Source of the DNA: Verrucomicrobiota bacterium
GTDB taxonomy: Bacteria; Verrucomicrobiota; Verrucomicrobiia; Opitutales; UBA953
Assembly: GCA_026397965.1 (NCBI GenBank)
Contig: JAPLTU010000061.1
Span: 1-44,244, forward strand
Direction of reading: 5' to 3'
DNA length: 44,244 nt
Below the pieces are notes generated by a model. That model saw only the letters and a list, made by a program, of their open reading frames with translations. It searched no databases and was not told where the DNA came from. The translations under genes were made by a program, and so were the position numbers. How positions within the stretch are numbered: position 1 is the first letter of the stretch; the number at the start of each line of letters is the position of its first letter. This document shows, one piece after another, positions 1 to 44,244 of this stretch.

Positions 1-1016
1 GGATCATATTTGTGGTCGTGGCAGCGCGAGCACTCCATCGTCAGTCCCATGAAGCCGTAGCCAGCGGTCATCACCCGGTCGTTGATGCCATCTTGGCGAA
101 ACTCTTCGGCGATGGAGCCTCCTTCGAAAGTCATCCGGTGCAGGCGATTATAGGCCGTCGCTACGCGTTGATCCTGCGTCGGGTTCGGCAGAAGGTCGCC
201 GGCGAGCTGTTCGGTTAGGAATTGGTCATAAGGTTTGTTATCGTTAAATGCCTTCAGCACCCAATCGCGCCAAGGCCAAGCGAACATGGGGTTGTCTCCC
301 GTGTAGCCCCAGGTGTCAGCGTAGCGGGAAAGGTCGAGCCAGTTCACGGCCAGGTGTTCGCCGAAGCGGGGAGAGGCTAGCATCGCGTCGACACGCTTTT
401 CATAAGCGTCAGCAGACTTATCAGCGAGGAAGGCGTCGACCTCGCCGTTGGTCGGGGGCAGGCCAGTAAGCGCAAACGAAGCGCGACGAAGCAAGGTGGT
501 ACGATCGGCGGGAGGCGATAACTTCAGTCCGGCTTTGGCGGCTTGGTCGGCAACGAAAGCATCGAGAGCATCTTTCAGCCAGGACGGATCTGCCACGGCT
601 GGTGCGGTATGAGCGACCGGACTCACAAACGCCCAATGAGGATCGTATTTAGCGCCCTGCTTGACCCAACGTTTCAAGATGTCTTTTTCCTTGGCCGAAA
701 GCGGACGGTGCAACTCCGGCGGCGGCATGATCTCCTCGGGGTCGGTTGAAAAGATGCGGGGGATCATTGCGCTTTTTTCGATATCGCCTGGGATAATCGC
801 GATTTCACCGCTCTTGAGTTTTTTCGTCGCGCCGGCGTATTCGTCGAGACGGAGGCCGGCCTTGCGTCCCTTGTTCGCGTCCGGACCATGACAGCCATAA
901 CACCGGTCCGAGAGAATGTGACGGACCTCCCGGTTGAAATCCACGGATTCATCGGCGCCGTAGCTTGTGATGCCCAAGAGGCAGACAAGGACGACGATGT
1001 TGCGGGACGATGACAT
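1..1016 (-). CDS. PSD1/DUF1549-type c-type cytochrome protein (partial, C-terminus missing)
   Basis: This open frame runs off the left edge, so only the first ~338 residues are present. It starts with a signal peptide (hydrophobic IVVLVCLLGI near residues 7-16, then an alanine cleavage region), so the product is exported. A PSCyt1-type heme motif RCYGCHG lies at residues 38-44. A DUF1549 (PSCyt2) region follows, with typical phrases such as RRASFALTGLPPT, SRYADTWGY and, near the edge, MECSRCHDHKYDP, a second CxxCH. Proteins of this family are abundant in Planctomycetes and Verrucomicrobia and usually end in DUF1553, which would lie outside the window. Their biochemical role is not settled. 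The start is uncertain: in-frame ATGs also occur at 1034 and 1079. The 1079 start has a good AGGAAGG upstream but would put 21 residues before the signal peptide. Confidence 0.88.
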   Translation of the reverse strand, partial: MSSSRNIVVLVCLLGITSYGADESVDFNREVRHILSDRCYGCHGPDANKGRKAGLRLDEYAGATKKLKSGEIAIIPGDIEKSAMIPRIFSTDPEEIMPPPELHRPLSAKEKDILKRWVKQGAKYDPHWAFVSPVAHTAPAVADPSWLKDALDAFVADQAAKAGLKLSPPADRTTLLRRASFALTGLPPTNGEVDAFLADKSADAYEKRVDAMLASPRFGEHLAVNWLDLSRYADTWGYTGDNPMFAWPWRDWVLKAFNDNKPYDQFLTEQLAGDLLPNPTQDQRVATAYNRLHRMTFEGGSIAEEFRQDGINDRVMTAGYGFMGLTMECSRCHDHKYD

Positions 1017-1310
1017 CGTAAGGGTAGGACACATAAGCCCACCCTGTTGTTCCTGTAGAGGATTTTTGCTGGTTTCCATTTTCCTTCCTCGTCGGCTTTT
1101 AGGTTTACCTTGGGTTGTTCGTGCTTTTGCCAAACCATGCAATTGCTTGCTTGAAGATTTTCAGTCTTAAATCGCTGGCTGGTTATTCACAGTTTGCCCA
1201 CTTTCTTTGGTGATTCAGGTTTTTATGACTAACTCAGTCATATCATTCATAAAAGAGTGATTTCGCTCATTTAAACTTGCAAAAATAGCTGATAAATAAG
1301 GAATAAGAGC
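1017..1310. promoter_or_regulatory. Divergent intergenic region between the cytochrome gene and glmM
   Basis: This ~290-base stretch separates a minus-strand gene from the plus-strand glmM operon, so it should hold promoters for both. The half next to glmM (about 1200-1305) is AT-rich and contains the inverted repeat listed separately. No convincing -35/-10 pair could be assigned by eye, and no small gene is evident. Confidence 0.4.
1225..1241. repeat. Inverted repeat upstream of glmM
   Basis: ATGACT and AGTCAT form a perfect 6-bp inverted repeat around a 5-base spacer, 70 bases before the glmM start. It is directly followed by TCATTCAT and a GAGTG...CGCTC element. This could be an operator. 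No regulator can be named from the sequence. Confidence 0.35.
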
Positions 1311-2669
1311 ATGGTGACCAAACTCTTCGGAACGGATGGCATCCGTGGTAAAGCAAACGAATACCCGATAACGCCCGAAATCGCGCTACGGACGGGCCAA
1401 GCTATTTCCAGGGTGCTCAAGTCGAGCGGGGCGAATCATAACCGTGTTATCATCGGCAAAGACACCCGGATCTCAGGTTATATGTTAGAAACGGCATTAA
1501 CGAGCGGCTTGGTAGGTAGCGGGATGGACGTCTTCTTGGTCGGTCCGATGCCGACTCCAGCAGTCGCTCATTTGACCAAGTCCATGGGTTGCGGTGCCGG
1601 CATCATGTTAACCGCTTCGCATAATCCTTACGAGGATAACGGGCTCAAGATTTTCGGACCTGACGGCTATAAGTTGTCCGATCAGCTCGAAGCCTTGGTC
1701 GAAAAAGATATTTTATCAGATATCAAGTCCTCCGGTGTGACCGGAGACAAGATTGGCAAAGCTTATCGCATCGATGATGCCCGGGGTCGTTATATCGAAT
1801 ACGCAAAGCAGAGCTTAGGGCCAGCGTCTCTGGCGGGAATGAAGATCATCGTCGATTGTGGGCATGGCGCAGGCTATCTGCTCGCGCCGCTTATTTTTAA
1901 GGAACTGGGTGCAAAGGTCGTGAAGATGGGCGTCGATCCGGACGGTATGAATATCAATGCCGGCTGTGGAGCTTTACATCCCGAAGCGGCGGGCGTGTTG
2001 GTGCGCGAGCACGGGGCCGACGTCGGCATTTCCTTGGACGGTGACGCGGATCGGGTCATTTTTTCCGACGCCTCTGGCGCGGCGGTCTCCGGGGATCGCA
2101 TCCTGGCTCTCTGTGCCTTGGCATTGCATCAGGAAGGCCGCCTCCGCGGCGATAAGATGGTCTGTACGGTCATGTCTAATCTTGGATTACATGAAGCCAT
2201 GCGTGATGCCGGCATCGGCGTGGTGACTACGCCGGTCAGCGACCGCTACGTGATCGAGGCCTTACGGAAGGACGGTCTTTCTTTTGGTGGCGAAAATTCT
2301 GGGCACCTCATCTTTGCGGATTATGCGACGACCGGGGACGGCATCTTGAGCGCCTTGCAGGTGCTGCGGATGATGCGAAACAAAGGTGCGACTTTGGCCG
2401 ACCTCGCTCAAGGCATGCGCGAATACCCGCAGTCGCTCGTTAATATGAAAGTCCAAGCCAAGGTCGCCTTGGAGAAGCTGTCACGCTTGCAGGAAACGCT
2501 GGCAAAGGCTGACGCCGCCTTCGGTCAGACGGGTCGGCACTTGATTCGTTATTCCGGGACGGAGAACAAACTGCGTATCCTCGTCGAACATCGGGAGCAA
2601 GGAGAGGTCGAGCGCTGGTCGAAACTTTTCGCTGACGCCGTCGTGGCCGATTTCGCTGACCTCGCATGA
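1311..2669 (+). CDS. glmM: Phosphoglucosamine mutase GlmM
   Basis: Converts glucosamine-6-P to glucosamine-1-P on the way to UDP-GlcNAc, in the cytoplasm. All family signatures are visible: the start TKLFGTDGIRGKAN, the phosphoserine loop TASHNP with the catalytic Ser at residue 103, the metal loop DGDADR at 243-248, the sugar-recognition loop GENSGH at 327-332, and the phosphate-binding RYSGTE at 413-418. At 452 residues it matches the usual ~445. The ATG is the only start consistent with the conserved N-terminus. It is the first gene of a tight three-gene operon and overlaps the next gene by 4 bases (ATGA), which implies translational coupling. The following genes supply the steps before and after it. 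Confidence 0.97.
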   Translation: MVTKLFGTDGIRGKANEYPITPEIALRTGQAISRVLKSSGANHNRVIIGKDTRISGYMLETALTSGLVGSGMDVFLVGPMPTPAVAHLTKSMGCGAGIMLTASHNPYEDNGLKIFGPDGYKLSDQLEALVEKDILSDIKSSGVTGDKIGKAYRIDDARGRYIEYAKQSLGPASLAGMKIIVDCGHGAGYLLAPLIFKELGAKVVKMGVDPDGMNINAGCGALHPEAAGVLVREHGADVGISLDGDADRVIFSDASGAAVSGDRILALCALALHQEGRLRGDKMVCTVMSNLGLHEAMRDAGIGVVTTPVSDRYVIEALRKDGLSFGGENSGHLIFADYATTGDGILSALQVLRMMRNKGATLADLAQGMREYPQSLVNMKVQAKVALEKLSRLQETLAKADAAFGQTGRHLIRYSGTENKLRILVEHREQGEVERWSKLFADAVVADFADLA

Positions 2670-3574
2670 AACCGACGTTTATCTTTGCGGGGTCCCCTGA
2701 CTCCGCCGGTTGTCATCCGCTGACGTTGACGCGTTCTTTGGCGGATTTCCCTTTAGCGAATATTTCCTTAAATCAGCATCAGGCCGCAGCCCTCTTACAG
2801 GCAGGCGTCGGACTGTCATCGGACGCTAAAGCCACACTGGAAGTGCAGGCCGATGCTTGGTTAGATGTCGCCGATATCCTTGCCTTCCTGGCCGATAGTT
2901 CCGCCGGTATCCTGACGCAGGCCGACGGTAAGGTCTTGGTCCGAAAAGCCCAGGCTGGTGCTGTTACGCAGGTCGCTTCGAAGTCATTTTCAATTTCCTA
3001 CAGTTGGGATCTGCTCCGCGCGAATGAAGCGGCCTTGGCGGCCAAGGTGAAGTTCAGCCGTCCGCTGGAATTTCACCCATGGTTAGTCCACACGGGGGTA
3101 CTTTACGTCAAGGGTCGATTGCAGCTGGGCAAGGGCACGCGACTCTTACCTGGGGTCGTCATCGAGGGCGATGTCGTCATCGGCGACAACTGTAAGATTG
3201 GCCCGCATTGTTATATCCGTGGATTCACTTCGATTGGTGATGGTTGCCACATCGGACAGGCCGTAGAGATTAAGAATTCGATTTTACTTAACCAGACGAA
3301 CGTGGGTCATCTGGCTTATATCGGTGATTCGATTTTAGGCCAAGGTGTGAACCTGGGCGCCGGTACGATTTCTTCCAATCTTCGTCACGACGGTAAGACC
3401 CATCGGAGTATGGTCGCCGGCGATCTGATCGAAACCGGTCGGCGTAAGTTCGGGACTATCATCGGAGATAAAGTGCATACCGGAATCAATACCTCCATTT
3501 ACCCCGGCCGTAAGATTTGGCCGCACCTCACCACTTTACCGGGAGCGATCGTCGAGCGCGACCTGATTTCCTAA
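2666..3574 (+). CDS. GlmU-like left-handed beta-helix protein (glucosamine-1-P acetyltransferase-type, shortened N-terminal region)
   Basis: The C-terminal two thirds (about residues 130-300) is a hexapeptide-repeat left-handed beta-helix with GlmU-type phrases: KIGPHCYIRGFTSIG, VGHLAYIGDSILG, NLGAGTISSNLRHDG and NTSIYPGRKIWP. The N-terminus (HPLTLTRSLADFP) resembles the start of the alternative GlmU family of Bacteroidetes (UDP-GlcNAc diphosphorylase/GlcN-1-P acetyltransferase, typically ~390 residues). Here only about 110 residues precede the helix, too short for a complete nucleotidyltransferase fold. Lying between glmM and glmS, it most likely acetylates GlcN-1-P. Whether it also makes UDP-GlcNAc is open. 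It starts inside the glmM stop (ATGA) and ends 6 bases before glmS. Confidence 0.75.
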   Translation: MKPTFIFAGSPDSAGCHPLTLTRSLADFPLANISLNQHQAAALLQAGVGLSSDAKATLEVQADAWLDVADILAFLADSSAGILTQADGKVLVRKAQAGAVTQVASKSFSISYSWDLLRANEAALAAKVKFSRPLEFHPWLVHTGVLYVKGRLQLGKGTRLLPGVVIEGDVVIGDNCKIGPHCYIRGFTSIGDGCHIGQAVEIKNSILLNQTNVGHLAYIGDSILGQGVNLGAGTISSNLRHDGKTHRSMVAGDLIETGRRKFGTIIGDKVHTGINTSIYPGRKIWPHLTTLPGAIVERDLIS

Positions 3575-3580
3575 ACTTTT

Positions 3581-5416
3581 ATGTGTGGCATCATCGGATA
3601 TGTCGGTCGCGCGTCCGCGACTCCCGTTCTTTTAGGCGGCTTACGTCGTCTTGAATACCGAGGTTACGACTCGGCGGGGATGGCGCTCCAGGAAGGCAGC
3701 GAACTCCTGGTCGCGAGGGCCGTCGGCAAAGTCGCTAAACTGAGCGAAAAGATTGACCTCACCTGGAGTGAGGAGCTTCAAGGCCGATGCACCGTTGGTA
3801 TCGCGCATACGCGGTGGGCCACGCACGGGGCGCCGACCGAAGCGAATGCGCACCCGCATCGGGATGCCTCGCAACGGATCTGCTTGGTTCATAATGGCAT
3901 CATCGAAAATTACCGGAATATCCGGCAAAAGCTTGAAGCCAAAGGACACGTTTTTGTCTCGGAGACCGATACCGAAGCGCTCTCGCGCCTGGTCGGCGAA
4001 TTTTATAAGGGCGACCTGCGTCAGGCCGTCACCCGCGCGCTCCGTCAGGTCGAAGGAGCCTATGGCATCGCGGTCATGGCCGCGGATGAGCCGGGTGTCA
4101 TCGTCGCCGCCCGCAAGGGTAGCCCGTTGGTCATCGGCGTCGGTGAAGGCGAATGCTTGGTCGCCTCCGATGCGTCGGCTTTGGTGGCCCATACGCGCCG
4201 GGTGATTTATCTGAACGATGGCGACATTGCTTTACTGAAAGCGGATTCCGTCCAGATAACCGATATTGACCATGCGCCGATTGAGCGCGACGTCGCCGAC
4301 CTTGAACTCGAAGCCGCAGCTGTCGAAAAGGGCGGCTTCGAGCATTTCATGCTCAAGGAGATCCATGAACAACCAGAGTCGGTACGTAACGCTCTCCGGG
4401 GTCGTATCGATGCCCAGCAAGGGACGGCGGTCTTGTCCGGCATGGGTACGTCGCCGCGCGAACTGGCCGAAATCCGTCGGATCGTCATGGTCGGTTGCGG
4501 TACTTCGCTCCATGCCGGCATGGTCGGTGAGTTCGCCTTCGAAGAATTAGCCACCATTTCTTCCGAGGTTCAGCAAGCGGCCGAGTTCCGTTATCGTAAT
4601 CCCATCGTCGATGCGCACGACCTGGTGATCGCCATTTCGCAATCCGGAGAGACGGCAGACACCTTGGCCGCCGTCCGTGAGGCGAAGGAGAAGGGTACGA
4701 TGGTGATGGGGTTGGTGAACGTGGTGGGCTCTACGATCGCGCGTGAAACCGGTCGCGGCGTCTACTTGCATGCCGGACCTGAGATTTCCGTGGCTTCGAC
4801 CAAGGCTTTTACCGGCCAGGTCGCGGTATTATTATTGATGGCGTTGAAACTCGGACGCAGTCGACACCTTTCGGCGGAACGCGGTTTGGCTATCGCCCAG
4901 CAGATTCAAAGCCTGCCTGAGCTGATTGAAGCAGTGTTGGCGCAGAATGATGCCATCGCCCAGGTGGCGGCCGTCATCGCCCCCCATGAGCATGCCTTCT
5001 TCTTGGGGCGTGGGCCAATGCATCCGGTGGCCCTGGAAGGCGCCTTGAAACTGAAGGAAATTTCTTACATCCATGCGGAAGGTTACCATGCGGCTGAATT
5101 AAAACATGGCCCGATCGCCTTACTTACGCCCGGAACGCCGGTCGTGGTCATCGCGAATCAGTCCCCCGTGGTCGATAAGGTGCTGAGTAACGCGGAAGAA
5201 TGTCGCGCTCGCGGCGCCCAAGTCATTGCGCTCGTGTCGCAGACTGGCTCCGCGGCCGTGGCCGACCAGGTAATCCGTATCCCTGATTGTGATCCGCTCG
5301 TGGCGACCATTCCCGCCGCCGTAGCTTTGCAATTGCTTGCTTATCATGTGGCACGCCTACGCGGTTGCGCCATCGATCAGCCCCGTAACTTGGCGAAGTC
5401 GGTAACCGTCGAATAA
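3581..5416 (+). CDS. glmS: Glutamine--fructose-6-phosphate aminotransferase (isomerizing) GlmS
   Basis: Makes glucosamine-6-P from fructose-6-P and glutamine, the entry step of amino-sugar synthesis. The N-terminal glutaminase domain opens with MCGIIGYVG; Cys2 is the nucleophile exposed once Met1 is removed, and this fixes the start. HTRWATHG and HNGIIENY follow. Two SIS domains carry the sugar-phosphate motifs SQSGETADT and STKAFTGQ, and the C-terminus has ELKHGPIALL and the conserved ending LAKSVTVE. The length of 611 matches the family (~609). It is the third gene of glmM-glmU'-glmS, 6 bases after the second. I saw no glmS ribozyme-like leader, as the gene has essentially no leader of its own, so control probably acts on the operon promoter upstream of glmM. 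Confidence 0.98.
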   Translation: MCGIIGYVGRASATPVLLGGLRRLEYRGYDSAGMALQEGSELLVARAVGKVAKLSEKIDLTWSEELQGRCTVGIAHTRWATHGAPTEANAHPHRDASQRICLVHNGIIENYRNIRQKLEAKGHVFVSETDTEALSRLVGEFYKGDLRQAVTRALRQVEGAYGIAVMAADEPGVIVAARKGSPLVIGVGEGECLVASDASALVAHTRRVIYLNDGDIALLKADSVQITDIDHAPIERDVADLELEAAAVEKGGFEHFMLKEIHEQPESVRNALRGRIDAQQGTAVLSGMGTSPRELAEIRRIVMVGCGTSLHAGMVGEFAFEELATISSEVQQAAEFRYRNPIVDAHDLVIAISQSGETADTLAAVREAKEKGTMVMGLVNVVGSTIARETGRGVYLHAGPEISVASTKAFTGQVAVLLLMALKLGRSRHLSAERGLAIAQQIQSLPELIEAVLAQNDAIAQVAAVIAPHEHAFFLGRGPMHPVALEGALKLKEISYIHAEGYHAAELKHGPIALLTPGTPVVVIANQSPVVDKVLSNAEECRARGAQVIALVSQTGSAAVADQVIRIPDCDPLVATIPAAVALQLLAYHVARLRGCAIDQPRNLAKSVTVE

Positions 5417-5501
5417 TTTTAATACGGTTATTATTTCTGGATATTAGACCTTAGGTCATTCCGATTGCAGGGAGTCGGCCCGTTCATTTGCTTGTCCTGC
5501 C

Positions 5502-5825
5502 ATGAGCACCCCTCCCAAGAAAACCTGCCGTCTCTGCCGCAAAGCCAAACCCCTTGAATTATTTCATCGGTTGCATGGCTCGGCGGCTTTGCACCCCTTC
5601 TGTAAGCCCTGTTTGGGGACTACGGTCCAACAACGTTTCAAGGAGCGAGCGGTCAAACGGCGCGTGAACAAGAAAGAATGTGCCCAATGCGCACAGGAAT
5701 TACCCTTGCAGATGTTCCATTGGCTGACGGCCTCGGGGACGCATCATAGCTACTGCCGCGCCTGCCATGCTGCCTATATGGCCGATCGCTATCGCCGACT
5801 CTTGGCCAAGCGGAGAACCCTTTAA
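5502..5825 (+). CDS. Small double zinc-ribbon protein of unknown function
   Basis: A 107-residue protein made of two copies of one module. Each copy has CxxC, 21 residues, then CxxC: Cys 9/12 with 34/37, and Cys 60/63 with 85/88. Shared residues between copies are PL..FH.L (residues 17-24 and 68-75) and an aromatic residue before the second CxxC. Linker and tail are strongly basic (RFKERAVKRR, RYRRLLAKRR), which suggests nucleic-acid binding. Similar CxxC...CxxC ribbons occur next to HNH endonucleases, but no nuclease motif is present here. It follows glmS by 85 bases and ends 12 bases before the minus-strand tRNA-Lys, so it is convergent with the tRNAs. The start is the first ATG that keeps both modules. 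Function unknown. Confidence 0.72.
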   Translation: MSTPPKKTCRLCRKAKPLELFHRLHGSAALHPFCKPCLGTTVQQRFKERAVKRRVNKKECAQCAQELPLQMFHWLTASGTHHSYCRACHAAYMADRYRRLLAKRRTL

Positions 5826-5837
5826 AAGGTTTCCCGC

Positions 5838-5912
<75 letters not shown>

Positions 5913-6009
5913 AGACAGCGGGATGTGAATGAGTGCAATTCGCTGGCAGGAGTTCAAGAGCAAATGCAGCTAAATCGACAAGGCCGCCGGCCAGGGATGG
6001 TTTGATTCG

Positions 6010-6084
6010 TGGTGGCTGGACCGGGACTCGAACCCGGAACCAATTGATTAAAAGTCAACTGCTCTACCATTGAGCTATCCAGCC
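6010..6084 (-). tRNA. tRNA-Lys (anticodon TTT)
   Basis: Second cloverleaf, 97 bases upstream of the first in the direction of transcription. The acceptor stem is GGCTGGA/TCCAGCC and the anticodon loop is CTTTTAA, giving anticodon TTT for AAA/AAG. CCA is encoded at 6010-6012. The D-arm and anticodon stem are identical to the CTT gene. Differences in the acceptor and T stems are compensatory pairs, so this is an old tandem duplication with both copies kept functional. Confidence 0.97.
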
Positions 6085-6144
6085 TCTACGAACCAAATCG
6101 ATACAAGCCATCAAATGACCGTTGGTAAAGTAATTTCTGACCCT

Positions 6145-6708
6145 TTAACGTTCACCTCTTTGACGTAAGGCCTCGAAGAGGCAAACGCCTGCAGATACGG
6201 AGACATTGAGACAGGGGACCGCACCAAGCATGGGGATGCGAAGCAAGAAATCGCAGGTCTCGGCGGTCAGGTGTCTGATGCCGTCGCCTTCGGCGCCAAG
6301 GATGATGGCCAGGGGGCCGGACAGTTTTGCGTCGAAGAGCGATTGGCTGGTCTTGTGATCGCTTGTGCCAGCAACCCATACGCCGGCATCCTTGAGTTTA
6401 ACCAAGGCGTTGCGGAGATTGTTGGCTTGGACGATGGGGAGCGTTTCCGCGGCGCCCACCGCTACCTTACGCACGGTTTCGTTGACTGGAGCCGAGTTCT
6501 TCTTGGTGATGATGACAAAGGCGCAACCTGCGCATTCGGCCGTTCGGATGCAGGCCCCGAGGTTATGCGGGTCCTGAACACCATCGAGAATCAGGATGAG
6601 CGGATTCTTATGTTCGGAGAGCAGGGCCGTAATGTCCCCCTCATCATAAAGTTTAAGAGGCTTATTTAGGTCCGCATGGCGCGGGGCGCGGTCATTGCTC
6701 CGGGCCAT
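6145..6708 (-). CDS. TrmH/SpoU-family RNA 2'-O-ribose methyltransferase (RlmB-like, no N-terminal domain)
   Basis: Transfers a methyl group from SAM to a ribose 2'-OH in rRNA or tRNA. The three SPOUT motifs are clear: LDGVQDPHNLGACIRTAE (motif 1), IILGAEGDGIRHLT (motif 2) and PCLNVSVSAGVCLFEALR (motif 3), as in RlmB of 23S rRNA. The chosen start, MARSNDR, lies 8 bases after the asd stop. A longer frame back to 6792 would lie inside asd and looks non-coding. At 187 residues it is shorter than RlmB (~245) and lacks most of the N-terminal substrate-binding domain, with about 40 residues before motif 1. It is co-transcribed behind asd and upstream of the two tRNA-Lys genes. The RNA target cannot be read from the sequence. 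Confidence 0.87.
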   Translation of the reverse strand: MARSNDRAPRHADLNKPLKLYDEGDITALLSEHKNPLILILDGVQDPHNLGACIRTAECAGCAFVIITKKNSAPVNETVRKVAVGAAETLPIVQANNLRNALVKLKDAGVWVAGTSDHKTSQSLFDAKLSGPLAIILGAEGDGIRHLTAETCDFLLRIPMLGAVPCLNVSVSAGVCLFEALRQRGER

Positions 6709-6716
6709 CGTCGTGC

Positions 6717-7736
6717 TTAGCGGCGGGCGAGCCGACCGCGGGCATGGAGGGCTTCCGCAATCTGGATGGCATTGAGGGCGGCGCCTTTCCAAAGTTGGTC
6801 ACCGCTTACCCACAGAGACAGTCCGTTATCGAAAAGGGTGTCTTTGCGTAGGCGACCGACACCGCATTTTTCTTTGCCGGCATAATCAAGCGGCATGGGG
6901 TATTTCTTATTGGGTGGATCATCGCATAACTCGGCGCCGGGGAAGTTGCTGATGGCCTGACGAGCGACGGTCAGGTCGACCGGACGTTCAAATTCAGCGC
7001 TGAGGGCGATGGAGTGGGCCCGGAAGACCGGAACGCGCACGCAAGTCGTCGTCACTTTGAGGTCAGGGAGGTTCATGATTTTGCGACCTTCGTTGAGCAT
7101 CTTCATTTCTTCCTTAGTGTAACCGTCTTCTAGGAAGGAGTCGACCTGAGGGATGACGTTAAAGTTAATCGTGTGAGGATAAACTTTGGCGGGGGAACTT
7201 TCACCGCGAGCCCATGCTCGGGCTTGGGTGTCTAACTCGCGCATGGCCTCCGCTCCGGTGCCGGAGACTGCCTGATAGGTGGAGGCGAAGAAACGCTTGA
7301 GACCGAAAGCTTGATGAAGGGGGTAGAGACCCATCAAGGCGATGGCGGTCGAGCAGTTGGGATTTGAGATGATACCTTGATGCGTTTCTAAGGCCTGCGG
7401 ATTGATCTCAGGGATGACTAGGGGGACGGTGGGGTCCATCCGGTAAGCGGAACTGTTATCAATGACGATGACCCCGCGCTTGACCGCTTCGGGGGCAAGG
7501 GCGAGGGAGATGGAGCCGCCCGCACTAAAAATAGCAAAATCAAGACCATCAAAGGCTTCCGGCTTGGCTTCCTGGACGGTCCATTCACGGCCCCCGTAGG
7601 TGACCTTGGTCCCCGCGGAGCGAGCGGAAGCCAGGGGGCGGAGTTCCGCGACCGGGAAGTTCCGCTTGGCCATTAATGCCAGCAGTTCTTGACCCACCGC
7701 GCCTGTCACGCCCACGATGCCGATACGATATGCCAT
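6717..7736 (-). CDS. asd: Aspartate-semialdehyde dehydrogenase
   Basis: Reduces aspartyl-4-phosphate to aspartate semialdehyde with NADPH. This is the branch point towards lysine/diaminopimelate (peptidoglycan), threonine and methionine. The NADP-binding start GIVGVTGAVGQE, the active-site SNPNCST with catalytic Cys128, the SGTGAEA loop (about 159-164) and the catalytic His in RAHSIALSAEF (His241) are all present. At 339 residues it has normal length for the Gram-positive-like ASADH group. The ATG at 7736 gives a conserved MAYRIGIVG start. Its start is only 14 bases from the divergently oriented transpeptidase gene, so its promoter probably lies within that gene. The SpoU gene follows 8 bases after its stop. 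Confidence 0.96.
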   Translation of the reverse strand: MAYRIGIVGVTGAVGQELLALMAKRNFPVAELRPLASARSAGTKVTYGGREWTVQEAKPEAFDGLDFAIFSAGGSISLALAPEAVKRGVIVIDNSSAYRMDPTVPLVIPEINPQALETHQGIISNPNCSTAIALMGLYPLHQAFGLKRFFASTYQAVSGTGAEAMRELDTQARAWARGESSPAKVYPHTINFNVIPQVDSFLEDGYTKEEMKMLNEGRKIMNLPDLKVTTTCVRVPVFRAHSIALSAEFERPVDLTVARQAISNFPGAELCDDPPNKKYPMPLDYAGKEKCGVGRLRKDTLFDNGLSLWVSGDQLWKGAALNAIQIAEALHARGRLARR

Positions 7737-7750
7737 GTTCTGAGTTAGCT

Positions 7751-8290
7751 ATGGTTTTGATGCGGGAGATGTCCGATCGCCTCACAGCGCTGGGTCTCCC
7801 TGTTGCGGAAGATTGCATCGTTGTGTCGATTGACCAGCAAAAACTATGGATTTTAAGCAAAGGGGCCTTGCGTACCTTCGTTATCAGTTCGGCCCGCGCA
7901 GGTTTGGGCTGTGTTCAAGATTCTCTGCAAACACCTTGTGGGCTCCATAGAGTGGCGGAAAAGATCGGCTCCGCTGCGCCCGCTAGCATGGTCTTTAAGG
8001 GCCGAAAGGCCACGGGGGTACTCTCGTCCGATTGGCCGACACCCGAAGACAATCTGATTACCAGCCGCATCCTTTGGTTGGAGGGTTTGGAGAACGGGGT
8101 CAACGCAGGCACCGATGCCGCCGGGCAGGTCGTTGATACTAAAGCCCGCTTCGTTTATCTTCACGGCACGAATCAAGTCGCGAAACTCGGACAGCCCAAC
8201 AGCCATGGGTGCGTGTTGCTTTCCGATGCGGATATCATCCATATCTTCGATATCACGCCGGTCGGTACACCGGTCTTGATCCGGGCTTAG
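7751..8290 (+). CDS. L,D-transpeptidase (YkuD domain)
   Basis: Catalyses 3-3 crosslinks or protein anchoring in peptidoglycan in characterised relatives. The YkuD active-site block is intact: LHGTNQVAKLG followed by SHGCVLLSDADI, with His138, His152 and catalytic Cys154 counted from the ATG at 7751. The N-terminal part (CIVVSIDQQKLWIL) is the usual first strand pair of the fold. The start is uncertain: ATGs at 7751, 7760 and 7769 are all possible, and a longer frame would overlap asd. No start gives a signal peptide, which is unusual for this enzyme class. The stop overlaps the stop of the minus-strand PBP2 gene by 4 bases. Confidence 0.85.
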   Translation: MVLMREMSDRLTALGLPVAEDCIVVSIDQQKLWILSKGALRTFVISSARAGLGCVQDSLQTPCGLHRVAEKIGSAAPASMVFKGRKATGVLSSDWPTPEDNLITSRILWLEGLENGVNAGTDAAGQVVDTKARFVYLHGTNQVAKLGQPNSHGCVLLSDADIIHIFDITPVGTPVLIRA

Positions 8291-10386
8291 CGCGCGGGCA
8301 CTTCGGCTTCGTTCTTTACTTCGCTGACTGGCGTTTTCTTGGCCCACGCAAGGATCATGTCGCGTGCGACCGGACCGGCGGTTTTGCCACCCCAGGTGCT
8401 GGTATCGAGCTGGCCTTCGACGAGCACGCAGAAAGCGACGGCGGGATTATCCGCCGAAGCGTAACCGATGATCCAAGCAAGGTGGGCCTTCTGGCCTTTT
8501 TGGAAATATTCAGAAGTGCCGGTCTTCGCGGCGAACGCTAGGCCGGGGATCATGACGCTGCGGGCGGTACCCTCTTCGACGCAACGGTTAAGCCCAGAGC
8601 GCAGGGCGGCTAATTGCAACCCATTCAGCCCGATCGCTTCGGCACTTTGGTGTCGACCGTCGCGCCCGGGGTCGTGAATGATCGTGGGAGTGGTTCTCGT
8701 TTCTCCGCGGGCGATAGACGCGGCGACGCAGGCCATATGCAAAGGGGTGGTCAACAGGAAGCCTTGGCCGATGGCGGTGTTCGCAGTGTCGCCCCCGGTC
8801 CATGGGCCCGCCCCGATCCTCAATTTATAAGCGGTATCCGGGACGACTAGGCCACGGTTGGCGGGGAAGGGGAGTTCGGTCGCATTTTTATTATCAGCCG
8901 TTGGTGGCATCTGGAGTAAGGGGGTATCTAATCCGAAACGCCGCGCTTCCGCCGCCAAGGGTTCGATGCCGACGCCCAGACCGACTTGGTAATTCCAGAC
9001 GTTACAGGATACGGCCAACATTTTTTCAAGGTCGACTTGACCGTAACCGGCTGGGTCGTGTTCCGGGAAATCGCGGCCGCCCACACGGTAGCTTGGACCG
9101 CATTCTAAGATATCGTCCCAATCGATGACTTTATTCCGCATCCCTGCGATGGCCGTGATAACCTTGAAGGTGGAACCCGGAGGATAGAGTCCTTGGATGG
9201 AGCGATTGAGCCAGCCACCCGAGGTTTCGATCTCATCGAAATAGGTCCGCGTGACCCGGTCGGCCAGTCGGTTGGGGTTGAAAGTCGGTTGGCTAGCGAG
9301 AGCGAGGATTTCGCCAGTGTTCACGTCCAGCATGACCGCCGCCGCTGGCAGGACTTTACCTTGCGAATCTTTGATTTGAGCTAGGGCTTTCTCGGCGGCA
9401 CGTTGAATTTCGACGTCGAGAGATAAGGTGACCGCGGTGCCTTGGGTCGGATCTGATTTACGTAATAATTCTTTGTTATACCCCGCAGAGGTTTTGGTCC
9501 AGAGCTCCCAGCCGCTTAGACCGCAAAGGATTTCGTTATAAGATTCTTCGATGCCAGCGGCACCCTTTTTTCCGGTATAATGTAATTTCTGCAAGAGCTC
9601 ATTCTTTTCATCGTTTAGGCTATTGGGCGGTAGTTCATCGGTATCTTTCACATAGCCAAGGACGTGGGCGGCCAGCGTACCGTGCGGGTAGGTTCGGATG
9701 ATGTCGGAATCAAGGCGGATCGGGCCATCCACCGGGAACTGTTCGACGAAGCGAGCCACGGCCCGGACGCCTTCCTCAGGGGTGATGGATTGGTCAGCAC
9801 CCGGAAATGCTAAATCGGAAACCAAAGTGAAGGGAAGGGCACGGCGTTCGCGCAGGTGCTTTTTGAGATCATCAATCTTGACGAGCCGCTCGGTGGGAGA
9901 ATCTACCGGGTTCGATTTGACCGGTAACTTATTTTTTCTGATATTACGACTGGTCGCATCGATCACGAACCAGACTTTATCGAGCCAGCGCTGTAAGACA
10001 TTGAGGCGCGCCGAATCCTGAATTTTCTCGCGGTCGATGTGGCCGGTTTCACGGGCCTTCTCGGCGGCCAGTAACTTACGGTATTCAGCTTGGAATTCCG
10101 GTTGGAGTTCGGAGAGGTCGGCTTTGACACTCCACCGCACGCGATTTTCTACGAGCACATAACCGTTGCGATCATGGATGAGACCGCGGGCTGGAGGTTT
10201 TAGGATGATTCGTCTGCTTTGTGAGTCGGACTGTTCCTTCAGGTCGCCGGACTGCAGCCATTGCCGGACTATAAGACCGCCAGCGATGTAGATGAAGCCA
10301 CCCGAGAATAGCCAAAAAACAAAGATTAGGCGTAAGCGCTCGATGCGGGTCGAAGGAAGAACCTTTAGGTCGTTAAGCTCTCTCAT
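8287..10386 (-). CDS. mrdA: Penicillin-binding protein 2 (elongasome transpeptidase)
   Basis: Class B PBP that crosslinks peptidoglycan during cell elongation. It has an N-terminal membrane anchor at about residues 20-42. A dimerisation/pedestal domain follows, with ILKPPARGLIHDRNG near 61-75. The transpeptidase domain carries all three catalytic motifs: STFK at 405-408, SCN at 460-462 and KTG at 621-623, plus TAIGQG at 537-542. At 699 residues it is slightly longer than E. coli PBP2 (633), with extra sequence at about 100-200. It is the last gene of the mreBCD operon; its ATG overlaps the mreD stop by 4 bases. A rodA gene often follows mrdA but is not found here. Confidence 0.95.
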   Translation of the reverse strand: MRELNDLKVLPSTRIERLRLIFVFWLFSGGFIYIAGGLIVRQWLQSGDLKEQSDSQSRRIILKPPARGLIHDRNGYVLVENRVRWSVKADLSELQPEFQAEYRKLLAAEKARETGHIDREKIQDSARLNVLQRWLDKVWFVIDATSRNIRKNKLPVKSNPVDSPTERLVKIDDLKKHLRERRALPFTLVSDLAFPGADQSITPEEGVRAVARFVEQFPVDGPIRLDSDIIRTYPHGTLAAHVLGYVKDTDELPPNSLNDEKNELLQKLHYTGKKGAAGIEESYNEILCGLSGWELWTKTSAGYNKELLRKSDPTQGTAVTLSLDVEIQRAAEKALAQIKDSQGKVLPAAAVMLDVNTGEILALASQPTFNPNRLADRVTRTYFDEIETSGGWLNRSIQGLYPPGSTFKVITAIAGMRNKVIDWDDILECGPSYRVGGRDFPEHDPAGYGQVDLEKMLAVSCNVWNYQVGLGVGIEPLAAEARRFGLDTPLLQMPPTADNKNATELPFPANRGLVVPDTAYKLRIGAGPWTGGDTANTAIGQGFLLTTPLHMACVAASIARGETRTTPTIIHDPGRDGRHQSAEAIGLNGLQLAALRSGLNRCVEEGTARSVMIPGLAFAAKTGTSEYFQKGQKAHLAWIIGYASADNPAVAFCVLVEGQLDTSTWGGKTAGPVARDMILAWAKKTPVSEVKNEAEVPAR

Positions 10387-10907
10387 GGCGTTTCATTAGC
10401 CAAGGGGGCATTGATGTAATCCAGGGCCGCAATCTGACTGAGCGAGAGGGGCCAGAATAAAATAAGAGTCACCAGGGCTGAGGCGATTAGCTGAAGGAGA
10501 AGTTGGGGCAGGAAGTCGCCGAGATTGCGGAAGCTCAGCTGACCCAGGGTAAGGGCCACGGCGCTGAACCAGAGGGTGGTGGCGGCAAGGTTGACGAGGA
10601 GCGATGCGCGCAGAAGCCGCGGGGCGCTGCGGAGCAGTGGCTTATTGCTGGTAAGGAAGATGGCGGCGGCGACCAATGCCAGAGCGAGGATGCCGTCCGG
10701 GATGGGCCTGCGAGCTTCGAAGAGAAAACCTACGCACCCCGAAAACAGAACGGCTTGCCAGCGTCGTAGTCGGCTGCAGGGCAGCACGATGGCAGCACCC
10801 GAAATAAAAACGTTTAATCCCCAGGGGGCCGTCCAATCCGACATCAAGTCCGCCGCGAAAAGCCAAGGGTAAGTCGCCAACAAGATGATGAGCCAGGACC
10901 AACTCAT
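10383..10907 (-). CDS. mreD: Rod shape-determining protein MreD
   Basis: A 174-residue, very hydrophobic protein with about five membrane segments. It starts at the first residues (MSWSWLIILLATYPWLFA) and ends with LALVTLILFWPLSLSQIAAL-like helices. MreD proteins diverge strongly, so the identification rests mainly on size, topology and position between mreC (2 bases upstream) and PBP2 (4-base overlap). In the elongasome it links MreC and the RodA/PBP2 synthase in the inner membrane. Confidence 0.82.
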   Translation of the reverse strand: MSWSWLIILLATYPWLFAADLMSDWTAPWGLNVFISGAAIVLPCSRLRRWQAVLFSGCVGFLFEARRPIPDGILALALVAAAIFLTSNKPLLRSAPRLLRASLLVNLAATTLWFSAVALTLGQLSFRNLGDFLPQLLLQLIASALVTLILFWPLSLSQIAALDYINAPLANETP

Positions 10908-10909
10908 GC

Positions 10910-11791
10910 CTATTGAAAATCCTCGTAACGTTTTTCGAGCAGAATTTCACCCGCGGCGGGATGAATCGGAACAAGGACGGAGACTTCCTGCAGTGAAAAG
11001 AGGTTTCGGCTGGGCTGAAGGGTGCCTTCCTTGAAGTTACCTTCTTGAGTCGTGCGGATATTCGCATCGAGTGTGCCGATGATCAGACCGGCCGGAAAGA
11101 CGCCGCCCATGCCCGTGGTAACTACTTTGGGGCTTTGCCCTGCGGATGGGAGGTAGTCCATAGGGATGACGGCGATTTTTGCCCGAGCTGTCCCGAGTGA
11201 ATTGGCGGGCAAGCCGCTGACCAAGACAATCCGGCCTTGTTCATCGCCCTCAAGGTAGGCGGTGCAACGGAAGTTCGGGCTGGTTACCAGGTCCACTTCG
11301 CAGGTGTTGAGATGCACCAGGGAAACTTTTCCAATCACCCGGTCGGAAAAAACCACGGGACAGCCTGGGCGAACGCCGTCGCTACGACCTTTGCGGAGGA
11401 CGATGCGATGCCACCAAGAAGTACTGTCGCGCGATGCAACGCGGGCGACGATGGTCAAGAATTCTCTGGGAGCGGCGTAGCGCGCGAGTTCGCGTAAGCG
11501 GATGTTCTCCTGGCGAATATCTTCGAGGGTGCGGACCTTGAGCTCGAGGGCCGCATTGATGCGGGCGAGGTCGCGGGAGGCCGCGGCCAATTCTTCGGCA
11601 CTCTTACTTTTAAGTTCCCAGAAACGGGCGAGGTCTCGTCCTTTCGCGACGAGGTGCAGGGCCGGAGCTTGGAACTCGACGAACGCCTCTCGGGTCCCCA
11701 TGCGAACGAAACTCGGCGACATAATCCATATCGCCACAAATACGAAAAATGCGACGTAAGATGCCTTCGCGCCTTGACGGTTTTTATCCAT
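10910..11791 (-). CDS. mreC: Rod shape-determining protein MreC
   Basis: Periplasmic scaffold of the elongasome, anchored in the inner membrane. One N-terminal membrane segment (about residues 11-26, ASYVAFFVFVAIWIM) is followed by a coiled coil at about 55-105 rich in A, E, L and R. Then comes the MreC beta-barrel region with the typical phrases ARVASRDSTSWWHRIVL, GCPVVFSDRVIGKVS and VVTTGMGGVFPAGLIIG. The length (293) is normal. It lies 20 bases after mreB and 2 bases before mreD. The C-terminus (EKRYEDFQ) is shorter than in proteobacteria, as in many non-proteobacterial MreCs. Confidence 0.93.
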   Translation of the reverse strand: MDKNRQGAKASYVAFFVFVAIWIMSPSFVRMGTREAFVEFQAPALHLVAKGRDLARFWELKSKSAEELAAASRDLARINAALELKVRTLEDIRQENIRLRELARYAAPREFLTIVARVASRDSTSWWHRIVLRKGRSDGVRPGCPVVFSDRVIGKVSLVHLNTCEVDLVTSPNFRCTAYLEGDEQGRIVLVSGLPANSLGTARAKIAVIPMDYLPSAGQSPKVVTTGMGGVFPAGLIIGTLDANIRTTQEGNFKEGTLQPSRNLFSLQEVSVLVPIHPAAGEILLEKRYEDFQ

Positions 11792-11811
11792 GGCGGGTAA
11801 GCCCGCGGTGC

Positions 11812-12828
11812 TTATTCTCGGCCGCTCCAGCGCGAGGAGTTGGCGAGGATTTTACCGGTACCGTTGACCACCGCGCAAAGAGGGTCTTCTGCGACCATGA
11901 CGGGGACGCCAGCGGCTTCGGAGATGGCACGATCGATACCGCGAATCAGGGCACCACCACCGGCGACAACGATGCCGCTGAGGTAGATATCACCCGATAA
12001 CTCAGGGGGAATCCGTTCTAGCGAGCCTTTGACTGCTTCGATGATTTGGTTGATGTTATCCATCATGGCTTCGCGGACTTCTTGAGAGGTCAGGTGAAGA
12101 GAACGGGGCAGCCCGGTGACGGAGTCGCGACCCCGAACTTCATAGGTGAGTTCTTGTTCCAGCGCGTACGCCGACCCGATCTTTATCTTAATTTCTTCCG
12201 CGGTGCGTTCGCCGATAAGCAGGTTGTAAGAATTTTTAATATACTTGGTGATGGAGGTATCAAATTCGTCGCCGCCGACCCGGATAGAGCGCGCGTGCAC
12301 GATGCCGCCCAGGGAGAGCACGGCGACTTCGGTCGTACCGCCGCCAATGTCGACAATCATCGAGCCGGTAGGTTCTTCGACCGGTAAGCCGACACCGATC
12401 GCAGAAGCGACGGGCTCAGGAATCGTGATCACATCGTCAGCCCCGGCGCGATAGGCCGAATCCATGACAGCCCGACGCTCAACGGCGGTGATGCCATAAG
12501 GAACGGCCACGACGACGGTCAAGTTGGTGAAAAGGGATTTTCGAGCCACTTTACCGATGAAGTAGCGGAGCATGTGCTCGCTGATTTCGAAGTCAGCGAT
12601 GACGCCGTCTTTCATCGGGCGAAGGGCTTGGATATCTACCGGGGTCCGGCCCAACATCATTTTGGCCTCGTTGCCGACCGCAATGGGTTTGCGGGTGCTG
12701 GTGCGGATGGCGACGACGCTGGGCTCACGAAGGACGACCCCGCGGTCTTTTAAAAAGACGAGCGTGTTGGCGGTGCCAAGGTCGATACCAATGGCTTGGG
12801 TAAATAGCCCGGGGAAGCGCTTAAACAT
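11812..12828 (-). CDS. mreB: Rod shape-determining actin homologue MreB
   Basis: Cytoplasmic ATP-dependent filament that directs lateral wall synthesis. The actin-fold signatures are phosphate-1 GIDLGTANT (14-22), phosphate-2 DIGGGTTEVAV (160-170), and the adenosine motif VVAGGGALIRGID near 287-299. The text VVVAVPYGITAVERRA is also characteristic. At 338 residues it is of standard size. It is the first gene of mreB-mreC-mreD-PBP2, and its upstream region contains an 8-bp inverted repeat (12901-12943). The presence of the full operon predicts a rod-shaped or elongating cell with conventional peptidoglycan. Confidence 0.98.
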   Translation of the reverse strand: MFKRFPGLFTQAIGIDLGTANTLVFLKDRGVVLREPSVVAIRTSTRKPIAVGNEAKMMLGRTPVDIQALRPMKDGVIADFEISEHMLRYFIGKVARKSLFTNLTVVVAVPYGITAVERRAVMDSAYRAGADDVITIPEPVASAIGVGLPVEEPTGSMIVDIGGGTTEVAVLSLGGIVHARSIRVGGDEFDTSITKYIKNSYNLLIGERTAEEIKIKIGSAYALEQELTYEVRGRDSVTGLPRSLHLTSQEVREAMMDNINQIIEAVKGSLERIPPELSGDIYLSGIVVAGGGALIRGIDRAISEAAGVPVMVAEDPLCAVVNGTGKILANSSRWSGRE

Positions 12829-13033
12829 CAGGGTCGTTTGGGTTTCCTTGATGAACCTCGGATTGGCGGGGGAGTCAAAAGTAAAGTGAGGTCAGCCGTC
12901 GCCTATCTTCCGTCATAAGATTCATAGAACCAGAGAGATAGGCTGGGAGCGCAGTCAGGGATTGGCGTCCCCGCGGCGGGTTGTCGCTTGCTCAATCAAA
13001 GGGGATGACTAAAAAACGCTCACCCCAACCCCC
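12829..13033. promoter_or_regulatory. Divergent promoter region mreB / Gfo-Idh oxidoreductase
   Basis: About 205 bases separate two divergent genes. The region contains the inverted repeat at 12901-12943 and, closer to the plus-strand gene, the 13-mer TTGTCGCTTGCTC at 12981-12993, which recurs upstream of trpB. Exact start points of transcription cannot be fixed by eye. Confidence 0.4.
12901..12943. repeat. 8-bp inverted repeat upstream of mreB
   Basis: GCCTATCT (12901-12908) and AGATAGGC (12936-12943) are perfect reverse complements separated by 27 bases. As the flanking genes diverge it cannot be a shared terminator. It is either an operator pair or a hairpin in the mreB leader. Confidence 0.45.
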
Positions 13034-14413
13034 ATGACACCCCCGCTCAATCGTCGCGATTTCCTTAAATCAGCCGGCATGGCTTCGGCCGCTTTTGCCG
13101 TCGCCCGCCCTTGGCTTAATTCTTCCGCTCGGACGGTCTCCCCGAACGAGAAGTTGAACATCGCCGCCATCGGCTTCGGTGGCGTCGGGGGGAGTAATGT
13201 CCGCAATTCGGCCGAGGAAAATATCGTCGCCCTCTGCGACCTGGATTTAAAGCGCTGCGCCAGCACGATCAAGTTGCACCCCAAAGCCGCGCTCTTTACC
13301 GACTTCCGCGAGATGCTGGAGAAGCAGAAAGATATCGATGCGGTCATCATCGCCACGCCGGACCACTCCCACGCTTATATCGCCATGGAATGCATGCGGG
13401 CGGGTAAGCATGTTTACGTTCAGAAGCCAATTGCTCATTCCGTTTTCGAGGCCCGCACGCTCACCGAAGCTGCCCGGAAATATAAGGTTGTTTCGCAGAT
13501 GGGCAATCAAGGCCACTCCGGCGAAGGGATCCGTCAGACGACCGAATGGATTGCCGCTGGGTTGATTGGTCAGGTTCGCGAGGTGCATGCTTGGACGAAC
13601 CGTCCGATCTGGCCGCAGAGTTCGGAAATGGAACGGCCGAAGGATGTGCAATCGCCTCCCGAAGGGATGGATTGGAATAGGTGGATTGGTCCTGCCCCGG
13701 CGCGCCCGTTCAACAGTGTTTATCATCCAGGCAAATGGCGCGCCTGGTGCGATTTCGGTACCGGCTCCTTAGGTGACATGGGTTGCCATATCATCGACCC
13801 GATTTTCATGGCATTGAAGCTACGTTATCCAACGAGCGTCGAAGGCAATGTCTCGACTGTCTACGAGACCTTTGGTCACGAAACCAAGAGCAAGAACGAG
13901 TGTTATCCGCGGTCCTCGATTGCGCGTTTCAAGTTCCCCGCTCGCGAAGGCTTGGTCCCCGTCGAACTTACTTGGTGGGACGGCGGGCTGATGCCTTCCC
14001 GCCCGGATGAGTTGGAAGAAGAAGACTCCTTTGGCGACCATAATGGTGGCTGTTTGTTCATCGGCGATAAGGCGAAAATCGTTTGCGGATGTTACGGTGA
14101 AAAACCTCGAATCTTAAATGCCGACTTGCGGCAGGAAGCTAAGAAACTCGCTAAGACGATTCCCCGTATTCTTGGGGGCAGTACCGGACACGAGAAGGAT
14201 TGGATCCGCGCCTGTAAGGGCGGTGAAGCCGCTTCGTCGAATTTTGATTATTCGGGTCCTTTATCGGAAATGGTACTCATGGGTAACTTAGCGATTCGTT
14301 ACCCTGATCGTAAACTTCTCTGGGATGGCGAAAAAATGGAAGTCACCAATGATAAGGCCGCAAACGCCTATGTGCGTCGTCAATATCGCGAAGGCTTCGG
14401 TTTAGGCGCTTAA
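13034..14413 (+). CDS. Tat-exported Gfo/Idh/MocA-family oxidoreductase
   Basis: The N-terminus carries a twin-arginine signal, NRRDFLKSAG at residues 6-15, followed by an alanine-rich stretch, so the folded protein is exported with its cofactor. A Rossmann fold follows (LNIAAIGFGGVGGSN, about 40-54), then ATPDHSHAYIAMECMRAGKHVYVQKPIAHS. The family EKP motif appears as QKP, as is common in PVC bacteria. The second half contains the substrate-domain phrase GSLGDMGCHIIDP. The 459-residue length is typical of exported PVC members. The substrate is unknown; relatives act on sugars, inositols or glycosides. It stands alone on the plus strand and is followed by a strong terminator. Confidence 0.9.
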   Translation: MTPPLNRRDFLKSAGMASAAFAVARPWLNSSARTVSPNEKLNIAAIGFGGVGGSNVRNSAEENIVALCDLDLKRCASTIKLHPKAALFTDFREMLEKQKDIDAVIIATPDHSHAYIAMECMRAGKHVYVQKPIAHSVFEARTLTEAARKYKVVSQMGNQGHSGEGIRQTTEWIAAGLIGQVREVHAWTNRPIWPQSSEMERPKDVQSPPEGMDWNRWIGPAPARPFNSVYHPGKWRAWCDFGTGSLGDMGCHIIDPIFMALKLRYPTSVEGNVSTVYETFGHETKSKNECYPRSSIARFKFPAREGLVPVELTWWDGGLMPSRPDELEEEDSFGDHNGGCLFIGDKAKIVCGCYGEKPRILNADLRQEAKKLAKTIPRILGGSTGHEKDWIRACKGGEAASSNFDYSGPLSEMVLMGNLAIRYPDRKLLWDGEKMEVTNDKAANAYVRRQYREGFGLGA

Positions 14414-14432
14414 TTTAACGCCACACCGTTTT

Positions 14433-14473
14433 CATGCCTCTGGCGCTTATGCGCTTAGGGGCATGTTTTGTTT
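14433..14473 (+). terminator. Rho-independent terminator
   Basis: CATGCCTCT (14433-14441) pairs with AGGGGCATG (14457-14465) with one G-T wobble. Inside, GCGC pairs with GCGC around a TTAT tetraloop. TTTTGTTT follows. It ends the plus-strand oxidoreductase transcript. The opposite strand lacks the T-tract, so it is unlikely to stop the convergent uppP transcript efficiently. Confidence 0.9.
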
Positions 14474-15440
14474 AGAGCTTATAGCCTAAAGCCAGAGCGA
14501 GCAGAATGGCGCCGCCGAGCACGATGCGATACCACGCAAACGGCCCCATGCCACGACGTGAAACGAAACCGACCATCCATTTCACGGCGATGAAGGCGGT
14601 CACGGCCGCGACGATGAGGCCGAGGCTCGCCGGTCCGGCAGGATAGACTTTCCCTAAGGCAGGTCCGAGTGACCACATCTTGTAGGCGGAGGCGGCGGTG
14701 AGGGTGATGAGGCCGACGAGGAAGGAGAATTCGGTGGCCGCCGGATTTGAAAGTCCGGCCAAGCGTCCGCCGAGGATGGTCGATAGCGAGCGGCTGGTGC
14801 CAGGAATGAGTGCGAAACATTGACAGAGGCCGATGGTCAACGCCTGGCGAAGTTTGATTTCGGCGACTTCTTTTTCGTTGAAGTCGATCTTAGGCAGAAG
14901 TCGCTCTGCGCCCAGGATGATGACTCCGCCGATCATTAAGGCACCAGCGACGACTTCTACCGAGAATAAATACTTACCGATGGCATCTTTAAAAAACAGG
15001 CCAAGCAGGGCGGAGGGAAAAAACGCGATGAGGAGCGCTAGAGTCAGCCGTAGGGCGGCGCGTTCTCCGCGTAACAGTCCGACGATGACGCTGCGAACAC
15101 GTCCGAAAAAGACAACTAAGACCGCGGCGATAGCGCCTACCTGGATGATCACGATGTAATCGTCCGCGACCCGGTCTTGCGAGATGGGGCGGCCTTTGCG
15201 GTCGCTGACATCGCTAACCATTATATTCTTATCATGGGGCACATTCATCAGCCGGTCGCTGATAATCATGTGACCGGTGGAACTGACTGGCAGGAATTCG
15301 GTCACGCCTTCGACGGTGCCCGTGATCAAAGCGCGTTGATAGGTGAAGCTGGCCTGAGTCTCGGCAGGTGTTTCGGTCTGTCCGGCCGCAAACGCGTTGA
15401 ATCCCGTGAGGAAGAGGAGGGCACAGGCGATGCAACGCAT
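14472..15440 (-). CDS. uppP: Undecaprenyl-diphosphatase UppP/BacA
   Basis: Dephosphorylates undecaprenyl pyrophosphate to recycle the lipid carrier for peptidoglycan and other envelope polymers; an integral membrane protein. Both active-site blocks are present: [17 protein letters not shown] (41-57) and PGTSRS (213-218) with the catalytic Arg. At 322 residues it is about 50 longer than the usual ~270. The N-terminus adds a signal-peptide-like segment ([16 protein letters not shown], 5-20) and a polar linker, and there is an extra hydrophilic loop at about 66-93. The ATG at 15440 is the only start that keeps the signal-like segment. It is divergent to trpB. Confidence 0.95.
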
Positions 15441-15540
15441 GAGTCTGAATTGTCTGAATGGTTGGCTTTCCGCAAGCCTGTGCCGAACTTCCCTTGTCGC
15501 TTGCTCTCGGGTTATCTTCTCGCTTTATGGGATTATTCTT
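15441..15540. promoter_or_regulatory. Divergent promoter region uppP / trpB
   Basis: A 100-base gap between divergent starts. On the plus strand the 13-mer TTGTCGCTTGCTC (15494-15506) lies 47 bases before the trpB ATG, matching its position 53 bases before the gene at 13034. It may belong to a shared promoter or activator element. No trp attenuator-like leader is visible. Confidence 0.35.
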
Positions 15541-16776
15541 ATGTCGGCCTCCAGCCTTATTCCGACCACCGAGCCACGTTTTCAGGTTCCTGACGTCCAT
15601 GGACGCTTTGGGCAATTCGGAGGCATGTATGTACCCGAAACGTTGATGACGGCTTTGCTGGACCTGACCAAGGCCTACGACGAGGCCCGACGCGATTCGG
15701 CCTACCAGCAGGCTTTCGCCGACATGCTGAGAGATTACGCCGGACGTCCGACCGGACTCACCTTTGCCGAGTCGCTGACCAAGCACGCCGGCGGCGCTCG
15801 TATCTACCTTAAGCGCGAGGACATGCTCCACACGGGGGCCCACAAGATCAATAATGTCATAGGTCAGGCCCTGCTCGCTATCCGCATGGGCAAGAAGCGC
15901 ATCATCGCCGAGACCGGTGCCGGTCAGCATGGCACCGCAACGGCCGCCGTCTGCGCCCGATTTGGTCTGAAGTGCGTCATTTATATGGGGGCGACGGACA
16001 TGGAGCGTCAGGCGCTCAACGTCTACCGCATGCGCCTGATGGGCTCCGAGGTCCGGGGCGTCGAAGCAGGTCAACGGACCCTCAAGGAGGCCGTGAACGA
16101 AGCCATGCGCGATTGGGTCACGAACGTCCAAGATACGCATTACATTTTGGGGACGGCCTATGGCTCGCACCCGTATCCCATGATGGTTCGCGATTTCCAT
16201 CGCATTATCTCTATCGAGTCCAAGCAGCAAATACTGCGCGCCGAAGGCCGTCTGCCCGATGCTATCGTCGCCTGCGTCGGTGGCGGCTCCAACGCCATTG
16301 GCGCCTTCTTTGAGTTCCTTGACGAACCAAGCGTCCGCCTCATCGGCGTCGAAGCCGGCGGCCGCTCCATCAGTAAGGGAGAACACGCCGCGCGTTTCGC
16401 CGGAGGACGACTCGGCGTCCTGCAAGGTTGCATGACGAACATCCTCATGGACAAAGAAGGGCAGATTGAAGGAACGCATTCCGTCTCCGCTGGCCTGGAT
16501 TATGCCGCCGTGGGCCCCGAGCACTCTTATTACCGCGAAAAGGGTCGCATAGATTACGCTTACGCCAACGACACCGAATGCCTCGAAGCCTTCCAGCTGC
16601 TCTCGAACAAAGAAGGAATCATTCCGGCCCTCGAGACCAGTCACGCCGTCGCCCATGGCGTAAAACTCGCGGCATCCTTGCCGAAGGAGCAGGTTGTAAT
16701 CATCAATCTTTCGGGACGTGGTGATAAGGACGTATTTAGTGCTGCGCGTGCCCTGGGGACCGAGATAAAGCTCTGA
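15541..16776 (+). CDS. trpB: Tryptophan synthase beta chain
   Basis: PLP enzyme that joins indole and serine to form tryptophan. The start [10 protein letters not shown] is chosen because the frame upstream to 15397 would overlap uppP and shows no family similarity. Signatures: [15 protein letters not shown], the PLP lysine in HTGAHKINN (Lys102), [13 protein letters not shown], and the phosphate-binding GGGSNA. The 411-residue length is standard. trpA is not nearby, so the complex partner is encoded elsewhere. It is followed after 2 bases by yicC, giving a trpB-yicC pair that is probably only loosely related in function. Confidence 0.96.
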
Positions 16777-16778
16777 TC

Positions 16779-17660
16779 ATGGGCGCCTCTTCCATGACCG
16801 GCTTCGGCCGGGCGGAGCTTAATCTGCCAGGCGTTAGGCTCTCTGTAGAGATTGCCTCGGTTAATCAAAAGAACTTACAGGTCGCGATCTATGGGCCGGA
16901 TGTGTGGTCGGGCTTGGAAGCAGTCGCCTCCGCTTGGATTCGCGCTCGCCTACAACGTGGTAAGGTGACGGCACGTGTGACCCAATCGACGCCAACTGCG
17001 GTCACCGATAAACTCTGGGATGCGGAAGCAACCAAGCGTTCCTTTAAGGAACTCGAACATTTAGCCCAATCCATCGGCGTATCCTGTGTCCCCCCCTCGC
17101 TTGATTTGGTGCTTAAACTGGCAGAAGCACGACGTGGTAATCAAGCTATCCTGCCTGATTTTGCGGTTGTTGAAGCGCAGGTTTGCCTCGCTTTTGATGC
17201 AGCGCTGAATGCAATTTTGAAGATGAGAGCAGAAGAGGGGAGGGCTTTGTCCATCGATTTACAAAGGCGAATTGCTGCGATTGAAAAGATGGTATTGGAG
17301 ATGATGGATACCGAGCGCCTCGGGCCCGTCCGCCATCGTGACGCACTCCTGAGGCGACTCAAAGAAGCAGGGTTGTCCATTGATGTGGCCGACGACCGGG
17401 TATTGAAGGAACTGGCTCTTTTTGCCGACCGGTCTGACATAACCGAAGAAATCGTTCGTCTTAAGAGTCACGTTTCTCAGTTCAAAGCTGAGCTCGAGAG
17501 TCCTAATTGCGGTCGAAAACTCGATTTTCTCGTCCAGGAACTCCTTCGTGAGGTTAATACAATCGGAAGCAAAGCCTCTGAAATCCTGACAACTAAGCTG
17601 GTTTTAGAGGTTAAAACCGAAATTGAGCGTATTCGGGAGCAGGTCCAAAATCTGGAATAA
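16779..17660 (+). CDS. yicC: YicC/YloC-family endoribonuclease
   Basis: The N-terminus SSMTGFGRAELNL is the family hallmark, and the C-terminal DUF1732 block ends in REVNTIGSKA followed by a helical tail, as in E. coli YicC (287 residues; here 293). Characterised members are stress-linked endoribonucleases. The start could also be Met6 (MTGFGRA), since most relatives begin there. It follows trpB after 2 bases and is followed after 71 bases by the HU-type gene. Gmk and RpoZ genes often neighbour yicC but are absent here. Confidence 0.93.
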   Translation: MGASSMTGFGRAELNLPGVRLSVEIASVNQKNLQVAIYGPDVWSGLEAVASAWIRARLQRGKVTARVTQSTPTAVTDKLWDAEATKRSFKELEHLAQSIGVSCVPPSLDLVLKLAEARRGNQAILPDFAVVEAQVCLAFDAALNAILKMRAEEGRALSIDLQRRIAAIEKMVLEMMDTERLGPVRHRDALLRRLKEAGLSIDVADDRVLKELALFADRSDITEEIVRLKSHVSQFKAELESPNCGRKLDFLVQELLREVNTIGSKASEILTTKLVLEVKTEIERIREQVQNLE

Positions 17661-17731
17661 GGTTTTTGGGGTGTGCTATTGCCACCTTGGCTTTCCCATG
17701 CCTTTGTCTATCAACACTTACGCATCTGGCC

Positions 17732-18046
17732 ATGTCCAATAATCTAACTAAGCGAGATATCGTTATCAAAATTTTTACGGATAAAGGCTATCCGCAAAAG
17801 CATATCCGCGACAGCGTTCAGATGACGTTGGATGCGATCAGCGAAGCTTTGCTGGCCGGGCGCGATGTTGAACTCCGCAATTTCGGAGTATTCCAGGTGC
17901 AGGTCCGCAAGAGTCGCGTAGGTCGTAATCCGAATCGTCCCGAGACGGATGTAATCATCCCCAAGCGTGCGGTCATCAAATTTAAAGCCGGTAAAGAACT
18001 GAAAGCTAAATTGAAGTCGTACGACGTTGAAAAGCCAGCGCAGTAA
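17732..18046 (+). CDS. HU/IHF-family DNA-binding protein
   Basis: A 104-residue member of the bacterial histone-like family. Helices 1-2 are MSNNLTKRDIVIKIF and HIRDSVQMTLDAISEAL. The beta-saddle begins at VELRNFGVFQVQVR, and the DNA-intercalating arm tip is GRNPNRPET, of the IHF-like GRNP type. The start at 17732 is chosen because the frame further upstream (from 17666) adds 22 residues unlike the family. It probably bends DNA in the nucleoid; whether it forms homodimers cannot be told. It is followed by hisS after 12 bases. A TTGGCT/TATCAA pair around 17690-17717 may be its promoter, but this is weak. Confidence 0.93.
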   Translation: MSNNLTKRDIVIKIFTDKGYPQKHIRDSVQMTLDAISEALLAGRDVELRNFGVFQVQVRKSRVGRNPNRPETDVIIPKRAVIKFKAGKELKAKLKSYDVEKPAQ

Positions 18047-18058
18047 GCGCCGTCGCTC

Positions 18059-19396
18059 ATGTCTGATATTCGATCGCTCCCCGGGTTCCGGGAGTTTTAT
18101 CCCGAAGACCGTGCGGTCTTAGGTCATGTCATGGGCGTATGGCGTCAGGCCTGTCGTCGTTATGGTTTTCGTGAATGGGAGTCGCCCGTGCTCGAGCCTT
18201 TGGAACTTTTTACCGAAAAGTCGGGTGAAGAGATTGTTCGGCAATTGTTCAACTTTGAAGATAAGGGCGGGCGTAAGGTCAGTCTTCGGCCGGAAATGAC
18301 GCCTTCGTTGGCTCGGATGGTCGGGGCCAAGGCTAACGGTATGCCTAAGCCTATCCGCTGGTTCGCCATGGGCGAAAACTATCGTTACGAAAAACCCCAG
18401 AAGGGCCGCTTACGCGCCTTCTATCAACTGAATGCGGATTTGCTCGGTGAAGCTGGACCGGCGGCGGATGCGGAAATCATCGCGTTGTGTGCCGACTGTC
18501 TCATCGGCTTCGGGCTGACGCAGGCCGATTTCCGGATTCGTATTTCCGATCGAACACTTTGGTTCCGTTACTTGGCGAGTTTAGGGGTTCCCGAACTCCA
18601 AGCCGCCGCCGTCCTCAGCGTCGTCGATAAGTTAGAGCGCGGTTCGCCGAAAGATTTACTCGAGGCCATGACGGTGGCGTTGGCCGGCACCTCGGTTGAT
18701 CCGTCGCGGGCCTTGGAACTTTGCCGGGCCTTTGCGAACACCCGTTCTTTGGCAGAGCTGGAAAGCTTATCAGCCAATGACGAAGCCATGAAGGCTCGAT
18801 TGGCGGAGTGGAAACAACTTTTGGCTACCTTGCATTCGATGGGTTTTTCGGAGTGTATCGCCATCGACCTGACAATCGTACGCGGTCTGGCTTATTACAC
18901 TGGGTTCGTCTTCGAAGCCTTCGAGACCGGCGGCGAAGCCCGTGCCTTGGCTGGCGGCGGTCGTTACGATGCCTTGGTTAAGAAGCTCGGTGGTCCGGAT
19001 CTTCCGGCCGTTGGCTTTGGTATGGGCGATGTCACGCTGCGCGACCTTTTGGAGCTAAAGAAACTCATCCCGGTCTACGCTGATGGGCCTGATTTTTACG
19101 TCATGATTTTGGGTGAAGACGCCCGTCCGTCCGCGTTGGAGGATTTGGCGAATCTACGTCGCTCGGGTTTTCGCGTGGAATATAACCTTAAGGACGGAAA
19201 ATTCCCCAAACTGATCCAGGCCGCTGAAGTGGCAGGTGCGAAGTATGCACTTATTTACGGCGGCTCGGAGGTCGCTAAGGGCGTCGCAAAAGTCCGTAGC
19301 ATGACGGATCGTTCCGAAGCCGAAGTGCCGCGGACTGATTTGGTGCCCGCTTTACGGGCGGTCATCGCGGAAGGCATGCGTGCCGTCCAACCCTGA
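18059..19396 (+). CDS. hisS: Histidine--tRNA ligase
   Basis: Charges tRNA-His. Class II motifs: motif 1 region SPVLEPLELF, motif 2 YRYEKPQKGRLRAFYQLNAD (about 110-130), histidine-binding VRGLAYYTG (274-282) and motif 3 AGGGRYD. A C-terminal anticodon-binding domain (about 345-440) is present, which separates it from the HisZ regulatory paralogue. In the histidine A motif, residue 278 is Ala where E. coli HisRS has Asp (RGLDYY). Motif 2 has FYQLNAD rather than FHQ. These differences mark a divergent HisRS subgroup. The 445-residue length is normal. It lies 12 bases after the HU-type gene and 6 bases before murJ. Confidence 0.93.
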   Translation: MSDIRSLPGFREFYPEDRAVLGHVMGVWRQACRRYGFREWESPVLEPLELFTEKSGEEIVRQLFNFEDKGGRKVSLRPEMTPSLARMVGAKANGMPKPIRWFAMGENYRYEKPQKGRLRAFYQLNADLLGEAGPAADAEIIALCADCLIGFGLTQADFRIRISDRTLWFRYLASLGVPELQAAAVLSVVDKLERGSPKDLLEAMTVALAGTSVDPSRALELCRAFANTRSLAELESLSANDEAMKARLAEWKQLLATLHSMGFSECIAIDLTIVRGLAYYTGFVFEAFETGGEARALAGGGRYDALVKKLGGPDLPAVGFGMGDVTLRDLLELKKLIPVYADGPDFYVMILGEDARPSALEDLANLRRSGFRVEYNLKDGKFPKLIQAAEVAGAKYALIYGGSEVAKGVAKVRSMTDRSEAEVPRTDLVPALRAVIAEGMRAVQP

Positions 19397-19402
19397 GCGG
19401 CG

Positions 19403-21001
19403 ATGAGCGAACAGGGACGCCAATATCAGGCCATGGCGAAGACCGCCTCCTGGACATTGGTTTCGCGGGTGCTTGGGCTTGTTCGCGACCAGGTTACGAC
19501 GTTCGTGTTTGGGGCCAACGCCGTCGGTGCGGCTTTTCTTTTTGCTTTTCAGATTCCAAATCTCTTCCGGCGTTTATTGGGCGAAGGCGCCCTGACCGCC
19601 GCCATCGTGCCTGTGTTGGCGGATAAACAGGCCCGGGATGGCAAAGCAGTTTCTTTCGGATTCTTGAATTACGTCGTCCGCCGGGTTTTCCCTTGGACGC
19701 TTGGGCTGACGTTGGTCGGCATCGGCTTGGCTCTTTTGTGGTCCGTTTTGGCGTCAGATGCAAAGCAGCAAATGGCCGCCGAGCTGACGGCTTATTGCAT
19801 GCCGTATATGCCCCTGATCTGTATCGCTGCTTTGTTTACTTCCGCCGTCAATCTTAGTGGCCGCTTTGGCTTGGCGGAATTCGCTTCGGCCATGCTCAAT
19901 CTTTGCATGATCATCGGCCTAGGTTTGTTCGGGATTAATTTTACGGAGCCTAACGACATGATGGCGAAGGCGCGTTGGCTTTGCGCGGGGGCTCTGGCGG
20001 GAGGCGCTTTGCAGCTGTTGATTCCGCTGTGGGGTTTAAAACAAGAAGGTTGGAACTCTCGGCTGATGAATAAGGATGTCACGGCTTGGCAGGTCTTGCG
20101 GGTTGCGTTCATTCCCGCTGCACTCGGTGCTGGTATCCAGCAGATCAATTTCTTAGTCTCTCGTAGTTTGGCCTTCAATGTCGATGGCGCAGGATTAACC
20201 TATTACTACCTTGCCAATCGCATTGTGGAGTTGCCGATTGGATTGTTCTCGGCCTCGATTGCGACGGTGATGTTTCCCGCTTTGGCGACGGCATTCGCCG
20301 CACGGGATGAGACCGCGTTATCTCGCAACTATGCCCGCGGGATGCGCCTGATTCTGGCCGTGAATATTGGAGCAGCCGTCGGTTTAGCCGTCTTGTCGGA
20401 GCCCGTGATTAGATTGCTCTTTGAGATGGGGCGTTTCACTGCGGCGGACTGTACGAAGACCCGCAACGTCTTGGTATTGTTTGCCCTTGCTATGCCGTTT
20501 TATGCCATGATTTCGCTGGTCACGCGGGCGCTCAATGTCGTCGGCAATACCCAGGCGACCTTTCGCGCCGCCGTCCAGGCTGCGGTCATTAATATCGTTG
20601 GTTCGCTTTTAGCGATTGCCTGCGGCTATGGTATTGAAGGTTTGGCCGTGGCCAATGCCATCTCTACAGTTTGGCAATATGGGGTACTGAGGAAAATGTT
20701 GGCCAAGTCAGCGCCCGCCTTTTTGACCGAAAGCCTACGCCGTCCGTGCGCCCAGGTGCTCACCGGATCATTATTGATGGGGCTTGTCGCGTACCATTCT
20801 TATCGGTGGATAATCGGTTTGCCGATTGCCACGCAGCTTAATGGCAAGTTAGCCCTTTTTCTGGCGATGTTATTGTCAGCCATCCTTTCCGCCACGATCT
20901 ACGCCATCTTCCTGGACTGGCTCAAGTATCCCGAGCGCGATATGGTTCGGACCTTTGTCAATAAATTGATTCGACCGTTAGGGTATCAATTTAAGGTTTG
21001 A
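19403..21001 (+). CDS. murJ: Lipid II flippase MurJ
   Basis: Moves lipid II across the inner membrane. The N-terminal block SRVLGLVRDQ, followed by FAFQIPNLFRRLLGEGALTAA, is diagnostic of MurJ/MviN. The 532 residues form about 14 membrane segments with the central motif RSLAFNVDGAGLTYYYLANRI and basic residues in the cavity region. It starts 6 bases after hisS, and its stop overlaps the convergent amidase gene by 11 bases with no terminator between them. It adds to the concentration of envelope-synthesis genes in this window. Confidence 0.96.
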   Translation: MSEQGRQYQAMAKTASWTLVSRVLGLVRDQVTTFVFGANAVGAAFLFAFQIPNLFRRLLGEGALTAAIVPVLADKQARDGKAVSFGFLNYVVRRVFPWTLGLTLVGIGLALLWSVLASDAKQQMAAELTAYCMPYMPLICIAALFTSAVNLSGRFGLAEFASAMLNLCMIIGLGLFGINFTEPNDMMAKARWLCAGALAGGALQLLIPLWGLKQEGWNSRLMNKDVTAWQVLRVAFIPAALGAGIQQINFLVSRSLAFNVDGAGLTYYYLANRIVELPIGLFSASIATVMFPALATAFAARDETALSRNYARGMRLILAVNIGAAVGLAVLSEPVIRLLFEMGRFTAADCTKTRNVLVLFALAMPFYAMISLVTRALNVVGNTQATFRAAVQAAVINIVGSLLAIACGYGIEGLAVANAISTVWQYGVLRKMLAKSAPAFLTESLRRPCAQVLTGSLLMGLVAYHSYRWIIGLPIATQLNGKLALFLAMLLSAILSATIYAIFLDWLKYPERDMVRTFVNKLIRPLGYQFKV

Positions 21002-21866
21002 TTCTAAGCGCCCGTAAGCTTTCCGGCCGGTAACGGCGCACTAAGGCTTCCAAGGTGGCAATGGTTTCATGGTCAGCGATGCCATCGACTTTGGTTGCAC
21101 GGAAATGACGTTGAAAGGCTTCAATTGCTGACTTCAAGCCGGCCTCACCGGGTTCGATGCGATAACCATAGGCTGCAAGTAGTTTACGAACGTCTTCCGC
21201 TTTAATCTTAACGGGGGTCTGGAGGTATTGAGCGACTTCGTCTCGCAGCGGCCAAGCGCCGACGCCCAGAGAGGCTAACTTGGCCCAAGGAAATAAGATG
21301 CCGGGATCAATCTTACGGCCAACGGCGATGTCCGAATGTCCCAGCACCTCAGGAGGGTTGATCTGATGCCGACGAATGATGTCGGCGCACAGCGTAAAAA
21401 GTACCTCCGTTTGCGCAGCTGAGTATGCATGGACGTTGCCGTCCAAGTTGATAATCTCGATACCGATCGAGTGTTGGTTCATGCCCTCAAGATTACGCCA
21501 GCCGCTTTTGCCCGCATGAAAGGCGGACTTCGATTCAGGGACCAACTGAATGACGCGCGGACGGGGTTCGTCCGTGACGATGTAGTGAACACCCACCCGA
21601 TGGGTCTCATTGTGTCCCTGCAGTATATCCAGGGCGGCGGGTAGGGGGGATGCCGTATAGTGTAGGATGAGCGCGGTCACTTTCCCTTTGCGAGGCTCTG
21701 ATCCTGCGGAAACCGGACCCTGCTCGATGATCAGACCCGTATAGGGGGGGCGTTGTGTAATGTTGGAAGGTTTGGCCTCTTTGGGGGATGACGCACAACC
21801 CGGAAATAACGCCAAAACTGAGATAATCATTAAAGGGCCCCAATATGACCGATAGAAAGTAAACAT
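20991..21866 (-). CDS. N-acetylmuramoyl-L-alanine amidase lipoprotein (Amidase_2 + peptidoglycan-binding domain)
   Basis: Cleaves the lactyl-amide bond between MurNAc and the stem peptide. A lipoprotein signal is visible (PLMIISVLALFPGC, Cys24), so it is probably membrane-anchored. The AmpD-type zinc site is His69 (LILHYTAS), His177 (GHSDIAVG) and Asp187 (KIDPG), with GIEIINLDG in between. A C-terminal peptidoglycan-binding repeat (about 228-285; AIEAFQRHF, ADHETIATLEAL) follows. The architecture and 291-residue length match E. coli AmiD. It is divergent to the DeoR-led operon across an AT-rich region that contains a TATAAT on its strand (21951 down to 21946). Confidence 0.92.
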   Translation of the reverse strand: MFTFYRSYWGPLMIISVLALFPGCASSPKEAKPSNITQRPPYTGLIIEQGPVSAGSEPRKGKVTALILHYTASPLPAALDILQGHNETHRVGVHYIVTDEPRPRVIQLVPESKSAFHAGKSGWRNLEGMNQHSIGIEIINLDGNVHAYSAAQTEVLFTLCADIIRRHQINPPEVLGHSDIAVGRKIDPGILFPWAKLASLGVGAWPLRDEVAQYLQTPVKIKAEDVRKLLAAYGYRIEPGEAGLKSAIEAFQRHFRATKVDGIADHETIATLEALVRRYRPESLRALRIKP

Positions 21867-22094
21867 AAGCAGTGCCTAAAAGGGATATATAAATGTTTTT
21901 AAAGCCCAAGATAATACAATTCAAATTCATAGATACCTTGATTTTATTATATTTTAGTTGATTAGACATAATGTATATTGTGCGAAATAGATACCAGGGG
22001 GCCGGAGGGGTCGCAATGAGTTATTGATTGCTTGATTGGGAACGCTCATAACTCGCTCTTAATCTAATATTAATCAAGCCACCCCAGAACATTT
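21867..22094. promoter_or_regulatory. AT-rich divergent control region of the deoxyhexose operon
   Basis: The first ~115 bases are strikingly AT-rich compared with the rest of the window and carry TATAAT on the minus strand for the amidase. The part nearest the DeoR gene (22018-22079) is packed with inverted and direct repeats, listed separately. A DeoR-family gene next to this region suggests autoregulation and control of the operon. No open frame here looks coding. Confidence 0.6.
22018..22079. repeat. Overlapping inverted and direct repeats, candidate DeoR operators
   Basis: Four elements are visible. GAGTTAT (22018-22024) pairs with ATAACTC (22048-22054). GCTTGATT (22030-22037) pairs with AATCAAGC (22072-22079). 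TTAAT/ATTAA lies at 22059-22073. CGCTCATAA (22043-22051) is repeated as CGCTCTTAA (22054-22062) with an 11-bp period, one helical turn. They end 15 bases before the regulator start. Confidence 0.6.
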
Positions 22095-22874
22095 ATGAAA
22101 GTTGCCCGACATATCATTGAGGCTCGCCGTGAAGCGATCGCCAAACTGCTTGGGAAAGTCGGTTACGTCCCCGTCTTAGAAATCTGCAAACAGTTTAACG
22201 TATCTGAGGCCACGGCCCGACGCGATCTGACCGAACTTGAAAGCCAACGCCGTATCACGCGTACCCACGGCGGAGCGCTCTCAGATTTTAACCGGAATTT
22301 TCCCCCGCTCGACGATCGTAAGATCGAAGATGCCGAAGCTAAGCGCAAGATCGGTAACTTGGCCGCAACGCGCATCAAACCCGGCATGACAGTCTACCTT
22401 GATTCAGGCTCGACGATATTTTTTGCCGCTGAGGCCATTGCCTCCGCCGGGATTTCGGATTTACAGATTGTCACGACCTGCTTGCCTACGGCCCAACTCA
22501 TTTCCTGCCTGCCAGGCGTTGAAGTTTATATCCCAGGCGGACTCTTCCTCACCCGTCACGCCATGGTTGCGGGCGATCGCACTCTGGAAGAAGTCGCCCG
22601 TTGGAACTTTGACGTCGCCCTGCTGGGCGCTGAAGGAATCGACGAGAATGGTCTTTGGAATTCGCAACGCGACATCTCTCACCAACAACGCGAGGTCATT
22701 CGTCGCAGCGATGAAGTCTTAATTTGCATGAACAAGATTAAGCTCGGTCGAGGCGGACCTTGCGCGGTTACCCGCGATGTTACTTCACTTTTTTTGGTCA
22801 CCGATGCTGATGCCGCCACAGTCCAGCGTGCCAAGGTTAAGTTGGCTGCGGACCATGTCCTGACCGCCGTCTAA
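22095..22874 (+). CDS. DeoR/GlpR-family transcriptional regulator
   Basis: The N-terminal winged helix-turn-helix (about 12-60; LEICKQFNVSEATARRDLTELE then RITRTHGGA) and the C-terminal DeoRC sugar-phosphate sensor domain (about 75-230; TVYLDSGSTIFFAAEAI, LLGAEGID) are complete. At 259 residues it has family length. Members usually repress carbohydrate operons and release DNA on binding a phosphorylated sugar. As first gene of the operon, 14 bases before the isomerase, it probably senses rhamnulose- or fuculose-1-P or a downstream triose. Its likely binding sites are the repeats at 22018-22079. Confidence 0.93.
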   Translation: MKVARHIIEARREAIAKLLGKVGYVPVLEICKQFNVSEATARRDLTELESQRRITRTHGGALSDFNRNFPPLDDRKIEDAEAKRKIGNLAATRIKPGMTVYLDSGSTIFFAAEAIASAGISDLQIVTTCLPTAQLISCLPGVEVYIPGGLFLTRHAMVAGDRTLEEVARWNFDVALLGAEGIDENGLWNSQRDISHQQREVIRRSDEVLICMNKIKLGRGGPCAVTRDVTSLFLVTDADAATVQRAKVKLAADHVLTAV

Positions 22875-22888
22875 GTTAGACCCTCTCT

Positions 22889-24508
22889 GTGAAGAAAAAT
22901 TCCACCATCTATTTGTTGGCGAATGGCGACCTGCGCGCCTCGGCTAATCAAAAGTGCGAAAGCGCTCAATTGGCCATGGAAGGTTTGCTTTGCGATGCCT
23001 TGCGTCGTGAAGGTCGCAAGGTCAGACGAGCTCATGGTTTTCGTCCTGAAGTCGGACACAGCTTCATTGATTCGCAGAAGTATGGTATGGAAGTTTTTCG
23101 TAAAATTCCCAACGAGGCGCCCCTCATCGTCGCCGAGGCTGTCTGGCAATACTCGCATCACCTTTTGCCGGGTCTTCTGACTCATCGTGGCCCGATTCTA
23201 ACCGTCGCTAACTGGTCAGGCACTTGGCCTGGTCTGGTCGGAATGCTGAATTTGAACGGCTCCCTGCTGAAAGCCGGGGTGCGTTTTTCGACGCTTTGGA
23301 GTGAAGAGTTTACCGATGCGAAATTCCTTAAGGGTTTACGTACTTGGTTGAAGGTCGGTAAAGTTAGCCACCCTACTCCTCACGTCCGTAAACTTGGCAA
23401 AGCATCTTCTAAGGATGCAATCTTGGGTCGACGTTTCGCACAGGAATTCAGACGCCGCAAATCAATCATGGGGGTTTTTGATGAAGGCTGCATGGGGATG
23501 TATAATGCCATTATTCCCGACGAGATCTTGCATCCGACCGGCGTTTTTAAGGAGCGGATGAGTCAATCAAGTCTCTACGCTGCGATGCTGACCGTAAAGG
23601 ACTCGGAGGCCTCAGATGCTTTGCGCTGGCTGGTTAGCAAGGGTTTGACGTTTGACTGGGGTAAGGACGAAAAGACCGAACTCACCCGCCAGCAGACCTT
23701 GACCCAATTAAAGATGTATATCGCGGCCGTGCGTCTGGCCGACGAGTTCGGCTGCGCGACGATCGGTATCCAATATCAGCAAGGGCTTAAAGATCTCGCG
23801 CCAGCTTCGGATCTGGTCGAAGGCTTGCTCAATAATCGAGAGCGTCCGCCCGTGTTTCATGCCCAAAGTGGCCAAGAGTTGTTCAAGGGCGACGCCCTCC
23901 CCCACTTTAATGAGGTCGATGAATGTGCCGGTTTGGATGGTATAATCACCTATGAACTTTGGAAGGAACTTGGTTATGATCCAGAGAACACGCTCCACGA
24001 CTTACGCTGGGGTCGCCAATATAAGGGTAAATCGGGTCGGGGGATGATCGATGAATATGTCTGGGTATTTCTGATTTCCGGTGCCGCACCCGCCAAGCAT
24101 TTTATCGGAGGTTACAAGGGCGCCCGTTCCGAGCGTCAGCCTTCCATGTATTTCCGTCTCGGCGGTGGTACGCTCAAAGGTATTTCCAAACCCGGTTGGA
24201 TTGTCTGGTCTCGTATTTATGTCATGAATGGTAAATTGCACGCTGATCTCGGGCTCGGTGAGGTTGTCGAACTCCCGCAGGCGGAGACCGATGAGCGTTG
24301 GAAACTTACGACTTCGCAGTGGCCAATCATGCATGTGGTCTTACCAGGCATTTCCCGAGATGAGATGATGGCACGCCATCCTTCCAATCACATCCAAGTC
24401 GTGTATGCGCCCTCGCATGAGGCTGCGCGTCGAGGCTTGGCAGCTAAGGCTGCCGCCTTCGCCGAGTTGGGTCTGAATGTTTCCCTCTGCGGAAAGTCAA
24501 AATCCTGA
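22889..24508 (+). CDS. L-fucose isomerase-family ketol-isomerase
   Basis: A 539-residue protein of the fucose/arabinose isomerase fold. Recognisable blocks: [14 protein letters not shown] and [16 protein letters not shown] in the first half. Around residues 285-360, [11 protein letters not shown] and [15 protein letters not shown] supply the acidic metal ligands. Near the C-terminus, [12 protein letters not shown] supplies the histidine expected at the active site. Classical FucI is ~590 residues, so this is a shorter subgroup. In this operon it would turn L-fucose or L-rhamnose into the ketose for the kinase; no RhaA-type isomerase is present. It starts with GTG, 14 bases after the regulator, and ends 2 bases before the aldolase gene. 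Substrate specificity is an inference. Confidence 0.72.
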
Positions 24509-24510
24509 AG

Positions 24511-25276
24511 ATGTCCGCCGAAGCTATCCAAAGTCTGCTTGAACTCTCCCACCAATTAGGCGGCGACCGTCTTCGTATGGCAATCCTCGGTGAAGGGAAC
24601 GCGTCCATCCGCCTCGATGCTCAGACTTTTGCGGTCAAGGCCTCAGGTTCTAACTTGGCTTCGTTGAAGTCGGGCGATGTGACCACCTGTCGTTTCGATT
24701 GTTTGTTGCCCTTGATTGAATCTGATTGAATCCCAAGGAGCTACCGATGCCGAAGTTGATGCGGCATTATTTGCTTCGCGGATCGATGCATCGGCGAAGA
24801 AGCCATCGATCGAGGCACTGTTTCACGCCTACTTGTTGACCTTGCCGGGAGTTAACTGCATCGGCCACGTCCACGCCATCGCCGTGAATCAGATTTTATG
24901 TTCAACAAGGGCACGAGATTTTGCCGAGAAGCGAGCCTGTCCGGATGAGATTGTGATGTGCGGGATCGAATCGGTCTTCGTGCCTTATGCCGACCCTGGA
25001 CTGGGGCTTTCCCAGAGCATCCGCCAAGAGGTCAAAGCTTTTGTCAAGCGCACGGGTCGCGAACCCAAGATCATCTTATTACAGAATCACGGCATCATCG
25101 CCGTTGGGCCCTCTCCTAAGGCTGTCTTAGGGTCGCTCCTGATGGCCGAAAAGGCCGCCGAAGTCTTCGTGGGTGCCGCTGCGCTGGGTGGCCCGGTTTT
25201 CCTTACCTCTGCCCAATGCGAACGAATTGCCGGCCGCCCTGATGAGCATTATCGCCAAAAAATGCTTGGTTTGTGA
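24511..25276 (+). pseudogene. Class II aldolase (fuculose/rhamnulose-phosphate aldolase type), frameshifted by a 10-bp tandem duplication
   Basis: Two fragments make up one class II aldolase. The first (24511-24729) has GEGNASIRL and ASGSNLASL. The second (frame shifted by +1, to 25276) has the catalytic Glu in SIEALFHAYL, zinc ligands HVHA and QNHGIIAVGP, and a normal C-terminus. The break lies at TGATTGAATC repeated exactly twice (24713-24732). Removing one copy restores an uninterrupted reading, LPLIESQGATDAEV, and a normal ~250-residue enzyme. As written, the first fragment stops at 24727-24729. The only restarts are weak, such as TTG at 24716. It would cleave a deoxyketose-1-P to DHAP and lactaldehyde. 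The downstream fused enzyme may cover its loss. Confidence 0.88.
24713..24732 (+). repeat. Exact 10-bp tandem duplication inside the aldolase gene
   Basis: TGATTGAATC occurs at 24713-24722 and again at 24723-24732 with no mismatch. Ten bases is not a multiple of three, so the second copy shifts the frame and creates the premature TGA. The copies have not diverged, so the event is recent, reversible by slippage, or an assembly error. Confidence 0.95.
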
Positions 25277-25302
25277 CCCTTTAACCCCTCCCCTCTCGCC
25301 CT

Positions 25303-26772
25303 ATGTCCAATTACCTAGCCATCGACCTCGGAGCTGAATCTGGGCGCGTCATCTTCGGCCAGCTTAAGGCCGGCAAGTTTACCATGAAGGAGGTGCACCG
25401 TTTCTCCAACGGCGCCATCACCGCTAATGGAACCCTCCGCTGGGATATCATTCGTATCTTCCGCGAAATCCGCATCGGCTTGGCCAAGGGTGCCAGGCTC
25501 GGTCCAATCAAGTCCGTTGCCTGCGATTCCTGGGGCGTGGACTATGTGCTCCTTAAGGGCGACGGCCCTTTGCTCTCCTTGCCTTTCACTTATCGCGACG
25601 AAAGAAGTTTCAAATCTTATGAAATTGCGATGAAACGTTTTTCGCAGCGGGAGATTTTTGAAGGCACGGGCATCGCATCAATTTCCATCAACACCCTCTA
25701 TCAGCTCTTTGATGATGCGTTGAATCGTCCGGAGATCCTGAATTTTTCAGATAAGTTTCTGCTCATCGGCGACTACATCACCTGGCTCTTGACCGGCAAG
25801 GCCCTTGCGGAAGAGACCTTGATCTCTGGCACTCAGTGCTGGGATACGCGCAAGGAAGATTGGGCCTGGCCGGTCATTAAGAAACTTGGCATCCCCAAAC
25901 ATATTTTTCCGAAAGCCGTAAAGCCGGGTGTGAAATTGGGTAAGATGTTGCCATACCTCGCCAAGGAGACCGGCTTGGGCAAGACCGAAGTCGTCACGAC
26001 CTGTGCTCACGACACCGCTGCTGCTGTCGCTGCTGTGCCCGCCACCAGGGGCGATGACTGGGCTTACCTGTCCTCTGGCACTTGGTCGCTCCTCGGCGTC
26101 GAACTCCCCAAGCCGCTTGTCAACGAGACCGTCCGCAAGGCCAAGTACACCAACGAAGTCGGCTTCGGCGGAACCTCTCGTTTCCTCAAGAATCTCGTCG
26201 GCCTCTGGGTCCTCCAGGAATGCCGTCGCGAGTGGATGGAGAAAGGCGAAGTCTCCGACTATGGTGAGATCGTGAAGCTCGCGCTCAAGGCGCCTTCGCT
26301 CTGCTCGTTCATCCGTCCGGACGACGTCCGCTTCGCCAAGCGCGGCGACATGGTCGCCAAGATCCAAGCTTTCTGCCGCGAGACCAAGCAGCCTGTGCCG
26401 AAGACCCATGGCGAGATTGCCCGCTGCGTGCTTGAATCCCTCGCTTTGCTCTACCGCGTCGAGATGGACGGCATGGAAAAGCTTACTGGTCGCAAACTGA
26501 AGCGGCTGCACATCGTTGGCGGCGGCTGCCGTAACGCCTTGCTCAACCAAGCCACGGCCGACGCCACGGGCCGCACCGTCATCGCCGGACCCGTTGAAGC
26601 GACCGCTGCCGGCAATATCCTTGTCCAGGCGATTGCCATGAAGGAGCTCAAGGACCTCGAAGCCCTGCGCAAGGTCGTCGGAAACTCTTTTGAGGTAGTG
26701 ACTTACACGCCTAACCCCACGTCCGCTTGGGTCGCCGCTCAAGCCAAGTTTAATGGTTTAAATAAGTCATAA
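25303..26772 (+). CDS. rhaB: Rhamnulokinase (FGGY family)
   Basis: Phosphorylates L-rhamnulose (possibly also L-fuculose) at C1. FGGY features: N-terminal phosphate loop AIDLGAESGRV, catalytic Asp region ACDSWGVDYVLL, LIGDYITWLLTG, the RhaB-type AHDTAAAVAAVP and LSSGTWSLLG, and the C-terminal nucleotide motif HIVGGGCRNALLNQ. At 489 residues it equals E. coli RhaB. It lies 26 bases after the broken aldolase and 39 before the fused aldolase/dehydrogenase. From about 26.0 kb onward its codons become strongly C-ending, unlike the isomerase gene before it. Confidence 0.94.
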   Translation: MSNYLAIDLGAESGRVIFGQLKAGKFTMKEVHRFSNGAITANGTLRWDIIRIFREIRIGLAKGARLGPIKSVACDSWGVDYVLLKGDGPLLSLPFTYRDERSFKSYEIAMKRFSQREIFEGTGIASISINTLYQLFDDALNRPEILNFSDKFLLIGDYITWLLTGKALAEETLISGTQCWDTRKEDWAWPVIKKLGIPKHIFPKAVKPGVKLGKMLPYLAKETGLGKTEVVTTCAHDTAAAVAAVPATRGDDWAYLSSGTWSLLGVELPKPLVNETVRKAKYTNEVGFGGTSRFLKNLVGLWVLQECRREWMEKGEVSDYGEIVKLALKAPSLCSFIRPDDVRFAKRGDMVAKIQAFCRETKQPVPKTHGEIARCVLESLALLYRVEMDGMEKLTGRKLKRLHIVGGGCRNALLNQATADATGRTVIAGPVEATAAGNILVQAIAMKELKDLEALRKVVGNSFEVVTYTPNPTSAWVAAQAKFNGLNKS

Positions 26773-26811
26773 AACCCCTTACTCACCAATCTTCCTTTCC
26801 ACGTAATAAAC

Positions 26812-28965
26812 ATGTCCAACTACAAGTACGTCTCTCACCTCTGGAACGATGCCGAAGCCGCGAAGCTCGATCCGGTCGGCCGTCTGGTCTATCGCTCCAA
26901 TAAACTCGGAGCGGACCAGCGCATCACGAACACCGGCGGCGGAAACACCTCCTCCAAAATCGTCGAGAAGGATCCCCTGACCGGCACCGATACCCAGGTC
27001 CTCTGGGTCAAGGGCTCCGGTGGCGACCTCCGCACCAGCAATCGCGAGAACTTCTCCTCTCTTTATCAGGACAAGCTCGTCGGCCTCCAGCAGTCCTACG
27101 CCGCTCGCGCCGACAAGGGGCTGAAGTCCCAGGCCGAAGACGACATGGTCGGCATGTACAATCACGCCACCTTCAACCTGAACCCGCGCGCGTCCTCGAT
27201 CGATACGCCTCTGCACAGCTTCCTCCCTGGTAAGCATGTCGACCACATGCACCCCAACGCCATCATCTCGATCGCCGCTTCCAAGCACTGCGAAGCCCTG
27301 ACTAAGGAGATCTTCGCCGGTAAGATGGCTTACGTGAAGTGGATGCGCCCGGGCTTCGAGCTCGGCCTCGCCATGCAGGACATCTCCCGCCAGCAGCCCG
27401 CCATCAAGGCCATTATGATGGGCCAGCACGGCTTCATCTCGTGGGCCGACGACGACAAGGCCTGCTATGAGCTGACCCTCGCGATGATCGAGCAGGCCGA
27501 CGCCAAGGTCTTCGGCGGCGCGCTCTACCAGACCCTCGAAACCGAGAAGCGCCATGCGGCCTTCGCCGCCATCCTGCCTTGGCTCCGCGGCCAGGTCTCG
27601 AAGGAGAAGCGTTTCATCGGCACCATCCAGGACGACGAGAAAATCCTCCGCTTCGTTAATTCGAAGGACGCTCCACGCCTCGCCGAACTCGGCACCTCCT
27701 GCCCTGACCATTTCCTCCGCACGAAGATCAAGCCGCTCTATGTGAACTGGAACCCCCAGTCCGAAGACGCCGCCGCGCTGAAGACTAAGCTCGCCGCCGC
27801 CCTTGTGCAGTACCGCAAGGATTACGCCGCCTATTACAACGCCTGCAAGCGCCCGAACTCTCCGGCGATGCGCGACCCGAATCCGACCGTCGTCCTCATC
27901 CCCGGATTGGGCATGATCGCCTGGGGCAAGGATAAGTCCGAATCCCGGGTCACCGCTGAGTTCTACAACTGCGCCGTCGAAGTCATGCGTGGCGCCGAAG
28001 CCATCGACCAGTACATCGCCTTGCCCCAGCAGGAAGCCTTCGACATCGAATATTGGCTACTCGAAGAAGCCAAGCTGAAGCGCATGCCGGCCGAAAAGGA
28101 ACTCGCCCGTCAAATCATCATCGTCGTGGGTGCCGGTTCAGGCATCGGTAAGGAAACCGCGCACCGTCTGGTCAAGGAAGGTGCCCATATCGTCTGCGTC
28201 GACAAGAACGTGGAGGCCGCCCAAGCCACGGCCAAGGAAATCACCGACAAGCTCGGCACGGGTATCGGCGTCGCCGGTACCGGCCTCTCCAACTGCGGCC
28301 CCGCCATCGGTCTCTCTGGTGACATTATGGACCGCTCCTCAATTCGCAAGATGCTCGACCAGGTTGCGCTGGCTTACGGTGGCTTCGATTCCATCTGCGT
28401 CACCGCCGGCATCTTTGTGTCGCCTGACACCACCGGACATATCCCCGACGATAAATGGGCGCTGACTTTCGCGCTTAATGTCACCGGAAGCTACCTCGTC
28501 GCCGACGAAGCCTTTAAGACTTGGAAGGAACAAGGTCTCCGCGGCAATCTTGTGCTGACCACGAGCGCCAATGCTGCCGTGGCGAAAAAGGGTTCCGTCG
28601 CCTACGATACCTCTAAGGCTGCTGCCAATCACCTCGTCCGCGAGATGGCCATGGAGCTTTCGCCGCTGATTCGTGTCAATGGCGTCGCTCCCGCGACCGT
28701 CGTTCAAGGTTCTGCCATGTTCCCGCGCGACCGAGTGATCGCATCGCTTGCGAAGTACAATATTCCCTATACCGATGATGAGGCGACCGATTCGCTGACC
28801 ACGAAGCTCTCCCGCTTCTACGCCGATCGGACTCTGACCAAGAATCCCATCACCCCCGCCGACCAGGCCGAAGCCTACTTCCTACTCGTGACAAATCGCC
28901 TCAGCAAGACGACCGGACAGGTCATCACCGTCGACGGCGGCCTCCACGAAGCGTTCCTGCGCTGA
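26812..28965 (+). CDS. rhaD: Bifunctional rhamnulose-1-phosphate aldolase / short-chain dehydrogenase (RhaEW type)
   Basis: The N-terminal class II aldolase domain (about 1-400) has NTGGGNTSSK, the zinc pair in DHMHPNA (His145, His147) and MGQHGF (His206). It splits rhamnulose-1-P into DHAP and L-lactaldehyde. The C-terminal SDR domain (about 430-717) has the NAD-binding VVGAGSGIGKE near 438-448 and catalytic Tyr598 and Lys602 in YDTSK. In B. subtilis RhaEW, the dehydrogenase half oxidises lactaldehyde to lactate. Size and order match that family. Codon use is strongly biased to C-ending codons, consistent with high expression. The frame immediately after its TGA continues, still in phase, into a LutC C-terminus. 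Confidence 0.95.
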   Translation: MSNYKYVSHLWNDAEAAKLDPVGRLVYRSNKLGADQRITNTGGGNTSSKIVEKDPLTGTDTQVLWVKGSGGDLRTSNRENFSSLYQDKLVGLQQSYAARADKGLKSQAEDDMVGMYNHATFNLNPRASSIDTPLHSFLPGKHVDHMHPNAIISIAASKHCEALTKEIFAGKMAYVKWMRPGFELGLAMQDISRQQPAIKAIMMGQHGFISWADDDKACYELTLAMIEQADAKVFGGALYQTLETEKRHAAFAAILPWLRGQVSKEKRFIGTIQDDEKILRFVNSKDAPRLAELGTSCPDHFLRTKIKPLYVNWNPQSEDAAALKTKLAAALVQYRKDYAAYYNACKRPNSPAMRDPNPTVVLIPGLGMIAWGKDKSESRVTAEFYNCAVEVMRGAEAIDQYIALPQQEAFDIEYWLLEEAKLKRMPAEKELARQIIIVVGAGSGIGKETAHRLVKEGAHIVCVDKNVEAAQATAKEITDKLGTGIGVAGTGLSNCGPAIGLSGDIMDRSSIRKMLDQVALAYGGFDSICVTAGIFVSPDTTGHIPDDKWALTFALNVTGSYLVADEAFKTWKEQGLRGNLVLTTSANAAVAKKGSVAYDTSKAAANHLVREMAMELSPLIRVNGVAPATVVQGSAMFPRDRVIASLAKYNIPYTDDEATDSLTTKLSRFYADRTLTKNPITPADQAEAYFLLVTNRLSKTTGQVITVDGGLHEAFLR

Positions 28966-29205
28966 TTCCGTGCGCATCTCACTTCTCTTTCCATCTTCCC
29001 CCACGTCCACGTTGTTGTTGCGGAAGCCTCTCAGATTGTCCCCGACCTTGGCGCCGCCTTGGCCCTGATGAAGTTTCGCCATGGCGAACAGATGCCCAGC
29101 ATGCTGTCCTTTATCACGGGACCCAGCCGCACCGGTGATATCGAACGTATTCTGGTCCTCGGTGCCCATGGACCGAAGGAACTTTATCTCATCCTTATCG
29201 GCTAA
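28966..29205 (+). pseudogene. Remnant of a LutC-type lactate-utilisation protein (C-terminal ~80 residues)
   Basis: Read in phase directly after the rhaD stop, this stretch encodes 79 residues and a TAA. Typical C-terminal LUD/LutC phrases are VVVAEASQIVPDLGAALALM, LSFITGPSRTGDIE and LVLGAHGPKELYLILIG. The N-terminal ~140 residues of LutC and its own start codon are missing; the first ATG is internal (in ALMKF). LutABC oxidises L-lactate, the product expected from the rhaD dehydrogenase half. The simplest reading is that lutA, lutB and most of lutC were deleted, leaving this tail. Readthrough of the rhaD TGA would give a fusion, but nothing visible supports that. Confidence 0.8.
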
Positions 29206-29210
29206 TTAAA

Positions 29211-32200
29211 ATGCGTTCGGCTTCATTTGTTACGATCTTCGTCGCTACGATTGCCGGCATCGGCGCAGAGATAAAACCAGTCCGGTGGTCCGGTGATCTC
29301 AATGTACCTGACCCCGTAGCCCTCACGGTCGACGAGGTAGGCAACGTCTATGTCTCATCGACCACTCGACGTAAAGCCGCGGACCTCGATATTCGCGAAC
29401 ATGCACTGTGGATTCCTGACGACGTCGCTCTGACTTCTCCTGAAGAGAAACTCGCGTTCTATCAGCGCGAACTGGCTCCTGGAAAACTGAAGACGCCGCG
29501 CGGTGGACTCAAAGATCATAACAAGGACGGCTCGATTGATTGGAAGGACCTGACATTCCCAAAGGAATCGATTTATAAGCTGACCGACACGGACCAGGAT
29601 GGAATCGCGGATAAGATCACGGTCTTCGCAGAGGGCTTCAACTCGCCTGTTTCGGGCATCGCCGCCGGCGTGATGTATTTTGATGGTTGGGTCTACGTCA
29701 CCGCCATCCCAGACGTCTTGCGACTGAAGGATACCGATGGCGACGGTGTCGCCGACATCAAAGAACTCGTCGCCACGGGCTTCGGCGGCCATATCGCCTA
29801 CGCCGGGCATGATATGCATGGACTTCGCCTCGGCCCGGACGGTCGCATCTATTGGAGTATCGGCGACAAGGGTCTGAACGTCACCAGTAAGGAAGGTAAG
29901 AAGTTCTATTACCCCCATCGCGGTGCCGTGCTGCGTTGCGAACCCGACGGAGCGAACTTTGAGGTCTTCGCCCACGGTGTACGTAACATCCAAGAAATTG
30001 CGTTCGATGATTTCGGTAACGTTATCGGCGTAGACAATGATTCTGATCAACCGAAGGAGCGGGAGCGCCTCGTCTACCTGCTGGAAGGTTCCGACTCAGG
30101 CTGGCGATGTCAGAACCAGTACATGAAACTTCAGAGCCGCTGGATGTCGGAAAGCATGTGGATGCCGAAGGGAGCGATGGATCAGCCGCTCTATATCACG
30201 CCGCCGATCACTAATTATTCCGACGGGCCAGCGGGCTTCCTCCACGAACCTGGTCACGCCCTCGATGGAGATCTACGAGGTCACTTCTTCCTCGATCAAT
30301 TTCCCAAAGGAAAGATGGACGCCTTTACCTTGGAGGCCGACCTTGATTCCTTCCGACAAACTAATCTCCGGACCCTAAGCAGCGGCATCATGGGTATCGG
30401 CATGGCCTGGGGCGCAGATGGCAAAGCTTATTTCGCTGATTGGATAGGTGGCTACCCGCTTGACGGTAAAGGGGCTGTCTGGCGATTCGATGTGGCTCCG
30501 AATATCGACAAATCTTCAGAGGAAATACTCTCCAAGCCCTTTTCAGTCTCCATCCCCAAGGACGAACTGCTGGGTCTGCTAGGCCATCGCGATCAACGGG
30601 TCCGTGTAAACGCCTCGATCCGACTGGACCGCCTCGGCGCCTGGGATGACATGCTCGCCTTGGCGAAGAAACCCGATGCCCCCCGCTTTGCCCGTATCCA
30701 CGCCATCTGGGGCTATGGCATGGGCCTTCGACATGGAAAGATTGCCGATGTGACCTCGTCGTTGGCCTTACTCGACGCCGCCGATAGCGAGATCCGCGTA
30801 CAAGCGCTGAAGATATTGAGCGAAGCCAAGCCGTCGTCGGGGCTCGCCCGCAAGGTCGCTGCTCAGCTCAACCACGCCGACCTTCGTGTCCGCACCCAAG
30901 CCGGCATCACGCTCGGCAAGACGTGCACCCACGCGAACTTTTCCTCTTTCCTGCACGACGCCGAGGCCGACCTCCGCCTGCCTTGGCTGCGTCATGGCCT
31001 CGTCAGCGGACTCGCCGGCACGCAGTCCTCCGACGATCTGCTCGTATTTGCCCAGACGAAGACAGGCGCCGAGGCCGTGTTCGCGACACTGGCCCTCGCC
31101 CGGCAAAAATCCTCTTTGCTCGGAAAACTGCTCCATCACTCCAACCCTGATGTCGTCAATGAAGCCGCTCGTGCGATTCATGACGACGAAGGTATACCGA
31201 GCTCCAGTAAGGCGCTTGCCGAAATCTTTGGTGCTTCAGGCCTACCGTTTCAGGCGGCTCGTCGCGCGCTTAATGCCAACTTGCGCCAGGGTGATACGGA
31301 CGCATTGAGCCGCTTGCTTAAGTGGACCTTGGCGCAACCCGCTGGCTCGCCCCTGCACATGGAAGCCTTGCAGGCGCTCATTGTGTTCGATCAGCCACCC
31401 ATACTTGATCGGGTCGACGGTACGGCCAAAAAGTACGAGTCCCGTAATAAAATTGAAATCGGCCAGCTCTTACGGACCCACCAAGACGAACTTCTTGGCC
31501 TTCAGCAATCCGATGAACGCGCCGCTGTGCTCGAATTGATGGTCAAATATGAATTAGACCTCCCCTTCCCTGTCCTGCTCGCCCTCGCCGAAGACCTTAA
31601 AGCCGCCCCAGACGTCCGGCTTCAGGGTCTGCGATTGCTGAGCCAAAAAAATGAACAGCCCGATGCCATTATCCGGACCCTTTGTAACGCCGCCGGAGAA
31701 GGCAATCCCTCTGAAGTTCGCATCGAAGCCGTCAAGCAACTGTTTGTCCGCAATGCCTCTTCTGCCATGGCCATGGCTCGCTTAATCATTAATTCGAAAT
31801 CCGCCAAGATTCCCGAAAAACAAGCCATGGTGATGTTGCTTCGGGGGAGAAATGATCCCGAATCTTCCAAACTTATCCAAGAACTTGTCACCCGGCTTGT
31901 CGCCCGAAAATTAGATTCTGGATTGAAGCTCGACGTGTATGGGCTCGCCCGTCAATCGGTCTCGTCGGAAGTCCTCATGTTGCTCCAAAAATATATCGAA
32001 GCCGGGCCAAAGGGTGGCCTGAAGATGGCATCACCCGAGATTCCTTATGAGTTGCTGACCGATGGGGGCGATGCGAGCCGCGGAAAAGCCCTGATCAATG
32101 GACACCTCGGGGCCAACTGCATCGCTTGTCATCGTGTCGAATCAGATGAGGGCAGTGAGGTCGGGCCTAGCCTCCGCCAGGTAGGCCTGCAACGAACCAA

Positions 32201-32522
32201 GGATGAAATCGCTGAATCATTGGTCGAACCTTCGGCCAAAATCGTCCAAGGTTTTGGTATCGGGACCATCGTGCTAAAAGATGGGACTACTCTTGCAGGT
32301 AGCGTGCTGACGGAAAATTCCAAGACCCTTGATTTCAAGCTAACGGACGGAAAGACGCAAAAAATCTCGCTCCCCTTGATTGCTTCGCGCACCCCGCCCA
32401 TTTCCATGATGCCCCCTATGCTCGGGATTCTTACGCCAGAAGAAATTCGCGATGCCGTGGCCTACCTTTCGGGATTGAAGCCTAAAACGCCTAAAACCAA
32501 GTCGGATAAAGTCAAAAAATAG
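29211..32522 (+). CDS. PVC-type heme-binding membrane-bound dehydrogenase-like protein (beta-propeller, HEAT-like repeats, cytochrome c domain)
   Basis: A 1103-residue exported protein (signal peptide at about 1-19). Residues ~20-420 form a sugar-dehydrogenase-like beta-propeller (HDMHGLRLGPDGRIYWSIGDKG, FAHGVRNIQEIAFD) typical of the Pirellula/Verrucomicrobium N-terminal family. Three acidic DxDxDG-like loops (DHNKDGSIDW, DTDQDGIAD, DTDGDGVAD) look like calcium sites. Residues ~440-900 are helical HEAT-like repeats. The C-terminal domain (about 950-1090) carries heme motif CIACH (Cys970, Cys973, His974) and a Met-rich SMMPPMLGILTPEE for the distal ligand. It probably oxidises an extracytoplasmic sugar or alcohol and passes electrons on. 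It starts 5 bases after the LutC remnant, so it is likely in the same transcript. Confidence 0.92.
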   Translation: MRSASFVTIFVATIAGIGAEIKPVRWSGDLNVPDPVALTVDEVGNVYVSSTTRRKAADLDIREHALWIPDDVALTSPEEKLAFYQRELAPGKLKTPRGGLKDHNKDGSIDWKDLTFPKESIYKLTDTDQDGIADKITVFAEGFNSPVSGIAAGVMYFDGWVYVTAIPDVLRLKDTDGDGVADIKELVATGFGGHIAYAGHDMHGLRLGPDGRIYWSIGDKGLNVTSKEGKKFYYPHRGAVLRCEPDGANFEVFAHGVRNIQEIAFDDFGNVIGVDNDSDQPKERERLVYLLEGSDSGWRCQNQYMKLQSRWMSESMWMPKGAMDQPLYITPPITNYSDGPAGFLHEPGHALDGDLRGHFFLDQFPKGKMDAFTLEADLDSFRQTNLRTLSSGIMGIGMAWGADGKAYFADWIGGYPLDGKGAVWRFDVAPNIDKSSEEILSKPFSVSIPKDELLGLLGHRDQRVRVNASIRLDRLGAWDDMLALAKKPDAPRFARIHAIWGYGMGLRHGKIADVTSSLALLDAADSEIRVQALKILSEAKPSSGLARKVAAQLNHADLRVRTQAGITLGKTCTHANFSSFLHDAEADLRLPWLRHGLVSGLAGTQSSDDLLVFAQTKTGAEAVFATLALARQKSSLLGKLLHHSNPDVVNEAARAIHDDEGIPSSSKALAEIFGASGLPFQAARRALNANLRQGDTDALSRLLKWTLAQPAGSPLHMEALQALIVFDQPPILDRVDGTAKKYESRNKIEIGQLLRTHQDELLGLQQSDERAAVLELMVKYELDLPFPVLLALAEDLKAAPDVRLQGLRLLSQKNEQPDAIIRTLCNAAGEGNPSEVRIEAVKQLFVRNASSAMAMARLIINSKSAKIPEKQAMVMLLRGRNDPESSKLIQELVTRLVARKLDSGLKLDVYGLARQSVSSEVLMLLQKYIEAGPKGGLKMASPEIPYELLTDGGDASRGKALINGHLGANCIACHRVESDEGSEVGPSLRQVGLQRTKDEIAESLVEPSAKIVQGFGIGTIVLKDGTTLAGSVLTENSKTLDFKLTDGKTQKISLPLIASRTPPISMMPPMLGILTPEEIRDAVAYLSGLKPKTPKTKSDKVKK

Positions 32523-32567
32523 CCAATGTGGGGTTGAGTCTGACAGCCATTGGCTTGGAATGCATGC

Positions 32568-34787
32568 ATGCTGCTTCGTTTCCTGTTGCTCTCCCCGCTT
32601 CTGGTCTTCGGTCAGACAACTTTGGTCAGCGATTGGTCAAAACAAATGGATACCTGGGGAAGGCTGGCCCCCATCGTTCGACTCCAGAACGTTAAATGGT
32701 CAGCGAGCGGCCAAAAAATGGTCTATGCCGTTGCAGATGCAGAAGGCCGCATGACATGGAAGTATGTCGATTGCGGTAAAGGCCAAGTGCGTCTGGCGTA
32801 TGATCAGGTCAAATTAATTGACCAACTTTCACTCGCATTGAACCAAAGGGTCTCTCCTCGAAACCTACCATTCAGGTATATCGAGCCGTTGGATGATGGT
32901 CGCATCATTCTTGTTGGGGAAAAACAGTCTTGGACCGTTGAGGCGGATGGTCGGGTTACTCCCAGCAAAGTCCTGGCCACGGCATCCGCCCGAGCTAATG
33001 CGAATTCCAATCGCAGCCGTTCTTCTCTTGCGGATAATTATGCTAACTCCGGTAAGCTTTCCGAGCTTTCCCCGGATGAAAAATGGAAAGTTTCTTTCTG
33101 GGAGGGTAATGTCCTTTTAACCGAGGTGGCCCATCCGAGTAATGTCCTCGTGATGACCTCCGATGGTCAGGCTACCCATCGCTATGTCGGGCCGGTTTCA
33201 TGGTCGCCTGACAGTACCCACTTCGCTCTTTGGCGCGAACAGGTGGCTTCCCCGCGAATGTATAACGTGGTCAATTCGCTCACCAAAAGCGCGAAGAATG
33301 TTCCCTACGCTCGCCCGGGCGATGATATTTCGGAGCGTACGCCGCTGGTCTTTTCCGTCTTAAAGACGGAAGCTTCAGCGCGAGCTTCCCTGGAAGTCTT
33401 GCCGCGATCGTACGAAAATAGCCGACTGGATTGGACGGCTGATTCGACCCGTCTTCGTTCGCAGTATACCGAACGCGGCTTCACCGGACATGGTGTCATC
33501 GAATATGATGTGACGACGAAGCAATGGCGAACGTTGCTCAACGAGCATGATCCCAAGTTTATTTTTACCTCGGGCAGTCGTTTTCGTTACGACCTCGACG
33601 AAAATAGCACGTTATGGGCATCCGAACGCAGCGGCTTCCTTCATCTTTATCACGTCGACCTCCGGTCGGGAGCGACCCTCAAGGCCGTCACTGCGGGAAA
33701 TTGGGTCATGAAACAGGTCAAGTATGTCGATACCAAGGTCCAGGAAGTTGGTTTTATCGCCTTAGGTCGTCAGCCCAACGAAAACCCTTACCAACAGCAT
33801 TTTTGTAAGGCGCCGTTTAACGGGAGTAAGGTCATCGACCTGACGCCGGGTGACGCGGATCATTCCGTTGAATTCGAACCTAACCGTCGCTACCTGATCG
33901 ATACGGCCTCGCGGGTGAATCAGCCGCCTGTTATTACCTTAAGAAGCGGAGAAAATGGCCGCGCCATCGTCCAACTTGAGGCTGCTACGGTGGCACCCTT
34001 GGCGAAGACCAGTTGGCAACCCTTGATCCCTTTCCGCACTAAAGACCGCGAAGGAAAATATGATATCTGGGGCGTCATCCTTCGCCCCTACCCTTTTGAT
34101 TCGCAAAAGAAATACCCGGTTTTGGAGCGTATCTATGCGGGTCCCCACGGCTCCTTCGCGCCCTACAACTTCAATCTAAATAACCGAAGTTTCTATGAGG
34201 CTTCCCTGAGCGGATTCTATGTCGTGCAGATGGACGGACGCGGTACCTATAATCGCGGGAAGGAGTTTCAGCAGCAAATTTGGCGCAACTTGAAAGATGG
34301 TGGATTTCCCGATCGTATCAAATGGATCAAAGCGGCGGCTCAGGTCGAAAAAAATATGGATGTCTCTCGAGTCGGTATTTTTGGCGGCTCCGCCGGTGGA
34401 CAGAATACCGCCCACGCAATGCTCTTCTATGGTGATTTCTATAAGGCCGGGGCGGCCGATTGTGGCTGTTATGACAATCGCATCGATAAGCTTTGGTGGA
34501 ACGAACAATGGTTGGGCTACCCGCTTGGTCCGTGGTATTCGGAGAATTCCTGCGCGACCTACGCGTCTCGCCTAACCGGCAAGCTTTTCCTGACCGTCGG
34601 GGAATCGGACACTAATGTGGATGTCAAATGTACATATGATTTCCGTGATGCTTTATTGGCCGCTGGAAAGAAAGAGCTTTTCCAGCTGCAGGTTGTACCT
34701 GGGGCTAATCACGGGGCCGGCGAAACGGATTCCATGCGTGAGAAGCGGATGCAGTTTTTCGTAGATACCTTAGGCTTACCACGTTAA
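32568..34787 (+). CDS. Exported S9-family (DPP IV-like) serine peptidase
   Basis: Cleaves short peptides, typically releasing dipeptides from the N-terminus, outside the cytoplasm. The start MLLRFLLLSPLLVFG is preferred because it gives a clean signal peptide; a TTG 18 bases upstream is the alternative. The N-terminal half is a DPPIV-type beta-propeller. The C-terminal alpha/beta-hydrolase has its nucleophile in FGGSAGG (Ser608 of 739), the acid in GESDTNV (Asp681) and the His in GANHGAG (His715). YAGPHGSFAPYNF and QMDGRGTYNRGKEF are typical of the family. It follows the heme protein after 45 bases and precedes the next gene by 3. Confidence 0.92.
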   Translation: MLLRFLLLSPLLVFGQTTLVSDWSKQMDTWGRLAPIVRLQNVKWSASGQKMVYAVADAEGRMTWKYVDCGKGQVRLAYDQVKLIDQLSLALNQRVSPRNLPFRYIEPLDDGRIILVGEKQSWTVEADGRVTPSKVLATASARANANSNRSRSSLADNYANSGKLSELSPDEKWKVSFWEGNVLLTEVAHPSNVLVMTSDGQATHRYVGPVSWSPDSTHFALWREQVASPRMYNVVNSLTKSAKNVPYARPGDDISERTPLVFSVLKTEASARASLEVLPRSYENSRLDWTADSTRLRSQYTERGFTGHGVIEYDVTTKQWRTLLNEHDPKFIFTSGSRFRYDLDENSTLWASERSGFLHLYHVDLRSGATLKAVTAGNWVMKQVKYVDTKVQEVGFIALGRQPNENPYQQHFCKAPFNGSKVIDLTPGDADHSVEFEPNRRYLIDTASRVNQPPVITLRSGENGRAIVQLEAATVAPLAKTSWQPLIPFRTKDREGKYDIWGVILRPYPFDSQKKYPVLERIYAGPHGSFAPYNFNLNNRSFYEASLSGFYVVQMDGRGTYNRGKEFQQQIWRNLKDGGFPDRIKWIKAAAQVEKNMDVSRVGIFGGSAGGQNTAHAMLFYGDFYKAGAADCGCYDNRIDKLWWNEQWLGYPLGPWYSENSCATYASRLTGKLFLTVGESDTNVDVKCTYDFRDALLAAGKKELFQLQVVPGANHGAGETDSMREKRMQFFVDTLGLPR

Positions 34788-34790
34788 TTT

Positions 34791-35324
34791 ATGGCCCCAC
34801 TCTCACCCGGCTTAATCGAACTCCGAATCGGCCACGTCAGACAACTTTTCAATACTCTGGACACTTCGCCGTTCCATGAGCGCGACCTCGACCATGATGC
34901 AGAAGAATTTATCGTAGGCTGGGCACGCGAGCACGCTGATGGCGACCAACTTCGCATCAAAGTCACGTTACGACAGAAGTTCGATCCCTCCGTCACGGGG
35001 CTTATCCAGGAGTCAATTCGGCACTATTTTAGTTACCGGGCGAAAGTCACCCGCAGCGACTTGCTTGAGCTGTTCCGGGAGGGTCGGACGGCCTTGGCCA
35101 TTGGGGTCGTTTTCTTAGCCTTGACCTTAGCCTTACGCAGCCTGGTCCCAAACGAGACTGGAGCGTTCAATACTTGGATTCGGGAAGGATTGACGATTTG
35201 CGGCTGGGTCGGCCTCTGGAAGCCCATCGATATCCTTCTCTACCGCTGGTGGCCTCTCCATCGTCTGCGAGGGCTTCAAAAGCGCCTTGCCAGCTGCCCG
35301 GTCGAGGTGATTTTCGAGTCTTAG
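34791..35324 (+). CDS. Conserved small membrane protein of unknown function
   Basis: A 177-residue protein with a soluble N-terminal part containing LNTLDTSPFHERDLDHDAEE. That phrase also occurs in uncharacterised proteins scattered across bacteria. Two membrane segments lie at about 103-122 (LAIGVVFLALTLALR) and 133-155. The C-terminus is short and basic. It starts 3 bases after the peptidase stop and is probably translated from the same message. No catalytic motif is visible, so no function is proposed. Confidence 0.8.
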   Translation: MAPLSPGLIELRIGHVRQLFNTLDTSPFHERDLDHDAEEFIVGWAREHADGDQLRIKVTLRQKFDPSVTGLIQESIRHYFSYRAKVTRSDLLELFREGRTALAIGVVFLALTLALRSLVPNETGAFNTWIREGLTICGWVGLWKPIDILLYRWWPLHRLRGLQKRLASCPVEVIFES

Positions 35325-35328
35325 TCTT

Positions 35329-35354
35329 CCGTTGGCCTTCTCGGGGCCAAACGG
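35329..35354 (+). terminator. Hairpin after the membrane-protein gene, weak terminator candidate
   Basis: CCGTTGGCC (35329-35337) pairs with GGCCAAACGG (35345-35354) with one bulged base. No T-tract follows directly (TGAGAAATTTG), so intrinsic termination would be weak. It lies in the gap before the gene at 35436, where a new promoter may start; TTGACA is at 35395-35400. Confidence 0.4.
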
Positions 35355-35435
35355 TGAGAAATTTGCTTTGTTACGACTTTTTTACGATGATGCGTTGACA
35401 GTGTCAGGGAGTCCCGCAATCCCAGACCTTACGCA

Positions 35436-37214
35436 ATGCAGAATTTCGCGAGCCAGTGTCTGGACCAAACAAAGGCACTCCTAAAACTCAATTTTAGTTC
35501 TATCGCAGCGGATGGCTCGATCATCCCTGTCCCCGGAGAGGTTTCTCGCGCCGATGAGCCTGGTCATGCCGCTTTGGCCTTCGGTGAATATTATCGTGCC
35601 ACGGGTGAATTGACTTTGGAACGTCAGAATATCGTCGAGATCGTGACCCGGACCATCACGGCGCAGGTCAGGTTGAGCAAGGGTTCAGATAACGGGATGG
35701 CTTTCGCCTGCCTTGGCTTGCTGGCTTTCGGGCCGACCCGGGAGCGTAATCCGGTCTGGGAACAGTTGGACGAATCGACTCGAAAATCCATTGAAGAGCG
35801 GCTGGCGATTATTCACGACCACCCTGATCATGTTCAGGCTTTTGATATCGCGAAAGCGGTATGTCGCTTCTCTTTCGGTCTTACGAAGAAAGATGAAACC
35901 GGCCCACTGGTCGATCGTTTCATCGACCGAATCACGGCGAATTCTACCGGGGGTTTTCATGACGAGGCTTCCCGAGCTACCCACGCTGATAATTTTGGCG
36001 GCGTCTTCGACCTCTACGGGATCGTCGCCCTGATCTTCATCCGTCAGGCCCTGCAGCTTCACGCGAACATCCAAGTCCGGGATGCTAAGCTGCCGAAGCT
36101 TCGTACCCTCTCTGAAAAGTATGTCCGGGTAATTATGGACATCGTCCGCGAAGATGGCATGGGTTGGTGCTTCGGGCGCGGCATCGGTGCCTATGGCCAG
36201 ATGCACTGTACCACCTTGTTGCTGCAAGCGCTCCGTGACCGTTGGATCGCCGTCGACAAGGAGCCTCAGGCCCGCGACTTGGTCCGTCGTCTTTACACAA
36301 ATTTCTTCACGACTTTCTTTGATGCCGAACATGGGTTAATTGTGATTCGAGATCAGGAGCGGGATACGATTCCCGGACATACGACCCGAATGGCTAATTT
36401 TGATGCCGCCCGTTACCTCTCCCAGTGGTCCCGCTTAGCTAAGACAATCGGCGGTTCGCTTGATGTCGTGAAGCCTTCGGTGCGGCTCCCCGTTTGCCGT
36501 TATTTCTCTTTCGATAAATCTCCCCGTAAAGAGCAGGGTTTGCTCTCCTATCAGGATCCGACGTCAGGGTTGCATGTGTTGCTTCCTTTGGTTGCAGCTG
36601 GCTCGCACCGTTATTGCGATTCCTTGGCCTTTCCGCATATGCCTGGTGTGATGGATTGGCCATCCAATCAGGTGACCTCCCCTTTCATTCCGGAATTCAC
36701 CTTTGGCGGAAAGATTTTCACCCCTTCCTACTATGGTAAAAATGCTCAAGTCGCCATGGGAACCAAGTCTGGTACTTATCATTTCCGTTACGAACAGCCT
36801 GATATCATCGATCGCGAGGAAAAACTTTCGGTAAATTTAGCATCCATGAAAGTCGACTGGGAGTTCACGGGCGGCCGGATGGTCGGTCGTTTTACGCTCA
36901 CGGCTAAATCCGCCCTTGTCTTGGAGGAATTCCGCTTGGTCCTTCCCATTGCTTCGACGCATTCGCGGATGACTCCGGGTAACGCTTGGGTGCTGGGGCC
37001 GGAATCGCATCGCTGTGAAGTTCTTAAGGACGATTTTCATGCCGCCTGGGCCGAGACTAAGGTTGTCAGTGAAGACCCCCGCCACCGCACCTGTTGGGGT
37101 AAGGTCCATTTCTATCAAGTTTTAGAGCGCGACAAGCCGATGGCTCTCCGGGCAGGGATGAGCTATACCTTAGAAATCGCTTTCCAGCCACATATCGTGC
37201 CAGCCAGCGGCTGA
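35436..37214 (+). CDS. Unrecognised 592-residue cytoplasmic protein, possibly an alpha-toroid plus beta-sandwich carbohydrate-active enzyme
   Basis: No family can be named with confidence. The first ~330 residues are alpha-helical with regularly spaced Trp, Tyr, Gly and Asp (GHAALAFGEYYRATGE, GMGWCFGRGIGAYGQMH, AARYLSQWSRL). That resembles the (alpha/alpha) toroids of polysaccharide lyases and glycoside hydrolases. The last ~220 residues look beta-rich (GTYHFRYEQPD, GRFTLTAKSALVLEEF, YTLEIAFQP), as in the sandwich domains that follow such toroids. There is no signal peptide, so it would act on imported oligosaccharides. His, Tyr and Arg candidates lie around residues 240-250 and 300-320. It stands between a hypothetical membrane protein and metG. 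The carbohydrate link is inference. Confidence 0.75.
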   Translation: MQNFASQCLDQTKALLKLNFSSIAADGSIIPVPGEVSRADEPGHAALAFGEYYRATGELTLERQNIVEIVTRTITAQVRLSKGSDNGMAFACLGLLAFGPTRERNPVWEQLDESTRKSIEERLAIIHDHPDHVQAFDIAKAVCRFSFGLTKKDETGPLVDRFIDRITANSTGGFHDEASRATHADNFGGVFDLYGIVALIFIRQALQLHANIQVRDAKLPKLRTLSEKYVRVIMDIVREDGMGWCFGRGIGAYGQMHCTTLLLQALRDRWIAVDKEPQARDLVRRLYTNFFTTFFDAEHGLIVIRDQERDTIPGHTTRMANFDAARYLSQWSRLAKTIGGSLDVVKPSVRLPVCRYFSFDKSPRKEQGLLSYQDPTSGLHVLLPLVAAGSHRYCDSLAFPHMPGVMDWPSNQVTSPFIPEFTFGGKIFTPSYYGKNAQVAMGTKSGTYHFRYEQPDIIDREEKLSVNLASMKVDWEFTGGRMVGRFTLTAKSALVLEEFRLVLPIASTHSRMTPGNAWVLGPESHRCEVLKDDFHAAWAETKVVSEDPRHRTCWGKVHFYQVLERDKPMALRAGMSYTLEIAFQPHIVPASG

Positions 37215-37339
37215 CCGGTCGTTGCGGTAATTGTGCAAAATCTGGTGGTCCCGGTGCGTTCACCAAGCCTTTAATGGGTTGTTGCGCCTTCGGGGTTGTC
37301 CTCCCCCCAAGCTCCCCGCTATCCCTTGACCAAGTATTC

Positions 37340-38881
37340 ATGCCTCGCTCGTTTTATATCACCACCGCCATTGATTATGCCAATGGTGCTCCCCACCTCG
37401 GCCATGCTTACGAAAAAGTTCTGGCCGACGTCATTGCTCGTTATCGTCGGATGCAAGGGTGCCAGGTCCACTTGCTTACCGGGTTGGATGAACATGGCCA
37501 GAAAGTCCAACAGACGGCCCAGCAGCGGAATATCGAGCCCCAGGTGTTCGTCGACGAGATCGCCGTAGGATTCCGTCAGATGCTCGTCGATCTCGGAATC
37601 TCGAACGATGATTATATCCGGACTACAGAGACCCGTCATAAAAAAGTTGTTCAGGATTTCCTACAGCGGCTGCACGACCAAGGCTTCATCTATCTAGGCA
37701 CGAAGACGGATTGGTATTCTACCCGACAGGAGCAATTTCTGACCGATAAGGACCGGAACCCAGATGGTTCTTGGCCGGACATTTATGGCGAGGTCACGCA
37801 GACGACCGAAGAGAATTATTATTTCAAACTTTCCCAATTTCAACCTTGGCTGGTGGATTACCTCGCAACTCATCCGGATTTCGTCAACCCCCGTTTCCGG
37901 CAGAAACAGGTCCTTGAATTCCTGAAGGAGCCGATGAACGATCTTTGTATCTCCCGTCCGAAGACGCGCCTGACTTGGGGTATCGAATTACCGTTCGACC
38001 GGAATTACGTCACTTACGTCTGGTTCGACGCGTTGACCAATTATTATTCCGCTGTCGTTGATCGCGGGCTTTGGCCAGCAGACGTCCATGTGATCGGTAA
38101 GGACATTCTGTCGCCACCCCATGCGGTCTATTGGCCATGCATGCTCAAGGCTCTCGGCTTGGATCCGCCCAAGCAGCTGCTCGTCCATGGCTGGTGGACG
38201 ATCAATAATCAGAAAGCCTCCAAGAGCGCCGGCAATGCGGGTAGCACCTTAAGCTACGTTTCGACGCACGGTGCGGATGCTTTCCGCTATTACCTTTGTC
38301 GGGAAATGGTCGTCGGACAAGATGCAGATTTCTCTGCCGTAAGTTTCGTCAATCGTTACAAGGCAGACCTTGGGAATAATCTGGGTAACCTCGTCAACCG
38401 TTTGTTAAATATGGTGGGGCGTAACTATGCTGGCTCGATACCGGCCGCTGCGGCCGACGAACCTTTAGAGCAAGGTTTACGCGCCTTGTGGACGGAAACC
38501 GAAGCTAAGCTGCATAAGGCGATAGACGAATATCAGGTCAGCCACGCCTTGGAGACCCTTTGGGTTTTTATCAGTGCCATGAACGCTTATATCGAAGCCC
38601 GTGCCCCCTGGAAGTTGGCTAAATCTCCGGAGGCGGCTGATCGCGCCCGATTGGATTCCTGTTTAGCGCATGTTGCCGAAGGCCTTCGTTTGGTGGCGAC
38701 TGTTCTTTTACCCGTGATGCCGGTCGCTTGTGCCAAATTGCTTGTAAACATTGGCCGCCCTGTTCCCGGGTCTTTTGCGGGACAGTTACAGTGGTCGCAG
38801 GTTTGCACGCTATCCAAGGTGGCAGAAGCCTGCATTCTTTTCCCCCCCGTCGATCTCCCTGCCCCGCCCGCGTCGGTTTAA
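37340..38881 (+). CDS. metG: Methionine--tRNA ligase
   Basis: Charges tRNA-Met. The start MPRSFYITTAIDYANG is chosen because it gives the conserved N-terminus; the frame further upstream is unrelated. The HIGH motif appears as PHLGH (18-22) and the KMSKS loop as KASKS (292-296). The WYS..QEQF region lacks the zinc-binding cysteines of the E. coli-type enzyme. The 513-residue protein has no C-terminal tRNA-binding (EMAP-like) extension. This is the compact zinc-free MetRS type. Its upstream gap (37215-37339) contains TTGTCC...TATCCC, a possible promoter, but nothing firm. Confidence 0.96.
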   Translation: MPRSFYITTAIDYANGAPHLGHAYEKVLADVIARYRRMQGCQVHLLTGLDEHGQKVQQTAQQRNIEPQVFVDEIAVGFRQMLVDLGISNDDYIRTTETRHKKVVQDFLQRLHDQGFIYLGTKTDWYSTRQEQFLTDKDRNPDGSWPDIYGEVTQTTEENYYFKLSQFQPWLVDYLATHPDFVNPRFRQKQVLEFLKEPMNDLCISRPKTRLTWGIELPFDRNYVTYVWFDALTNYYSAVVDRGLWPADVHVIGKDILSPPHAVYWPCMLKALGLDPPKQLLVHGWWTINNQKASKSAGNAGSTLSYVSTHGADAFRYYLCREMVVGQDADFSAVSFVNRYKADLGNNLGNLVNRLLNMVGRNYAGSIPAAAADEPLEQGLRALWTETEAKLHKAIDEYQVSHALETLWVFISAMNAYIEARAPWKLAKSPEAADRARLDSCLAHVAEGLRLVATVLLPVMPVACAKLLVNIGRPVPGSFAGQLQWSQVCTLSKVAEACILFPPVDLPAPPASV

Positions 38882-38907
38882 TCTAGATATCAAAAGGTCC
38901 GTAACTC

Positions 38908-40251
38908 TTGAACACCGTGAATGATATCTCTGAAGCATGGAAGCTGCTGACCGAGGCAGAAGCCGTTCGCGATGGTTCTGGTTGGATTGCCTATACTTTT
39001 GCGACCGCTCCGTTGGATCCGCTGGCGGTCTTGGAGACGCTCGATGAGCCGGCTCCGCGCGGATATTTCGAAAATCCATCCCGTCAACGCGCCCACGCCG
39101 CTGGTAAGCCCGTCATCGAGTGGCAAGGACGGGGGGCCCGGCGTTTTCATGCTGCCGATCAGTGGCTTGTTAAGATTAAAGCACAAATTTCTTCGGTCGG
39201 GGGCTCTCCGCGCATCATTGCCACTTTCCCTTTCTATCCGGGTGACGACAAGTCTGGGATGGATGCCAAGCTCTTCTTGCCCGCCTGGCAGGTCGTCACG
39301 GAAAATGACCAGACTTTAGTGACCTTAGCCGAGCCTGCGTCCGCGGGGTGCGCTAAGCGTTTGATGGGTCGCGCCGAACAGTTTCGTAAATTCACTTACC
39401 GTTCTGACCCTCCGGCCTCCCGGGCGCCTATTCCTACCGTCTTAAGTGAGGTCGGTGGTACGTGGTTTCCAACTGCTGTCCAACGAGCCACGGAACTCAT
39501 CAAGCAAGGGGCTTTCGAAAAAATCGTTCTATCTCGGGCCTTTGTCTGGCGGCGTAATGAAGCGTTCAGCACTTACGCTACCCTGCACCGTTTACGGCGT
39601 GCAAACCCCGGCTGCCACACTTTCTTGGTCGATGAACCTGACGGGGTTCTCATCGGTTCGACTCCGGAGACACTCCTTTCGGTTTTTGATGGTGAAGTGC
39701 GTACCGAATCAGTAGCGGGAACCACGCGGCGCGGCGAATCGGCTTCGGAAGACGCCAGCTTGGCCGAAGGTTTGCTCACAAGTGATAAAGATATTCGCGA
39801 GCATAACGCCGTGACGGCTTCGATTCTTCGACGTCTTCGTATGGTGGGCGTCGTCGCTGCCACAACGCGCAATCAAGAACTTTTACGGTTAGGTAATGTC
39901 ATGCATTTGCGCTCTCCGATTGTCGGACGGATGCCCGCGGACCGGCGTTTCCTCGAAGTGGCGGGCGAATTACATCCGACCCCAGCGGTCGGTGGTAAAC
40001 CGCGCGAACTGGCTTTGCCTCATATTCCTGGTTTTGAACCCCACGATCGCGGCTTATATACCGGTGCTGTTGGCTGGGTTAATCTCGATGGCATGACCGG
40101 TAAGCTTTTTGTGGCTCTGCGTTGCGCCCGTCTTCGTGGGTCGGAAGCCCGGGCCTTTGCCGGCGCCGGCATCGTTGCAGGTTCTGATCCGGAGGCCGAA
40201 TCTAGGGAGACAGAAATGAAACTCCGGACGATTTTGGAGGCTTTGATCTAG
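38908..40251 (+). CDS. menF: Isochorismate synthase (MenF-type chorismate-binding enzyme)
   Basis: Converts chorismate to isochorismate, the first step to menaquinone (or a siderophore). The C-terminal chorismate-binding domain has KIVLSRAFVW, GSTPETLLSV, GELHPTPAVGG, YTGAVGWVNLDG and AGAGIVAGSDPEAESRETEMK, the last typical of isochorismate synthases. The N-terminal ~150 residues are variable, as in MenF. The start is probably TTG at 38908, preceded by AAAAGG; GTG at 38917 is an alternative. It ends directly at the start of dtd with no spacing. No other men genes lie in the window, so assignment to menaquinone rather than siderophore synthesis is inference. Confidence 0.9.
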   Translation: MNTVNDISEAWKLLTEAEAVRDGSGWIAYTFATAPLDPLAVLETLDEPAPRGYFENPSRQRAHAAGKPVIEWQGRGARRFHAADQWLVKIKAQISSVGGSPRIIATFPFYPGDDKSGMDAKLFLPAWQVVTENDQTLVTLAEPASAGCAKRLMGRAEQFRKFTYRSDPPASRAPIPTVLSEVGGTWFPTAVQRATELIKQGAFEKIVLSRAFVWRRNEAFSTYATLHRLRRANPGCHTFLVDEPDGVLIGSTPETLLSVFDGEVRTESVAGTTRRGESASEDASLAEGLLTSDKDIREHNAVTASILRRLRMVGVVAATTRNQELLRLGNVMHLRSPIVGRMPADRRFLEVAGELHPTPAVGGKPRELALPHIPGFEPHDRGLYTGAVGWVNLDGMTGKLFVALRCARLRGSEARAFAGAGIVAGSDPEAESRETEMKLRTILEALI

Positions 40252-40689
40252 ATGGTAATTGTCTTGCAAAGGGTTTTATCAGCTTCGGTGGATGTCGACG
40301 GAACATGCGTGGCCAAAATCGGACGAGGTTATTTGCTATTCATCGGGCTCGCGGCCACGGATACAACGGCCGAGGTCAAGCGCTTGGCCACTGACGTTTT
40401 CAAAGTGAGATTGATGGAAGACGAACAGGGTAAGATGGGCCGGACGCTGCAGGATGCGCAGGGAGAGGTCCTGGCGGTTAGTCAATTTACCCTCTTGGCG
40501 AGTTTTGCGAAAGGAAACCGGCCTTCCTTTCATGACGCCGCCCGCCCCGAGGTTGCCGAGTCCCTTTTTGACGAATTCGTTCTGGAATTATCTGTGCTTA
40601 TCGGACAAAAAATCCCGACTGGCGTTTTTGGGGCAAACATGAAAGTCGCCATGATCAACGACGGGCCGGTGACGGTTGTCCTTACTTAG
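40252..40689 (+). CDS. dtd: D-aminoacyl-tRNA deacylase
   Basis: Removes D-amino acids (and mischarged glycine) wrongly attached to tRNA. The 145-residue length equals the family. Both active-site motifs are present: SQFTL (about 97-101) and the NxGPVT motif as NDGPVTVVLT at the C-terminus. The starting block QRVLSASVDVDG is also typical. Its ATG immediately follows the menF TAG, which implies translational coupling. Confidence 0.97.
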   Translation: MVIVLQRVLSASVDVDGTCVAKIGRGYLLFIGLAATDTTAEVKRLATDVFKVRLMEDEQGKMGRTLQDAQGEVLAVSQFTLLASFAKGNRPSFHDAARPEVAESLFDEFVLELSVLIGQKIPTGVFGANMKVAMINDGPVTVVLT

Positions 40690-40737
40690 TTTAATCTTTG
40701 CTTCCTGCCTCGGATAATCTAACGCTTTGTTAGTATC

Positions 40738-41496
40738 ATGCTTTCTGTCCGCATCATCCCTTGTCTCGACGTCCATGCCGGACGGGTCGTCAAAGGTATT
40801 AAATTTGAGGAATTGCGCGATGCCGGCGACCCAGTGGCGATCGCGGCCGCCTACGAAAAACAAGGAGCCGATGAACTGGTCTTCTTGGATATCACCGCAT
40901 CGAGTGATGAACGTAAGACCATCGTAGATGTCGTCGAGAGGACCGCGGATCAGGTCTTCATGCCTTTAACCGTCGGTGGTGGCCTGCGCTCGGTCACCGA
41001 TATCCGCATCATGTTGAATGCCGGCGCGGATAAGGTATCCCTGAATACCGCTGCCATCCAGAATCCGGAGCTCATCCTGGAAGCGGCCCGCAAGTTTGGT
41101 AGTCAATGTATCGTCGTGGCAATCGACGCCAAGTGCGTGGCGCCAGGGCAATGGGAAGTTTTTACCCACGGCGGAAGAAAGCCAACCGGCATCGACGCAG
41201 TCGCCTGGGCTAAGAAAGTCCATTCACTTGGAGCCGGAGAAATCTTACTGACGAGTATGAATCGTGACGGAACGGCGGTTGGCTATGACGTACCGCTTAA
41301 CCTCGCCGTCGCGTCCGCGGTGGAAGTGCCCGTGATAGCCTCTGGCGGGGCTGGAACCCTCGATCATTTGGCCGAGGTTTTAAAAGCTGGCGGAGCCAGC
41401 GCTGTTTTAGCCGCGAGTATTTTTCACTTTGGTACCTTTACGGTTCGCCAAGCAAAAGAGCACTTAAGGTCCGTCGGTCTACCGGTTCGCCTCTAA
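40738..41496 (+). CDS. hisF: Imidazole glycerol phosphate synthase subunit HisF
   Basis: Cyclase subunit that makes imidazole-glycerol-P and AICAR from PRFAR and ammonia. It is a TIM barrel with half-barrel symmetry: the first half has [19 protein letters not shown] with catalytic Asp, and the second has [11 protein letters not shown] with the matching Asp. Phosphate loops are VGGGLRS and ASGGAGT. At 252 residues it has normal length. No other his genes are adjacent. A GATAAT at 40713-40718, 25 bases before the ATG, is a possible -10 element. The gene is convergent with the CBS protein and separated from it by 4 bases. Confidence 0.97.
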
Positions 41497-41500
41497 GTAT

Positions 41501-42814
41501 TTAAGCGGGTACGGGCGTTGCCTTGGGCATGACCAAGACCTTATCGAGTCGATGTCCATCCATGTCGATGACCTCGAAGATATGGCCGAGGGCTTCGACC
41601 CTATCGCCTTCATTCGGGATACGCCCAAGGGAGCGCATGATGAAGCCCGAGATGGCGGTGAAGCGCCCCGACCCTTCGCCGGGAAAGCGGCCGATAATCC
41701 CGGTCGCTTCGCGGAAATCTTCAAGCGAAACCACGGCATCCACTACCCAGCTGCCGTCGTCACGGCGACGAACGGGTTTGGTTTGGGTTACTGGCGAGCC
41801 CTCATTCGGCAGTTCGCCGACGACTGATTCCAGAACATCGTTGAGGGATACTACCCCACGAACTCGCCCGAATTCATCGGTAACCAAAGCCAGATGAATC
41901 TTATCTTTCCGAAACCGCTCCAAGAGCTGAGTTCCCGTGCTTTGTTGGGGTATCGTCGGAGATTCGGTGAGGAGATCTTTGATGGATGCGCTACCGGTCA
42001 GGGCTAAATTAGCCCAAAGTCTTTTCACCGAGATAACCCCGAGATGCCGGTCGGTTGTTCCCTTGAATACCGGAAACCAAGTATGTCCTGAGGCTACTAC
42101 TTTTCGCCAATTTACTTCTTCGGTGTCATCAAGATTAAGCCAGACGACCCGGTTGCTTGGCGTCATGAGTTGTTCGGCGGTAATCAGGTCCAAGGACAAT
42201 GCGCCGTGGACCATCCGATGTTCGGATGCGTGTAAGACCCCGGAGGCCATGCCCTGGTCCACCATCATACGTAGTTCGTCTTCAGACATGGTGTCTTCGG
42301 GCGCGCGTTTCTTGCCGAATATAAACATGACCACGTCCGCACAGGTGCTCATGGCGTTGACGAGCGGAGAAGAAATGGCGGCGACAAAAGCCATGGGACG
42401 CGAGAAGTTCGCGGCCAGGCCTTCGGGTTTGATCAGTGCAAGTCGCTTGGGGACAATCTCCGCAAAAATCACGGTGAGGGCGCCGATAAAAAAAGAGACG
42501 ATACCGCCCGCTAAGGCGTGGGCGTGTGCTGCTCCCCATGTCCAAGGAAGTTGCTCGAGAATGGGTGTGAGACGATTGGTCAGGGGTGTCCCACCATAGA
42601 TGGCCGCTACAATACTGCCGAAAGTCATGCCAACTTGAACGGTTGAGAGGAACTTCGAAGGGTCGGCCAGCAAGGCAAGCGCGACCTTCGCCCCTTTGTC
42701 GCCACGTTCGGCCATTTTCGCTAAACGACGACGATTAGCCGAGACTAAGGCCATTTCCGCCAAAACAAAGAAGGCCGTGATGAGGAGACAGGCGGCTATA
42801 AGGATGATTTCCAC
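41501..42814 (-). CDS. CNNM/CBS-domain membrane protein (CorC/HlyC family)
   Basis: The N-terminal DUF21/CNNM transmembrane domain (about 1-190) has LAEMALVSANRRRL and VQVGMTFGSIVAAIYGG. Two CBS domains (about 205-325; DRHLGVISVKRLW, VTDEFGRVRGVVSLNDVLE) and a C-terminal CorC_HlyC transporter-associated domain (about 345-430) follow. This is the standard architecture of the family often mislabelled hemolysin. Characterised members export Mg2+ or other divalent metals, with CBS domains sensing nucleotides. The 437-residue length is normal. It is divergent to nadB, with an 80-base gap in between. Confidence 0.93.
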   Translation of the reverse strand: MEIILIAACLLITAFFVLAEMALVSANRRRLAKMAERGDKGAKVALALLADPSKFLSTVQVGMTFGSIVAAIYGGTPLTNRLTPILEQLPWTWGAAHAHALAGGIVSFFIGALTVIFAEIVPKRLALIKPEGLAANFSRPMAFVAAISSPLVNAMSTCADVVMFIFGKKRAPEDTMSEDELRMMVDQGMASGVLHASEHRMVHGALSLDLITAEQLMTPSNRVVWLNLDDTEEVNWRKVVASGHTWFPVFKGTTDRHLGVISVKRLWANLALTGSASIKDLLTESPTIPQQSTGTQLLERFRKDKIHLALVTDEFGRVRGVVSLNDVLESVVGELPNEGSPVTQTKPVRRRDDGSWVVDAVVSLEDFREATGIIGRFPGEGSGRFTAISGFIMRSLGRIPNEGDRVEALGHIFEVIDMDGHRLDKVLVMPKATPVPA

Positions 42815-42894
42815 TGCCTGATGGTTATGACGTTGAAGACTAATTCGTCAAATCCGCTTGTTGCCGGCCTGCCCTGCCTTAGGTTTTAGCCTGA

Positions 42895-44244
42895 ATGGCG
42901 ACTTATTACGACGCAATCGTGGTTGGTAGTGGAATCGGTGGCTTGAGCTTCGCGCTCAATTTAGCCAACCGAGGGCTCTCCGTCGCTATTGTGACGAAGA
43001 AAACCCGTTCGGAATCCAATACGAATTGGGCTCAAGGTGGGATCGCTTGCGTGACGGATAAGACCGATGATTTCGCAAGCCATGTGCAGGATACTTTGAT
43101 GGCCGGCGATGGGCTCTGTGACATTAATGTCGTAAAGCATATCATCGAAGCGGGTCCCGCCCGTGTAGCCGAACTCATCAGCTGGGGTGTCCAATTTGAA
43201 AACGGTAAAGATGGCCGACCGGATTTAGGACGCGAGGGGGGGCATTCGAAACGAAGAATCCTACACGCCCGCGACATGACTGGCCGGGCGATAGAGTCGG
43301 CGCTGCTGCGAGCGGTCGCGCAGGCACCTAAGGTGGTCATGATGGAGCACCATCTGGTGATTGATTTAATCACCCGGGCTAAAAACGAAACCACCATCGC
43401 CCCAGGTAGTGGCGAAGATCGCGTCTTAGGTTTACATGTCTTGAATACCCGGGCGTCGAAGGTAGAAACCTTGGCTGCCCATACGGTGATTCTGGCGACC
43501 GGGGGTATTGGACAGGTCTACCAGTTTACGACTAACCCGGATATCGCCACGGGCGATGGAGTTGCGATGGCTTATCGCGCCGGCGCCCAGATTCATGATA
43601 TGGAAATGGTGCAATTCCACCCGACTGCCCTCAAGGCGCCGGATGGTAGTCGAGCTTTGATTTCAGAAGCGGTCAGAGGCGAAGGGGCTATTTTAAAAGA
43701 TATTAATGGTCGGGCCTTCATGAAAGATTTTCACCCTTTGGGCGATCTGGCCCCTCGCGACATCGTGGCTCGGGCGATCGATTCGGTCATGAAACGCGAT
43801 GGTTCACCGCATGTTCTACTGGATGCCACGCAGGTGGCTTTGGGCCACCTTCCTGAACGTTTCCCCCACATCTATGAAACTTGCCGTAAGGCTGGCTTCG
43901 ACTTGACTAAGGAGCCCATTCCAGTCGTCCCGGCCGCCCATTATCTTTGCGGCGGCGTTGCGACGGATTTATTCGGACGAACTTCCCTTCCTGGTCTTTA
44001 TGCGGTCGGAGAGGTGGCCTGCACCGGTCTGCATGGAGCTAATCGATTAGCTTCCAATTCCTTGCTGGAGGCCGTGGTCTTGGCTCACGACGGAGCGAAT
44101 GCGGTCTTTGAGGAAATAGCACGGCGGCCTCAGGCGGCCCCCCCCCAACTACAACAATCCCGCCGACTACTACAACGGTCGCGCCAACTACGACTACTAC
44201 GACTACGATCACAACAATTCCGCCGACTACGACAACGACGACTA
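42895..44244 (+). CDS. nadB: L-aspartate oxidase (partial, 3' end lost or corrupted)
   Basis: Flavoenzyme that oxidises aspartate to iminoaspartate for NAD synthesis. The start MATYYDAIVVGSGIGGLS gives the FAD dinucleotide fold at once. Family blocks follow: NTNWAQGGIACV, ATGGIGQVYQFTTNP, VQFHPTALKAP, EAVRGEGAIL, LAPRDIVARAID, PAAHYLCGGV, and GLHGANRLASNSLLEA near residue 390. This last block separates NadB from SdhA/FrdA together with the short intervening loops. After about residue 414 (44137) the frame stays open to the edge but no longer resembles NadB. The usual C-terminal helical domain of ~110 residues is missing, and the sequence becomes low-complexity. Confidence 0.92.
   Translation, partial: MATYYDAIVVGSGIGGLSFALNLANRGLSVAIVTKKTRSESNTNWAQGGIACVTDKTDDFASHVQDTLMAGDGLCDINVVKHIIEAGPARVAELISWGVQFENGKDGRPDLGREGGHSKRRILHARDMTGRAIESALLRAVAQAPKVVMMEHHLVIDLITRAKNETTIAPGSGEDRVLGLHVLNTRASKVETLAAHTVILATGGIGQVYQFTTNPDIATGDGVAMAYRAGAQIHDMEMVQFHPTALKAPDGSRALISEAVRGEGAILKDINGRAFMKDFHPLGDLAPRDIVARAIDSVMKRDGSPHVLLDATQVALGHLPERFPHIYETCRKAGFDLTKEPIPVVPAAHYLCGGVATDLFGRTSLPGLYAVGEVACTGLHGANRLASNSLLEAVVLAHDGANAVFEEIARRPQAAPPQLQQSRRLLQRSRQLRLLRLRSQQFRRLRQRRL
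44138..44244. repeat. Nine-C run followed by 60-bp-period low-complexity repeat
   Basis: C occurs nine times at 44138-44146. After it, ACAACAATCCCGCCGACTAC (44151-44170) recurs at 44211-44230 with one mismatch, exactly 60 bases later. Between them lie GACTAC/CAAC runs. In one frame it reads as N-, D- and Y-rich residues, and in the reverse frame as V/G-rich. It interrupts nadB. Confidence 0.85.

Follow-up and report, generated by a model that had tools for sequence, protein, structure and literature searches.

RhaEW enzymes make L-lactate in vitro; for the Chloroflexus enzyme, DHAP and lactate were demonstrated as the products, and for the B. subtilis enzyme, activity was demonstrated (PMC3870299). 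In some Actinomycetales and Rhodobacterales, the rhamnose regulon includes lldD or lldEFG, and a pathway onward to pyruvate was inferred (Rodionova et al. 2013, PMC3870299). Verrucomicrobia are absent from the text of that paper, and in the open-access literature, whose coverage is incomplete, we found no earlier description of these bacteria losing lut. The Opitutae studied here resemble those regulons in their scheme, in which lactate from RhaEW passes through a co-regulated lactate oxidase to pyruvate, yet they differ in having one row, rhaK-rhaD-lutABC, and in that a number of species have secondarily lost the lactate step.

The window is a stretch of 44,244 nucleotides from the genome of a freshwater Verrucomicrobiota bacterium of the Opitutae (G000; 2.18 Mb, 96.5% complete). 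We compared it with 54 genomes of the same genus (55 with G000, mostly metagenome assemblies); the near relatives are placed in Opitutae, and many are lake bins (e.g., Lac Pavin, Baikal). L numbers denote locus records. The features around rhaD are as follows.

25303..26772, + strand: rhaK (FGGY kinase), also next upstream in relatives, both intact and scarred (Pfam FGGY; synteny)
26812..28965, + strand: rhaD (RhaEW type), bifunctional rhamnulose-1-phosphate aldolase / L-lactaldehyde dehydrogenase, 717 aa (NF006189, 1079.5 bits, cut-off 634; Pfam Aldolase_II and SDR; alignment)
28970..28987, + strand: surviving lutA 5' end (GTG start, ~6 codons), not in frame with the following sequence (aligned to the junction between rhaD and lutA in intact relatives)
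28984..28987, no strand: deletion junction (breakpoint mapping; 3-4 bp ambiguity)
28984..29205, + strand: lutC 3' remnant, the last ~73 codons and the stop, LUD positions 113-189 (PF02589, E 6e-19; 86% identity to intact LutC 154-226)
29211..32522, + strand: PVC-type haem-binding CxxCH protein (DUF7133, HEAT, cytochrome c), intact, the downstream gene (TIGR02604 / TIGR02603; Pfam; synteny)

The rhaD stop (TGA, 28963-28965) lies directly before the tail, as originally reported, and positions 28966-29202 translate into 79 residues followed by a TAA stop (29203-29205). The original prediction read all 79 as the end of LutC. Residues 7-78 matched positions 113-189 of the 189-position LUD model (PF02589; E 6.1e-19; 68.9 bits, cut-off 22.6), and the proposed alignment to LutC showed that the tail covers the last 73 of 226 residues (154-226), with 86% identity to the protein of G003. 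The reading held for these 73 codons but not for the first 6-7 residues (FRAHLT, S), which are a wrong-frame reading of the spacer between rhaD and lutA and of the first ~6 codons of lutA. The N-terminal two thirds of LutC (~153 residues) are indeed missing; with no full-length LUD domain, the piece counts as a fragment of LutC and not as the protein itself. Likewise, the tail had been described as lacking a start, which is true of the lutC remnant itself but not of the whole tail, because the lutA GTG survives at 28970, though out of frame. A LUD match behind rhaD can, as in G000, come from a fragment, and its length should be checked before a working lactate pathway is inferred.

Complete lutA-lutB-lutC followed rhaD in 27 of the 42 genus genomes with a readable post-rhaD stretch, which removes the objection that no relative carries lut genes at this position. 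Complete or near-complete lut genes were held by 29 of the 55 genomes, and they lay directly behind rhaD in the 27 holders whose contig reaches back into rhaD. Genomes outside the intact and scar counts either lack rhaD or have a contig that stops inside or just behind it. The three closest relatives of G000 (G028, G009 and G024) all carry intact lutABC at the same position. Intact relatives share with the LutABC / LldEFG complex the components LutA (CCG), LutB (LUD and 4Fe-4S) and LutC (LUD), in that order (in G028, CCG, LUD + Fer4_8 and LUD, respectively). The G000 remnant is the end of that LutC; unlike the complex, G000 retains a lutC 3' fragment and ~6 lutA codons, and has no functional complex. 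A more distant relative (L128) has the row rhaD-lutA-lutB-lutC. In L131, a distant Verrucomicrobiota record, the row is rearranged to rhaK-lutA-rhaD-aldolase-lutB-lutC, with lutA before rhaD and lutB-lutC after it. Since the early-branching genus members are intact and both L128 and L131 have lut genes adjoining rhaD, the presence of lut is ancestral.

Breakpoint mapping against G009 and G028 showed that ~2548 bp of lutA-lutB-lutC are missing in G000. The lutA start region reads GTGCGCATCTCACTT in G000 versus GTGCGCGTCTCACTT in G009, and the deletion spans lutA codon ~7 to lutC codon ~153, taking most of lutA, all of lutB and two thirds of lutC. Both ends of the block are recognisable (the lutA start at 28970 and the lutC end through 29205), and save for ~6 lutA codons the adjacent lutA and lutB, both present in sister genomes, are absent. 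The search for lutABC elsewhere in the genome, also proposed originally, was run: across the whole 96.5% complete G000 genome, the domain search found no second LUD domain besides the remnant and no other lut copy. Microhomology was considered as the cause of the deletion; the junctions show just short, ambiguous matches, and we make no claim for it.

We propose that an ancestral row, rhaK-rhaD-lutA-lutB-lutC-(cytochrome c protein), suffered one ~2.55 kb deletion within the row, with ends at lutA codon ~7 and about lutC codon 153, leaving an inert lutC 3' piece without a start of its own. On the strength of these sequence comparisons, we put at about 95% the probability that the remnant is the scar of one such deletion, among at least 11 distinct scars in the genus. 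The complete lutABC directly behind rhaD in relatives thereby supports the original proposal of a rha-lut operon that lost lutA, lutB and most of lutC by deletion. The structure of the remnant and the lack of its own start were shown by comparison, and the piece is presumably not translated. Because the three nearest relatives are intact, the loss is assigned to one deletion on G000's own branch. In a maximum likelihood rpoB-rpoC tree (7059 columns, 40 genomes), G000 was sister to the intact G028 (97% identity), within a well supported group with the intact G009 and G024; as judged from these sequences, the deletion is recent and followed the split from G028.

The scar of G000 was not alone. 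In 15 genomes, G000 included, rhaD is followed by a scar, and these represent at least 11 distinct structures: those of G000, G018, G031, G059, G022, G008 and G029, and those common to G019/G020, G010/G014, G034/G062 and G011/G015. The scar of G031 (L064) is composite, with two lutA pieces, a lutB start and a lutC end, and reflects at least two deletions. In G011 and G015 (L066 and L065), the first lutA codons are joined directly to the signal-peptide sequence of the downstream cytochrome-c gene, and in G029 both lut and the downstream gene were lost. Elsewhere, in most genus genomes, this PVC-type haem-binding gene (29211 in G000) comes after lutC or the scar. As side observations, lutA's start codon and first codons now form the beginning of the cytochrome-c gene in G011/G015; G058 (L303) has a complete lutABC apart from a frame break near codon 45 of lutC; and the lutC remnant of G059 (L297) has a frame break near codon 196, the breaks in both G058 and G059 being either mutations or sequencing errors. 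Intact and scarred species are interleaved on the rpoBC tree, requiring at least eight changes, and since the early-branching members are intact, the direction is loss. These comparisons indicate that lutABC was lost repeatedly in the genus, by an ordinary deletion mechanism that is here unusually well documented.

It might be argued that the scarred species share one old deletion, or that lut was gained several times by transfer, with no repeated loss in place. The pairs with common scars fit such a history, and G010 and G014 share a junction yet do not group as sisters in the rpoBC tree; some few scars may therefore have spread by recombination (for this pair, a repeated identical event is the other possibility). 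We nevertheless regard this explanation as very unlikely: the structures differ too often, the interleaving and the intact early branches described above speak against it, and a never-gained state cannot explain the lutA and lutC remnants found in most scars. An assembly artefact, in which strains or contig pieces were misjoined and lutABC is really present, would suit the metagenome-type assembly of G000. However, the flanking genes are continuous, the 96.5% complete genome offers no other LUD match, and at least 10 similar scars come from independent assemblies, some of them (G018, G010, G014) within contigs of 150-208 kb, making an artefact extremely unlikely.

The tail could also be a short gene or domain kept for some function of its own, since its 79-codon frame has no stops and its dN/dS to intact relatives is low (0.04-0.13). 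Towards the two nearest relatives, the value is 0.09-0.13, versus 0.03-0.07 between intact copies; this coding look of the remnant is what is expected of a young deletion, and we do not read it as purifying selection. The tail lacks its own start, that of lutA surviving out of frame, and it is gone entirely in G011, G015 and G029; among the other scars, between 0 and ~97 codons of lutC are left, and their frame varies. Moreover, between the two species with a common scar, G019 and G020, 8 scar differences lie at the first two codon positions and 7 at the third; for their rhaD the figures are 14 and 94 (Fisher p 0.0009). This scar decays neutrally, neutrality being demonstrated on it and not on the G000 remnant. 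Because codon-position bias is gone there, the scars are debris and not short genes, and the chance that the tail is a conserved short gene with a real start, under purifying selection, is close to negligible. As for the phase that the tail shares with rhaD, originally ascribed to either chance or the deletion end point, the lutC remnant lies in frame 0 relative to rhaD in G000, in frame 2 in G018 and in frame 1 in G019, G020 and G059. Because the other scars sit in other frames, the common phase is chance, and no meaning attaches to it.

The G000 rhaD belongs to the RhaEW family by its class II aldolase and SDR domains and an equivalog score above the cut-off. It carries a private 39-bp in-frame deletion that removes 13 residues after ..LTLAMIEQA; these are kept in all relatives inspected, other families included, where RhaD has 730 aa. 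The remainder of the gene is under strong constraint (dN/dS 0.03 to G009). In addition, a 10-bp tandem duplication at 24713-24732 (TGATTGAATC x2) puts the upstream class II aldolase gene at 24511-25276 out of frame. Relatives have a single copy of the unit and an open frame, the duplication being private to G000. The duplication and the rhaD deletion may mark the onset of decay of the entire rhamnose pathway in G000, or may be assembly errors.

Other genes of the window also varied among relatives. A sugar isomerase-like gene (22889-24508; weak L-fucose isomerase match, no NCBIfam match) lies between a DeoR regulator and the aldolase; it is in the same place in some relatives and was not found there in many others. 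The S9-type peptidase at 32550-34787 is 96% identical to that of G028 (L112) and 89% to that of G009 (L103, partial), and has just about 50-57% identity to most other relatives, unlike neighbouring genes. From these identities, replacement of the peptidase gene by transfer is possible.

What, then, becomes of the lactate? From family knowledge, we take the RhaD/RhaEW of intact relatives to convert rhamnulose-1-phosphate to DHAP and L-lactate and their LutABC to convert L-lactate to pyruvate; the presence of LutABC there fits a lactate-oxidising role after RhaEW. L-lactate production by the G000 RhaD is predicted from its family, with the 13-residue deletion adding uncertainty. An LldD replacement was not apparent, as G000 has no FMN_dh match and the genus only weak matches below the cut-off; neither lactate permease (LldP) nor the LarA lactate racemase was found in the 55 genus genomes. 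A candidate NAD lactate dehydrogenase, the sole Ldh_1 protein of G000, proved to be a malate dehydrogenase (491 bits, cut-off 271). A GlcD-type FAD oxidase with a neighbouring 4Fe-4S gene lies on contig 46 of G000 and is present too in the intact G009 and G028; as a lut replacement it was rejected, showing no significant tie to scars (10/14 vs 9/21, p 0.17; independent pairs, median p 1). Because the searches for LldD, for a lactate permease or racemase and for a true LDH all came back empty, rhamnose-derived L-lactate has no recognisable sink in G000. G000 would retain rhamnulose-1-phosphate cleavage and have lost lactate oxidation, so that the lactate it forms from rhamnose probably leaves the cell or enters some unrecognised route, putative export being the simplest reading.

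Taken together, these findings add repeated parallel lut loss to the single scar of G000. The scars resemble the pseudogenes and scars of reductive evolution in having partial genes at both ends of the block, neutral decay (seen in the G019/G020 scar) and repeated loss in related species; they differ in how many independent events can still be read, an unusual number for one operon position within a genus. A speculative and rather doubtful idea is that the genus adaptively sheds the last step of rhamnose catabolism, retaining DHAP and NADH and giving away L-lactate, with lactate cross-feeding driving at least 10 parallel lutABC deletions; if true, it would imply a community-level division of labour through lactate in freshwater Opitutae. 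Independently of that idea, genomes of a single genus display this metabolic module whole, recently deleted or erased. Such a natural series lends itself to the question of why lactate oxidation can be dispensed with in rhamnose use, and it predicts in which lake bacteria the lactate formed from rhamnose may be released.
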